Below, piece by piece: positions 1-64,000 of a DNA stretch of 64,000 bases. Positions within the stretch are counted from its first letter, which is position 1. Each line of letters begins with the position of its first letter. The translations under genes and the position numbers were made by a program. Origin of the DNA: Clytia hemisphaerica (taxonomy: Eukaryota; Cnidaria; Hydrozoa; Leptothecata; Clytiidae); contig CACVBU010001205.1 of NCBI GenBank assembly GCA_902728285.1, forward strand, positions 248,001 through 312,000, written 5' to 3'. The notes under the pieces are model-generated. The model searched no databases and had not been told where the DNA came from. It saw only the letters and a list, made by a program, of their open reading frames with translations.

Positions 1-45
1 AAATAATTGATTTAGAATAAAAAAGTTACCCTAATACTGAGACAA

Positions 46-300
46 TACACTTTTCTCGAGATGCATAAATTTATTGTTGTCCTCGTTTTCAAACAGATTT
101 CATTGCTATGAAATTATACATATAAACCAATTTAAATTCCCAAAAGGCAAACATTAATTCTAAAAAAAAGTACTGGAGATTCAAAATGTCTCATGAGGTG
201 TAAACAACACAATTATCATTGTGAATATGTAATTTCATAGCAATGAAATCTGTTTGAAAACGAGGACAACAATAAATTTATGCATCTCGAGAAGAGTGTA
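46..300. repeat. Fold-back inverted repeat, 71-bp arms
   Basis: The arms 46-116 and 230-300 are near-perfect reverse complements (outer end TACACT, inner end CTATGAAATTACA) around a loop of about 113 bp. It is a non-coding MITE or fold-back element. A very degraded relative may lie at 54,912-55,050, where TTTGAAAACGAGG again faces its reverse complement. Confidence 0.85.
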
Positions 301-352
301 CTATAGAGGGTCACTAAAGTCTCTGATAGCGTATAATTTGAGATGTGATGCA

Positions 353-651
353 CACAGATATCTGTAAAGCCCGAAGGGCTAGATAGGCAACTTTAAGCTT
401 TCTCCAGCAAAATAAAAGTGAAGCAAAAATTTGACTTTTTAAATTTCGTGCCGATGGATAGGATCTAGCATTTTAATTGTTTTCGGAGCGCGAGATCAAA
501 AAAAGTAGGCGGCAAACGCTATTTCACATCTCTCAAACCGGTGAAATTGCATATTTTAGTCACGTGACTTTGGTAGGAAATCCTTCCAAACCTAGGCTTC
601 ACTTTTCGATAAAAGCCGTAAATCTAGCCCTTCGGGCTTTACAGATCTGTG
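353..651. mobile_element. hAT-like MITE, copy 1
   Basis: The terminal inverted repeats begin CACAGATATCTGTAAAGCCC and end GGGCTTTACAGATCTGTG, and the element is flanked by the 8-bp direct repeat GTGATGCA at 345-352 and 652-659. An 8-bp target duplication with CA/TG ends is typical of hAT transposons. The interior (299 bp in all) has no transposase, so the element is non-autonomous. A second copy lies at 13,080-13,353. Confidence 0.85.
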
Positions 652-781
652 GTGATGCATGAATTTTTTTACGTGATGACAAATTTTAACCATCTTCTTA
701 ATTAAGTGATGAGTGCAAAAAGAATTTGCTTAATAAATGGCGTGACGAAGGGAAAAACAAAAGACATTAAATTCTACTTAC

Positions 782-3700
782 TCGGTGTGTACATGTCAAT
801 GGTGAAATTTCCTGTCCTCGTTCCCCCTTCAATGTTATTGATTCCCAATGTCGTCAGGTTGTAGAAATAGAAACCAGGCTTCAATTTCAATGATAATAAT
901 TTTTGGCTGGAAAAAAGTGAAATTGAAATTAAATTATACCCGCTCTCACTGCTTAGAAATCATTAGTTTAAGTTAGATTTCTGAAATAGAAAGGTTAATT
1001 TTTAGCCGCAGACGTAATATTTTAGGTAAAAATTTATTGGACCAAGGGTGACTGACTGCATTGAAAATATCTAAAGAGTGTTTTGAACAATGGAACATTT
1101 CAAGCAAGTCGAATTCTGTTATTATGAAATCTTATTAGATTCTAGAATTAAAACTTTTAGAAATTATCACTATGAAACCTGGCGTTTGGGATATAAAGAC
1201 CCCGCTCCCCCTAATTCACAACTTTCCTTCCACTTTTAAGGAAAACAAGAAAACACAAGTCCATAAAATCAAAATATTCTTCGTTAACTTCAAATTTCAG
1301 TGAAAACAGTAATTTTTATCAACCAGTTGAATAGCCCTTATCGGAGTTTTTTAAAACAGCGATGCATTGTGGAATTGTTTCAGGGGTATTACAATAGAAT
1401 TCCCTCGAGGAATTCCTAAGAGATTTCTATTGTAATACCCCCGAAACAACCCCACAATGCATCGCTTTTTTAGAAAAATCAAAAACTTTGATAAGATCTA
1501 TTTCAAGAGAGTGAATATCAAACCGCAAAGACGTCTGAACCAAGCAATATCACTTTAGTAAACACAAATAAACAAACATCTCTAGAGCGAATTTCTTTCA
1601 AAACTAAATTCAAAAGCAACTAGACTTTCTTAATGTAAGGTATTTGCTCAAAACAAAGCATCTCGATGGACCTACCCGCTGAGATAAACACTGATATTCA
1701 ATAATGGGAGACTGGATATCGCATTTAGAAGTGCTAAGCCTCTTTAAGCCTCTAACACTATGTTTGTTAAACCCTTGATAGGTCAAATCCGTGCGCAAGA
1801 CTTTATTCTCTAGCAGATGCTAATACGATAATGAGATACTAATTCCCAGCTGGCACACAACGTTGTTTTAACGTTAATATAACGTTCACAACGTCGATTT
1901 AACGTTAAACAAACGTTGAAACAACGTTGTGTGCCAGCTGGGTTACCTACCTCTCTCATTAGTTAGCTCTTCTTAGCAACACTTTTCTTACTATCATATT
2001 GGAAGTTTGTCGTGGCTTGGATCACGAGATTTATGTTACGTTTCGAGAGACTCTTCTTCAACCAGCGAGAGAGGAGGAGAAAGTTTTCTCCGCTACTTGA
2101 TACTAAGACCTTCTGATTACCCATAATCATCAATTGTAGTTTCCTTACAAGATTTAAATCTCTTTGCTAAACTTTTCTAACTGTAGTAACATCAAGAAAT
2201 ATCTTATGGGCTTATTGAGAACTTTCAACGACAATTTGTACAGTAAGTACCGCAGGTAAGATTGAAAAACATAAATAGAAGATGTACTCTGGGGGCTGGT
2301 TGAGTGAGAAATCATCACACGTGTGTATAGAGGTAGAAAACATCAATTTAATTATGCGCATATTGCAATGTGATGAATATCCAAATAACCGATACTCCTC
2401 AGAGAAAGTTAAGCCACAGATGATCTAAATGGTATCTATTGAACCTGCACGTTAACCACTTTACCACCACCACCACCGTAACCACGTGGTGAACCATAAA
2501 ACTTGTAGTGACAAGGCTTTATCAATTTGTTTCATCATGTACAGGTTCGAGAAATGATTTAGATAGCCTATTTTTTGAGCCTTGGTATCAAAACATACCT
2601 TGCTTTAATATAAATACAAATTCAACCGAAAAAAAATTTCAACTGTCGAAAATTCATTACATTTCTTTTCAACAATCCTGTCAACCGTCAATATACCAGA
2701 TATCCTTTATAGCATCAATCTACTGTAATCCAAATAGGGGGTGCTTCGCTTATTTTCCGCTGTAAAAACCCATCAATAATATGTGGTATATATCTATTAC
2801 GTCAAATAAATGTCATATTACCTTATTGAATGTTATGTACAAAAAGGAGCCACGTAGGAGATCACTATATTCCATTTAAGGAAAGTACTTTAACTCAGTA
2901 GGTGCACTTCTCCACTTAGCTTTCAGACGTAATTGCATAACAAGGAATTACTTTGAAAGATTCGAAAGCAGACTTCGTTGAAATTTGTAACGTTAATAGA
3001 TTTTTGATTGATGATTCATATTTTATCGCGTCTGCTCGAGTTGACCGCAATTTGATGTAAGAGTAATTAAATGTTGTTTCTTCGAGCCTCACGTAACCGA
3101 AGAAAAGTGACGATAAAAATCATCATTCAATCAGCGAATTTATCTTGAAAAAATGCGTATGCCTTTATTTAATATACTCCCCATTGAAGTTAAAGCCCGA
3201 AGAGAAATCTTCGTCAACTTTTCTAAAGCAAAATATGAGAAACCTTAAGATTTGCGCCGCATTTAGAATGACAGATGGAATTTAGCCTTTTCTTTGTTTT
3301 CACGCTACATATTTTTTTTTAAATCTGATGATTGATTTTACTTTCAATCTGGCTTTTGTGTGAAAACCACGCGGATCACGCATTTTTGATAGGAAATAAG
3401 TGGCTTCATTTTCTCCCATAGAGCTTCAAATCTAGCCCCTCCAGGGCTTTGAAATCAATGATACCTTCTTAACTAGCCTCTCTTCGAGGAGGCAAATAAT
3501 AAAGATAAAGTGCCATAATTTAGATAGAATGGCTGGGGATTCCATTGTTGAAACCAACTCCCTCCACCAAATATGCCCAACCTTCCTCCTTAAGAAGTAT
3601 CCAACTACACTGGTAAAGGCCATTTCACAGTCGCAAAGCGTAATGGGTAATTAGGACCATTGAGCGCTAATAACGACTTGCTATTGGTCCAAAGTTTTGA

Positions 3701-6700
3701 AGAAATTTGAAGATTTTTGAGTCTAACCAACGGGAAACCGTTATCGGGGCGCAATCAGTCCTGATTACCCATGCTCCATTTCGACTGTGAAATGGCCTAT
3801 TATCAGAGCAATGCAACATCACAGTAAGTTTTAACTAGCTCATAACAAACTCCCATTCTATATTACAAATAATGACATATATTTGTGCCAAATGCTTAGA
3901 AAAAACTTAATGAAAATGTTATCTCGTACACGATCTCATAACGAAACCATCTAGTGTGACAATGTATGGTTGGTCATACTGAAAAGTAGAAATGATAAAC
4001 TGATAATTGAATAAGATATAAGTTCTTAAAACATCGGATTTCAGGAGGACTGACAAAAGGTTACAGGAAAACTAACAGCGAACTTAAGTTTAAGTAAATT
4101 TTGTAAAAATTGTCGTTGCAACATGATTTATAAATACTTCAGGAAAGCCGGTCGGAATTCAATTTTTAAAAAGCTGCTGTTTTATTTATCATTGTTCCGG
4201 CCTTATCCACTCTATGAGTACGCAAGTGTTTTGATTTTAAGCTATACATACAATTTTATTTAAGAATAATTTTTTAAATACGTGTTATTTTCATGGAAAC
4301 CAAGCATTTATTTTCAGAATGAGCTAGAAAATGATGATTTTAGCCCAATATAAGGGGATTAAACTAAACTAATTGAGAGCCAGAAAGTCACCCGACCAGC
4401 CAAGGATTATAGACAAAATTTAATGGTTCTTATAAAAAAGCGTGCATCATTTAAAGGCAGTCACAAACATCGCAGTGTAGGTGGAGATCTAAGTTATGAG
4501 AAAATTACTTTGGCAAATGAAATGAATGGTCATTGCATGCTGAGAGAAAAGAGAAAATACTACATGATATTCCGTCTGGCGAGGATTGAATATTGAAAAA
4601 CTTATCATCAGTCGTTTTAATCTTTTTTATCAAAATTAGTGGTAAAAATGGAGTTAAAATTGAATTTAAATTGTAGAAAATATCGTAGAAATGTAGAAAA
4701 TATCAATTTCCGCCCAGATTTGAAAGAATCCGTCCGCCTCCCCAACCGCCCGATTTTCCGAGCAAGTAAAACAAAGTGTCATTCCCAACCCTTGCTTTCG
4801 TTGTAAAAGCTATGTACCACTTAAACTAAACACCTAAGAAGGTTCATTTTACGCCTGAAGTAAAACATCATCAATATCTATGGCCGAAATGCGAACGTTG
4901 AGACATTTTTGGTTATCCAACCTTGGAAAATATCAAAAGCTTTATATGGAAGAGAAAGGTTTTTTACACTACATTACAATTATAGAATAGATAGAGTCTT
5001 TTGAAGTCTCTGCCGATACCATAGTCATATATTTCTTTCATATGACTATGCCGATACTAAGTCAAGTGAAGTACACTTTTGTCGAAGCGGGCGAAGTTAC
5101 CATTTCGAAAGAAAACACCAAAATTTCAAATAGCAAAAAACCGACATATGGAGCTGGAAATAGTAATGAGAACAAAATGAGAACATTGCCCTATCCACTT
5201 TTTACCTTCCAAAAACAATTTGAATCTGGCGAACTGTTTACATACCGTTTGTAAGCAAACACTCATATTTGGAATCTACAATATACTACTAGAAAAGCTT
5301 TATTTGGACCCGGAGCGATAGCCAAGTGGTCAAAAGCGTTTTCGTCTCAAACCAGTGGTTCGCGGCTACATTTCTTTTCTGAACACAGACCCAGCATGTA
5401 CAGCTAATTTCAAATTTCATTGCCGATAAATGTGAGATACACTCTGGTACGGAGTAGTAGGTACCGCACCTGATCTCAGACTTCGGTCTTCAGCTTATCA
5501 CTTCCTTTTGCATTCCTTTTGTTGTTTACTTTTTTATTTATTTCTTCCAAAATGTATATTGGGTTTTTATTACAGATTGTCATGGTTAGTCGCTAGTTTG
5601 TATCTTCTTCAGTGTATAGAACTTCACTATACCAGTCTCCTTCCAATGTTCCGTTCAATTCATAGATAACCGATCCGGCTGGCCACAGACACCGTGAAAA
5701 GTCCAAGATTACTGGGCTATCCACATAAAAGATCGACTCTTATCTATTATTCATCCCGAGCCACAGTACGATTCGATTACCTTATCGGGGAAAACTTCGT
5801 CGGGGAAAAGTGACGAAATTTTGGACAAGTGACGAAAATTTTCCCCGGCCTTAATGCGTTTACCAACTACCAGCAAGTGACGAATTTTTCCCCGACGAAA
5901 ATTTTCCCCGACGAAGTTTTCCCCGATAAGGTACTTGGCAAAGGACAATGAACAAGTTCAATCAAATTAATAAGACAACTTACAATTTAAACAGATGTAG
6001 AATATCTGTTAAATGAACTAATTGACCTTATTCTACTTTACCCTCTTATCACAGACAAGTACCATCCGGTGTGACCAACCAGCTTCCTTTGGTTTGAGTT
6101 TGACCTTGACAAAAACATTAAATCAACAAGCGAGGAAAATTAAATCTAAAGGATGATTGATCTTCATCTAGACGCCTTCAGGATTTATGGACTAAAGCTA
6201 TTTGTGATTGTTTAATTTATGATGAAAAATTTGTTGATTCTTCTCATTGTTTTATTACAGTGGAGTCTCTTTAACTCGAACCTCTATAACTCGAATGTCT
6301 CCTTAACTCGAACAAGTTTCATGGACCCTTCAGTTGACAATCCTTATAATCCTTACTCCATAACTCTAAATTTTCTAACCTCGAATAAATCTATGTTTCC
6401 AGTAATGGTGACTCCATCGTATCTTCTTTCCGAACGAATTACCTCAAAGTCAAAGCCGCTTCACCAAAGTTATTCATCACGATGCATAAGTCTAGGTATT
6501 CAAATTTGATATTCCGATTTGACATTGAAAAGTTACATTTAAACAAGATAAAACATAGCCAGATACTTTAATGTTGTCAAGACTACCAGGTTTTAACGTA
6601 TGAAAAATTTCACAGTTGATAGAAAAAAATTAAAATTTGCTAAATGGTGAAAAATTATATCAAATTATTCATAGTGAAGGCGATGTTTCAACAATTTTAT

Positions 6701-9700
6701 GAATTTTCCATACGTAGCATTCATAAGTCGAATCGTAGGTTGAAAAGCAACAATGCTGGTCAAAAGGTTGTAGACAAATGAAATTTTAGTGAAAAATGAT
6801 GAGAAATAGAGCAAAATGACTTTTCAATGTGTCTGAAAGGGGATGGAAGTTAAGAAAAACACTTTTGAAGTTGTTGTATTGCTTTTGAATTGCTTTTGAG
6901 GGAGGCTCGGAAAACACAAGTTAAAAAACATGAGTTAAAAAACACGAGTTACAAAAAACACGAGTTACGTTAAATGTGACGTCATCAATGGGAAATTATG
7001 ACGTCACAAGTACATAATTTAACTCGTCAATTTATGGTGCACCTTAATCTTATGAGTTAATTAACTCGTCATTTTATGGTGCACCTTAAACTGACGAGTT
7101 AATTAACTCGTCAATTTATGGTGCACCTTAATCTTACGAGTTAATTAACTCGTCAATTTATGGTGCACCTTAAATTGACGAGTTAAATTTTCATGAAACC
7201 AAGTCGGTCAAAAATTCTAAAATTCAGATTAAAATAGGCATACATTCAATATAGTCTTTCACCACCTAAGGCCATTCCCCTTATAGAAAAAACGAAATAT
7301 TTTCACCATTTAAGGCCACACCAAAAACGAATTATTTTCACCACCTAAGACCACTTCCTTTATAGAAAAACGGGAAGTAGCTCACTTGCTTATAAGGTCG
7401 GGTTTTTACGTTTTTTGCTATAGAATATTATGAGAGAAAATTACCATTCCAATAGTTTTAAACTAAAAATAGGCACAAAAAGAACTTAACCACCATTTTA
7501 GAATTTTTGACCAACTTGGTTTCATGAAAATTTAACTCGTCAGTTTAAGGTGCACCATAAATTGACGAGTTAATTAACTCGTAAGATTAAGGTGCACCAT
7601 AAACTGACGAGTTAATTAACTCGTAAAATTACGGTGCACCATAAATTGACGAGTTAATTAACTCGTCAGTTTAAGGTGCACCATAAATTGACGAGTTAGA
7701 TTATCTACTTGTGACGTCATAATTTCCCATTGATGACGTCACATTTAACGTAACTCGTGTTTTTTGTAACTCGTGTTTTTTAAATCGTTTAAATTTCCGA
7801 GCCTCCTTTTGAGGGAACCACAAGCAAAACATTAGCGTTTTGATACTGGTGTAAGCCAGTCAGTCAAGCCCTTGTGGTTAGACTGCAGTGGGTGACTTTG
7901 AAAGACTTTGAAAGACTTTGAAAGACTTTGAAAGACTTTGAAAGACTTTGAAAGACTTTGAAAGACTTTGAACAGGTTTGGATGGGTTTGGAAAGCACCC
8001 AGAACCTCTTGGGAACTTGTTTTTGATCGATATTGAAGTATTTTGCAAATATTGCAGAAGTCTACAAACCTTTTGTCCAGCATTGTAGAATGCTGACGGA
8101 AATTTTTTTGACCTTGATTTGAACCTTGAACCTTGCGATGAATTTATAAAGGTTATCCCAAAGTACTTGAAATAGTAATTTGTGACTGTGAAATTACCTG
8201 CTTGAAGATGATGTTCTTTTATTCTCACAGTCTCGCACAACAAGATTGGAATGCAAGAACAGTAGACATATTTTTCCTTTCACATGAACTTAGTTCTAGT
8301 AGACGAGCCACATTGATATTTCAAATTTCTTGAAAGAGTTTCTTTTTTATTTAAAAGTCACGAAGAAGGTGAAAAAATATGAAAATACAAAAAATAAAAT
8401 GAAGGAATATAGGAAAAAAAGTGTAAGAAAAGTAAAAAAAATTTGTCTTTTTTAAGATTGTGAAAAGCGATAGTGTTGAAGAAAAAACATAGCCGATCTT
8501 TTTTTACGATAAAGATCTTTAATTGTTTAGAGAGGAAAGAATAGACATGAAAAAGGGTTCAGGGATTATGATTACTAGCCTGTAGCTATAAGTTCAATTA
8601 GTACTTTGAAAATCAATCTATTAAAAATTAAAAAAGGTATTGCTCGTACTAAAACTTCTGATCGATCACGGAAACTAAAGATGGATAGATAGTGACTGAC
8701 TTCTATGCTAATCCTTGAATCCTTAAATCCGTTAATTAAACACAGACGTTTAATAAGGAAATATAAGGAAATTTAAGTTAAGATGAACTGTTGCACTTAA
8801 AACTTTACTCTTGACAAATAACCAAAATAGTCATGACGTATCGAAGTACTAAGTAGCCTCTATTTCAATCTGAAAAAGATTACGTAAGCATTAGAATTAA
8901 AGTAAGTTTTAGTTCGAAATACAAGCAAATTCGAATAGCTCATCTGACACACAACGTTGTTTTAATGGTCATCCAACGTTCATCTAACGTTATGTGGACG
9001 TTGTGAACATTAGATAAACGTTGAAACAACGTTGTGTGTCATCTGGGATGAGAGGCTCAAATAAAAGAGAGTTGATTGTATGAAATATATCAAATCGATA
9101 TTTTGATATTTAATGGATTGAGATAGCTAAGTTGGTCTTAGTTGAAATTCCCGGTTCAAAACGCCGCTCCTTTTATGTTGTATTTAGCCGTGCTGGCTGA
9201 CTTTTTGATCCCCATAACACAATCAAAGACCAATGGTCCAAGATTACCAGGATATCTATTGAAATTCTCATTAATCCGAACTAACAAAGTCAATCCTTCT
9301 TAATCCACATGTTACCACATAAAAGTCATTTCGCTCAAACTTTATGATCAAAGCGACGTTCAGAAAAACATACAGTCAACACAAAATAACATCGAAATAA
9401 TAATATTTTATTTTAACACATTTTTCCATAGTTTAGATATCTGAACTAAAATTATTACGAAAGAATAGATTTTTTAGAATAAGCCCCAGTACTAAATTTG
9501 TTGTCGCTTATCCCTTCATATTGTAGAAAGAAAGTAGTTTTTAGCTGTTCTATGTGTTCAGATTAATTAACTCCATCGTTGGTATAACGACTTCCATGGC
9601 AGGTTAAAAGTAGCATTGAATTATCGCGAGAAATTCCTAAGATTTAGATCAGCGCAAAAAATTCTGAATTTAAAGGGGGGAAATTAGCGGTTTGTTATTC

Positions 9701-12700
9701 TATAAAAATATTCAAAATATATCACAACGTCCCTCATGATTATTTTTATAAATCATAGTTTATGTTTTCATACAAAACTAGCAATTTTTCTGATAAGGGC
9801 TGGCTAGTTGACGCTTTTAAATCCAAATTTTACAGAACTTGAGTACGCCAATTTTTATAACATAACACTAAGCTATTTTTTATGATTTTACTCTTTTTAT
9901 TAAACCTTTGTCACAAATCAAAGGAATGTGGGCCGCGTAATCGTTTGTCTGTCTTTCGGCAACACTTTTTAAAAATGATTTATCGAGATTTAGACTGAAA
10001 CTTTGCTCCAAAAAAAAATATAAAAATATGATACTAGTATGCTTAACGTAATGTTTTGCACCCAGGTGAACGGGTATTTTCCACTAATTTTGAGCTAACT
10101 GGCAAACGCCCGAGTTAGTATATTGGATACTTCAAGATGAATAAACAAAAAAACATAAACACGTAGAACACAGACTCACCTAACAGTCATTTGTTTGCAA
10201 TCAATCGGCCTGTATCTTGTTTTCACAACATCTACCAACTTCAAAACAATCTTTCTTGTTTTCTTTCTACCAACATTATTTTTACCGTCAGGAATATTAT
10301 TGTCATTTTGGCGCCCGCTCTTTGTCTTCATATCTGGCGTATTGTTTTGATCATCTGGAACAACTACACTGACATTTCTGTATTCTTTGAAAATGACCTG
10401 AAAGTCAAGGAAAGGACTAATTCTTTAATGTTACAGACTCTGCTTGATCAATCTATCATAATTTTATTGAAATTTTATGCAATAACTTTTACAGGGCCTT
10501 TCCGAGAGAATATCAACAGCAATCAGGGATATGTTTAATATGTTACAATCAGTTTATGGTCGATTAACCTATCTCTATGCGTGGCACAATATGGTGCATA
10601 GATCGTGGAGGTTTCTATTGGAAGTATCAAGTTAAAAACAAGTTTGACTTAGCGAAACCTTTCCTCTGGAATAGCCGTACAGAATGCAGTTTTTATCTTA
10701 TCAAAATTTGGACTTTTTCTCGGTCCCTTTATCACAGGACTAACATTATTACTCTAGACTAAGATTTATTTAACCTCCATGACTTCGATAAGCCTTTTGG
10801 CAGTCACTACATTACGTAATGGAGAATCTAGGAATGTACGAAAATCGCTTATGTGGTTTAAGATTTTGCAATCAATTTGTGTCGCATCAATAGAAAATCT
10901 TTATGAGACACCCAGCTCTGACCACCATGATTCCTTTGGTTATTCCAGAAAAAATGTACCCCCTATGTTGAGTGAGGTCTTTTTGGGGAAAGGTGACCCC
11001 CCTGGATCTCTTTCAATTTTTCAGGATCCCGCTTGGATTTTTTTCTTATTTTTTGGATCATCCTTAATTTTCAACCTCATTTTACTGACCACTCTGGATT
11101 TTCTGCCTCAATTTACTGGCCACCCTGAATTTTTCACTTAATTTTACTGGCCACCCTAGATGCCATACCTCCTCTACATAGGGGGTAGAGACTATTTCCG
11201 GAATAGCAACCGTGGAACGACCTTATATAAAGTTAGTTTGGGTTGCAATAAGAATTTTACATCTTTTTATATTAACTTTACCTTATAACTTTGAAAGATA
11301 CAATATTCAAATTGATAATTTAAATCAGGTTTGAAGGAGGTTCCCATATCCGTTGGAAAGTTCCATGAAAACTCAACTCTTGATTGTCTGGCGTTGACGA
11401 TATGACGAATATTTTCTGGTGCAGATGGTGGCGCTGGTTGAATAAGAGAAACGAAAAATTAGTCCTGACAATATGCTGAGATTGTCCGTGAAAAAGCCCT
11501 GTAATTTTTCAGATGCGGATTGTTAGAACTTATAATAGTTTTAGCAATTGTCTGAAGGACACAATTTCATTTTGATGTGTGTTTTTTTTCGTTATATCTC
11601 GTTATCAATCCTCGAAGACTTGGTGATATTTGCAACCAGCTTTTGAATTTCAAAATTTGTTTGCGGAATACGCTTCTTTTGATGTATGATTCATCATACT
11701 ACAAGGGGTGATAATGGGTGCGGAAAATATCGAGAAAATTGGACACATATAAATTTACTTAGGTTCAGTAAGACGTAAGCCTTTGGGTTTATTACTACGT
11801 TTATTACTAAAGTCTATTCACGATAAGTGTGCACTCTTTTTTCATTTACCTATAACTTTTGAAGGAATTCTTCAATCTTTATAAATTTGGTATCATTGGA
11901 AAGATATTAGTGAGTGGAACAATTTGAAATAAAAAAAACTTTAGAAAAATTATAATAATGAAGATGAAAATGAAGAAGAAAAAAATGAAGATCTTGTAGA
12001 AAAGTGCTATAACTTTCATTTTCACTGGAGAGATTCTTTGATCTTAGGAGATCATCACTGTGAAGAAATTTCATTAAAATATTTATTCAGTATAAAGTTA
12101 TGATACAAAGTTAATAAGTGATTGACCCCAAAAAACAGCAAAAAACTGCAGAAAACAGCGTTTTTAGACGTCAATCAGCTTATAACTTTGTTTGATATCT
12201 TTTGACTGAATGATTATTTTTGAGAATTTTTTTCACAGTGATGACGTTCGATGATTAAGAATTCACTTCAGTGAAAATGATAGTTATAGCACTTTTCTAC
12301 AAGATCTTCATTTTTTTCTTCTTCATTTTCATCTTCATTTTTAGAATTCTTTTAAAGATTTTTTTATTTCAAATTGTTCCACTTACTAATATCTTTCCAA
12401 TGATACCAAATTTATAAAGATTGAAGAAATCCTTCAAAAGTTATAGGTAAAAGAAAAAAGAGTGCACACTTATCGTGAATAGACTTTAGATACTACGCAC
12501 CTCACAGACATTTTAAGCCTCTTATAATCAAAGCTAAGACTTAATTTATTGATTCGTACGACAAGACAAGACCATGTCAAACTAAAAACTTACCATTTTT
12601 GAGAGTTTTCACTTTCATTTTAGCGAATCTGCCAGCAATACCACTTGAAGATCTTGCTCGAATTCTGATAACATATAAAGTATCCTCTTGTAAACCTGAG

Positions 12701-15700
12701 AAACGAATCGTTCGTTCAGAGCTGCTACGAAAAATCTAAATCAAATGAAAAACGGTATGTAAGTAATTTTTACTCCGACTCGATTTTCCAAAGGGACACA
12801 AACCATTTTCCCTTTAACACCCTTGCCTAAATGCGTTCATTCAATCACCATTGAACGAAATTTGCACCAACTGTACATGAGCCTATTCATTGGATTTGTG
12901 TTTTTAGTAAATTATATTTTTATGTATCAATAAAGTAATCAACTTTTTATGGTCGAACAAGATTAAGATCCAGATTAAGTTTTACAAATACAACAACAAC
13001 AGAACGAGTTCGTGAATTCCCAAGTCATTTAAATGATGACATGAAAAATTATTTTTTAGGCGGGAAATCTGTTTTTCCCCACGGATCTGTAAAGCCCGAA
13101 GTTTTCTCCAGCAAAAAAAAATGAAGCAAACATTTGACTTTTTAAATTTCGTGCCGATAGATAGGGTCTAACATTTCAATTGTTTTCGGAGAGCGAGATC
13201 AAAAAAAGTAGGCGGCAAACACTATTTCGCATCTCTCAAACCAGTGAAATTGCTTGTTGTCACGTGATTTCTTTGGTAGGAAATCCTACCAAAACTTGCT
13301 TCACTTTTAGATAAAGGCCGCGGATCTAGCCATTCGGGCTTTACAGATCTGTGGTTTCCCCCTATAAATTGAACATATGCACGAATCCTATTAGAAAAAG
13401 GCTGCATTATATACAGTGGTTGACTTTGCTAATTCGAGCTCGAATGGTAAATTTTATTTGCTCAAATTACAGGGATTACACATTCGAATTATAGAAGGTA
13501 TTTTGGAGAGACTTTCTCCTTCGTATGGCTGGAAACAAGCTCAAGTTGGAGAAATATTCGAATAATAGAAGTTCAAAAAGGAGAAAGTCTACTGAAAAAC
13601 AATACGTCATGAAAATCACGAATAAAATTTACGGTGTGTCATACCTTTTTAACAGATCCATCAGGTGAACGAAAGGTTATTTCATATGTCACAGCATTTG
13701 GAACAGGTTTCCATGACAACGAGATATCGGTTACCGTACGAATGATATTTGCGTTATCAACTAATGGTGCTGCTGGTGTTTCTGTTAAGATAGATTAAAA
13801 AGACATCATATAATGTATCGAACCTGGGACTTAAATGTCGTTATCGGAACGAGTTTATGTATTTGCACTTAAGTGATTTGGAAAAAGACCCGCAGTTCTG
13901 ACCCGTAAAATCGAGGATATGTGTTGATTTACCTTCGTCGTCAGTCAGTAAAAATGTTGACATATTAGAAGCTTATCCTCTCCACCGCAGAAAAACACAG
14001 ATGTACATAAACTCACCATTGATCATTCTGACAGACGCGTTGACGGGGACTCTTAAAATTTTACGGTACTGTCCTTTTTATGTGACAGAATCGTTTATCT
14101 GGACTGGCTAGCGAGGGTGACTTTAAAATAATGAAACTGTGTTATCCAATGAAGCTTTAAAAGATCTTTCAAAACCACCCTCGCATATCAATCAACCCCT
14201 TACGTTTTCATTTTTCTTTGCTTTAGTACTCAAGCGCCCAGGCTAGTCTACTCTATAAAACTGGGCTGTAATAAAACATAATTTTACATACCTAAACTGT
14301 TAGTACTGACCGTAATCTGGTCAGTAAAATTGCTAACCCCTGTCAATGATCTGGTACGTATTTTAGCACCATATTCAGTTTTCGATTTAAGACCATCAAT
14401 GACAGCAATATTGAATCGGGAGCTCTTAGAAATGATTTTCTTGCTACCATCTGGATAAGTGATCTCGATTTCATAATGCGTCGCCTTGGAAACGGGTTGC
14501 CAAGTTAACATTATTTCGTTTGGCTCAGAAGCTTTAACTATTAAATGTTTCGGTGGCGACGGTAACGCTGAAAAATGAAATGGATAGTACAACTTTTTCT
14601 ACATCATTTTTTTGAAGTCTTTTGTAGGAAAATGTGTCTTTCTATAAGGAATTTTATAACACTTCATGGCAGATTAAAAAGACAATCAGAAAACGAAAGC
14701 TTCTTTATTTTTCATTTTCGCATTTACGGGGAAGATACTTTATTCGATATGAGTATTCCCATTTCCGTAAAATCGCGATTCCCCATGGTTGCAAAATGGT
14801 GGCTATGGGTAATTCCTTTGTTTTTTTTGCTATTTTCTTTTGTTATGTGACGTAAAGACGCATTACAAATCGAAGTACTTCCACTAACTGAATGTTCGAC
14901 TAAGTTCGGTTGTCGAACTTTAATCGAATTAATAAGTAAGTCGATGATCTCAGTCGGACCCAATAGGCTCCTCTTTCGATAGCTATCAACTCTAGCTATT
15001 AGCGAGTTTGTATTTGTACTTTTTAGGACGGTAAAGTGACTGCCATCAAACTTACAACATCCAGCCATAGTCGATTCATCCAAATCGTTTGAACATTGTG
15101 CTATACCATCACATAAAGTATAATTTAATATACATTTCTTGTCTATCGCACATTTGAATGATCCACCACGACATGCATCTGAATTAGAAAGAGAAGGGAT
15201 ATTAAAGACATTAATACCACAGACAAAAGGAATGCTCCACTGCACAGTTTTAGTTATCGGGAGACAGAAAAGAGCACGAAAATTGAGTCGTTCGTTTGAC
15301 TCCGTAGATCTTCTAGAGATCATTCAAGTGCTATAGCATGTAGAATTTTGGGGTCACTTAGAGTAGCGTAGTACAGTCTCAAATCAAAAAGCGTATACCA
15401 GAGATTCTGTAGAAAAGGCGCAACGAGTTCAAGGAAAAAAACAAAACTAGAACCAGTTCTTCTGTTTTAAGATTCTTTCCTCGTGGATTTGTTTGGTTTG
15501 TATGATTAAAACCAGACTCTTGTCTTAAAAAAAGAATTAAGCCTTAAAATATAATTATTCTCAGGGTAAAAAGCCTTGTTTTCAAAAAAAACAAAATAAG
15601 TGAGCTCCGTCTTTAACCTACCTGTAACTTTCACATCAAATTTAGCTGAAAAATGACCACTTTTGTTTGTGGCAACACAACTGTATTCCCCCTGATCAGT

Positions 15701-16227
15701 TGGCAAAACACTGTTGATTTGCAGTAAAGAGATCTTTGAGCCGGGGGTAACACTATGCCATTTAGTACTCTGCAAATCACTTGTTTCTCTTATTTTAATT
15801 CGAGAAGGGATATTTATGTTGGCGTTGGGTTTGTCCTGGGATCCAAGTCGTTTATCATCTCTCCACCATGTGATGACGAAATCTGATTGGCCAGGAGGTA
15901 TACAATAGCGTTCGAATTTTTTGGGCGTGTCGTAATAGATGTTAACGTCTGTTGGTGCAATTTGGAAAAAGTCATCTGCGTTGGATAGTCCTATAATAAC
16001 AATAGTATGCTCAATAATTCAGTAAATTTCGTTAAAGCTTTTTTTCCAAATCAGCCAAAACGTTGATTCAAGTTGTGTGCCATTTGGGCTGCACCAAGCT
16101 CTCTAATAAGGTAGCCAAAAATTTCTATATCGTTTCCAGTTAGTACATGTCCTAACTAATGCAAAATGATGAATTGGTTCAACCTACCAATTAAAAACGG
16201 GAGGAAAAATACTAAAACGTAAGCCAT
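782..16227 (-). CDS. Modular secreted/cell-surface protein: Ig + LDLa + FN3 repeats (3' end outside window)
   Basis: Nine coding exons: 16227-16188, 15990-15622, 15178-15056, 14567-14292, 13781-13645, 12735-12594, 11433-11282, 10397-10180 and 906-782, giving about 527 residues. The start is the ATG of MAYVLVFFLPFLI, a clear signal peptide. Exon 2 is an Ig module (Cys, then ITWW, then DQGEYSC near its end). Exon 3 is an LDL-receptor class A module with six cysteines and a CDGIAQCSNDLDES core. Exon 4 is a whole FN3 domain (LTWQPV, TEYGAKIRTRS). Exons 5-6 make a second FN3. Exons 7-9 make a third, with a polar Asn/Lys-rich insertion. Module borders are mostly phase-1 introns, as expected for shuffled extracellular exons. 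No membrane segment is seen before the window ends and exon 9 stops in phase 1, so more domains lie to the left. The last intron (about 9.3 kb) is the least certain join. Ligand and role are unknown; an adhesion or receptor function is inferred. Confidence 0.8.
1356..1469. repeat. Near-perfect hairpin element
   Basis: The arm AGCGATGCATTGTGG...ATTACAATAGAA is followed after about 24 bp, which contain CTCGAG, by its reverse complement ending CCACAATGCATCGCT. It lies in the last intron of the Ig/LDLa/FN3 gene and is non-coding. Confidence 0.85.
1845..1942. repeat. 98-bp ACGTT palindromic MITE, copy 1
   Basis: The ends are CCCAGCTGGCACACAACGTT and its reverse complement. The interior is repeated AACGTT cores. 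Close copies lie at 8,941-9,047 and 44,946-45,043, with decayed or half copies at 16,057-16,088, 21,425-21,509 and 28,811-28,866. Confidence 0.9.
1970..3600. other. Intron stretch without recognised gene
   Basis: This is part of the long last intron of the Ig/LDLa/FN3 gene. I see no exon with convincing splice sites and no clear repeat family. A short Gly-rich frame near 2,436-2,507 on the minus strand was considered and rejected. Confidence 0.5.
3616..3799. repeat. MITE with AAAGGCCATTTCACAGTCG ends
   Basis: The left end AAAGGCCATTTCACAGTCG is mirrored by CGACTGTGAAATGGCCT at the right. The element is about 185 bp and non-coding, and only one copy is in the window. Confidence 0.8.
3800..5310. 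other. Intron stretch, nothing recognised
   Basis: AT-rich intronic DNA without a supported exon or a clear repeat structure, apart from a short TATGACTATG inverted motif near 5,020-5,050. Confidence 0.5.
5312..5745 (+). mobile_element. tRNA-derived SINE-like copy 1
   Basis: The start GGAGCGATAGCCAAGTGG resembles the 5' half of a Leu/Ser-type tRNA, with a box-A-like TAGCCAAGTGG. The downstream body (GTTCCGTTCAATTCATAGAT, then CCGATCCGGCTGGCC, CACCGTGAAAA and GGGCTATCCACATAAAA) is shared with the copy at 19,323-19,545. The head is interrupted, so it is not a functional tRNA. Confidence 0.6.
5778..5933. repeat. Fold-back element rich in TTTTCCCC
   Basis: The arms TACCTTATCGGGGAAAACTT and its reverse complement flank internal repeats of the type CGACGAAAATTTTCCCC. 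It is about 156 bp, strongly palindromic and non-coding. Confidence 0.85.
6257..6330. repeat. TTCGAA-family MITE fragment
   Basis: The segment GGAGTCTCTTTAACTCGAAC, then TATAACTCGAAT and TTAACTCGAAC, is the decayed end of the pogo-like family that is complete at 24,173-24,332. Confidence 0.5.
6901..7806. mobile_element. 906-bp element with about 310-bp inverted repeats
   Basis: The ends are GGAGGCTCGG and CCGAGCCTCC, and the element is flanked by the direct repeat TTTTGAG(G), a 7-8 bp target duplication. The arms 6,901-7,222 and 7,490-7,806 are reverse complements. Each contains about four copies of a unit with GTGCACCTTAA and GAGTTAATTAACTCG, plus TGACGTCA sites. There is no transposase. 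It lies in the last intron of the Ig/LDLa/FN3 gene. Confidence 0.9.
7893..7972. repeat. 10-bp minisatellite (GACTTTGAAA)n
   Basis: Eight consecutive copies of GACTTTGAAA. Because 10 is not a multiple of 3, all frames cycle and some stay open, which creates spurious minus-strand reading frames rich in KVFQSLSKS. Confidence 0.95.
8941..9047. repeat. ACGTT palindromic MITE, copy 2
   Basis: The ends CATCTGACACACAACGTTG and its mirror carry a two-base variant of the canonical CAGCTGGCAC end. The interior again carries ACGTT cores. It is intronic. Confidence 0.85.
9117..9290 (+). mobile_element. tRNA-derived SINE-like copy 2 (decayed)
   Basis: AGATAGCTAAGTTGGTC (box-A-like) is followed by CCCGGTTCAAAACGC (box-B-like) and by a body with CCGTGCTGGCTG and AGATTACCAGGATATC, similar to the other two copies. 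Confidence 0.5.
10938..11209. repeat. MITE with GG(C/T)TATTCCAGAAAA ends, copy 1
   Basis: Inverted ends TTATTCCAGAAAAAATGTAC and CCGGAATAGC flank an interior with repeated TTTTACTGACCACCCTGGATTTT-like units. It sits in the intron between FN3 exons 7 and 8. Other copies lie at 21,802-22,062 and 25,287-25,530. Confidence 0.75.
11808..12488. repeat. Fold-back element with about 310-bp arms
   Basis: The left arm begins TAAAGTCTATTCACGATAAG and the right arm ends with its reverse complement. The arms contain matching purine/pyrimidine tracts (GAAGATGAAAATGAAGAAG) and meet near 12,150. It is wholly within the intron between FN3 exons 6 and 7 and has no coding capacity. Confidence 0.9.
13080..13353. 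mobile_element. hAT-like MITE, copy 2
   Basis: It shares both ends and the interior (TTTCGTGCCGAT, AGTAGGCGGCAAAC) with copy 1 at 353-651, in the same orientation. The flanks GTTTTTCCC and GTTTCCCC look like an eroded 8-bp target duplication. It is intronic, between FN3 exons 5 and 6. Confidence 0.8.
13412..13594. repeat. TTCGAA-family MITE copy
   Basis: TACAGTGGTTGACTTTGCTAA starts the element and GGAGAAAGTCTACTG closes it. The interior alternates TTCGAA/ATTCGAATTATAG motifs, as in the complete copies at 24,173 and 28,286. Confidence 0.65.
14578..14890. repeat. CAGTTAGTGGAAGTAC-family element, truncated copy
   Basis: About 300 bp match, in opposite orientation, the complete element at 34,730-35,101 (shared CACTTCATGGCAGATTAAAA and CTTCTTTATTTTTCATTTTC). 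Only the right terminus CTTCCACTAACTG is kept. It fills most of the intron between the LDLa exon and the first FN3 exon and ends about 10 bp from the FN3 splice acceptor. Confidence 0.8.
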
Positions 16228-16395
16228 GTTGAGATGTCGATGTGCCGTCGAGGTAGAAGCTAAACCTGAGTGTTGACCAACAATCAAGTCATTGTTTGGT
16301 TTTTTAAATCTAAATTAAAGTAAAACAGAGGCCGAATTCGGCCAAAAATTAAAAAAAATTATTATCTAATTATAAATTAATTAAAAATTATCATA

Positions 16396-16570
16396 CATTG
16401 GACTCTCGTTAATTCGAACTTCTATTTCTTCGAATCTCTCTATAATTCGAACTGACTCTTAGTTACCGTCATGGGGAGACCCTAACAAAATACTCTCTAT
16501 AATTCCAAATCTTCTGTATTTCGAACAAATTAGGCTTCTCTTTCGAGTTCGAATTAGTTCCCTATAAGTT
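16396..16570. repeat. TTCGAA-family MITE copy (decayed)
   Basis: It begins GGACTCTCGTTAATTCGAAC and contains several ATTCGAA/TTCGAAT motifs in both orientations. It lies just upstream of the Ig/LDLa/FN3 start codon, so it may overlap that gene's promoter. Confidence 0.55.
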
Positions 16571-18041
16571 AGGTCTGATTCTAATGATGAACTACTTTTC
16601 ATTACATTGCTGACTGACAAGAAATTGCCTTGATAATTCTTCAATAATAGTTATAATGATAACTCTTCAGAATCTTGGTTACTTAAGTCTGATGTCTATC
16701 CAATCACCAAAAATCAGGGTTCTAAAACAAGAAGAAAATATCTAAAAAAGCCTACAGTACTCCTCTCCGACAAATTTCATCAAAACAAGCAACCAGAAAA
16801 CGACCCAGCTCTCTCTTTCCAAATATTTCAGTCGGTATATTACTAAAACCCAGTAAAAACATTAAAAATGCTGTGAATATCAGGAAATCTTTTTTCCTAA
16901 AGGCACGTTCGTCTCGATCATGTAGAGATTATCAACAAAAAATGTTTTAAGCCTATTTCATAATTTATTGAAAATCCTGTTTAATACCATCAAAAATGTA
17001 TTTTAAACTGAATTACCACTTTTTGAAAACATTTAATTGTAATTGTGCAAGGATTTATGTATCACAGAACTCTCTACTTAGGTTTCTCGAAATCACAAAA
17101 TTTATCTTCATTTGCATCCTTGTCTATGTGACCCCGTGACCCATTTTTAGTCACTTACGATGCAAATCTCATAATGTGGGGATTTCAATTTCTATTGTTT
17201 GCAGCTGACAAATTTAGCGGAACATTTCATAATTTCAACATCATCAAGTCAAGTCAAAACTTTTTTGTTAAATCTCCTTTAATTGAAAAAATACGGGCGA
17301 ATAATCAGGTCTAATGCCCAAAGTTTCTAATAGTTTTAGCCACTATTTCTCTGACGCGAAGAAAGCAATACAGAACTGTTGATGAAGGCGAAAACCCACC
17401 TTTTCAAAAGAAAAAGTTTAACAACTGAACCCAAAACTAGCGAAACCAATCCCAAAGAAAAAATATACGACAATATCAATCGTAAAGATCATCGATGGAA
17501 ATAGTTCAAAGCAAATGCTTGCATACTACCACTATCCAAGCCTAGTGTAAAAACTAACACTTAGTACACATCCATCCATCAACCCAATGCCACACACCTA
17601 AAATAACCATTTTCATCCGACATACACATTATAAAAGACAAATTCATTAAAATGACAAATCCGGTGACAATATTGTAAGGGTAAATAGTTTCGACCCTTG
17701 TTGCTGGACTGGCTTTTATGTACCAAGAGGAAAACAGGTTAACCTTCGCGGGCACCTGCGACACATATCAATGCATGAAATCGAAGTTTAAAGGAAGCAA
17801 AAACGAGTTCCGTGACTATTTACTACTGTTCAATTTCCTTAAAATGAAAAATGATTCAAGACTAGTGCCTCATTTCGGCCACCATTTCTCTAACATATCA
17901 AAAAAGCAATGCCATAAAATCGATCTTTAAAGGAAGGTCAAAACGAGTTTGAAGACATTTTACCACCATACCATTCAAAGGTCAAAGCTGGCAGAAAACT
18001 TCAAAGTTTCACCTAATACCCATCTAACGTGCATAACAAGA
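16571..18041. other. Intergenic, weak degenerate repeats
   Basis: No supported gene. Related phrases such as CCACTATTTCTCTGACGCG, CCACCATTTCTCTAACAT and AAAGGAAG(C/G)(T)AAAACGAGTT recur at about 17,330, 17,780 and 17,870, suggesting an old, diverged tandem array. Confidence 0.4.
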
Positions 18042-18325
18042 TTTAAAGGGATAATCAGATGGTTTGAGATATTTTAGATTAAAGAAACCTTCTGTGGTCC
18101 TTAGTAAAACCTCAAAGTATTTTTGAGTAACATTTTTCCAAAATCGAGATATGAAAATCTGAAAATTTTCTTACGGTGAAATTCTACTGTTTTCATCCTA
18201 AAAGCTAAAAACATGTAACTTAAATATCTCAACTTTGGAAAATAGTTAGGCAAAAATATTTTGCTCAGGACAATTGAAGGATCCCGCATGCCAAATATCA
18301 CAAACCATCTGATTATCCCTTTAAA
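18042..18325. repeat. MITE with TTTAAAGGGATAATCAGATGG ends
   Basis: The left end TTTAAAGGGATAATCAGATG and right end CATCTGATTATCCCTTTAAA are reverse complements, and the homology continues inward through GGTTTGNGATATTT. The termini contain TTAA. A second copy, split by a later insertion, is at 61,871-62,332. Confidence 0.85.
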
Positions 18326-18668
18326 GACGTCGAAACAGGAATTATGTTGCCAGGTGGGTCCAAACCAGCTACCATGTCTTCCAAAACACTTGAGCCATAA
18401 ATACAAGAGACAATATTAAATACCGTAACGTCTGAACGTGGTTTTAAAGACGTTAAAACAGGAGTTGTGTTGCCAGGTGGGTCCAAACCAGCACCTATCT
18501 TCCAAAGTACTTAAACTACAAGACATAATTTTACAAATATCGTAACGTCTGAATATGGTCTTAAAGACGTCGAAACAGGAGTTATGTTGCCAGGTGGGGC
18601 CAAAACAACTATCATATCTTCCAAAGCACTTGAACAATAAATACCAAAGACAATATTACAAATACCAT
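18322..18668. repeat. Tandem repeat, three units of about 118 bp
   Basis: Units start near 18,322, 18,440 and 18,558, each with TTAAAGACGT(C/T)(G/A)AAACAGGA, then TGTTGCCAGGTGGG and CCGTAACGTCTGAA. The array abuts the MITE at 18,042-18,325, whose right end is fused to the first unit. Confidence 0.85.
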
Positions 18669-19322
18669 CAGCGGAAGTTTATAGTTTATGCAAAGCACAC
18701 TACACTAAAACCACTACTACTACACCACAAAACACGAACAGTTAAAACGCGACTCAATTAAAACTCAATGGAGTCTACTTTATGAATAAGACTCAATAGA
18801 ACCCATAGCTATACCATGGAGATGAAAGTTCAAACATAGTCAAGTTGTTCATAAAACCTTTTGATACTCACAGTTGGCAGTCGATGGGTCACTTTATACT
18901 ATGCAGCTTCAATTAATTGACTATGGATATAAGTAAAGAATATGGAAATAATTCTTGCAAAATATCTTATTAAGGTGTAAAATGTCAAAAGATTTTATGC
19001 TACCAGTAATTATGGACATTTATATGGTCAAAGTACTTTTGCTGTCATTTATATTTTTATCTAAAATACTATGTACAATAAAAGTCATCTCTCAGTGTGT
19101 CGAGGTATGAAATCTAATCAGAAATTTAACTCTTTCAAATCACACAAAATAACCTCTGATATTACAAGGGAATTATCAGAAAAACTTCGTGATCATCAAA
19201 ATAAACGTTCGTCAACTGAACATAAGCTATACTTACACAAAATTAAAGACACATAAGCTGCTTTCTTAATGTTTAATAATACGGCAATGTTATTTTCATT
19301 TTTATGGTTTTACACTTTCATC
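18669..19322. other. Intergenic, nothing recognised
   Basis: AT-rich. A 61-codon plus-strand frame at 19,071-19,256 is lysine-rich but has no recognisable domain or flanking splice signals, so I do not call it a gene. Confidence 0.4.
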
Positions 19323-19545
19323 GGAGGAGCAACAGCCGAGTGGTCAACCAATGGAGTCAGTACCACAAACAAGGCTTTCCCGGGTTCGAAATTCCCACTC
19401 CTTACAATGCTCCGTTCAGGTCATAGATAGCCGAGCCGTGGCCGTGGGCCCCGTGAAAACAATCGAAAGACTGTCTGAAAATACTAGATTGCCTGGCTAT
19501 CCACGTGAAAAATCGACTCTACTCTGTACTCTGCTGATTATAAAG
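19323..19545 (+). mobile_element. tRNA-derived SINE-like copy 3 (best preserved)
   Basis: GGAGCAACAGCCGAGTGGTC (box A region) and GGGTTCGAAATTCCCACTCC (box B and acceptor 3' strand) form a Leu/Ser-like tRNA head of about 80 bp. The body then contains GCTCCGTTCAGGTCATAGAT, CCGAGCCGTGGCC, CCCCGTGAAAA and GGCTATCCACGTGAAAA. The head can pair GGAG with CTCC. Confidence 0.65.
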
Positions 19546-20508
19546 GAGAGCCAATTTACTGGGAAGGTTAATTTATTCATTCATAAAAACTGTTTTAAAC
19601 TGCTTTAAAGTTGCCAACCCTCCATAACACTCTAGTTTACAGATCTATTACTATCTATTGAAAAAGAAAAGTTACAATATAAACTAGTTAGCCAGCACAG
19701 CATATGGATACTGGGATCTCGACTACAAATAGCTTGAATCTGTCTCAAAAATAAAAGAACAATTCACTTCGGCGAGGTTTAAATACCTGAAGTGACATGT
19801 CATGATTTTTGAAAAATTCCTCATCTTTTCATTTTACAAAAGATCTATTCCGCTCGAGAATATTTTTCCAACGGTGTAAAGCTTTTTAACATTATATAAA
19901 AATGTCTGCTGAGAGATTGTTTGAAAATAGTGTCCTCATACTTTTGAAAAAGACTTAAGCAAGCAGTGCATCATACACCGTATAAGCCACTAAACTAAAA
20001 TAAAAGCTATCATAATATATATAAACTCAACATTTGAAGATTCATCAAGTTCTTATCAAAAATCAGCAACTATCCACACTATGCAACACACAACAAGTCC
20101 CACAGCTTAAATTCATGTAAACGAAAGCCAGAATTTTGGTCTTAAAAAGACATCATAAACATATCTTTGAACCTATAACTTTAATCATTACATTAGAACA
20201 AAGCAAAGCTTTGATCAAAAGCTCTTGATCTGATTACTTCATCTTAAGCAGAGAGATTTAGTACAAAACAAAGCAATACAGGACAAACTCTATTTAACTG
20301 ACTTTCTTTAAAATTCTATAGTGGATGATCAAAATGCAATTTTAGTATGAATTGCTATAAGGCATTAAACTTGAGTAAACAAATCAATTAATCCAACTTG
20401 ATCCAGTATTAAAACTCATTACTAGCCTAGGAGAAGATGCTACAGCTGTACTACTTAACAGCCAGCGTGGGCTACTTTAAGTGATAAGACGTTCATTTTT
20501 CATACAAG
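19546..20508. other. Intergenic, nothing recognised
   Basis: AT-rich DNA without a long reading frame, splice-supported exon or obvious repeat. Confidence 0.4.
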
Positions 20509-21260
20509 TTTTTTTATAAGAACAAATTATATAAGAGCATAGGCTTCGATGGCCTACCAAAATGTTAAGAACAAGTTAAGAACATTTAAGGTTTTATGGA
20601 CTAGAAACACCCAATTTCTTAGGAAATGGTAGAAATAAGAACATGTTAAGAACACTTTTAAGCTGAAAACTCGAAAGAATTAAGAACATCCAAGGGCTTC
20701 AAAAATTTGGATGCTCTTATAAAAATAGAATGTATAAACTGCAAAACTTTGACGTCACTTTTTATAAAAAGACAAAAGTTTTATCTCTGGTTTGTCGAGA
20801 GGTCATTTTCAGACTTGAGATAAGAGAGGTCCGAACAAAATTATGATACGGCATGAAAATTGCTTTTGACCTGATAACATATAAACAACTAACTCCATAA
20901 TCGATTTTTAATAGGCCAACAAACTACACCCAGAGGTATTTGACCTTCCAACATTACAAACCTATTGCAGTAGTTTTGGACGATCCTTTTTATTTTTTTT
21001 GATTTCATTTGGAAAATACACTATAAGAACCAGAAACGACTTTTCTCATTTTTTCCGCACTTTGAACCTCGGATTTTTCTAATTCTGTTTTTATCTAAAG
21101 GGTGAAATTGAGATATTTTAGACTTCATACTCAATTTTTACTACTTTGATCCCTAAATTGCTTGAAATTGAGTTATTCCAGGCTCAGCATTGTTCTTAAA
21201 TTGTTCTTTTTGGCAATTTTGAGCCTCATCGTTCTTATAAAATTGTTCTTATAAAAAAAA
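20509..21260. mobile_element. TTTTTATAAGAAC-family element, copy 1
   Basis: TTTTTTTATAAGAACA at the left is mirrored by GTTCTTATAAAAAAAA at the right. The interior repeats GTTAAGAACA-like words. Related elements are at 38,984-39,340, 42,330-42,541 and 61,285-61,772. All have A/T-run ends and lack a transposase. Confidence 0.7.
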
Positions 21261-21424
21261 TGTATAAAACTTTAATTTCGACACTTTTTCAGGTAATCTG
21301 AACGTCTATTCATTAACCCTACCCTTTCTTCAGTGAAGCAATTATATTTCGAGTCTTACTCCTCCTCAATACGAATATGCTCGTAACTCGTAACTCAAAA
21401 CATATATCGCATATGAAAAATACT

Positions 21425-21509
21425 CAGCTGTTATAACAATGTTCATCCATGTTCACAACAGCCATGTAACGTTAGATGGACGTTGAAACAATATTAGGTG
21501 CCGGCTGGG
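21425..21509. repeat. ACGTT palindromic MITE, diverged copy
   Basis: CAGCTGTTATAACAATGTTC at the left and GGTGCCGGCTGGG at the right, with AACGTTAGATGGACGTTG inside, match the 98-bp family with many substitutions. Confidence 0.6.
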
Positions 21510-21801
21510 TGAACTCTGAAAATAAGATATTAATCTTTGAAGTACTTCAATCCTTCAAAAGACTCTCCATTTTGACAATCTAAATTTTTCCCTTATTCCA
21601 ATCTTTCATATGTTTCAATCAATCCTTTACTATCAGCGAGGAGGGGGCTTGAGGAGAGTAGCAGCTAAACTAGACTGAACTAAAATCAATTTCGTTTTCA
21701 TCCATTAAATTATACACTAACCTTACCAGTTTACATAGCAAGTTGAAAAAGAAGAATATAGTGCTCCAACAAATTCTATGGATAAAAAAAATCATCACAT
21801 T

Positions 21802-22062
21802 GGGCTTTTCCAGAAAAAAATCGTAAACCCCCTGTTGAGGAGGTCCATCCCCTCTGTGGCTGGAAATGCTGTAACCCCCTGGGATTCCAGGCAATTTCAG
21901 GTTTAAGCCTCTCTTGAATTCTTCAGTTTAGTAGGATCTAAAAAGCTACCCCCATAGAATGTCTTTATTTTTGCCAGATTTTTGTATTTCCTACCTTAAC
22001 CCCTTGGAACGGAAATGAACCTCTTCAACAGGGGGTATACGGTTTTTTTTCTGGAAAAGCCC
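21802..22062. repeat. GGGCTTTTCCAGAAAA MITE, copy 2
   Basis: The ends GGGCTTTTCCAGAAAAAAA and CTGGAAAAGCCC are inverted, and CCCCCTGTTGAGGAGGT near the left is mirrored by CTTCAACAGGGGGT near the right. Confidence 0.8.
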
Positions 22063-23767
22063 ATTTGGGGTTATAAAGGTTTATTTTTCGAAGAAAAAGC
22101 TACCTTCTCAACTTTGATAACCGAAAAACTAAATTGACCTACAGCCGTTGACAAAAGCATCAAAATTATTAAAGTGTAAAAAGTCGATAAAATGAATATT
22201 TGGCACTTAACTTATTGGGTCTTATCGTGAAAAGAAACTTCAAGAAATTGAAAATAAAAATAGGATAAGTTAGCAAAGAGATGTCTATCACGGATGAAAT
22301 TTGGAAAAAAAGAGGGAAAAAATTACGGATAATTACAAAATGTTTTGAAAAATGGAATTTACATTTTTAGCATTTTAAATAAAACAACTGATAAAAAATC
22401 ACAAAAACTTAGATTATATCTGGTTGTAATAAATATTGGTTGAAAATCATAAATTGACATTAAACATAAAAATGCTACAAAAAATTCATTGAAACCCCGA
22501 AAAATAATAAAAATTCTGTTCTGTAGAAACCAAGGAAAACGGAATTGTAAATTCGATAAAATTTGGCTCCAATTTCCCAATGTCGTCTTTGTCTAACGTC
22601 CAACGTAAGAACGTTTATAAAGCGTTAGCTGAACGTTCAAATAAAATTTGGGATCAAATATACAAAGGATATTTCGCGCTGTTTGTGATTTGAAAATGAG
22701 ATGATTTATGATGAGTATTTAGAGTCAGAATCAACGAAGGGACAAACGAAGCCATTATAGGACAAAAATGACAACGCCATACGTCTATTTTCAAAGCTTT
22801 TTCAGTAACTTTCTGAATTAAAAAAACATTAGCTGTCTTGTTATTCGAAACAGAAATGAAGTGAAGGGTTCTACGTACAACAAACAAAAAAACACATATA
22901 TGTTGACTAAGACCATGTTCACACATTACTATTCCGTTTCACTCCGGCATGATTTTCGTTACGGATCGAGTGTGTTCATATTAGTTTTGGAGCAAGAAAA
23001 CGAAGCAGTTCCATTCCAATGAAAAAAGTGGAGCGAAACTGTTTCGATATGTTTTGCTTTGTAACGTCTTCTTTTTTGACGTTGCGAATTTTGACGTTCA
23101 CACTTCTTTCGGAAACTTTTCGTTTCCTTTCGTTTCAAAACGGAACGGTAACGTCTGTGCGTGGTCTAAATAGAACATTGACACTGCCTGCAGTTATGTC
23201 AAGTCTGTCCTAAGAACAAAAATCTAATCAGAAAACAAAATGAAAAAATACTAGAAAATAATATTTTTGTTTAAAAAACGACGAAAAAGTTATTGGATGG
23301 TTACATCGTGCAATGAAAAAACTGAATCGAAAGTGGTTGGAAAATCACATTTCTCTATAGAACTATAGGAATGGAATTAATAAGCTCAAAACCACATTCA
23401 TCGAAAAAATGGACGTATCGCACACCATGAATTCTTTTTTGTCCAAAAAAATAAAAATAAAAGATGAACCTAAAAAAACAATCAACCCTCACGAAAATGA
23501 CACTTCAATACAAAAACTAAACTAGACCAAACAAAACATTACTATAAAAAAAATTAATCGAGTATTATTTGACTATCAAAGACATAAAATCATGTGATGA
23601 ATTACTAGAAAAAATTGGATTTTGTAAAAATATATATGCTAAAATTACAAAAAATAAATAAATAGTAATTTAAAATAACAACATTGAAAAATATACATCC
23701 TTATTTATTCTAAATGTTACAAAATAGTGTTGATGAAGACATGAAGAATTCCGAGGAGAAAGGAACT
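22063..23767. other. Intergenic, nothing recognised
   Basis: AT-rich. Weak ACGTT repeats near 22,592-22,645 may be a remnant of the palindromic MITE. No gene is supported. Confidence 0.4.
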
Positions 23768-23903
23768 TTCTATAATTCGATTTTTTATGGGACAGAGAAT
23801 ATCTTCTTCGAATTAGAGAAAAAATTCGAATTATAGGAAGTATTTTGTAACCACTTTCCTGGTTTAAATTATAGAGAAATTCGAATACGAGAGAGTTTAT
23901 GTA
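23768..23903. repeat. TTCGAA-family MITE, decayed copy
   Basis: TTTCTATAATTCGATTTTTT and AATTATAGAGAAATTCGAAT face each other, with an inner ATTCGAATTATAGG. Confidence 0.55.
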
Positions 23904-24172
23904 TTTCCTTCTTTTTTCTTCAAGGGTTTACAACCTAGCAGCAGTAAGTCTTCGGGTGTATTGGTGTATGTTTATTAACACCACACAACCACAACCAGAG
24001 AAGTCTACACTGCCAGTTTGGCAATTGCATTGAACAAGTAAGTTAACTAAATAAGGTAAGAGCACAATTCGGTGTGCATCATATGAATGATAGGCAAATA
24101 AGACGGAAATATCTGCCTGGTAAACTGTAAGGAAAGATCCTGAGATGCTGCCTATATTTTACAGCACACAAA

Positions 24173-24332
24173 TACAGTCAATTCTCTCTAATTCGAACCT
24201 CTACTATTCGAATCTATCTAGAGTTCGACTTAAAATATTTTCCCCTCTGCTAGAAATTAGTATAAAAATACATTCTGTAATTCGAAGAAAATGCTTGGTC
24301 CCTTGTAGACCGAATTAAAGGTAGTCAACTGT
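24173..24332. mobile_element. TTCGAA-family (pogo/Tc1-like) MITE, complete copy
   Basis: TACAGTCAATTCTCTCTAAT at the left end and GAATTAAAGGTAGTCAACTGTA at the right form inverted termini beginning TACAGT, consistent with TA-target (Tc1/mariner/pogo) elements. The element is 160 bp and non-coding. Confidence 0.8.
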
Positions 24333-24856
24333 ATTTCTATGAAGAATGCGCAAGATTTACGCAGATTTATGATGATTTCAAATTAAATAAAAAGAATGGC
24401 AACTTATCTCGTGGTCACCTTTTCAGCCCCAAATATTGAATCTGTCACCCCAAAATAAAAATTTCTCCATCTCTTTTGGATTATTTCTTCTTGAACCTTT
24501 TTCTGATATCAAACATCAGACGCACCAATGTACTCTCTATAGAAAATGAGGAAAATAAATGCAGGTATAAACCTTTGCGAAAGAGAGTTTGGCTCAAGTT
24601 TACCAGAATAGATGAACGTCAAACAAGTGAAGTCATTGAATCGATGTACTTGAGATCAGTCGAATATAAACTTTGTTTGACTGTTTGAATTTGTCATATA
24701 TAATGCTCAGGAGTGTTTTTCTCAGGGAGAAATTATTGAAAAATAATAGATGAAATCAAAGGTGATAGAAAATTATGGTCGTCTGGTATCACCTCCCCCC
24801 CCTCTCATCAACCCGGAAAGGAACTTTTACACTGACTCGTAAAGCCATAAGGTAAC
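24333..24856. other. Intergenic, nothing recognised
   Basis: Short stretch downstream of the SMP/C1 gene's polyadenylation site. No gene is supported. Confidence 0.4.
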
Positions 24857-24862
24857 TTTATT
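24857..24862 (-). promoter_or_regulatory. Polyadenylation signal AATAAA of the SMP/C1 gene
   Basis: A canonical AATAAA on the minus strand, 222 nt beyond the proposed stop codon at 25,084. It supports ending the gene here. Confidence 0.7.
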
Positions 24863-25083
24863 AAAGACTTTTTTTATGATATATAAAGCAGGCGCGCCTC
24901 TATACTGACAAAGCAGAATACACAATAGAATTTCTCAAAATTTGTTGACGCACGGTGCCCAAAGGGGAGCACTTCTTTCTTTTAATTAAAAATGATGCGT
25001 AAGTAAATGGTAGGAGATACGTTAAATGTTGTCCTTTGAAGATTTGATACTTAATACCAGTTTCAAATTCAAACAAAGAAGCC

Positions 25084-28000
25084 TTACATTTCCATATTTG
25101 GTAATGAAGACATTGGACATGTTTCAGCAACTTTGCAATGACATCTCTTGTGGACTATTGTATTGCAATCTATAATGTAAAACAGCAAATGATAAGGAGA
25201 AATGTATCAAAGTGTAGAAAGCGACCGTTGTGCAAAGATATAGCGTTAAAATGACTGTACTTCCCCAAAATTGGGCCTTCGAAATTGGGCTAATTCCAGA
25301 AAAGAATTATACATCCTATGTTGAGGAGGTCTTTTTGGGGAAAGGTATACCCGTCGATTTTTTTTAGATTTCAGGACCTTTTGAATTTTTTTTTCAAACT
25401 CATTTTACTGATCGCCCTGGATTTTCCAGCTCATTTAACTGACCACTATGAATTTCCCACCTCGTTTTACTGACTTCCCTGGACCTCACTCCTCCTTAAT
25501 ATAGGGGTACAGACTTTTCTGGAATAGCCCAATTTAGCAAGGTTTGAGTTAATTTAGGCGAAAAATCAACCCTTACATTTTATTGAAAATTTGTGTCCAA
25601 AAAAATGGTCAGGTTTTCCAAAGATTTACCAAAAGAACTTCGTTTTTCTCACTGTTTTCATCCTTAGAGTGTACTTTCCCTCATTGTTTGCACATTTCGA
25701 GCCTTACAACTACAACAGCAGAAAGAACTTTTACAAACCTTTGCAAGAATATCCTTGTTTACCGAGGCCACCGATCCGTTTCAACGGTAAACTACACACG
25801 GAACAGGATGGCATTCTACAATGGAAAAATATTTACGTGTAAAAAAGAATAAGATTGAAACGTTAAATCCGCCACAAACCTCCAAGAAAATCTGTAGCAT
25901 TAGATTGAAACGATTGAAAGATCTGAGAAAATTTGTTGTATTTGACTTTTATTTTCAGAAAAGTGGACAAAAAAATACTGGACCAATCTGTTAATTTTGA
26001 ATTGATTTGAATAATAAAAGCTGAATGAATATTCTGGTACTCTTTGCCAAACCCTTGTAAAGTGATCATTGCTTTCAGACCAAAGATAGGGTAGGGCGTC
26101 AACAGTCATTTTTGGGGCAAAGTCAAAAAATTCAAGATGTAGTGTTTTTTTATGAAAATTCAACCTATTTTAAGGCATAACAGAGATTTCATTTCCATAA
26201 TGGTGGATGTAAACAAATCCCAGACTCAAATGATTTTGTTTTCCCAGGAGAATTCACAGAATACTATCACTTCAAAGAAATTTGGGTCCATGTATATTGC
26301 CATTTCAGAGCAGTTTTTAGTCAAAAATGGGGTTTTTGCTTGAAATGTTGCAATTTAGCCTGTTTTAGCACATATTTCAATTCCATAATGGGGGATATAC
26401 CCAAATCCTAAACCCAAATGATTTTGATTTTCCTGGAGTACTTCCAGAAGACTATCACTGCAAAAAGATTTTAGGTTCATGCCTATTGCCATTTTTAAGA
26501 TTTTTTTAATATTGCGTTTTAGCAGGAATTTCAATTCCAAAATGGTGGATATACCCAAATCCCAAACCCAGATAATTTTGATTTTCCTGCAGTATTTCCA
26601 GAATACTATCACTGCAAGAAAATTCGGGCCCATGTCTATTGTCATTTTAGAAATTTTTTCAGTTCAAATTTGGGTTTTTGCCTGAAAAATGGCTCTTAGC
26701 AGGGATTTTATTTCCATAATGGCGGACATAGATGCATCCCAGACGCAAATGATTTTGATTTCCCTGGAGTATCTCCAGTATACTATCACTGCAAAAAAAA
26801 ATTCAGACAGCATTTAAACTCAGTTTGTAGAAGCTTGCCTTAAAAAATGCTATTTTTTGAGAAATATGATTTTATTTGCTAAAAAGCGATTTTTGAAGAC
26901 GCCATTTTGATTTTTTGAAAAAAGTGAAAAACTTGAAATTCATTTTGCTTAAAGACTTTATTGAAGACTTCCATCCCTGAAAATTTCAGACATGTGATTT
27001 AATCAGTTTAAAGTTTATGAACTTGCAAAATAAATTGGCCTTAAAAAGCATTTTGCTACCCAAAATTGGCTTAAAACGGCTCGTTTAGGGCTCCAATGGG
27101 CACAATTTTCAACCCAATATGATTATTTTGTTGTTTCTTCATAAAGTTTAGTACAGCAAGTGAAAAAAAATAAGATTTGCAATAGTTTTGACATATTTAC
27201 AGGCCTGAAAAGGCCAGAAAATACCATTTTTCCGAATTTTTACCTGTAGTGCGAATCAAAACCCCCAGGGGGGTTCGGCCAATTTTGAACTTTTGACCTT
27301 AAAAATTGCGCAGAATGCCTCACATTAGGTTAAATTTTCTTAAAAAAGCACTACATCTTGAATTTTCTGACTTTGACATTTGACGCCCCACCCTACCAAA
27401 GATTTAAAACAAAATCCTATCCTTATTTCTAAAGGATAAAAAGTTATGAACGAATGCATACGCTTTTACAGCTCAGCACTATTAAAACGAGAAGAAATTC
27501 TGACTTACGTTCCAGTGAAATGTTTTGCAACGAAGATATGATCATTGTAAACGTGTAATTTCTGTCCTTTAATGGAGTAATTCTCTTTTTTGGCCATTGA
27601 AGGTGGTATACGGTAATATCTATAAACAATGAAAAAAAAAGAAAAAGTTGACTCTCTTTAATTCGATCTTCAAGGGACCAAGAAATTTCTTTATATTTAG
27701 AAAAATTCGAATTATAGAGGTTCGATGAGTCATAGAAAGAGTTGACTGTAAGATGAAAAAGAAAATACAGCTTTGTAAGTCCTTGGATGAGGGTGTGGAT
27801 GGTGCGTATTTAAACTCCCAAAGACGCAGTTAAAATGTTATTTTTTTAAGTTTGATTTACTTTGTTTGATTCACTGATGCCAGTTTAGAAAGATCTGTCA
27901 GTTTTTTTGTGGGACGCATAAAAAGGGACTGAAACGGTATAAATCCGTTGTAGGGTCGTCCCGAAGTAAGAGAAGTCTCGCCACGGTTTATCAATCGTAT

Positions 28001-31000
28001 CCAACCTCGAGAAGACCGTGTAACTAAAAAATATTTCATTGACAGAAGAGAATTGGACTAAATTGGACTTACTTGCAACCCGTCTTCTCTGTGACTTCAA
28101 TCACCAAAGCTGATGAAGTATTCGGAATATATCCAATTGCTGAATTCAGTGCACTCTGGCTGACTGTTCCACCTGAAGTATAAAATCCATAGAAGTAGAC
28201 TTCAGGACGATAACAAAGCAGGAATTCATTCTCTGAAGCTGTTCTGGAGGTCGTAATATAGATCGGAATTCTTATCATATACAAATACAGTTGACGCTCT
28301 CTAGTTCGATCTTCATGAGGAATCAAATTTTCATCGAATGAGGGAAACATATCGAATAATAGTGCGCCGTTTAAGAGAGTTTCTTGTTGATAGTGACTTT
28401 CAATATTATCAAATAACAGAGAGAATATCGAATTATAGAGCGACAACTGTATCCACAAAAGCTACATAGAGATGGATTCGGTTCAAGATTATGTACTACC
28501 CTTGTCGATCGACGGGGGTGCTCCGCTGAGGTTCGAAAAATGGACCCTACGTGGGACTCGAAATTTGCGAAAAAAGTGACCCTGAATGGGACTGAAATTC
28601 CAAAAATTTTTACTTTTTCCCCAAATTTTCCAGAAATAGGCACCCTACGAGGGACTGATTTTTCTATTTTGGTGTTTTTGCGACCCTACCTGGGACTCGT
28701 GGAGGTTAAAAAAGGTACCCTGTCCAGCGGAGCATCCCCGTAACCCATTTTGCCCTAGTACCCCCCCCCCCGGATGTACCAGGATCAATTGTATTCTTTA
28801 ATGGATTAAACTAACATTAGATGAACGCCATGAATGAACGTTATAAGAACGTTGTGTGCCAGCTGGTTTGCGATAAATAACAAAACCAACGATATTTGGA
28901 GTTGAAAAAATCAAATGAACATTAAACAGATGCGATACTTACGCAAAGGCATTGGTGTCTCACTTTGGTTGGACAATGAACCTACAAAATGAAAAGTTAA
29001 AAAAGAAACAAAATAAATAAACAGCAAGCCAACTTCGATGTCAATGATGACTACTACTAGGTACTACAGTGGAGTTCCCGTAACTCGAATACGCACGTCG
29101 AATACGCACGTCGAATACGCACGTCGAATACGCACGTCGAATACGCACGGGGAACACGCACGTTGAATACGCACGTCGAACACGCACGTTGAATACGCAC
29201 GTCGAATACGCACGTTGAACACGCACGTCGAATACGCACGTCGAACACGCACGTTGAATACGCACGTCGAATACGCACGTTGAACACGCACGTCGAATAC
29301 GCACGTCGAACACGCACGGGGAACACAAATTTGTTCGAGTTGAGGTTAAGGTTTATAAGGCATTGTTGACCAAAAAGCCTCGAAAAATTGCTCGAGTTCA
29401 GAAGTAGATATGTCTGTAGCGAAGGTGAGAAATTACAAATTACAAAGTACAAATTCTACGTTCTCTTGACAAATCGGAAATTCTGTTTATAGAATGTTCC
29501 GAATGTAAAAAAAAAATAACGTTTACCTAGCGACTGTGCGTATTCCAGTGTAGGCCGTTCGCCGTGATGAAAAGAGTGCCTCAACAAATTACTTTTCGTT
29601 AATTTACTCGGCTGCCGTAAACTTTCACTTGTCGGATCGTTTCTCTTCAAAATAGGTGTCTTTATTGTTTGAGCTGAGTCTGATGTCGTGTACTTCGGCT
29701 CAATAGCGTCTTGAATTTTCGGGCTATTATTTGAAGATGTAGGGGCGTTATTTTTAGACACCTTTGAACGCCTTGGCGGAGCTGCTGGGGCAGTTTTGTT
29801 AAGCTTCGTTGATTCCACCCCAGACGAGTTTAAGATCTGTTCCAAGCTGTTATGTATAGCCTGGAAACCATTTATTGGTTCCATTGCAGCAGAAAAGGAG
29901 TTCGATTTTGGTTTGATTTCTTTCTGTTGATAATGTTTATCAAAAGTGAGTTCTTCATCAGTGAAAACTCCATTTGGTGAGTTCTGGTGGATATCAGTAG
30001 ATGGTGAAAATGCACTGGTCTGCATTGACAATGGTGTGATCGGTTCAAAAAGAATGGAACTAGTCTCACTCCCATAAATCTCACTTGATGGTCTTTTAGG
30101 TGTACTCAAGCCTGAATCTGCATCTGGTGTTGGTGTGAAACGTCTAGAGGCTAAAGCTGTGTGCGATTTTGCTTGCTCTAGCTCTCGTTCGCGTTGTATG
30201 TATTTTGGAACTGAATCTAGCCTGGAGAGAGATTTACTTTTCTTTTGTTGCGTAGTGATGCGAGGTGTAGAGGCGGACCAGTTTTGAACGAAATAATCAT
30301 CGTCAGACGTTTGAGGGATGTGATTTAGCGAATGTTTTGCTTTGTTTACTTCTTTAACGGATTTGCCTAAAAATTAAGGTAAATATTATCAAAAGTAAAA
30401 GTTAAGTCCTCTTGCTACTATCACAAAATCATCTTTTAATAGTATGGTTTAATTTCAACCCTTCCCGTGCTAATGTCGGGTTTACAGTTGGTGATCCACG
30501 GGTCTGGAGAAATTCAATTGTTAGTAGGTGTGGTAGAGTGAATGAAAATAGAATTTTAAGCCATCAACGAAGAAAGCAGTACCTATTTCCATTATATTTA
30601 CTGTTATAGGGTGTACAGTATATTCGACATCAGAATTTTGTACTTATTTTCCAGGGAATTTAAAAAAAAAATTCCCTATTGTCGCTGTTTTTAGAAATTA
30701 AAAATTGCCTACAGTACATTACAACTTTTGTTATTTCATGCGTCAAATACACCCGACATCGGCAAATGGAGTCACAATAGCGCTTCGTTATTCAAATGTC
30801 ATGATTATTACTTCTCTCATTTTGACCAAAATTCAATCCAACAATCCTTTTCGTCTTAATTCAGAAGTCGTGAAAAAGTTATTACATTTTTTTGTAACTG
30901 AGTGTAACTTGCGTGCAAGCGTAATATAGGCAAAGGGTGATGGGATTCAATTTCAGTCGAACAGAAAAATCAATGTCCATTTTTAGATTCGCCACGGTAT

Positions 31001-34000
31001 GCTATTCTCATGTAGGAAAAACCCGACGACGCCAAAAAATGATGCAAGCATAGAACTTAGTACTAGGCAAAAAGAAAAGGATTCTTATCTATCAGAACGG
31101 AAAGGGTTAATTCATGATATGCACCATTGCAATGTCTTCCACGGACCCAACAGCTAATTGGTTGAAAGTGGCGTATTGACTGATTTTACGTCACTTACAA
31201 CCAATCAGCTATTGGGACCGTGATGTAATGTCAGAAGACATTGCGATTGTGCATATCATGAATACAAGCTTTCTCTGAGTTTAGAAGAACTCAAATTTGA
31301 CTGAAGTAAAATCGATGAAAGAGGGATACTTTTACATTAATCATATGACTTCGGTCTGTGATATCAGCTTTCGATAGCTTTGATAAAAATGAAGCTTTAA
31401 GTTATATAAAAAGCAATTGTGACGGATTATCTTTTAAGGCTGGTTTTTCTTACTTTCAAGATCAGTGTACTCAAACGGCTAAGAAAATGTATTTTCTACT
31501 AGACAAGTGATAATGAAAGACTAAATATAATTTAAAAGATCTTAAAAATATCAGATGTTTTAGAATTTGAAATCTTATTTTCCGGAAAGAAATTAGACTC
31601 TTTAAGTTCTTTCCATTTCTTTAGCCAAAACAAAGATGACAATCGGGTTTCAGTCAAAAGTAGAAGCGTATATAGAATGCATTACAGACAGGGAAAAACA
31701 TTTATAGAAAAGAAAAGCAAAATGACTTACTCCTTATGATAAACTTTGTTGGGTTTTTCGGAACATCAATATGCTTCTATGGAGAAAGAAATTAAAGGAA
31801 AGTAAGAAATGGGCCGTTCCATTTTATATCCATGCAGTTGGGTGGACTAACATTTCCAGAAAACGATCAAAATATCAAAAAAGTGGATTTTTGTCAAATG
31901 TTTGCATTTTTTTACTTTTTCATAGCTTCAGCCAGGTTTCTAGGTCCCCCCAACAAAGTAAGGTCCCCCCAATAATTTAGCTCCCCCCAAAAAATTGCCT
32001 TGTGCTAGGTCCCCTTAAACACTTGGGGAAAAAACAAAAACATTGTTCTCCCGCCCCTGTAGAGAAGTCAATAAAAAATATATGAGAGTACAGTACTGAT
32101 AAATGAAAACTGAATTTTACTTGTATTAATATTTATGTTTACAAATCTTTTGCTTTTTATATTTGATTTAATAGTAAGATAAGAGATCTTTTAAAATTAG
32201 CTGAACAGCCCCCAGAGTCTCAGTCAGATCATCTAGGTCCCCCCCAACAATCTAGGTCCCCCCAAATATTTTGGTAATTTTAGCCCCAAGGCTCTTTTAA
32301 AGGCCAAAATATTTCTTAGCCCCCCCCCCAAAAAATAAGGGGGGGGCTGATGCTATGTTTTTGGCTTAAAATCTCGCTGGAAAGACTCACTTATGAGTTC
32401 CATAAACCATACATTTTATTTTAAAATAGTTTAACAGATTTTTTATTTTGTCAAAAGTTTTTCGCAAGCGTAAACTTTCAGCGAAGAATTCTCTCAAGAA
32501 TTTTCAAAGACATTTACTTTCGCGAAAAGGGATAAAATTCGCGAAAGTTTGTACGCGTAAAGTATGTTATTTCTCATTCCTAAAAAACGATGGTTTTATT
32601 TTTAAAGAAATAATATCAAACTTTTTTAAAAACCGTTTTCGGCAGTGGAAATGTTTCGCTGCCACCACACTACTGATCTCAATGTCAAATCTAAAGGGAC
32701 ATTTTTCTTGCAGTAAATTTGGGAACGACTTTGCTTTAAAGTGATTTTCCGGGGAAAGGTAAAATATCCTGTCATCATTTCATCTTTGATATTTACATTC
32801 TACACAATCATATCATATATAAAAAATTATTTTGGTTAAGATGGTCAAGTCAAACTCTCTATGTGTGGAAGATCAAGAATGATGATAAGATAATAATTGT
32901 CCTTCTGTAAATAAAGAGATTAAGATCGTTTTGTAAATTGATTTTAATGGACTGCTTATAAACCACATTATACAGACAATTTTTTTATAGGCACGTGTTT
33001 TTTTGATAGCAGTATTTTTGCTTGAAATCGAAGAAGGATCCAGGAGGAACGAAAACCAAAAAGGGTATACATCCTAATCTCTCATTTTTTTATAAAGCGA
33101 AAACTGAAGCTGGTTGCAAGCAGACACATCTGTTCTGAAACACTTTAAAATGTTTTCTATAAAAGATGGGTATTCTGTTTTGAAATGCTTATAATAGAAA
33201 ACGGTGTTTCCATCTTAGTATTTTAATTCATTTCTCACGTCTCATATAAGTAGAGAATTATGTTTCTCTATATCCATGTGTGATAATAGTAACAGACAAT
33301 TTCAAACAAGCATTTATAGATTCGATGAACTGTTTTTATAGTTAAACAATAACATTTTACTGACACAAAATGACAAAACAATGAGAAAACATCAATAGTT
33401 GAAAGATTTTCTCATTCTCATATAAGAAGGCTAAATTTACATAATAGGCTTTTACCCCTTTTTCTACTTAGATACATTTGTCAGCTTTTCTGTTGTTTTT
33501 AAAAGTGAAATTTGACAACAAAAATTGAGACTAATACGATTATACAAGACATTCAAACCCTGAACTTTGAAGGTGAAGGATTCATTATTCAAAAGACCGA
33601 ACTAGTAAAAACCTTACAAGGTGCATAAATACAAAGCCCAAATACAGACCTTTTTCGTTTTTTGTTGATTTGGGTGTTCTTCTAAAATTAAATCAGTCAC
33701 TTTCTTTGGTTTCATCAAAACAACATTTAGAGCTTGTGCAATGTAGTTGCAAAGGTCCTAAATAAGAAAAGTTATAAAGGTCTACTGTTGAATAATTTTA
33801 TATGGTTTTGCTTCGGCGATTACTACAACAGAAACTACAGAGGTCTACAGTGGCCTGTGATGATCTATAATAAAGATAAAATAAATATTCAAAATCCAGA
33901 TTTTCATAATTATCCATTTCATTAAATAAGTGTACACTGTGTTGACCTACCTTGTTCTTTCCAGCTACATCCAAAGACAGTTTTATTTCCCTTAGTGCTT

Positions 34001-36343
34001 TTATCTCGACATATCTCAAAGAGGTTTTCCTGCCCACCTCAAGATAAACTGTTGCCTAAATAAAAAAGAAAGTGTTGTTTTTCAATATATAAATTTTAAA
34101 ACTTTATTAATTTAAGTGATCACTTTTTAGAATTTTTTAGAATGCTCTGACTGCTAATAAACTTATTTCAGGTAATAATAAAATACCTTTAAATTCATTG
34201 GTGGTAAAACAAAGTAGGAAATTTCTTTTTGTGAGTTTATGATTTTGAACTTCAAATGCTTGGTTTGGGTCGTCACATCCAAAATCTAAAACCAAAGAAA
34301 GTTAAAGCGCTGGAGAAAAAGAATAACAAAAGCTAATTTTCCTAATAAATTGAACTTTTCTTAAATCTGTGTTCAGGGTTTGAAGATGAAGATTAACATT
34401 GATATTAACTCACAAGTTCATCATCCTTTTGCCAATGTTGTTTTATATTTTCAATCGAACAAGGAACTTCATCACTTCTTTCAACTTTAATGGAGGAAAT
34501 CAATTTCTAAAAGATTGAAGTGTAAAGTTACAGGAAAATTGACTGTCAAATACAATGTGTCAGGTACTGTGACGTAGTGGTCATTAACCTTACTTGCTGC
34601 ACAATCAACTGTGAGGGTAATTTGGTAGTCAGTTCAAGATGCTTGAGGGGCGCTTAATGAAAGATCATCACAGATTGATACATCCTTCTTCTTATTTCGA
34701 TACCCTCCTTTAGAGATAGAAATAATAGGCAGTTAGTGGAAGTACTTCAATCTGTGAAGCGTCTTTATGTGAATCCTCATAACGAAAAAAGTATCTTCTG
34801 AAAATTTCATTCTTCCCCATGAATGCGAAAATGAAAAACAAAGAAGCTTTCATTTTCTCATTGTCTTTTTAATCTGCCATGAAGTGTTATAAAATTAAAC
34901 TACAAAGAGGCTTCATAAAAATCGTGTAGAAAAAAGTTGTTAAAAAGTATGCCATTTTATCTTAACAATTTCGTATACTACGTACGGAGCGCTGACTTTT
35001 AGTTTTATGACTTGTTCTCACTCATTTGGTTTCCGTAATAAAAAGAAAGTCGCTATTCTGAACTTTGAACATGTTTTAAATCAAGGTACTTCCACTAACT
35101 GATAAGAAGGTCCTATCACTGACAGTCAGGCACATCCTGACAAATGAACGGGGTATTTTTCACTTGCGCCGAATACCCAGTTTAATTGAATCGGGTTGGA
35201 AATATTTTGCTTAATTTCAAAGAACTGCATGGATGAAATTTTTTTTCCATGGGTCAATTTTGTCTTCGAAGATTGAAGAAACTTTTAATGAAAAAATAAA
35301 GTTCCCAGTTTTCTTCCTTTTTTCCCTTTTTCAGTTTGAAGTTCATTTTTATTCATTTTCACGCTTTTAGCCTGAGACGTCCTTTCTCATTTACACTGGG
35401 TGACGAATACCCCATACAAATGCTTACCCCGTTCATTTGCCAGGATGTGCCTGACTGACTGATTGAAACTAATTTTCTTTGCTTTTTGATTAAAGAAGAG
35501 GGAAAAATCCCAGTCTGGAAAGAAGAGAATATTTACGCCAGAGATTTCTTGGCGTAGCCTTTGTGTAAGCCTATGAAATCCAAAGTCTGCGCCGGAGATA
35601 TCCAGCGTACATGCCTTACTTTCCAGATTGGGAAAAATCTTGAGTCTATCAGTCATTCTGACCTTCCTATTATTCCTATCTTTAAAGAAGGGTTTTGAAA
35701 TTAGAAGAGGGATGTCCAAATTAGACAAACTTACGGTACATGTCAAGCAGCCACCCAGAAACATCTGAATTCATCCTACCATCTTAAAATCTATGATATT
35801 GCATTATTTTCTTAATATCCAACCACACTGTTTTATTTATTTACACGCAATTCCGTCAGCAAGTTACTTGGAAAAAATACTTGTGCAGAAAATATGAGAT
35901 TCTAAAATTGTATCTAGAGTAGAGCTGCAAGCACAAACATTAGCTCGGGCGTAACATTTCCCTTCTTTCCAGACTGGATGGACCCAATCTCATGGTAGAA
36001 TATCACTACTCAGAAAAAAAATAATTACCTTCCTTCCCACTATTTCAGCTATGTTTTTAAGCTCTTTCTTTAAGTCATGTTCCAAGGAATTCAGCCATCT
36101 ATCCACAATTATACGGATAGAGCTCTTCACGTGTGGAAAACATGCCTTAAGATAGGAGTTCAGAGAGTGATAAATATTCTTTTCTGGTTGACTTTTCTTT
36201 ACATTTTTTTGCTTCTCGCTATCCTCAATAAATTTGGCCTTCGTTTGGATGAGATAAAAACCAAGTAAAAACAGGAAAAAATGAACAATAACAAAGTAAA
36301 ACTTTCCAAACCAGCTTCCACTTGCAGCTTCGTCGTTCGCCAT
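25084..36343 (-). CDS. Membrane-anchored protein with SMP/TULIP-like region and C-terminal C1 domain
   Basis: Twelve exons: 36343-36029, 34506-34414, 34285-34187, 34055-33951, 33757-33650, 31776-31731, 30366-29527, 28981-28943, 28232-28073, 27619-27509, 25815-25739 and 25169-25084. All junctions are GT/AG, the phases join and the CDS is exactly 693 codons. The start is MANDEAASG, with a hydrophobic anchor at about residues 13-33. Residues 75-240, encoded by small phase-0 exons, have the beta-strand pattern of SMP/TULIP lipid-transfer domains as in the C2CD2/TMEM24 and PDZD8 families (RWLNSL, FVLPPMNL, LEVGR). Residues 256-548 are a polar Ser/Pro/Lys linker. Residues 629-682 are a C1 domain: H629, C643, C646, C663, C666, H671, C674 and C682, with LGKQGYSCKDC and VHKRCH. 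The two long spacers (x13 and x16) are slightly stretched. No PDZ is visible. A role in lipid exchange at membrane contacts with diacylglycerol or lipid sensing is inferred. The C1 call is firm; the SMP call is moderate. Transposons fill its introns. Confidence 0.8.
25287..25530. repeat. GGGCTATTCCAG MITE, copy 3
   Basis: GGGCTAATTCCAGAAAAGAA at the left and TTTTCTGGAATAGCCC at the right, with internal TTTTACTGA(C/T)C(G/A)CCCTGGA units. It occupies most of the intron between the two C1-domain exons of the SMP/C1 gene. Confidence 0.8.
26089..27397. mobile_element. 1.3-kb non-autonomous transposon with internal tandem repeats
   Basis: The inverted ends are GGTAGGG...GCGTCAA and TTGACGC...CCCTACC, followed inward by AAAATTCAAGATGTAGTG(T/C)TTTTTT and its mirror. 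The flank AAAGAT occurs on both sides and is a likely 6-bp target duplication. The left half (26,150-26,830) holds four diverged units of about 150-190 bp (TTCCATAATGGNGGA, then GAATACTATCACTGCAA). There is no transposase. It is inserted between exons 10 and 11, within the region encoding the C1 domain. Confidence 0.85.
27646..27750. repeat. TTCGAA-family MITE, short copy
   Basis: AGTTGACTCTCTTTAATTCG at the left and AAAGAGTTGACTGTA at the right, about 105 bp. It lies in an intron of the SMP/C1 gene. Confidence 0.75.
28286..28451. mobile_element. TTCGAA-family MITE, complete copy
   Basis: TACAGTTGACGCTCTCTAGT at the left and ATTATAGAGCGACAACTGTA at the right form 20-bp inverted ends. It is inserted 54 bp upstream (in gene direction) of the exon at 28,232-28,073. 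Confidence 0.8.
28514..28740. repeat. MITE with GGGGNTGCTCCGCTG ends
   Basis: GGGGGTGCTCCGCTGAGG and CAGCGGAGCATCCCCG are inverted. The interior carries repeats of ACCCTAC(G/C)(T/A)GGGACT. It is intronic in the SMP/C1 gene. Confidence 0.75.
28811..28866. repeat. ACGTT palindromic MITE, half copy
   Basis: It contains the right half only, ending AACGTTGTGTGCCAGCTGG. Confidence 0.65.
29086..29330. repeat. 13-bp minisatellite (CGAATACGCACGT)n
   Basis: About 18 tandem copies of a 13-bp unit, with variants CGAACACGCACGT, TGAATACGCACGT and GGGAACACGCACG alternating in higher-order blocks. The flank GTGGAGTTCCCGTAACTCGA resembles an end of the TTCGAA MITE family, so the array may have expanded from such an element. 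It lies in an intron of the SMP/C1 gene. Confidence 0.95.
30771..30925. repeat. Diverged repeat shared with 40,061-40,185
   Basis: The reverse complement of this stretch matches 40,061-40,185 through TAATAACTTT, CACGACTT, GAATTAAGACGAAAAGGATT and AGCGCTATT. It is the only other copy in the window and lies in an intron of the SMP/C1 gene. Confidence 0.7.
31111..31262. repeat. 152-bp palindromic MITE
   Basis: TTCATGATATGCACCATTGC and its reverse complement form the ends, and the palindrome continues to the centre through GGNCCCAATAGCTGATTGGTT-like sequence. It is intronic. Confidence 0.85.
31925..32350. repeat. C-rich degenerate repeat tract
   Basis: Repeated words of the type CTAGGTCCCCCCAA cluster at 31,940-32,015 and 32,230-32,345, ending in a CCCCCCCCC/GGGGGGGG inverted pair. 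It is unlike the AT-rich surroundings and lies in the intron upstream of the 31,776 exon. Confidence 0.7.
32351..33649. other. Intron stretch, nothing recognised
   Basis: This is part of the intron between exons 5 and 6 of the SMP/C1 gene. A 98-codon plus-strand frame at 32,448-32,744 shows no domain, overlaps repetitive TTCGCGAAAG motifs and is not called. Confidence 0.5.
34730..35101. mobile_element. CAGTTAGTGGAAGTAC-family MITE, complete copy
   Basis: CAGTTAGTGGAAGTACTTC and GGTACTTCCACTAACTG are inverted ends, 372 bp apart. It is the reference copy for the truncated one at 14,578-14,890 and lies in intron 1 of the SMP/C1 gene. Confidence 0.85.
35123..35457. mobile_element. MITE with CAGTCAGGCACATCCTG ends
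   Basis: CAGTCAGGCACATCCTGACA and its mirror CAGGATGTGCCTGACTG are the ends, with AAATGAACGGGGTA continuing inward on both sides. It is 335 bp and lies 21 bp from the neighbouring 34,730-35,101 element in the same intron. Confidence 0.85.
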
Positions 36344-36774
36344 GTTGGATTCTTTTCAAAATCATAACAAAACCCGATTATAGTGATCCGTAGTATCGGA
36401 TTCTAAGAATTTCAATGAAATCGAGAAACTTCTTTCCCCGATTCGGGTTATTATTTACATTTTTAAAAGTCGTTTGTGAAGCAATCCCCGCGCCAAATTT
36501 TTCTTGACATTTTTATTGGACCTTGTGGTGGTGTTAGCAGTGTGTGTAGGGCACTTTATAGCAATAAATTTTATGACTTTTCAGAGGGTCAGGATTGTTG
36601 CTGTTATTGATTTATTTATCCTTTTAGGTTTTCACTTATAGCTTTTGACTCAAAAAGAAAAGAAATATAAATTAACAAAGTAAATGTTGTGTTTTTTTGT
36701 TCGTGCACACACTTACTTTGTATGCATGGGAAATTATTACATGATTGTCAAGTCTAAAAAACATTCATTTTGTC
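36344..36774. promoter_or_regulatory. Shared divergent promoter region
   Basis: Only 431 bp separate the start codons of the minus-strand SMP/C1 gene and the plus-strand GRXCR-like gene. The region is more GC-containing than its surroundings and has GCGCCAAA (36,490-36,497), the reverse complement of an E2F-type TTTGGCGC core. No TATA box is placed where I would expect one. Bidirectional use is inferred from geometry alone. Confidence 0.5.
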
Positions 36775-37587
36775 ATGAGCAAGTATCAATCATCTTATAA
36801 CATTGGCAACCGTAATGACAGATCTAATGATAAAAAGGAACTGGTATTGGCGACAAAGATAAATATCATAATATCTGATCACGATTTTGAGAATAATGAG
36901 GAGAGGATTGTATTTAATGAAATTATAAAATTGCAAAATGAAGAGGAAGCAAGTCCAAAAGAAATCATAACTGCATTAGGATCAGTTCGAGGAATCAAAG
37001 ATAAGGTTAGACTGAGGATCGAACAATTTTTGAATGGCAAGAAAAATGAAATTGGTAAAGAAGAAAAAGACACTAATAAAGACCAAGTAGGAAACTTATT
37101 AACCAGCTTGAACAACAAGAGTAATAAAATTATTATATACACAACAAGTTTAGGGATTATTCGGAAGACGAAAGGAGATTGCCTTTATCTTATGAATGTT
37201 TTTAGAAGTATGATGCTGGAAACAGAAGAAAGGGATATTGTTAGTAAATATTATCATGATGAGTTCAAAAAATTATTTCCCAATTCTTCACTGCCACAGG
37301 TTGTTATTAACAGTTTTCCAGTTGGTGGCCGTAAAGAAATTGAAAATCTTATTGAAACAGGAGAAATCAACCTTCTTACAAAGAACATTGAAAAAGTTCA
37401 ATATTCTTCTATAAAATGTTTGAAATGTAATGGGTACGGATATCTTCCCTGCCCAATGTGTCTTGGTAGTTGTCGGTCAAGAATTATACGTATTGGGAAA
37501 TCAAGAGAAGTTAATAATTTAAAATGTACTCAATGTAAAGAAGGTATGGTAAGGTGTATGGATTGTATTAACATGATCAGCTACTAG
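36775..37587 (+). CDS. GRXCR-like glutaredoxin-domain cysteine-rich protein
   Basis: A single open exon of 270 codons. I chose the ATG at 36,775 (MSKYQSSYNI); the frame is open ten codons further upstream but has no ATG there. Residues 118-205 are a glutaredoxin-like fold (IIIYTTS, the cis-Pro loop SSLPQVVI, GGRKEIENLIETGEINLL, IEKVQ). Residues 215-264 hold four CxxC pairs (C215/C218, C226/C229, C251/C254, C261/C264) forming two DnaJ-like zinc knuckles. This order and spacing is that of vertebrate GRXCR1/GRXCR2, proteins of sensory-hair stereocilia that act in actin-bundle organisation. The position equivalent to the N-terminal active-site Cys is Ser here (TTSLG), so classical redox activity is unlikely. 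About 110 N-terminal residues are polar and charged. The lack of introns could mean a retrogene or lineage-specific intron loss. Confidence 0.9.
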   Translation: MSKYQSSYNIGNRNDRSNDKKELVLATKINIIISDHDFENNEERIVFNEIIKLQNEEEASPKEIITALGSVRGIKDKVRLRIEQFLNGKKNEIGKEEKDTNKDQVGNLLTSLNNKSNKIIIYTTSLGIIRKTKGDCLYLMNVFRSMMLETEERDIVSKYYHDEFKKLFPNSSLPQVVINSFPVGGRKEIENLIETGEINLLTKNIEKVQYSSIKCLKCNGYGYLPCPMCLGSCRSRIIRIGKSREVNNLKCTQCKEGMVRCMDCINMISY

Positions 37588-38983
37588 AGTTTCCACGATG
37601 TATTCTCTTTTATTAGCTTTTGATTGTTTAATAACAAGGTTACTTTATTTGGATAGTTGTGGATAGTGGATAAAAGAAGAACAAATTGTTATTTCATCTG
37701 ATGTAAATTTGAAAATATCTTGCTTTTTGCTTTTGTTTTTTTTTTGTGATTTTTACATTTTTTCTAATCATTTAGCCAATTCCTTCAGTGGGGAGTTTTA
37801 GGTTTAATTCACATTAGAAGGCAAATAATGAAGTATCAATCATTCAGCTATTTTTTTAATATGTCATACCAGATCTAGAGGTGTGATACATATATGTTAT
37901 AAAATTTTATCACAGTTAGGAATATACACAATCTCAGCTACTCACAATCCACGCTGTCAAACAATTTAGATATAATCAAAAACAGAAAAATATATATTTC
38001 ATAAATAATTGATTTTCATTTCAGATTTAAATTCTATTTATTGTATAATATATTCTGTATTTATATTCATAAATTTTTCATTTCATTATATTGCGGAAAT
38101 GAATTATAATAATTTTTACAATTTTTTGGCTTTTTACTTCTTATTTTGAGAGGATCTCTATATAGAGGCGTTCCTTCTCAAATTTCCTGGCTACTATATA
38201 TAACCAGAGTGTACACTTTTTGCTTATTTCATTCATTATAGCCAAAATAGAATTTTTTTCTTCTAAATTTTTTTGAAACAAAACCACTTTTCCAAAGATA
38301 ATTGACCACAAATTATTCAAAGGTAACCTGAGTATAAAGATGTACAAAAGCTGATAACATTGTCTTTGTGTAGTCTAAAAACTGGGAGCGTCTGTATCGT
38401 CCACTTGGATGGAAATTAACCTGTGTTTCCAGTATACTTATTTTCCCTTATTTACTGGAGTTTTGAAAAAAATTGAATGGTGTTCCGATGCTGAAAAAGA
38501 AAATAGTTGATGTTCTTGTATTTATTTTTAGTCAGACAAATGATTTTCTATCAGCGAAATGTTTTCTAGGAAGCATTAAAAATAAAACCTTTTATTAGAT
38601 GAGACAATCCTATTTTATATCCATTCCACAACAGCGATCATTGGGAGCCGAAATTATTTTGAGACGACTTTTATTACTACCCGCTCACAGAATATGTTCT
38701 AATTAACTAAGAATTTTGCTTTTGAAATTAATCTTCGTGCAAGTGTGATCTTCCCCTTCTAAAATTACTCTTTTGTGGTTTATTGGGATTTTCCAGATAA
38801 AACTGCGCTTACCTTTACCAGGAGATTCAAACTTTGTGACTGAAAAGGTTTGATTGTTTTGAGTTTCAGGCACTTTTTAAATTCAAATATCTCTGGAAAT
38901 CTCAATTTATAAAGGGATTAGTAAGTTAAATTTAATGATTACAGGATGTTATAAAATACCCCCATGGATTTCCAGATACACGA
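37588..38983. other. Intergenic and 3' flank, nothing recognised
   Basis: Very AT-rich. It presumably contains the GRXCR-like 3' UTR. I find no clear AATAAA close to the stop codon and no further gene. Confidence 0.4.
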
Positions 38984-39340
38984 TTTTTTTATATAAGAAT
39001 GTCTTCTATAAGAATATCAGGGTGAAAATTGACCAAATCGTAAGAATACCCTTAGAATACCATCTAGGGTGAATTGATAAGAATACAGTTATTTTATATT
39101 TGGTTAACAGAAAGAACTGCTTCCTTTGTTAGAGATAAATTAGAGCTTTGAGGAAGAAATGTAATTTTAACCTAAATGTTCACTCAAAAGTCCAACAAAA
39201 CTCTCAAATTGATCTTTTCTAATGTTTGTAAAAAAGTTAAGTCTAAAAAAGTAAGAATACGTTAAGAATATTTCACCCTTAATTTTGACAATTTCTTAAG
39301 AATACTTACCCTCATCCAAAGTACACTATTCTTATAAAAA
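38984..39340. repeat. TTTTTATAAGAAC-family element, copy 2
   Basis: TTTTTTATATAAGAATGTC at the left and ATTCTTATAAAAAGCATG at the right, with internal GTTAAGAATA words. Confidence 0.65.
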
Positions 39341-39742
39341 GCATGTATTTTTGCTGGATTTTTGTATATAGCAACGGACTTCCTACGTCATTTTTATTTT
39401 TAGTTTGTTTGCATACAATGTCATCTTTAAAAAACGAAAAACTGGAAATTTGCTGCACACATTTTAATGTGATTATGTTCTATAGTAAAGTTAGTCTTGC
39501 TTTTGTCAATACTCTATGGCCCTCTATGAATTTCCAGAATGAAGCTGCAGAAATTTTGTCTATAATTGGATTTTTAATATTTCATACATTCATAAGATTT
39601 GAGATAGCTTTTGAATACAGAGAAACAACAAATTCTTATTCTCTGATAATTGCCATGGTTACTTTTGATACTTCTATATTCTTTTAAGGTATCATTCAAT
39701 AGCATACTGTAGCGAATCTAAAACAATTACAAAGAAAAAGTA

Positions 39743-40022
39743 AGCCAGTCAGAAAGAAAAGACACTTTTTTATTCTGCTAGTGGCAGTTTCATGCCACTT
39801 TTGTGACAATCTTCAGGCAACTAAAAATAAAAAAATATACGCTACATTATCTATTTTGAATAAACCATGCAATAGCTTCTTTTTAAGTGACGTCAATATT
39901 TCCGTCAAAAAGTTCAAGATCGAATTTACGACGATGGTGACATTTCGCCATGATTTCAGAACGTTTGCTCAGAAGATAGATGCCAGTAGCAGAATAAAAA
40001 AAGTGTCTTTTTTTTCTGGCTG
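39743..40022. mobile_element. MITE with GCCAGTCAGAAAG ends
   Basis: GCCAGTCAGAAAGAAAAGAC and its mirror GTCTTTTTTTTCTGGC flank CTTTTTTATTCTGCTA(G/C)TGGCA inverted inner arms. It ends 300 bp upstream of the P450 start codon, so it could lie in that gene's promoter. Confidence 0.85.
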
Positions 40023-40060
40023 ACATCGCTCTACTTATGTATCGAGCACTGTAAAAGACT

Positions 40061-40185
40061 TATTATTTATCAAAGAAAAAGTAATAACTTTCACGACTTT
40101 TGAATTAAGACGAAAAGGATTGTGGGATTGACTTTTTGTCAAATGAGACTTGATACTTGCATAACAAAGCGCTATTAGTCATTTT
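40061..40185. repeat. Diverged repeat shared with 30,771-30,925
   Basis: It is an inverted copy of the intronic repeat described at 30,771. It lies within 140-260 bp of the P450 start. Confidence 0.7.
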
Positions 40186-40322
40186 TTCTCGGTTTTAATA
40201 AATTCCATTGTTCAATCCATCATCAAAAGTGAAATGAATAAAATACCATCTGATAGAAATGCAATAGAATTTAGAGCTAAGGCGTTTCATACGTATTCCA
40301 ATGTGACAACTGTCAAGGTAGG

Positions 40323-41756
40323 ATGTTGAAGTTAATTGTAGCTTTTTGGATTTTAAGTATCGTGCAAGCTGATTTCGTTAACACAGCTAACAAGGAAAAT
40401 GATCCGCTTTTTATTGCTAACTTCTTCCGAAAAAACAAGAAGCCTGTCTACCCTGAGGTTCCTTATGCTGGCAGTGATGATAGGAAAATCAATCTCATTA
40501 ATCTAGCCAAAATCAAGGGCTCTTATTATTTACATGAGATTATGAAAGAAAGTGGCTTGGGTGTTTACAAATTGAGACTGTTTGAAGACCGTGTTATTCT
40601 CGCAGATCCTATAGCTATCCATGTTATATATAATCCAAAATTGGTTGAAAAATCAAAAGACTTTGGTCTTGCTACTGTAAATGGTCTCAATATGAGAGGA
40701 TATCTTCCATCAGCTTCTGTTAATGGAATTAAAAAGATCAGGAAGAAGTTAGGGATGCTGAGGATTTTGAAATCGGCTGAGAAAAAATATGGTATTGAAG
40801 GTTTGTTTAAGATTCTAAAGAAACATTGGGACTTTGTTCTTCCTCTTATTAAGAACAACCAAACGAACGTTGATGATCTGATCCATGTGATAACAGTACG
40901 TACATTGACTGAATATTTCTTTGATAAACCTTTTGATTTGGATCTCAAAGTATACGTGATTTGGTTTTTAAGAGGATTAACACCCAAAAATGATCCAAAC
41001 CAAAAACTTGATGATCTTGGAAAAAAAGTGACTGAACAAATGTATTCTTACATTGACAGTACACCTTGGGCAAAAAATCGTTTACCCAGACTTTTAAGGT
41101 GGGACAAAAGGAAAAACAGAGAAACATTAAAAAGTGAAGCATTATTTTTCGCTTTCATTTTTTCTGCTTTTGGATTAAGAAGTGCTATAGCTTCGACAGT
41201 TCCTCTTTACTTAAACCTGGATAAAGCAACAAAGTCAATTATACTAAAGGAAGTCAACACTTTCCATGAAGCTAATGGTAAATCTATGGACGAAAAGTTG
41301 GAAGATTTTTTCATCACTGATCGCTTTGTTACTGAGGTGTTCCGCTTTTTACCCCCTGTTACTCAAGTCTTTGGTCGAGCTCGCAAAGATTTCACATTAG
41401 ATTCCTTGCAAGGAAGATACACTGTGAAAAAAGGAACATACCTGACCGGTTATCCATACGGTGCACAGAGAGATCCGTATACTTTCCGTTTACCTAATTT
41501 ATTCACCACCACTGGTGACCAGTCCCAAGTCAAAGAGAATTTCTTCGCTTTTGGGGGCCCTTACTACCAGAAAGCACGTGTTCACAACCGAAAATGTTTG
41601 GGTCAAGAAATCTCTTTGAATATGGCAAAAATGTTTGTTGCATTGTTCGCAAGGTGTGACATTGAAGCTGTTTCTAGTTTAAAATTCACCGAATCTAATC
41701 CACAACGAGTCATTGCTAGTGATGAACCGTTAAAAGTTAATAAATTTAAATGCTAA
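40323..41756 (+). CDS. CYP74-clan cytochrome P450-like oxylipin enzyme
   Basis: One intronless frame of 477 codons from ATG to TAA. Diagnostic C-terminal features are the ExxR motif E338-V-F-R341 in FVTEVFRFLPPVTQVFG, then ARKDFTLDS, VKKGTYLTGY and QRDP, and the heme-thiolate loop HNRKCLGQE with C425. The long GGPYYQKARVHNRKC stretch before the cysteine and these adjoining motifs are those of the CYP74 clan (allene oxide synthase, hydroperoxide lyase, epoxyalcohol synthase), which use fatty-acid hydroperoxides rather than O2 and NADPH. CYP74-like enzymes are known in some marine invertebrates. The I-helix equivalent is IFSAFGLRSA (279-288). Plant enzymes have Asn where S281 stands, and that residue steers the reaction, so the product cannot be assigned. 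The first 16 residues are hydrophobic like a signal peptide or ER signal, although plant CYP74s lack a membrane anchor. Reaction and substrate are inferred. Confidence 0.9.
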   Translation: MLKLIVAFWILSIVQADFVNTANKENDPLFIANFFRKNKKPVYPEVPYAGSDDRKINLINLAKIKGSYYLHEIMKESGLGVYKLRLFEDRVILADPIAIHVIYNPKLVEKSKDFGLATVNGLNMRGYLPSASVNGIKKIRKKLGMLRILKSAEKKYGIEGLFKILKKHWDFVLPLIKNNQTNVDDLIHVITVRTLTEYFFDKPFDLDLKVYVIWFLRGLTPKNDPNQKLDDLGKKVTEQMYSYIDSTPWAKNRLPRLLRWDKRKNRETLKSEALFFAFIFSAFGLRSAIASTVPLYLNLDKATKSIILKEVNTFHEANGKSMDEKLEDFFITDRFVTEVFRFLPPVTQVFGRARKDFTLDSLQGRYTVKKGTYLTGYPYGAQRDPYTFRLPNLFTTTGDQSQVKENFFAFGGPYYQKARVHNRKCLGQEISLNMAKMFVALFARCDIEAVSSLKFTESNPQRVIASDEPLKVNKFKC

Positions 41757-42329
41757 AAAAAACTGCATCCTAAATTTTAGTGTTCTTATTTACTGGTATA
41801 AGACAAAAAAAGAACACCGCATTTTGAGGGATAATTTGTCTTTATAACTTAGTTTTATTTTTTTTGTCATAATTTTTTTTGATTATCATTTTACGACTCT
41901 TTACGACCCTACGACTTGTAAAAACTCGATTTTTTTCAACAAGTTAGATCATTTGGTATGTAGCTGATCATTGTACGCAAGAAACTTAAAGTACTACCAA
42001 AATGAAGTTTTGAATTTTTGTTTTGTAAATTAGTTTCATCTATATATTACGTTTGTATTTTTGGGGTCATATTGTTTTTGTGTTTTTGGGGTGCATTTTG
42101 ATTTTAGGGTTTTTTTATTTTGTTGTATTAACGAGAGGTCTTGTTTTATTTTCGGGTAGTCTTTGTAACAAATATAGTGGGTTTTATATCTAAAAATATT
42201 TCAATTAATTTTTGTTGATTACAATCTTCACTCAATTTTATATAATCTGACAGTGCTTTGAAAGGTTGGTCATACTTACACGCCTTTTTATAATCAGTTA
42301 TGCTATAAGGTGAGTGAGTATATACTTTA
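41757..42329. other. Intergenic, nothing recognised
   Basis: T-rich 3' flank of the P450 gene without a further coding signal. Confidence 0.4.
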
Positions 42330-42541
42330 TTTTTTTTTAAGAAACGTCTTTTATAAGAACATCAAAGATTTTTAAAGCCTTTCGGATGTTCTTAACTTTC
42401 CGAATTTAAAGCCTAAAAATGTGAGTATTTTTATCCATAATAAAGGTTTAAGAGTCCTCAAAGCCTTATGTTCTTTATTTGTTCTTAATATTTTGGCTAT
42501 CGAAGGCTTATGTTCTTATATAGTTTGTTGTTATAAAAAAA
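42330..42541. repeat. TTTTTATAAGAAC-family element, copy 3 (short)
   Basis: CTTTTATAAGAACATC at the left and GTTGTTATAAAAAAACT at the right, with an interior of GTTCTTAA words. Confidence 0.6.
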
Positions 42542-42884
42542 CTCCAAAGTTCTTTATCTTTGACCAGAAATCTTTACAATTTTTTCATATCTCTGCTTTG
42601 ACGTGGTATTGAATTTCTAAAAGTCATTTTGCGTAAAGTAATTGTTTTCTTGAAATTTATACCCGGGGGTACCTAAGTACATTCTTGTGCTGCCCTTGGC
42701 TTGCCTTTTGGAACCTGATGGTAGTCCCAGTAAATTAAGTTTCAGTCCCAGTAAGAGTCGGAAAAATAGGAAAATTTTAATATTTTGTCCCTAAAAACAT
42801 CGAAATTCGATCAAGTTAGTCCAAACAAGACTTAATTTTTCCTCCTTTTTAGTCCCTCTAAGGGTCCGAAGGTCTAAAACACCT

Positions 42885-43176
42885 CCTTCTTACAGACCCA
42901 CTGGGAACCCTTCCCACTGGAATGATCGGCCAACATATCGTCCCCAGTGGAAAATTAAAGTTTAATTTTGTCCCCGCTGAAAATAATCAGATAAGCCAAT
43001 CCCCACTGCAAAATATTTTGCCATTTTTTCCATCCCTGCTGAATTTCCTGGCTTGAAAATAATTCAAATCCCCAGCCATAAAAAGCATGGGAATATCAAT
43101 ACCCATCGAGTTTTGGTCCGTTATTTTTACCCCCACTGGCTGAAAAAATCCTACTGGGTCTTTGAGAAGGGGCTGT
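42885..43176. repeat. Element with CTTCTnACAGACCCACTGGG ends, copy 1
   Basis: CCTTCTTACAGACCCACTGG and CTACTGGGTCTTTGAGAAGG are inverted. The interior is rich in TCCCCACTG and CCCCAGCCATAAAAAGCATG words. The family recurs at 50,203-50,480, 55,206-55,488, 55,660-55,943 and 61,930-62,187. Confidence 0.75.
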
Positions 43177-44339
43177 TCTAAAGCCGGGCTGCACATACCC
43201 GTCAGCTATTATCTCCTCCCCCGGGATTTTCTGAAAAAGGAGCTTAGAACATTGTGTTAACTTATCAAAACATTTGGCTGAATCCATTTGTTTGTAAAAC
43301 GAATTCTTAAATATGATAATATTTGAGCAATTTGTTTTTCTTTGGTAATGATACTCTGAAGATGCACTTTTGAAAACCCCAAAACTTTATACTTATGAGT
43401 GCCCTAGGGAATCAACCTTTACTTTCCATTAAAGATTATGACCTCTCCCTCCACCCCCCACCCAAATTTAGTCTCCATTAGAGGCAAGGATTGGATCTCG
43501 TTATTTTATTGATCTTTTACAGGTTCCTAAAGTCTAAAACTTTACCCTCCCCCTTAAGAATGGCACATAATTGTACTCTCCGCATTTACCATTTACATTG
43601 ACTTTCCAGAGTCAAAGCCATGATGTTATCATAAAAGTTCTCATAATTAAAAAGCTTTCAATTTGGAAAAATTCACCAAAAAAATAAATTTTAGCAGTTT
43701 TATGCAGTTTTCCTTTCCTGTAAAAAAGGGCTAATCTTCCTTTTGAGCATAGTCAGAGGCGATGTTCAGATGTTGAATATGATCTTCCTTTGATAGTTGT
43801 CTACCGGAAGGTAGGGGAGGGTGCCACTCTTTCTCTCTCGATTGCTCCACTTACCCTTGATCCTTCTCTTTGATTACTGAGTATTAAGCAGAGAGACAAA
43901 AAGCACCGTTTTTCCTGTAAGAAACGGCTAGGGCTTATAACCTTGCTCGCCATGGCAAGCTGAGTGAAAAATAGCAGTCTATTTATGTTCCTGCAATCTT
44001 GCATCAGATTGATTGTTAACATCCCTACTAGTTTGACCAGGGTAAAAATACACTACCGACTTACCAAGTAAACAGTTCGGTAAACAGTAGGTCACAAAGA
44101 ATAAAACTTTACGTTAAGTTAATCAGACGTGCGATGACCAAGACACTCAGTGGCAATGAATCAATAAGTTATAAGCCTCGACTCGATTCCCGAACTTTGC
44201 CGAAATTTACAGTGTGTCCCGAAATAAGTGGACAAATTTTTATATAAAGTAAAATCTATTTATGATTTATATGAAAATTTAGTAAATTGGTTCCCGATTA
44301 TTTCAGGTTATCAATAAAAGGGAAAAAAGTGTTATCCAC
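43177..44339. other. Intergenic, nothing recognised
   Basis: No supported gene. Short C-rich runs near 43,440-43,460 are simple sequence. Confidence 0.4.
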
Positions 44340-44563
44340 TTAAAGGGACATTACAGTAGTAAAATGTATACTGCTCGAACCACGTGTAATTAAATTGAAC
44401 AATTAAAATCACGTGTCCAAAACAAACTTGTAAAACAATTGAACAATCAAAATCAGCCATATTTGGTTTGATTTTTTATTTTGACATGTGACATTTGTTT
44501 TGATTTTGTATCCGCTGCATACAGTTTGTTTACAAATTTCGCAAGTACTGTTATGTCCCTTTA
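44340..44563. mobile_element. TTAAAGGGACAT MITE, copy 1
   Basis: TTAAAGGGACATTACAGTA at the left and TACTGTTATGTCCCTTTAA at the right. The TTAA-containing ends suggest a piggyBac-type target, but this is not proved. Confidence 0.8.
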
Positions 44564-44945
44564 AACCACACTGGATTGATTGATAAAATTCAAAATAGCG
44601 TTTATAGCTTATACCGAACTGTTAAATGCTAAGAGGAGAGATGACAATACCGAGCTTGAGACACTACGCCCAATTGAGGATGATAACTTAGGTAGACAAA
44701 CAGACAACCCAGAAGATAGCCTGGATGTGGTTAAGCTGCATCAGATGATGATGCCCAGGCTCGAGTAGCCAAAGTATGCTTTTTATCTTTGTTCGTTTTA
44801 CATACTTTAAATGACTTTATGGAGAAGAGCACTATCAAGATGTTCGAATAATTAATAACCTTAATTAACAAACTGATTGTGCGTTTTAGTAAACAAATGT
44901 ATAAACTGGAGAATCTGCTCCTAAAGACCTAAACTAACAGCCCTC

Positions 44946-45043
44946 CCCAGCTGGCACACAACGTTGTTTCAACGTTCATCAAACGTTATATGGACGTTAT
45001 GAACATTAGATAAACGTTAAAACAACGTTGTGTGCCAGCTGGG
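44946..45043. repeat. ACGTT palindromic MITE, copy 3
   Basis: 98 bp, ending CCCAGCTGGCACACAACGTT in both directions. It is the same length as copy 1, 43 kb away, which argues for recent or constrained spread. Confidence 0.9.
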
Positions 45044-45130
45044 TCAACATAACATCCAAATCTCAAATTGGAGGTATCGCAAGCTTTAGGGAAATCATTT
45101 CAAGAAATAATAATCGAAGTTGTGTTTTGC

Positions 45131-45357
45131 TTAAAGGGACATAACAGTACTTGCGAAATTTGTAAACAAACTGTATGCAACAGATACAAAATCAAAACAA
45201 ATGTCACATGTCAAAATAAAAAATCAAACCAAATATGGCTAATTTTGATTGTTCAATTGTTTTACAAGTTTGTTTTGGACACGTGATTTTAATTGTTCTC
45301 TTTAATGACACGTGGTTTGCGCAATGTTTACATTTTACTACTGTAATGTCCCTTTAA
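45131..45357. mobile_element. TTAAAGGGACAT MITE, copy 2 (inverted relative to copy 1)
   Basis: It reads TTAAAGGGACATAACAGTAC to ACTGTAATGTCCCTTTAA and is the reverse complement of copy 1 along nearly its whole length, so the pair forms a large inverted repeat around 44,564-45,130. Confidence 0.85.
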
Positions 45358-45808
45358 CATACTATTTTACTTTATAAAGAAAAAACTTATAAACTATCAA
45401 ATTTCTAAATCCTTTTCTTTAATAACTAGAGTACCAGGTTTAAGCACAAAACAAAAATCGTGAATAGTGTAAATAAGTTGTTTGAGTTGTTAGGAATAAT
45501 AAGGAAAACAATGATAATAAATCATCTGTTCAAGATCCAACCAGAGATTTGGGAAAAGAGGATAAGAAATGCGCTATTCATCTATTTGAAGCTAGGCTGT
45601 AGAATCTTTTGTTTCTATAGAAATGTCTGCGGTCGATCGATTGTTTTCATTCTGGACCAATCAGAGCGCTTGATTCGTTATGCGCACAAGACTAGATGTA
45701 CAAACAAAAAATGGCAGCCGTGATTGATATCGAAAGTGAATTTTTTTTTCTTTCTGAAATCGAGAATTTTGTTATTTTTTATAAGCACTTTTTTACTTTC
45801 GACAAGGG

Positions 45809-46075
45809 ATGCAGTGGGTTGCGAGCCTAAATAGTTTCTCAGCTTTATTTGTAAAAATATTTTCCTTGCTGGATAATTTAGATACCAAAATAATTGAAAT
45901 GTGTTGCGTTAGAATACAAACGAAGCTGGTAAAGCTAGTTTATCATTATTCTTGGGCTAAAGTTTCTAAGAAACAATACCTCTTCACTAGGGACAGCGAG
46001 GTTGAAAATAAAACCTTGGAGGACAAAAAAGCAACAACAAATGTCAAGGAAAGAAAAGAAAAAAAGAAACGATGA
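45809..46075 (+). CDS. Possible small lysine-rich protein or 3' exon, unrecognised
   Basis: An 88-codon frame from ATG to TGA. The middle is hydrophobic and helical-looking (LVKLVYHYSWAKVSKK) and the tail is strongly basic (ERKEKKKR). An AATAAA follows 137 bp after the stop. A second, out-of-frame ATG with a good context (AAAAAATGGCAG) at 45,714 opens a 38-residue frame (MAAVIDIESEFFFLSEIENF) that could be a real first exon, but I could not find a splice that joins the two. There is no domain recognition. It could equally be chance. Confidence 0.25.
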   Translation: MQWVASLNSFSALFVKIFSLLDNLDTKIIEMCCVRIQTKLVKLVYHYSWAKVSKKQYLFTRDSEVENKTLEDKKATTNVKERKEKKKR

Positions 46076-48670
46076 TAATTCATGATATCAATGCCAGGAG
46101 GTCATAAATATCATGAAGGCTTTCTTGTAAGAACTTTATGAGTTCTAGACAACAAAAAATGAGAGGTTAAAAAAACTATGCATTTCCATCCAACCCAACA
46201 AATAATAGTGAAATAAAAATTAAATATTCTTCCACAGTCAACAGTGTATATGTATATTTGAATTACAGATTGTCATTGTTAGTTTGTATTTTTTTCAGTG
46301 CATATGACTTCACTATTTCTCTGAATATAAATCACAGGTGACTCTTCTTTGCAACTGCTGCAAAAGATTAAGAACAAAAAGCCTTTTCATTATTATTCAA
46401 CTTCATTTATAGGCCTTTAAAACACCTCAAATCAATGTCTATTGCAGAGCATGAAGTAAAGTCAATGACTTTACTTTTACTTGAAGTAAAAAATTGGATA
46501 TACAATAAAAATGACCAAAGCCTTTCCAACTGTGTTCTTGAGTAGTACATTTCCTACAGATTTTATGACTTGAAAGCTGATTAGAAATTGTATTATTGCT
46601 CCATGAACACTAAATGTAAAAAGTGTGTGACTCAATGCAAAAGAAATTTAAATCTAAATTTGAAAAATATAGTTTAAAAATAATATCAGACTGAAAAATA
46701 TGTGATTGTCAAAATAGTCCAGTGTACAATTGAAATTGAAATTATAGAAGCATTTCTGGCTCTTCATGGTTTGTTTACATTTGGTAATTTTGGCCTACAT
46801 GTCATGTTCCCTGATTTGATGACTTGTTTTGACCTGCTTCCCAAATTAAGGGGTAGCTCCAGGGCAAAAGCCCCCAAATCAAAATCAAGTAGACTTATCA
46901 TCACAGCATGTATCCATTTCATCTATACCATGCAATATGTATTTATGCCTCAAAATTTAGTTTCCAAGGACAACCTGGATAAAAAACAAACATCGAAATA
47001 AAGATTCCAAAAAGAAGCTGCATCGTCAGAGAACATTTACATAATTAACGTGTACTGTATATCGAAATCTCCAATTTTCCATTGAATATTTTAATAATAA
47101 ATATATTGACATCCATTTTTCAAAGGGCATACAGGTCCAACCACTCAAATCCACTTTTTCCATAAATATAACATCAACACCATAGAATTATTATTCCATT
47201 CTGTTTCTGTTGAGTCAAATAATACACGTAAAGTTTTCATCAGTTCCCACTCATCTTTTAGCAGACCTTTCCTGCTGGCACTGCAGAACAGACGTGACAG
47301 TCAACATGCCAAAAATGTCTGAATCTTGAGTCAATCGTTGTTGCATCGGCAACCTGTACTTGGATGGCCAATACTTCTATGGGACGGTGTTGTTAACAGC
47401 ATTTCACAAAGAATATGATAACTAGCCTGAAAATATATAAAATGGAAATCTGTATATGAAATTACCCTAATCCGTTTAAATACAAAATGCAAATTCCACG
47501 GATTAAACAATATTTTGAATGTAAAAGTACCAAAGCCTTGCACCTTCTAAATCATAATCCACTGACTGGTCAAAATCATGGCCCTTCAGGTAGTCACAAT
47601 TTATAAATATCACATGTCAAAGTTATTATTTTTTAATGTTTTTGTTGTTGAAACTTGAAATTTCCAACCCAAAAATCAATGGTTTCCCTAGATAAAGCTA
47701 AAAGTACCACAGAGGAAACCAAGTATACTTACTGAATCTCAATTCCATTACCATGGGGCAAGTTTTGCTTAAAATTACATTTTTTTTATCTAAAAGTTGA
47801 AGAAAAACAACAAAATTATCAATTGATTTTGCCCATCTTAAATCAAAATGCCGAGACGTTTTAGAGAGTGCCGGGGTAAACTAATACTTACATGATCACT
47901 ATCAACCTTCCTACTACCCATAAAAATTATGTCTGCAACACAAAAAATTCATTCAGAGCAATACAAGCCAGAAAGAAATTGGTCCCAATTTTTCAAAATT
48001 TCAAGCATCCCTCATGTCCGCCATCTTTACTCCCAGAATATAGAATGATTTTCCTCGATTTTCTCAGAGGAAACCCCCAGAAGATCAAAGATTCACTCCC
48101 CAGTCTCTTTTTCACAAAGAACTCACTGGAAAGCTTTATTCAAGGACTTTTTTCTTGAACATTGGTTAACCTGTACGTAACGCCATTTTGTTTCGGCCTT
48201 CCTTCTTGCTCAACTATTCTACAGCCTTGCTTCTTCAAAGGGTGCCGAATTCAAAGGGAAAGAATAGGAAAACAGCGAGCGGCAGCGGTGTTTCTTATCC
48301 TCTTTTCCCAAATCTCTGATCCAACCCTGTTTTAAATATGCCAACATTTCGACTGGACTTTGAGCAAGTTAACTTAAGGCAACAGTACATGCTTAGAACT
48401 TTGGCGATGAGGGATACAAGGCATACACCTAGGAACTTTCTTTCAAAACTATTTTTAGTACCTGTTTGAAATATTTTCTGTATCAGGAACCCAAATATGA
48501 GATCGATGCATTTCATTGGTACGAGCTTTGAGAAAATAAGTTTCAAATAGTCAGATTCAGCATGAAAAACAAACACATCATTCATAAGCATATAATATTC
48601 CAGCTGTTGATATATAAAGTTCTTTTCCATTAGTAACTTCTTTTACTAGTTCCAAATATGGTCTTCTGTT
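46076..48670. other. Intergenic, nothing recognised
   Basis: AT-rich DNA with several short frames of no recognisable similarity. It presumably includes the 3' UTR of the secreted cysteine-rich gene; the nearest minus-strand AATAAA is at 48,140-48,135. Confidence 0.4.
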
Positions 48671-51600
48671 TCAATTGCAATTTGCATTGGAGCTAAAAAG
48701 GCATGTTTTGGCATTTTGTTCTGCTGTAAGCCTTGAATTAGGAATGCACAGACATATCAATCCTTTATGCGAAACTCCAGCAGCTTTGTTGCTATTGATT
48801 TCATTATCTTGGTAGCATCTCTCAAAACAGTCCTTTGCACTTTGAACATCATTGAATTTTTTAGTAAATTGTGATGATCCTCGATCTTGTATCCAACTTG
48901 AGCATTCACATTGGCCTAAGAGAGTGATTTAGCATGTTTTACCCAGGGTAACTTTGATTCATGCCCACAATAACTAAGGTAAAGGATTTCTGGGGTCCCG
49001 ATCGCACATACCCCTCATCCGCCAAGCCTAGTATACTCTCCCCCCATGGAGGCTCACCGAACCAGTAATTTGAATTTGGGATTTCGGAGGGCCTTAAGGA
49101 AGGAAATGAGGAGTATATTGAAAGTTTTTCTTTATATTACCTTCAAAGTCAATGAAATGCCTTACATATGCTATGAATTTTTAGCTCCGCTTTATGAGCC
49201 GTTTATCCAGTGCCTATAATAATTTATTGTTTCAACCATGATCTGCTCAGCTTAAAATATCATATAAAATACTCTCTTTTCAATTCAAATTTCCCTTTAA
49301 TGAATATCGAATTAATAAAAGTTAGCTCTATGCGACCTTCTCACTAATCTGCAAATGAGACCTACCTGAGTCCTTCTTTTGTTCTGTTTTATTTGAATTA
49401 TCGTCGGACTAAAAAATATTAAAAACTTTTAGTCTTAGTGGGGAAAAAATAATTCTGAATGTTGTATTTAGACAATACTAAACATTTCTAAGCAATATTC
49501 CAAGTTATCTAAAACTAAATGGCAGAAATTGTCATAATCGACCGCCGGAGGCGGTTCCTTTCATAGTGGTACGCTAATCTCGTTTTGCCTTGGCTCATTA
49601 CTTTGTCTACCATTTAACCTTCGGTTTTTTTAACTAGATTACCCAGGTGTTTCTCTTTTTTTCCCTGAATGTCTTTTATTCGTAATTGAATAATCAAGAC
49701 ATGAAAAATGACTATATTGTAATCTGTTTTCAATGAAAAATCTAAAATGTACCGGAGATGACATGTAGGCGTTAATAATGTGCGCGTGCTCTTTCGCGAG
49801 CGCGATGCGTGATGGAAGGCGGTCGTTTCAGTGTGGTTTAGATCCACACTGTGACCTAGTAATTTTATTCCTTAAACCCCCCAAATTGCCCTATGATGAT
49901 TCTATCTAGCTAGAATAAAAGATTTTGTTTCAAAGGCTGTCGCTTTGAGCGCAACAAGAGTTGAAACTTTTCAACTTTTTTCGCTAGGCTGTGCGGTTTC
50001 CCTATTGTTCTTTTTTAAATAGCCAATCAGAAGAGAATTTCACCCCGGCTACGTGTAACCACCGCCTTAGTGGAATGAGAAAAGCGTTCAGCGACCAAAG
50101 CGCCCGAGCTGTGCGCCTTGTTCGCCGACCATAAAATGCTGAGTGGGGACCTTTACTGAGACAGGGATGCTATTAAGAATTTTCGAAATGTAAGTAATAA
50201 ACAGCCCTGTCTCACAGCCCCGGTAGAGCTATTTTCCTCAGTGGGGATAAAAGTTCCTATTTATTGATATCCCAATGGGGATAGAAGGTCTATTGTTCAA
50301 AGGTTAAAAAATTTGGTGGGGATGGCTTTGGAGTGCAATTTTTAAACATTTAATTTTGAATGGGATGAAATATAATTTAATATTTCCCAGTGGGACTAAA
50401 ATTCTTTTTATAAAAACTTTTTTTTACCAAGGAAGAAATTTTTGCCAGATTTTCCAGTGGGTCTGTGACAGCACAGGGTGTTAGTAAGAAGCAAGCTTCA
50501 CGAATTTTCATAGGAAAATTGTTATATAATATTATTATATAAAATACCTGAGATTCAACCCTTTTATAGTATACCACTTCCATCAAATTGAGTCTTTCTA
50601 GTTTATTTCCTTCAGGTGATCGAAAGAATTGATCATTGGTTGAACTGCTTCTACTGGCAATGCAAGAACACATCGAACCTACCATGAGGACATCAACTTT
50701 GTATCTATAACAGATTGAAATAACAATTTTAACCTTCTGCCAAAGTGGTAATCCTTAAGGTAGCTTTAATCACGGCTTTAATTGTAGTAAAAGTGCGAGG
50801 GTTAAATTAACTATACCTTGATTTTATGATTTTATTCATTTTAAAAATGGGTTATCTTGTATACCCAGAGCTATTTTCAAAACCACTTTTTGATTGTATT
50901 GAGTTTATGTTGATACAATTTCTTAAGCGGTATCAAAATTTTAAAAAACTGTACTAAAAGGGATGGGCTCCAGCTTGACAAACGCTTGATGCTTTGGTTA
51001 ATTTACTTTTCACTTTTGCTACAGGCAAAGCTGAGGATAATAACTTAAAATCGATGCATCGTAGACACTGACATTTATATATCCCTGGACCAAGTTACTC
51101 AATGCCGCTCAAGCAAAATCTTTGATCGGAGTTTTTTGGGAATTGGTACTCGCAAAGAGAGCGCTATATCTAGTTTCACTTGTACACTAATAATGTAGCG
51201 CCATTTGTCGTTAGGCAAAGTGTCAAACACTACAATGGCTTCTTTGCGGGTACCAACTTTCAAGAAAACTCCGATCAAAGATGGCGGATATAGCTTGGAG
51301 CAGGGATATAAAGGTCAGCGATCGTAGCTTGCAAAAAGTATCTAAGATTACCACAAGTGTCAATTTATATTATTTATATCCAATACAACTTTTCGACCGT
51401 AGTGGCGCAGTCAGGCGCGTGCTACTTAATTATTTAATTATCCCCCTAAACTCGATCCAATCCTTTTTTAATGCCTTTTTCTGTTGTCTATAGGTGTAAA
51501 AAAAAGACTGAGACGGTTTTGGAGTGGTAAAACGGACAAACTAGCCGTATTGTATAAGGGTTGCGAAGCGATCCAGACTCCACCTCAATTCGCAAGTTGC

Positions 51601-52779
51601 TAGCAAAATAAGAGACACTCTAAAAATCTCTCTAATAAAGCCGCTATAGAGACAGGTTCGTAATAGCCTTAATGCCCCAAATTAACCACATAATCCACGG
51701 CGGCACAACATCCACCGCCGCCCGGGCATCGCTCTTTTTTTTCCTTCTAGTTATTCTAGTGTAAATGGTGCCTTAATAAAATTGAACGATATTCGTCGAA
51801 CGATCGAATATTTTTATTCGAGTCACGAATCGTCTGTCGAAATCAACAAAACATAAAAATAAAACAAAAACAAAAATTTACAAAAAAATATGGCTTGTTG
51901 GTTCTTGGGCAGTTGTGATTTATTTCTTAACAAATTCGACAAATTTTATTACCTTCGTACTTCTTTATCATAGAATATCCACTTGGTTTTGCAAGGTAAG
52001 TTCCGTTCACTAAAAGAGCACTCCTCCAGCCCCGTGCGACTTACAAAAACCTCTCATTGATTGAGCTTATTTGATACTTGATACGATACTTGCTGTTAAA
52101 AGTCAAGGAATGATGAAGATCCTTTCTGTCACCGTTCAAACTAATTTTTTTTCCATTTAACAGCAAAATAAACATTTAAAACCGAAGAACCACGTCCGTG
52201 TTTCGGCTTCCGGTAATTTTGTTGCTATTCACTGCTAGGGTACACCATTTTAAAACGGCTTTTTTTAGCAGTCCTAGCTATCAAACCGAGAAAGTTTTCA
52301 TGGCTTCCAGCCAAACCATTCATAGTCATTTTGATAAAATCATCGGTTTGAAGATGTGATTTATATAGCAAATTTTATAGCAAATTTTCGCTTGGGATAT
52401 AAGTTAAAGGTACGTGCACACAATATAGCAAAACTGCTTCGCTCATAAATTCGCTTCGCAAAAATACTGTCCGCGCGGCAATTGGCGGCTACGGTCGAAA
52501 AGTTGTACGTATAAGGTCAGTGAACCAGGGGTGTCAAAATTGATACACGTCATACCTACTGCATTCACCGAGACAATGTATCACACTGCTTGTATAAAAT
52601 TGGTGCACATATTTTCGAGATGACTGTCCTACATACGTACTAAATGTGTTCTGTACAGGGAAAACACCCTGTTGAATTGGTTTACGCTCGTAATATGTTC
52701 CATCAATACTCATCACACATGCGCGTGTTAGTCCTATACAGTATGTTACAATGAAACACAGATTGCATAGATAACTCAT
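48671..52779 (-). CDS. Secreted cysteine-rich protein with PAN-like and WSC-like halves
   Basis: Four exons, 52779-52556, 50704-50548, 49408-49366 and 48915-48671, join in phases 2, 0 and 1 to give exactly 223 codons (222 residues). The start MSYLCNLCFIVTYCIGLTRA is a signal peptide. The first half (about residues 30-95) has SVIHCLGECSRY and GSMCSCIAS, the spacing of a PAN/Apple or WSC-type core, in which a C-x3-C pair on a helix faces a CxC strand. A Ser/Asn/Lys linker (SDDNSNKTEQKKDSG) follows. The second half repeats the theme with QCECSSW, SAKDCFERCYQDN and GLICLCIPNSR, close to WSC domains (CVQxC followed by CxCGN), ending CNCN-like at the stop. No membrane segment is present after the signal, so it should be secreted. 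Function and ligand are unknown; carbohydrate or matrix binding is inferred from the fold family. The splice and phase agreement is strong evidence that the gene is real. Confidence 0.75.
50203..50480. repeat. CACAGACCCACTGG-family element, copy 2
   Basis: It begins GCCCTGTCTCACAGCCCCGG and ends TTCCAGTGGGTCTGTGACAG. It lies in intron 2 of the PAN/WSC-like gene, 68 bp from exon 2. Confidence 0.7.
51069..51315. repeat. Fold-back element, arms of about 95 bp
   Basis: The left arm carries GACATTTATATATCCCTGGA, ATCTTTGATCGGAGTTTT and GGTACTCGCAAAGA; the right arm carries the reverse complements. The loop contains TAGCGCCATTTGTCG. It lies in intron 1 of the PAN/WSC-like gene. Confidence 0.85.
51517..51740 (+). 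mobile_element. Possible second tRNA-like SINE family
   Basis: TGGAGTGGTAAAACGG fits the box-A pattern TRGYNNARNNG, and GGGTTGCGAAGCGATCC resembles a box B with one inserted base. TGGAGT can pair with ACTCCA about 60 bp later. The unit ends in a T8 run after GGGCATCGC, as for a Pol III terminator. There is only one copy, so this is a weak call. Confidence 0.35.
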
Positions 52780-55205
52780 GATAAAATTTCAGTTCAAAAT
52801 TGTTCTGCTCAAAAATTCTGGATCTTGAGCGCCTTGTTTTCTAACGGATTTGAAATCAGAATTTTTTCAAAATTATTGTGGATTTTTATATACGTCTGCG
52901 TTTCTTTTTGTTAACCTGACCTTAGTTAAGTTATGGATTTTTAAGAATGGTAATGATTTGAGTAAACCTTCTGGTCTAAGATTAGTATCGAATATCCAAT
53001 TTCACATCATTGTTTGGAAATAAAGAAAACAGTATTGATGGAATGTTTGGGAAAGTTATGATATTTGAGAATCATTCAAAGGTTTACTTTGTTATTCGTT
53101 ATTTGCTTCACTCCTACAGTGACTCTAAGATTTTTAAGTGACTCTAAGATGAGGCAATCCCACATGAATTGGTACCCTCTGGAATCAACTACTTGACGGA
53201 ATATAATTATTAGACTGTTTCCCCTGAATATTTTCTGCATTTTCAAGTTTTGAAAATAATAAATTTTTTCGGTTTTAATTTGTCGGGTTTCTTTGATGTG
53301 TGAAATCTTGAAGAATCACTTTTGAAATATTGTTTGAAATATGATCTTGAATATAAACTAGCAAATATAAACATTCCTTTATTAATTAGGACCACATTTC
53401 AATGACTTGAAATAAAATTTTCAAAATTTTAGAAACAATAAAAAAAGTACAAAATTTCAGCTCTTCGAATTACATTTCATTTTTATGACAATTTTATATC
53501 CTGGGAATTTAAATTGTTTAGAAGGGGGAAATTTGTAAAATCACTCGATTTTTTTAGTCAAAGCACTTGTTACACATTTTTGGAAAGCTAAGGGATAGGG
53601 GAATCAAAATAGCTTGGGTGCCAATTTTTTTTCGGACACTTTGGTGCGATTTTCGGACAAATACGACGGTCTCAGGCAAAAATCATAGGGGGAAAAATTA
53701 ATGAAACTTTTAGCTTGAAAAAACGGAGACCTGTTGTATATTTTTGGAAAGCTCTCAAAAAATTAAGATTAGTGATATATATTGGGAGAACATATCAGCT
53801 ATTTAAGTACCCTGAGTATCAGAAGTTAAATTTTCAAAGAATATGTTAACCTCTGAAGACCAATAATAGAAATTTCATCGCGCATGTGTCAATCTAATCA
53901 CTGTAGAAAGAATCAAAGATGAAGAGCAAATTTTACCTTATTAATGTCTAGCAGACTGTATCAGTATGCAGTTTACTATTTACGAATTCCCCAGAAACCT
54001 CTAAGTGTAATTGAAATGAGTTCCTTTCGAAAAAAATCTTTTACATGATCCCAAATGTATAACAGTAATTACTAAACTTTTAACTATGGAAATGTCACTT
54101 TAATTGAATCGAAATAATAGACAGACTTTATGTTACGATTCTCTATCACTGACTCTTTTTAAAAAGCATTGATGACTTTTTTAGTTGTGTTTTCAACGAC
54201 GGGAATAAAAATATTAACTTTGAACCTCATCCAAGATATTGGATGGTCGTCATGGTTACTTTTGTCTTCGTTGATTGCGCGCTGAATAGAATCTCGATTT
54301 GTCGGCACAGCGTCGATATATGATTTCGACCTGTGCTTTTCACGGTACTATTTAAGTGCTAGTAGACGGAGGATTGGAATATTTTTAAAAGTAAATACTT
54401 TTGGTGGTCCTTATGAGATCCGGGGAAGAAAAATTAACAAGCAGGGGGGCGTTTGTTGGAAACTTAACCTTTTGTGCGTGCTGTTTTTTTTGAAAAAGTT
54501 GAAATTTTCCTAATTTTAAAGTGCCATAAAAGCTTGTAGCTTTTGATTTAGAAGATGGTTTTTCGATAACTTTGTATTAGCTTTCTTGGGAAGATGTTCA
54601 TAGATTAAAAAAATTCTTAAACCATATTAAGTATGGCTAAATATTTCAAGGCTCAAAAATAAAAATATTTAAGAATTTTTGAGACTCATTTCAGCCACTT
54701 AAAACACTTTTTTAAATTCATTGATGGGCGTGATGCACCACGACGCCTTTTGAAAGCGCTATCAGAATCCATAAAAAAGCGAACTTTAGGACTGAATTTG
54801 AGTTTGGTTTTATAGGGATATAGGTATGTGTAAAATTTTGAGCAATAACCTTTCATCGTAGAGATGATTTTTGGTTACGGGATTAGCCTTTTCAAAAATT
54901 ATTTAGAGTGCAACTCCTGCCTCGTTTTGAAATCATTATCAAAGTTATCAAATCCCTTGAGTCTTCATGTGTTACTTTTATAAATGGAGTAAACTCTATA
55001 TGAACTCTTGGAATCAATTACCATAGCAATAGTTTGAAAACGAGGCAAGCGTTGCTAGTGACGAAATTTATGAAAAAAGCTCTATAGCTCATTTCCTTAC
55101 ATAGAAAAAAGATACTTTGGTGTTTAACTACAAAACAAACTACCTTATATTGTTACCAAAATTTTGCTCGAAAAAATTATTTATACAATTTCTAAATAAA
55201 TATAT
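52780..55205. other. Intergenic, nothing convincing
   Basis: AT-rich, with no supported gene. A degraded inverted pair around TTTGAAAACGAGG (54,912-55,050) may be a relative of the fold-back at 46-300. Confidence 0.4.
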
Positions 55206-55488
55206 ACACCCCCTTTTCACAGGCCCCGTAAGATTTTTGCAGCAAGTGGAGGTGAAAATAATGGACTGAAACTCGATATGGATTATTATTTCCATGTTTA
55301 TTTTATGGATGGGGATTAGAAATACCATTGTATAAGGGTCAGAAAATTCAGCGGAGATGAGAAATATAGCATAAAATTTTACAGCGAGGATTTGTTTATT
55401 AGATTATTTCCATATTGGAGTTTAATTTTTTGGGGAGAACATTAGTTAATTTTCCCCTGAGTCTGTTAAAAGGAGGTGGTGTATATAC
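55206..55488. repeat. ACACCCCCTT element, copy 3
   Basis: It begins ACACCCCCTTTTCACAGGCC, carries GAAACTCGATATGGATT inside and ends CTGTTAAAAGGAGGTGGTGT. It is paired in direct orientation with copy 4, about 170 bp away. Confidence 0.7.
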
Positions 55489-55659
55489 ATAATCATATAA
55501 TTTATATGAATAATATTTTTTCCATATTGATTCTATCAAAACTTTTAAATACACTATTTCAAACAGAAAAGGTTCAATCCTAAAAAAAATCCAAAAAATC
55601 CTACCTATTTATCTTTAAGCGGTTCAGGGCTACAATTCGCAGACCCAATCTTTCGCTAT

Positions 55660-55943
55660 ACACCCCCTTCTCAAAGAGCCGGTAGTAATTTTTCAGTCCG
55701 TGGGGGTAAAACTCGGTTGAAACTCGATGGGGATTGGTATTCCCATTTTTTATGGATGGGGATTTTAATTTTTTTGTTTTCAAGTCAGAAAATTCAGTGG
55801 GAATAGAAAAAATATAGCAAATATTTTGTTTATTGAGTTCTTTTATGGAAAATTTTCCCCAGGGATGATATTTTAGCCAATTTTTATAGTGGGAAGTGGG
55901 ACCCCTACCTTATCCTATTGGGTCTGAGAGAAGGGGGTGTGAT
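55660..55943. repeat. ACACCCCCTT element, copy 4
   Basis: It begins ACACCCCCTTCTCAAAGAGC and ends GGGTCTGAGAGAAGGGGGTGT, with GAAACTCGATGGGGATTGG inside. It is about 284 bp and better preserved than copy 3. Confidence 0.8.
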
Positions 55944-56187
55944 ATCATTAGCAGCAAAAGTTGTTTTTGATATTTTTAAGATACAACGTCTTTACCAAAC
56001 ACAAGGTCATTTTGTTATTGCCAAAAACAAAAATATCTAAATTCAACATTATTAATTTTAAAATTCATATTATACAATAAAGGCTAAAAAATAAAAAAAT
56101 ATATTTTAAATGTAAAACACTGAAACTTGATATTTTTTTATTTCCAAGAGGATGTAGGCTCTGTCTCCTTTGAGTTTCTATAAAAAA

Positions 56188-56193
56188 TTTATT
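56188..56193 (-). promoter_or_regulatory. Polyadenylation signal AATAAA of the PAN/PA14 gene
   Basis: A canonical hexamer on the minus strand, 43 nt past the stop codon at 56,236. Confidence 0.7.
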
Positions 56194-56235
56194 CAACCGA
56201 TGGAAAATGGAAATCGGTCTTGTCCTGGATTTTTG

Positions 56236-59200
56236 TTAATTTTCTGTGTATGTACCGAGAAACTGTCCGATCATAGGGTACCATTTCTGTACATCAGGAT
56301 GGAAAAATTTCACTTCTCCATGGTTGTTGTTATCTGGTAGTGACAAAACAAACAATTCAATGTAATATTCATCACCTTCTATTAATTCTGCAGACTCTGG
56401 TGTTTCTTGGAGTAAAGGATATCTAAAAAAAAAAATAGTTAGAAATGATTTTTGAAAAAAATATTCGAAAGTGAAATTTCGAGTTTAACTCGAATGGGAA
56501 AGTCTGCTTATTTCTTTGAATTATAGAGAGTTTCGAATCAAACAAAATATCAACAGTGAAGTTGGTTATTTTAGTTCTACTTCAAAGGGCTATAACTTTT
56601 TATCCAGGAATGACAAAAACAATCTGAGCACAGATTTGAAATCTGCAAGGCTTGAATTTTCTAAATGGCCTGATGTCATGATTTCTTCATTTTTCTTCTT
56701 TAGTTTTACAAAATCTTTAATCTTTTAGATTATTCTCCTTGGAAATATCTTTCTAACATAGCATGCATGGGTGTTAAAAAAAGGTCAAAAAACTATATAA
56801 AGTGTCCACATACTTTTGATAAAACTTACTCAAGATCAAAGAAATCACTTGGATACGGAAGTTTTAGAATCTCTATCTTCTGACTTTTACGGTGATCCGA
56901 ACTTAAGTAAAATTCACATTTGCGATCGCAAAAAACTCGAAACTTGTATCTTCCGGTTGTTGGTGGTTTGAACAAGCCTTGGTAACTAACAGCGGCGCCA
57001 TCTTTAATTTTCAAGCCAAGACTCATAAAATCATCTTGTCGACCAGTTTGAATGGGATTGTCTGGATATTCTGCGCTTTCTTTGAAAGTCACAATATTAC
57101 CTGTCTCTGCTTTGTTTTCGTATAATTTTACCAAGACTTTTCCAACAACTGAAAACACAAAAATCAGATTAGACAAAAAAACTTCATAAAAACAGAGGTA
57201 ATAAAAGCATACCATCAAAAACAATTATAGAAATGATATGATAATAAACTATCTGGACAGAAGCCTTTTTCGCTTCATCCTGAAATTTCATCAAAAAATG
57301 TTTACAAAACAATAACAAAACAATAAATCTACGAGACCCCGGGGTTTAGGCGTACTTATAGAGTACCTAGTCCCACTAAGGCTCAAAAAAAGAGGAAAAT
57401 TTCAACTTTTTACCAATTGAAAAATAGAAGCTTGGTTAAATCAGTCCGTAATGAGAGGTCGTAAAACTCAAAAAATAATATTGGAGATTTATTACCACTT
57501 CGTGTACTAGGGCTGTAGAATGCTTGGTACCATAGCTTCCATAGGCATAGCGAGATACCCTGCGAAATTTGTGGATGAGAGCAGCTTTTAGAACACTGTA
57601 ATCATTGTCTTTGTTTTATCAAAAGATAATGAATATGTCATAAAAGTCTGCACTCCCTCATACATTTTGCAGGGTATCTCGCTTTGCCTATGTCTTCGTG
57701 TAATGTTGACATACCTTATCTAATTCCGCAAGAGCAACTATCTGGTCTGGAAAGTCGTTTCAAGTTAGATTGATTTTTTTTAATATCTTATCCAGAAGGT
57801 TTTATATATAAACTTTTTAAAGACCAAATATAGTTTCTATGACGAAATTAGACAAGGTGTCGACATTACACGAAGTTACGAAGCTTCTATTTTTCAAAGG
57901 GTAAAAAGTTGAAATTTTCCTTCTTTTTTCGACCCTTAGTGGGACTGAGATTAACTTTCTGATTTGTATAGGTACGTACGCCGTGTTAAATTTGCGTGCT
58001 GCACCTCCGAACCCTGATTTCTTTTTCTTAAAAAGGTGATACTTAGAAAGATTAGTAAAAGTGAAAAAAAAACTCACTCTTAGGGTACTTCCAGAAGCAA
58101 TGCACAAACATATCAGGAAAAGTATTGTATATAACATATTACCTTGTGGTAAATGACGAAAAAAGAATGAGGTTGCCCAACCACAAATATCTTTAGTCAA
58201 AATGGCTGCCTGCTGTAAATTCCAATCTCCTGTATAGACCGAGAAGCATCTTGTATCGTAATACAAATAGTTCTCTTGAAGCGTGAAATAAATAAGTAGA
58301 AAATAAACCGGTTAGGTAATATATAGCTCTTACCGATAAACGTTCCGTTTGAAACATTCCGTTTGAGCAGTAGCGTGATGGATCGACCAAAATATGGGTA
58401 TTTCATACCCGGCGGAACAACCGTTAAATAAAGTGGTGAGGCTGAAGGCTCAGATGGGATAAAATTCACTAGGAATTTGAAAAAGAAATCTCATGTTCTC
58501 AAACGTGGGGCATGAGGTTGAAGTCTCCCCAGTCTCCCCACTTCCACCGGGCCTGTATTATAACTCCTTTTGGCTGAAAAACTGCTAACAGTAGGGTGTA
58601 AAGTAGCCAAGGGGCACAAAAATTAGTAATCAGAGGCTTCTTTTGCCCTCCCTTGATTTACTTATATTATTCAAGAAAGTCACTTACGGAAATCGACATG
58701 AAATGTTTGATAAAACATTTGCATATCAGCATTGGGGCAACTACTACTGATAACCATGCGCTTATTCTGTGAGTCTCGACAAACCATTTTCCCTGAACAA
58801 TGATGTATCAATCTACCAAGTTCCCTATCGAAGCTGAAATAAGCAGCTCGGTTTGTGTTACAGATCTGTATATCATTTTCAACAGTAACAAGTTCCTTGA
58901 CTCCATGCCCAATCTCGCAATCTCTCAGGCCCTTTAAGTGGTTCTGAAACGAAAATTTTCTTTTCCCTCTTTTTTAAGATCTCTCTGGTACAGTCTAAAA
59001 AACACCGACAGAGTTATATGTTCAATGAAAAGGCCTCACGCATCAATCAACACTTTTAAAAGATTATTTAATAAACGAAATCTTATTCTTGTAAACATTC
59101 TTTTAAGAAATAAATAAGAGAGAGAGTTAATTGGTTTATGCTCAAAAGAACGAAAGAATTGCGTCTTCCTTTTAAATTTGATTACTGGCTTATTGCGTAA

Positions 59201-60213
59201 GAATCTATTTGTCAATCAACCATTTTTAACAAACAGGTTTACCCATTGGCCTGTACCATCCATTTCTTGAGTATTTTCTTGGAGAAAATATATCTTTCCT
59301 ACATTCCGTGCGATACAAAATTGAAAATTCGTGATTTTCTTTTTCCAAGGCAGTAGGGAGGAGAGCGGGCATATTGAAAGTACCTCTGTAGTGGAGGGTT
59401 TCATTGTGCAATATAGTTAAAATACGGCTTGAACTTTGAACTCAAGTGAAAATACTGAAGTTTTGGTAATTCTTTCGTGCATAGAGAAAAGACTACAAAT
59501 ATATCTTTCACTATTGAGGTAGTTTTGAATAGCCACCTGCTTGAACTACTCGTGTACAAAAATTGAGATGAAAAGCTCAACGCTGTATCCCGCGGAGGCG
59601 CCATTTTATGTATTTTTTAGCGATTTTCTCCACATTAATGAAATTCTATGTAAATATTTCACCGACTTGATGGGTATCATTGTAACCATATTAAAATTCA
59701 ATCTTTTTCCGTCATGAAGTCGAAAAGATTTCTAAAAAATGAATTTTTTTGAAAGAGTTATGATGTTTCAAAAATGGTTGGTAGAATCAACTTTATTTCC
59801 GAAAAGAAATCCACTTAAAGGGCCTGAGCTCGATTTTGTGGCATGAGACATGAAGTTGTGGCTTTGTTTACTATATGAGTCAGTCTGGTAAATCCAGTAT
59901 CAAAATGCTCAAATCCAGTCTCATCTACAATAGAGCTAGTATCATCGTTACGATCTCTATCGATTAATTCGCATTTCCAATTTTCATCGATTCTTTTATC
60001 GATGTTAAATGATTTACATTGATCATGGTATAAACATTCATCTGCACAGTCATATTCTGTCTCCACTCTGGTGGTCTTGAATGGTGGTCTCGCATGGCGT
60101 TTATTGAAGCCTCCGTACATCTCAAATGTTGCCTCGTTTATATCAGGCAATCGTATAATATTTGAACAATTATAAAGTTGGAGCATGGAGGCAAGTACAA
60201 TCAAATATCTCAT
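56236..60213 (-). CDS. Secreted PAN/Apple + PA14-like protein
   Basis: Six exons, 60213-59872, 58943-58688, 58468-58334, 58274-58143, 57148-56830 and 56422-56236, join in phases 0, 1, 1, 1 and 2 to 457 codons (456 residues). The start MRYLIVLASMLQLYNC is a signal peptide. Residues about 45-112 are a PAN/Apple module (DCADECLYHDQCKSFNID, then WKCELID). Residues 115-288 are cysteine-containing but unclassified (SFDRELGRLIHHCSGKMVC could be a lectin-like beta-trefoil strand; this is weak). Residues about 289-395 look like a PA14 domain: KVLVKLYENKAETG, AVSYQGLFKPPTTGRYKFRV and a CDRKCEFYLSSD strand. A short C-terminal beta-rich tail follows. Both module types bind glycans or proteins outside the cell; the specific role is unknown. 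An alternative reading is two genes, or an internal promoter, because a second signal peptide lies in intron 4 and splices in frame onto the same last two exons (see 57,213-58,137). Exon 1 can also read through its donor to a stop at 59,815. Confidence 0.75.
57213..58137 (-). other. Alternative first exons for the PA14 part
   Basis: Within intron 4 of the PAN/PA14 gene, 58137-58078 encodes exactly 20 codons, MLYTILFLICLCIASGSTLR, an excellent signal peptide followed by a donor (GTGAGT). Exon 57279-57213 (DEAKKASVQIVYYHIISIIV plus FD) has AG and GT borders and runs from phase 0 to phase 1. It joins in frame to exon 57148-56830 and the last exon, giving a 210-residue secreted PA14-like protein. 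The ATG is only 6 nt beyond the donor of the upstream exon. Confidence 0.5.
57350..57955. repeat. Element with inverted GTCCCACTAAG arms
   Basis: TAGTCCCACTAAGG...GAGGAAAATTTCAACTTTTT (57,366-57,430) is mirrored at 57,885-57,950. A second inverted pair, AGCGAGATACCCTGC and GCAGGGTATCTCGCT, lies inside. It overlaps the intron between the alternative exon cluster and exon 4. Confidence 0.7.
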
Positions 60214-61284
60214 GTTGATGTAGTTACAAGTTTCTAGTTTCCGTTGTATTCCTGCTAAGTTGAACGCCCGTTGATCGGCAAATCCAAAAAAGGGTCTTGT
60301 GAAAAATGATCAACTTGCACTTATTACAAAGAGCTTTAATAACACAACTTTAAAAGAACTTTTATGCTCATTCGAATTATGAAAATTTAAGATTAGTAAA
60401 AGTTTTATATAGTTTTACAATATTGGTATGCAGCTGAAATCTCATACATAGAAAATAGTTCTTTAACAAATGATAAACGAAAGGTAGACTATAGCACAGA
60501 CAATTCCAAAGGCTAACAATATTTCATTTGACCCATTTGACCACCTCTTACGTTGACTGTTCCGTGATCGCATACAGAAATGTCCCCTCTGGCACAAAAT
60601 TTATGTCTGCTTTCTCCCTCTCTCTGTGCTCACTTTGGTGTTAAATTCTTTCCTTTTTGTTATGTTTTCTGTATCTGATATTCGATGATTTTTTCAGTCG
60701 CCCTTTATTTAAACCCCAGATTTATTCATTTCCTTAAAAGGGAAAGCAATTTTGACATTTGTTTGATTTCCTTTTAAAACTATCCGTTCATTGATGAAAA
60801 TGATTTTAGGGGGATACTGACTGCAAGAATGCAAACATTATTTCTCAATACCCTATCCATCCTATTCTTGAATTCCTCGATTGATCTCCGTTTAGCTCAT
60901 CCCTAAGTTCATCTAATGGATGCTTATATATATTCGAATCCATCCGGTCTTCGGTATATTTCTTGCCAGGTCATTTCTGGCAATACTTCAATATTTTATG
61001 CAACATTAAAAGAAAGGATTCATATAAATTATTCTGCTCATACAATATGAAGAAACTCTCAAAATAATTGTTTAATATTTAGCTATTCATAAGTATATCT
61101 TTATCAGGAAGTTTTGAAAAGTTCCTCAAAATCTCCCCTACCTTTCCGAACATTGATATTTGGATCAGGAAAAATTTTTTTCTTTCAATTTTACGTCAGT
61201 TTTCAGAGACATCCTGTAGAAATGAAAATTGCATATGCACTATAGAACTATATCTTTTACTTTCAATTTTATGTCATTTTTACA
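60214..61284. other. Upstream region of the PAN/PA14 gene, nothing recognised
   Basis: AT-rich intergenic DNA. The promoter of the minus-strand gene should lie at its left end; no unambiguous core element is seen. Confidence 0.4.
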
Positions 61285-61772
61285 TTTTTTATAAGAACAA
61301 ACTATATAAGAACATAAGGCTTCAATGGTCAATATGTTAAGAACAAGTTAGGAACATTTTAAGGCTTTGTGGACTCAAAAGTGTCCTTTGTCTTTGAAAA
61401 ATTGTCCAAATGGTCAAAATTAGAACATGCTTAGAACATTTTTAGTCTTAGAACTCAGAAGAACTCAAAACGTCTATCCTGCAAAAAGGAAGATTGGATA
61501 TACACTACATGTTTTTTATTTTATAAGCATTGCACTTGTAAGCATATATAGGCTCAGATATGGGGAAAAATTAAGCATATGGCAAGCATTACTTGAGCCT
61601 ACGAAAAATGTTTTTTTCCTGATTTTGGCTGGAATTTTACGGATTTCCAGTATTTCCCTAAATTTATGCTTTAGATTTAAGCATCCCCTCAAGCATTTTT
61701 CAGCCTTATTAAGCTTTCGACCTAAGCATCTCTGAGCCTGTTTTCGGATTTTTGTATGCTTATAAAAAAAAA
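61285..61772. repeat. TTTTTATAAGAAC-family element, copy 4
   Basis: It starts TTTTTATAAGAACAAACTAT, nearly identical to the start of copy 1 at 20,509, and ends GCTTATAAAAAAAAAC. It contains the same GTTAAGAACAAGTTA word. Confidence 0.75.
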
Positions 61773-61870
61773 CATGTATGTATATAGAACTATTCAAGAT
61801 TAAAGGCGTTCCACAAATAATCATGTAGATATTAAGCACCGTTCATAGACACCATAAAATAACGAAATGA

Positions 61871-62332
61871 ATTTAAAGGGATGATCAGATTGTTCGAGAT
61901 ATTTATCATGTGGATTCCGGAAAGTTTGGCCAAAATATCGTCCCAAGTGAAAAATTATACACAGTTATTGACTTTTGTCCCCCCTGAAAATAATCAGATA
62001 AGAAAATCCTCACTGCAAAATATTATGATATTTTTTCATCCCCAATGAATTTTCTGGCTCAAAAACAATAGAATTCAAATCCCCAGTCATAAAAAAATAT
62101 CAATCAATCCCCATCGAGTTTCCACCCGTTTTTTTTTCTATCATACTGGCTGAAAAAATCCTACCGGGTTAGTGAGAAGGGGGTGTAACATAAGAAACAT
62201 ATGTAAGAGCCCATTTTAGAAATTTCAAATCATGACATCTCGCAGACTTTGGAAAATCGTTATACAAAAATAGTTGGAGATTTTTCTGAAGACCACGCAT
62301 ACGTTTTTGAAGGCCAAATATCTCAAACCATC
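61871..62332. repeat. MITE of the 18,042 family split by a nested element
   Basis: The left arm ATTTAAAGGGATGATCAGAT is at 61,871 and the matching inner right arm CCAAATATCTCAAACCATC is at 62,313-62,332. Between them sits 61,930-62,187, a copy of the ACACCCCCTT family (ends AGTGAGAAGGGGGTGT). Confidence 0.6.
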
Positions 62333-62758
62333 ACCTCAAAATTTTCACCTAATAAGTAGGTTTCAAGCCAGAATGCAGGCTCGGATACAGAGGGAGGCTA
62401 TAACCAATGGAGGAGAGTGCACTTTATTATCGTATTACCTTATATGGAAACTAATTACTCTCCATGAATAAGATAGCCTGCCTCCTGTATCCGACCCTGG
62501 AAGGAAATAAAATTCAGAAAACTAAAACCAAGCAGGAATTACATGCGTTTTCTGTTTTTAAAAAAAGTTGCCCAATAAAGTTAAAGTATTAATCATAGTT
62601 CAAAAAAAAATCCATACATAATTTTGTCGTAAATGAGAACATCAAAGAACTAAAAGAAACAATTCAAATTTTCACTTGGTCAAATGAGCATATTGGAGTA
62701 TACCTGGAATCAGTATATATATAATGTTAAATTTCAGAAAATTAATTGACGAACAAAA

Positions 62759-63076
62759 TTACATTTTCTCCATGGTTAGATGATCAAACTGGTAGCCACC
62801 AAGTCCAGTACCACAACGTTTCAAATTCGTTATCAAGTGACCAAAAGTATTGATGCATTCCACAACAGAGTCTATATGACCATCTAAGAAGTGTTCTAGA
62901 TGAGCATCTTTATTTGCGTCTGCTGTAGATTTCAATGCGATTAGATGTGCATTTATTCTCTTTTCAATTTCAAGTGATTCTTGAAGGGCGTCATCGGGCG
63001 TTTTCCATTCAACTGGTGGCGTACTTATGTCTTGGAAACATACACGCCCTCCACGCTTGTTTTGATACTTTAAAAA
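62759..63076 (-). CDS. Ferritin, C-terminal exon only
   Basis: One exon of 105 codons plus stop, entered through an AG acceptor in phase 0; the rest of the gene lies to the right of the window. FLKYQNKRGGRVCFQDIS is the hallmark end of ferritin helix B and the start of the BC loop, followed by LEIEKRINAHLIALK (helix C), HITNLKR-like LITNLKRCGTGLGGYQFD and LTMEKM at the C-terminus. Ferritins store iron in 24-mers. The helix-C Glu of the ferroxidase site (LEIEK) is present. Helix D reads FLDGHIDSVVECI, one residue shorter than usual and without the conserved Gln of the (N/T)EQV motif, so ferroxidase activity may be reduced. The E62/H65-type residues are outside the window. Confidence 0.9.
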   Translation of the reverse strand, partial: FLKYQNKRGGRVCFQDISTPPVEWKTPDDALQESLEIEKRINAHLIALKSTADANKDAHLEHFLDGHIDSVVECINTFGHLITNLKRCGTGLGGYQFDHLTMEKM

Positions 63077-63162
63077 CTGAAAGAAAGATCTTTTTAAGGG
63101 ATTAAGACTAGGCTATGGCTGTCAACTAGATTTGATTTGTTCATGTGGTCAACAAAAGATTA

Positions 63163-63817
63163 TTTAAAGGGGAACTCAACAAATTTTGGATTTTTTTGTT
63201 TCTATCCTGAAATGGTTTGTTTCAACGATAAATTTCAAAATTTCAAGGTTGCAACTCTCCTTTCACTCTAAAAATTAGTTTAATGAGCTTTTAAATAGAG
63301 GCTCCCCTCTACTAAAATGGACTTGTTTATCAAATAAAAAAGACGCACTTTCAGCTGTTTTATGACGTAGCTGCATTCAGAAAGAGGAAGATGCTTATCT
63401 TCTCAGGCTAAAAATCAGTGAAGACAGGCCCTTCAGTAGCGGGTTTGTGACTAAATTTTTCTGTTTCTTGTTGGATTTTTTATTGTTATTCAGCTAAATC
63501 ACCCACAATTTACCAGGAATACTTTTCTATGTATTTATTTCTTATTTAAAACAGAACTCTGAAAACATACTGTAGTCATAACTGAATTTGTTCTGTTTTC
63601 TGAATACTTTGACGTCATAATCCAAAGAGAAGTCGATCTTTTTTAAAAAGAAAGGGGGTGATTTTTTGAACATATTTTTAACTGAAGTTAAGAGAGATTT
63701 TTCATGATTTTTATTTGAGAGATCGAACCTATATACTTTCTTTCTCATTTTTATACTTAATATTACCAAAAATCAGGAAAAAAATAAAAATGAAAAATTT
63801 GCTGAGTTCCCCTTTAA
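63163..63817. mobile_element. 655-bp element with TTAAAGGGGAACTCA ends
   Basis: TTAAAGGGGAACTCAACAAA at the left and GCTGAGTTCCCCTTTAA at the right are inverted with TTAA at both tips, another TTAA-type family distinct from the 44,340 one. It lies 87 bp from the ferritin exon, inside that gene's intron. Confidence 0.8.
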
Positions 63818-64000
63818 GTTGACTCTAGTTTAAACAGGGCCAAATTTCTGCCCTGCCAATATTAATTGTTATAGTAGGTAAAAAGTGGGCTGAAAAAGAT
63901 TTAAAGAAGTCATTGTAGTGACGTCATAATAGAGGGAAACACGTTGACTTTAGTCTGCTTATTTTCTACCCTTTTTGATTCACAATAAGAATAGGTATGG

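Follow-up and report, generated by a model that had tools for sequence, protein, structure and literature searches.

A gene on the minus strand of the Clytia hemisphaerica DNA analysed here (the window, a stretch of 64 kb to which all coordinates refer unless a contig is named) raises the question of whether its protein joins an N-terminal lipid-transfer domain of the SMP (TULIP) kind to a C-terminal C1 domain without a PDZ domain, and whether such a combination of parts would be new among animal proteins.

Structure and coding support of the gene

Twelve minus-strand exons could be joined into one open frame of 672 residues, running from an ATG at 36343 to a stop codon that ends at 25084; each of the 11 introns begins with GT and ends with AG, and the intron phases are consistent (0,0,0,0,0,1,1,1,2,2,1). 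The exons are as follows.

36029..36343, minus strand: exon 1, carrying the start codon, the N-terminal membrane helix (peak residues 15-33) and the beginning of the SMP-like region; donor gtaatt
34414..34506, minus strand: exon 2, phase 0, SMP-like region
34187..34285, minus strand: exon 3, phase 0, SMP-like region
33951..34055, minus strand: exon 4, phase 0, SMP-like region
33650..33757, minus strand: exon 5, phase 0, end of the SMP-like region
31731..31776, minus strand: exon 6, 46 nt, beginning of the linker
29527..30366, minus strand: exon 7, 840 nt, polar linker rich in Ser/Thr/Pro
28943..28981, minus strand: exon 8, 39 nt, linker, with the weakest coding signal of all exons
28073..28172, minus strand: exon 9, preceding the C1 domain, ranked first among 115 phase-fitting candidates
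27509..27619, minus strand: exon 10, beginning of the C1 domain, including the first His
25739..25815, minus strand: exon 11, middle of the C1 domain, with a weak codon signal
25084..25169, minus strand: exon 12, end of the C1 domain and stop codon

The ranking of exon 9 within its gap was made by splice-site score, and exon 10 was picked for supplying the first C1 histidine and so completing the C1 domain; because both exons were chosen in part for their fit, the phase match at exons 9-10 is partly by construction. Exons 10-12 are supported independently because they jointly encode a complete C1 domain. The summed splice-site score was at least 3.7 for each of exons 2-11 of the gene model. 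Codon-usage scores, which were trained on 748 codons of two neighbouring long frames, exceeded the mean of the intron null in all 12 exons. The fraction of the null reaching the codon score (with stops permitted in the null stretches for exons 1 and 7) was at most 0.02 in six of the 12 exons and at most 0.10 in ten of them, and exons 8 (0.18) and 11 (0.147) were indistinguishable from the intron null by this score. Downstream of exon 12, an AATAAA is present at 24862, one of 16 on the minus strand within 24300-36400. When the whole protein was searched against the genome (417,433,876 bases in 951 contigs), 11 of the 12 matches fell on exons of the C1 gene itself, with exon 8 absent from the matches and exon 6 weak (E 0.09), and the twelfth, on a different contig, was no better than chance (E 0.76); among the best candidates scored in this search there was no further copy of the gene.

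The C1-bearing gene is real, and its outline had been read correctly in the first-pass annotation. Twelve exons, the number put forward there, give one frame with GT-AG introns and agreeing phases, the end points are identical to the base, and the small phase-0 exons reappear as exons 2-5 (93-108 nt, all phase 0). The N-terminal anchor, the long polar linker and the complete C1 zinc motif at the extreme C-terminus that it had named are likewise borne out by the measurements given below. Its protein of 692 residues is indeed a single spliced frame with the same ends, but the length is 672 residues in the present model.

Neighboring frames and repeats

Several other features were observed within the window, three of them in introns of the C1 gene.

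36745-37584, plus strand: single long frame with resemblance to GRXCR1/2; its Pfam matches, GRXCR1-2_C (E 7e-4) and glutaredoxin (E 0.09), do not reach the cut-off
40281-41753, plus strand: single open frame of 491 residues, of the cytochrome P450 kind (PF00067, E 5e-7)
62762-63112, minus strand: ferritin-like exon (PF00210, E 1.5e-12)
31100-31273, intron 6: 40-base inverted repeat, 85% complementary, with arms 94 bases apart, resembling a small mobile element
29085-29318, intron 7: 13-base minisatellite of 18 copies, which produces long open stretches in each of the three minus-strand reading frames
26362-26659, intron 10: 154-base tandem repeat of about two copies

The GRXCR1/2-like frame is arranged head-to-head with the C1 gene, with about 430 bases between the start codons, and the P450 frame is reminiscent of the CYP74/allene oxide synthase kind, to which it may belong. 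Searches of the 64-kb window for RNA families gave no matches, and a tRNA scan found none.

The C1 domain, the N-terminal anchor and the linker

The C1 domain matches PF00130 with 37.6 bits in the whole protein (cut-off 26.5) and with 41.4 bits when the 123-residue tail is taken alone. Its zinc motif is complete (residues 609-662, H-x13-C-x2-C-x16-C-x2-C-x4-H-x2-C-x7-C), and the domain ends ten residues short of the C-terminus of the protein. C1 domains usually have loop spacings of x12 and x13-14; the spacings in the Clytia C1 are x13 and x16, both longer than usual, and diacylglycerol binding should therefore not be assumed. The closest PDB sequences are the C1 domains of protein kinase C iota (E 1.3e-9) and protein kinase C delta (E 3.9e-9), which are alike in sequence, whereas the Clytia protein has no kinase domain by Pfam and has longer C1 loops. 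A scan of viral contigs found no relatives of the C1 tail.

At the N-terminus, hydrophobicity is maximal in a 19-residue window starting at residue 15 (Kyte-Doolittle 2.09), with a net charge of -2 before this window and +3 after it. According to the positive-inside rule, the side of the membrane relates to the flanking positive charge, and the charge of +3 after the helix would therefore place the remainder of the protein in the cytosol; we infer that the anchoring membrane is the ER. Residues ~56-235 (about 180 residues) are encoded by the end of exon 1 and the four small phase-0 exons. In the linker (residues 241-548), Ser makes up 15% of the residues, Thr 8% and Pro 9%, and Cys is absent.

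Search for C2 and PDZ domains

Neither a C2 nor a PDZ domain was detected in the protein by Pfam, and we examined whether exons encoding them might be hidden in the introns. Pfam searches of the read-through frames of 36028-34506, 33649-30366 and 29526-27000 found no C2 or PDZ domain, the only rows being DUF3796 (E 0.56) and OCRE (E 2). This search, which covered introns 1 and 5-9 and the beginning of intron 10 (down to 27000), responds poorly to short exons: exon 10, although within its range, was not recognised as C1. A rescan of all 11 introns by splice-site score, using thresholds set after the 11 accepted acceptors and 11 donors had been seen to pass, yielded a single candidate in intron 5, all phases counted, and nothing in intron 6. 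Phase-keeping candidates numbered three in total: one in intron 1 (29 aa) with its 3' end inside an inverted-repeat arm, and two overlapping ones of 6 and 22 aa in intron 10. A scan of intron 5 free of thresholds gave 29 phase-keeping candidates, with a best summed score of 0.3. For comparison, a C2 domain comprises about 100 residues. Hidden C2 or PDZ exons were thus rejected, as neither search found any within a sensitivity that is limited for both domains. Judging from sequence, a C2 domain is apparently absent, and odd splice sites or an assembly gap might hide one.

Relationship to PDZD8

PDZD8 is described as having an ER anchor, an SMP domain and a C1 domain, the last of which binds phosphatidylserine and PI4P and is reported to be necessary for tethering (PMC7486383). 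The Clytia protein would have in common with it the ER anchor, which is putative here, a region in the SMP position, and the C1 domain, but no PDZ domain was found in it. A separate PDZD8 orthologue was found on another contig (C12), with four matches to a human PDZD8 sequence (best E 9.4e-16). Pieces of SMP, C2-like, PDZ and C1 domains lie there in order (C12:1442000-1451900), with identities to this human sequence of 41-60% for SMP, 49% for PDZ and 38-40% for two weaker C1 pieces (E 4.6e-4 and 0.003). The protein of the C1 gene showed no meaningful match to this locus (best E 4.9). Because the same genome carries its own PDZD8 orthologue elsewhere, the C1 gene is not PDZD8, and this identity was rejected.

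Is the N-terminal region an SMP domain?

No match to SMP was found by Pfam in the whole protein, and three N-terminal segments gave no Pfam match of any kind at E up to 10, in a search whose HMMER filters drop many weak matches. Local alignments (BLOSUM62, 1000 shuffles) to SMP sequences of human TMEM24, E-Syt2 and PDZD8 had z values of 1.55, 0.46 and -0.20, respectively; the best of these was equalled by 94 of the 1000 shuffles, and against E-Syt2 the reversed sequence outscored the real one (36 vs 32). BLASTP against human TMEM24 returned nothing. When hhalign was used against the same three SMP sequences singly, 15, 12 and 43 of 60 shuffles were as good as the real sequence. Against a profile built from five SMP domains, the protein scored 13.05 in local mode, a value that 45 of 150 shuffles reached; in global mode, 148 of the 150 shuffles equalled the real sequence. 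The best local profile alignment, itself non-significant, falls in the register to be expected (P-x-I-x-x-[IV]-K ... LD). The N-terminal 256 residues, searched against PDB sequences, returned just two rows, both at chance level (UPF2, E 0.21, and a death-associated-like protein, E 0.76).

Controls in the same local profile test limit what these results imply. PDZD8 scored 29.9, but human TMEM24 scored only 11.8, although Pfam identifies it as a genuine SMP protein (PF18696, E 3.9e-53). The profile test is thus blind to SMP domains of the TMEM24 type, so that its failure does not refute an SMP domain in the Clytia protein, and the profile negatives are weak because human TMEM24 is missed as well. 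What the profile result does argue against is an SMP domain of the PDZD8 type. PF18696 (SMP_C2CD2L) had no match in the protein and none in the genome, the empty genome result being no proof of absence, and searches with human TMEM24 and PF18696, which had no positive control, gave no match at the C1 gene or elsewhere in the genome. Being uncontrolled and silent at the C1 gene too, these genome searches neither support nor exclude the possibility that the gene fills the place of TMEM24. An SMP/TULIP identity of the N-terminal region is plausible; the earlier label of this region as lipid-transfer-like is an interpretation rather than an observation.

Comparison with known SMP proteins

Four SMP proteins, each with an N-terminal ER anchor, are described in C. 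elegans: PDZD-8 with C1 and PDZ domains, TEX-2 with a PH domain, ESYT-2 with C2 domains, and TMEM-24 (R11G1.6), which has both a C2 and a C1 domain and for which no PDZ is listed in that account (PMC8523718). In the literature consulted, this account was the one found to assign a C1 domain to an SMP protein other than PDZD8. The Clytia protein has the same order of anchor, region in SMP position (a putative SMP domain here) and C1 domain as the worm TMEM-24, also without PDZ, but the worm protein has a C2 domain and none was found in Clytia, the two being compared by description and not by alignment. Human TMEM24 and C2CD2 are listed with SMP and C2 domains and without C1 (PMC9692390), and TMEM24 tethers through a polybasic tail together with a beta-sheet in its disordered region (PMC11334333). 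With human TMEM24/C2CD2L and C2CD2 the Clytia protein shares an N-terminal helix, putatively in the ER here, a region in SMP position and a long disordered C-terminal part (for TMEM24, PMC11334333). However, the human proteins have a C2 and no listed C1, TMEM24 has its polybasic tail, and the human TMEM24 SMP sequence is not significantly similar.

Two statements of the first-pass annotation need revision in the light of these descriptions. That TMEM24/C2CD2 proteins have no C1 agrees with the listing of the two human proteins (PMC9692390), but not with C. elegans TMEM-24, which has one (PMC8523718). The view that SMP with C1 and without PDZ is little described is contradicted by the same worm protein, and the claim of an undescribed architecture fails because TMEM-24 has been published with SMP, C2 and C1 domains (PMC8523718). 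Since no C2 domain was found, we do not count the Clytia protein as a TMEM24/C2CD2 member in the strict sense; it is likely a TMEM24-like protein that apparently lacks C2 and whose C1 loops are unusual.

Proposed function and alternative explanations

Our preferred reading, which we hold to be probable though far from certain, is that the product of the gene is a lipid-transfer protein of the SMP kind, TMEM24-like and anchored in the ER, whose C1 domain docks on a partner membrane. The N-terminal helix would anchor the protein in the ER, leaving the remainder cytosolic, and residues ~56-235 would form an SMP (TULIP) tube carrying a lipid. The flexible linker may allow the C1 domain, by analogy the obvious candidate for the tether in the Clytia protein, to reach the partner membrane, most likely the plasma membrane, and binding of diacylglycerol or an acidic lipid by C1 would bring the tube within reach. 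Such a protein would work like C. elegans TMEM-24, apparently minus its C2 domain.

It is also conceivable that the N-terminal fold is something other than SMP/TULIP and that the protein is a membrane-anchored C1 protein, that is, a tethered sensor of diacylglycerol or acidic lipid and no lipid carrier, as the lack of an SMP signal from any sequence method used would suggest. We regard this as unlikely, though by no means negligible, considering that the layout is that of the published TMEM-24 except for C2 (PMC8523718) and that a divergent TMEM24-type SMP would escape a profile that finds PDZD8 and misses human TMEM24. A wrong joining of two genes, one for an anchored protein (exons 1 to 7 or 8) and another for a C1 protein (exons 9-12), appears improbable. 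In its favour, the codon signal of exons 8 and 11 is unclear, intron 10 extends over 1693 nt and contains tandem repeats, and fit played a part in the choice of exons 9 and 10; against it, a single frame runs through the 12 exons with GT-AG introns, exon 9 comes first in its gap by splice-site score, and the order of parts is as described for C. elegans TMEM-24 (PMC8523718). That the gene is a degenerate PDZD8 having lost its PDZ domain could be proposed from the presence of SMP and C1 in PDZD8 (PMC7486383), but the orthologue elsewhere in the genome and the lack of a meaningful match to that locus largely refute this idea, which we consider very improbable.

If the N-terminal region of this TMEM24-like protein does have the SMP fold, it would be the second animal protein with SMP and C1 and without PDZ, after the C. 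elegans protein, and would indicate that a TMEM24-type carrier can dispense with C2. It would also offer a simple natural construct for testing C1-only gating of lipid transfer at membrane contacts. A more tentative suggestion, possible but on balance doubtful, is that the TMEM24 family of animals descends from a form combining SMP with C1, and that vertebrates then lost C1, the Clytia lineage C2. Were this so, the Clytia protein would be a minimal lipid shuttle in which C1, reading diacylglycerol or an acidic lipid, is the sole docking part, and lipid transfer would be coupled to phospholipase C signalling.
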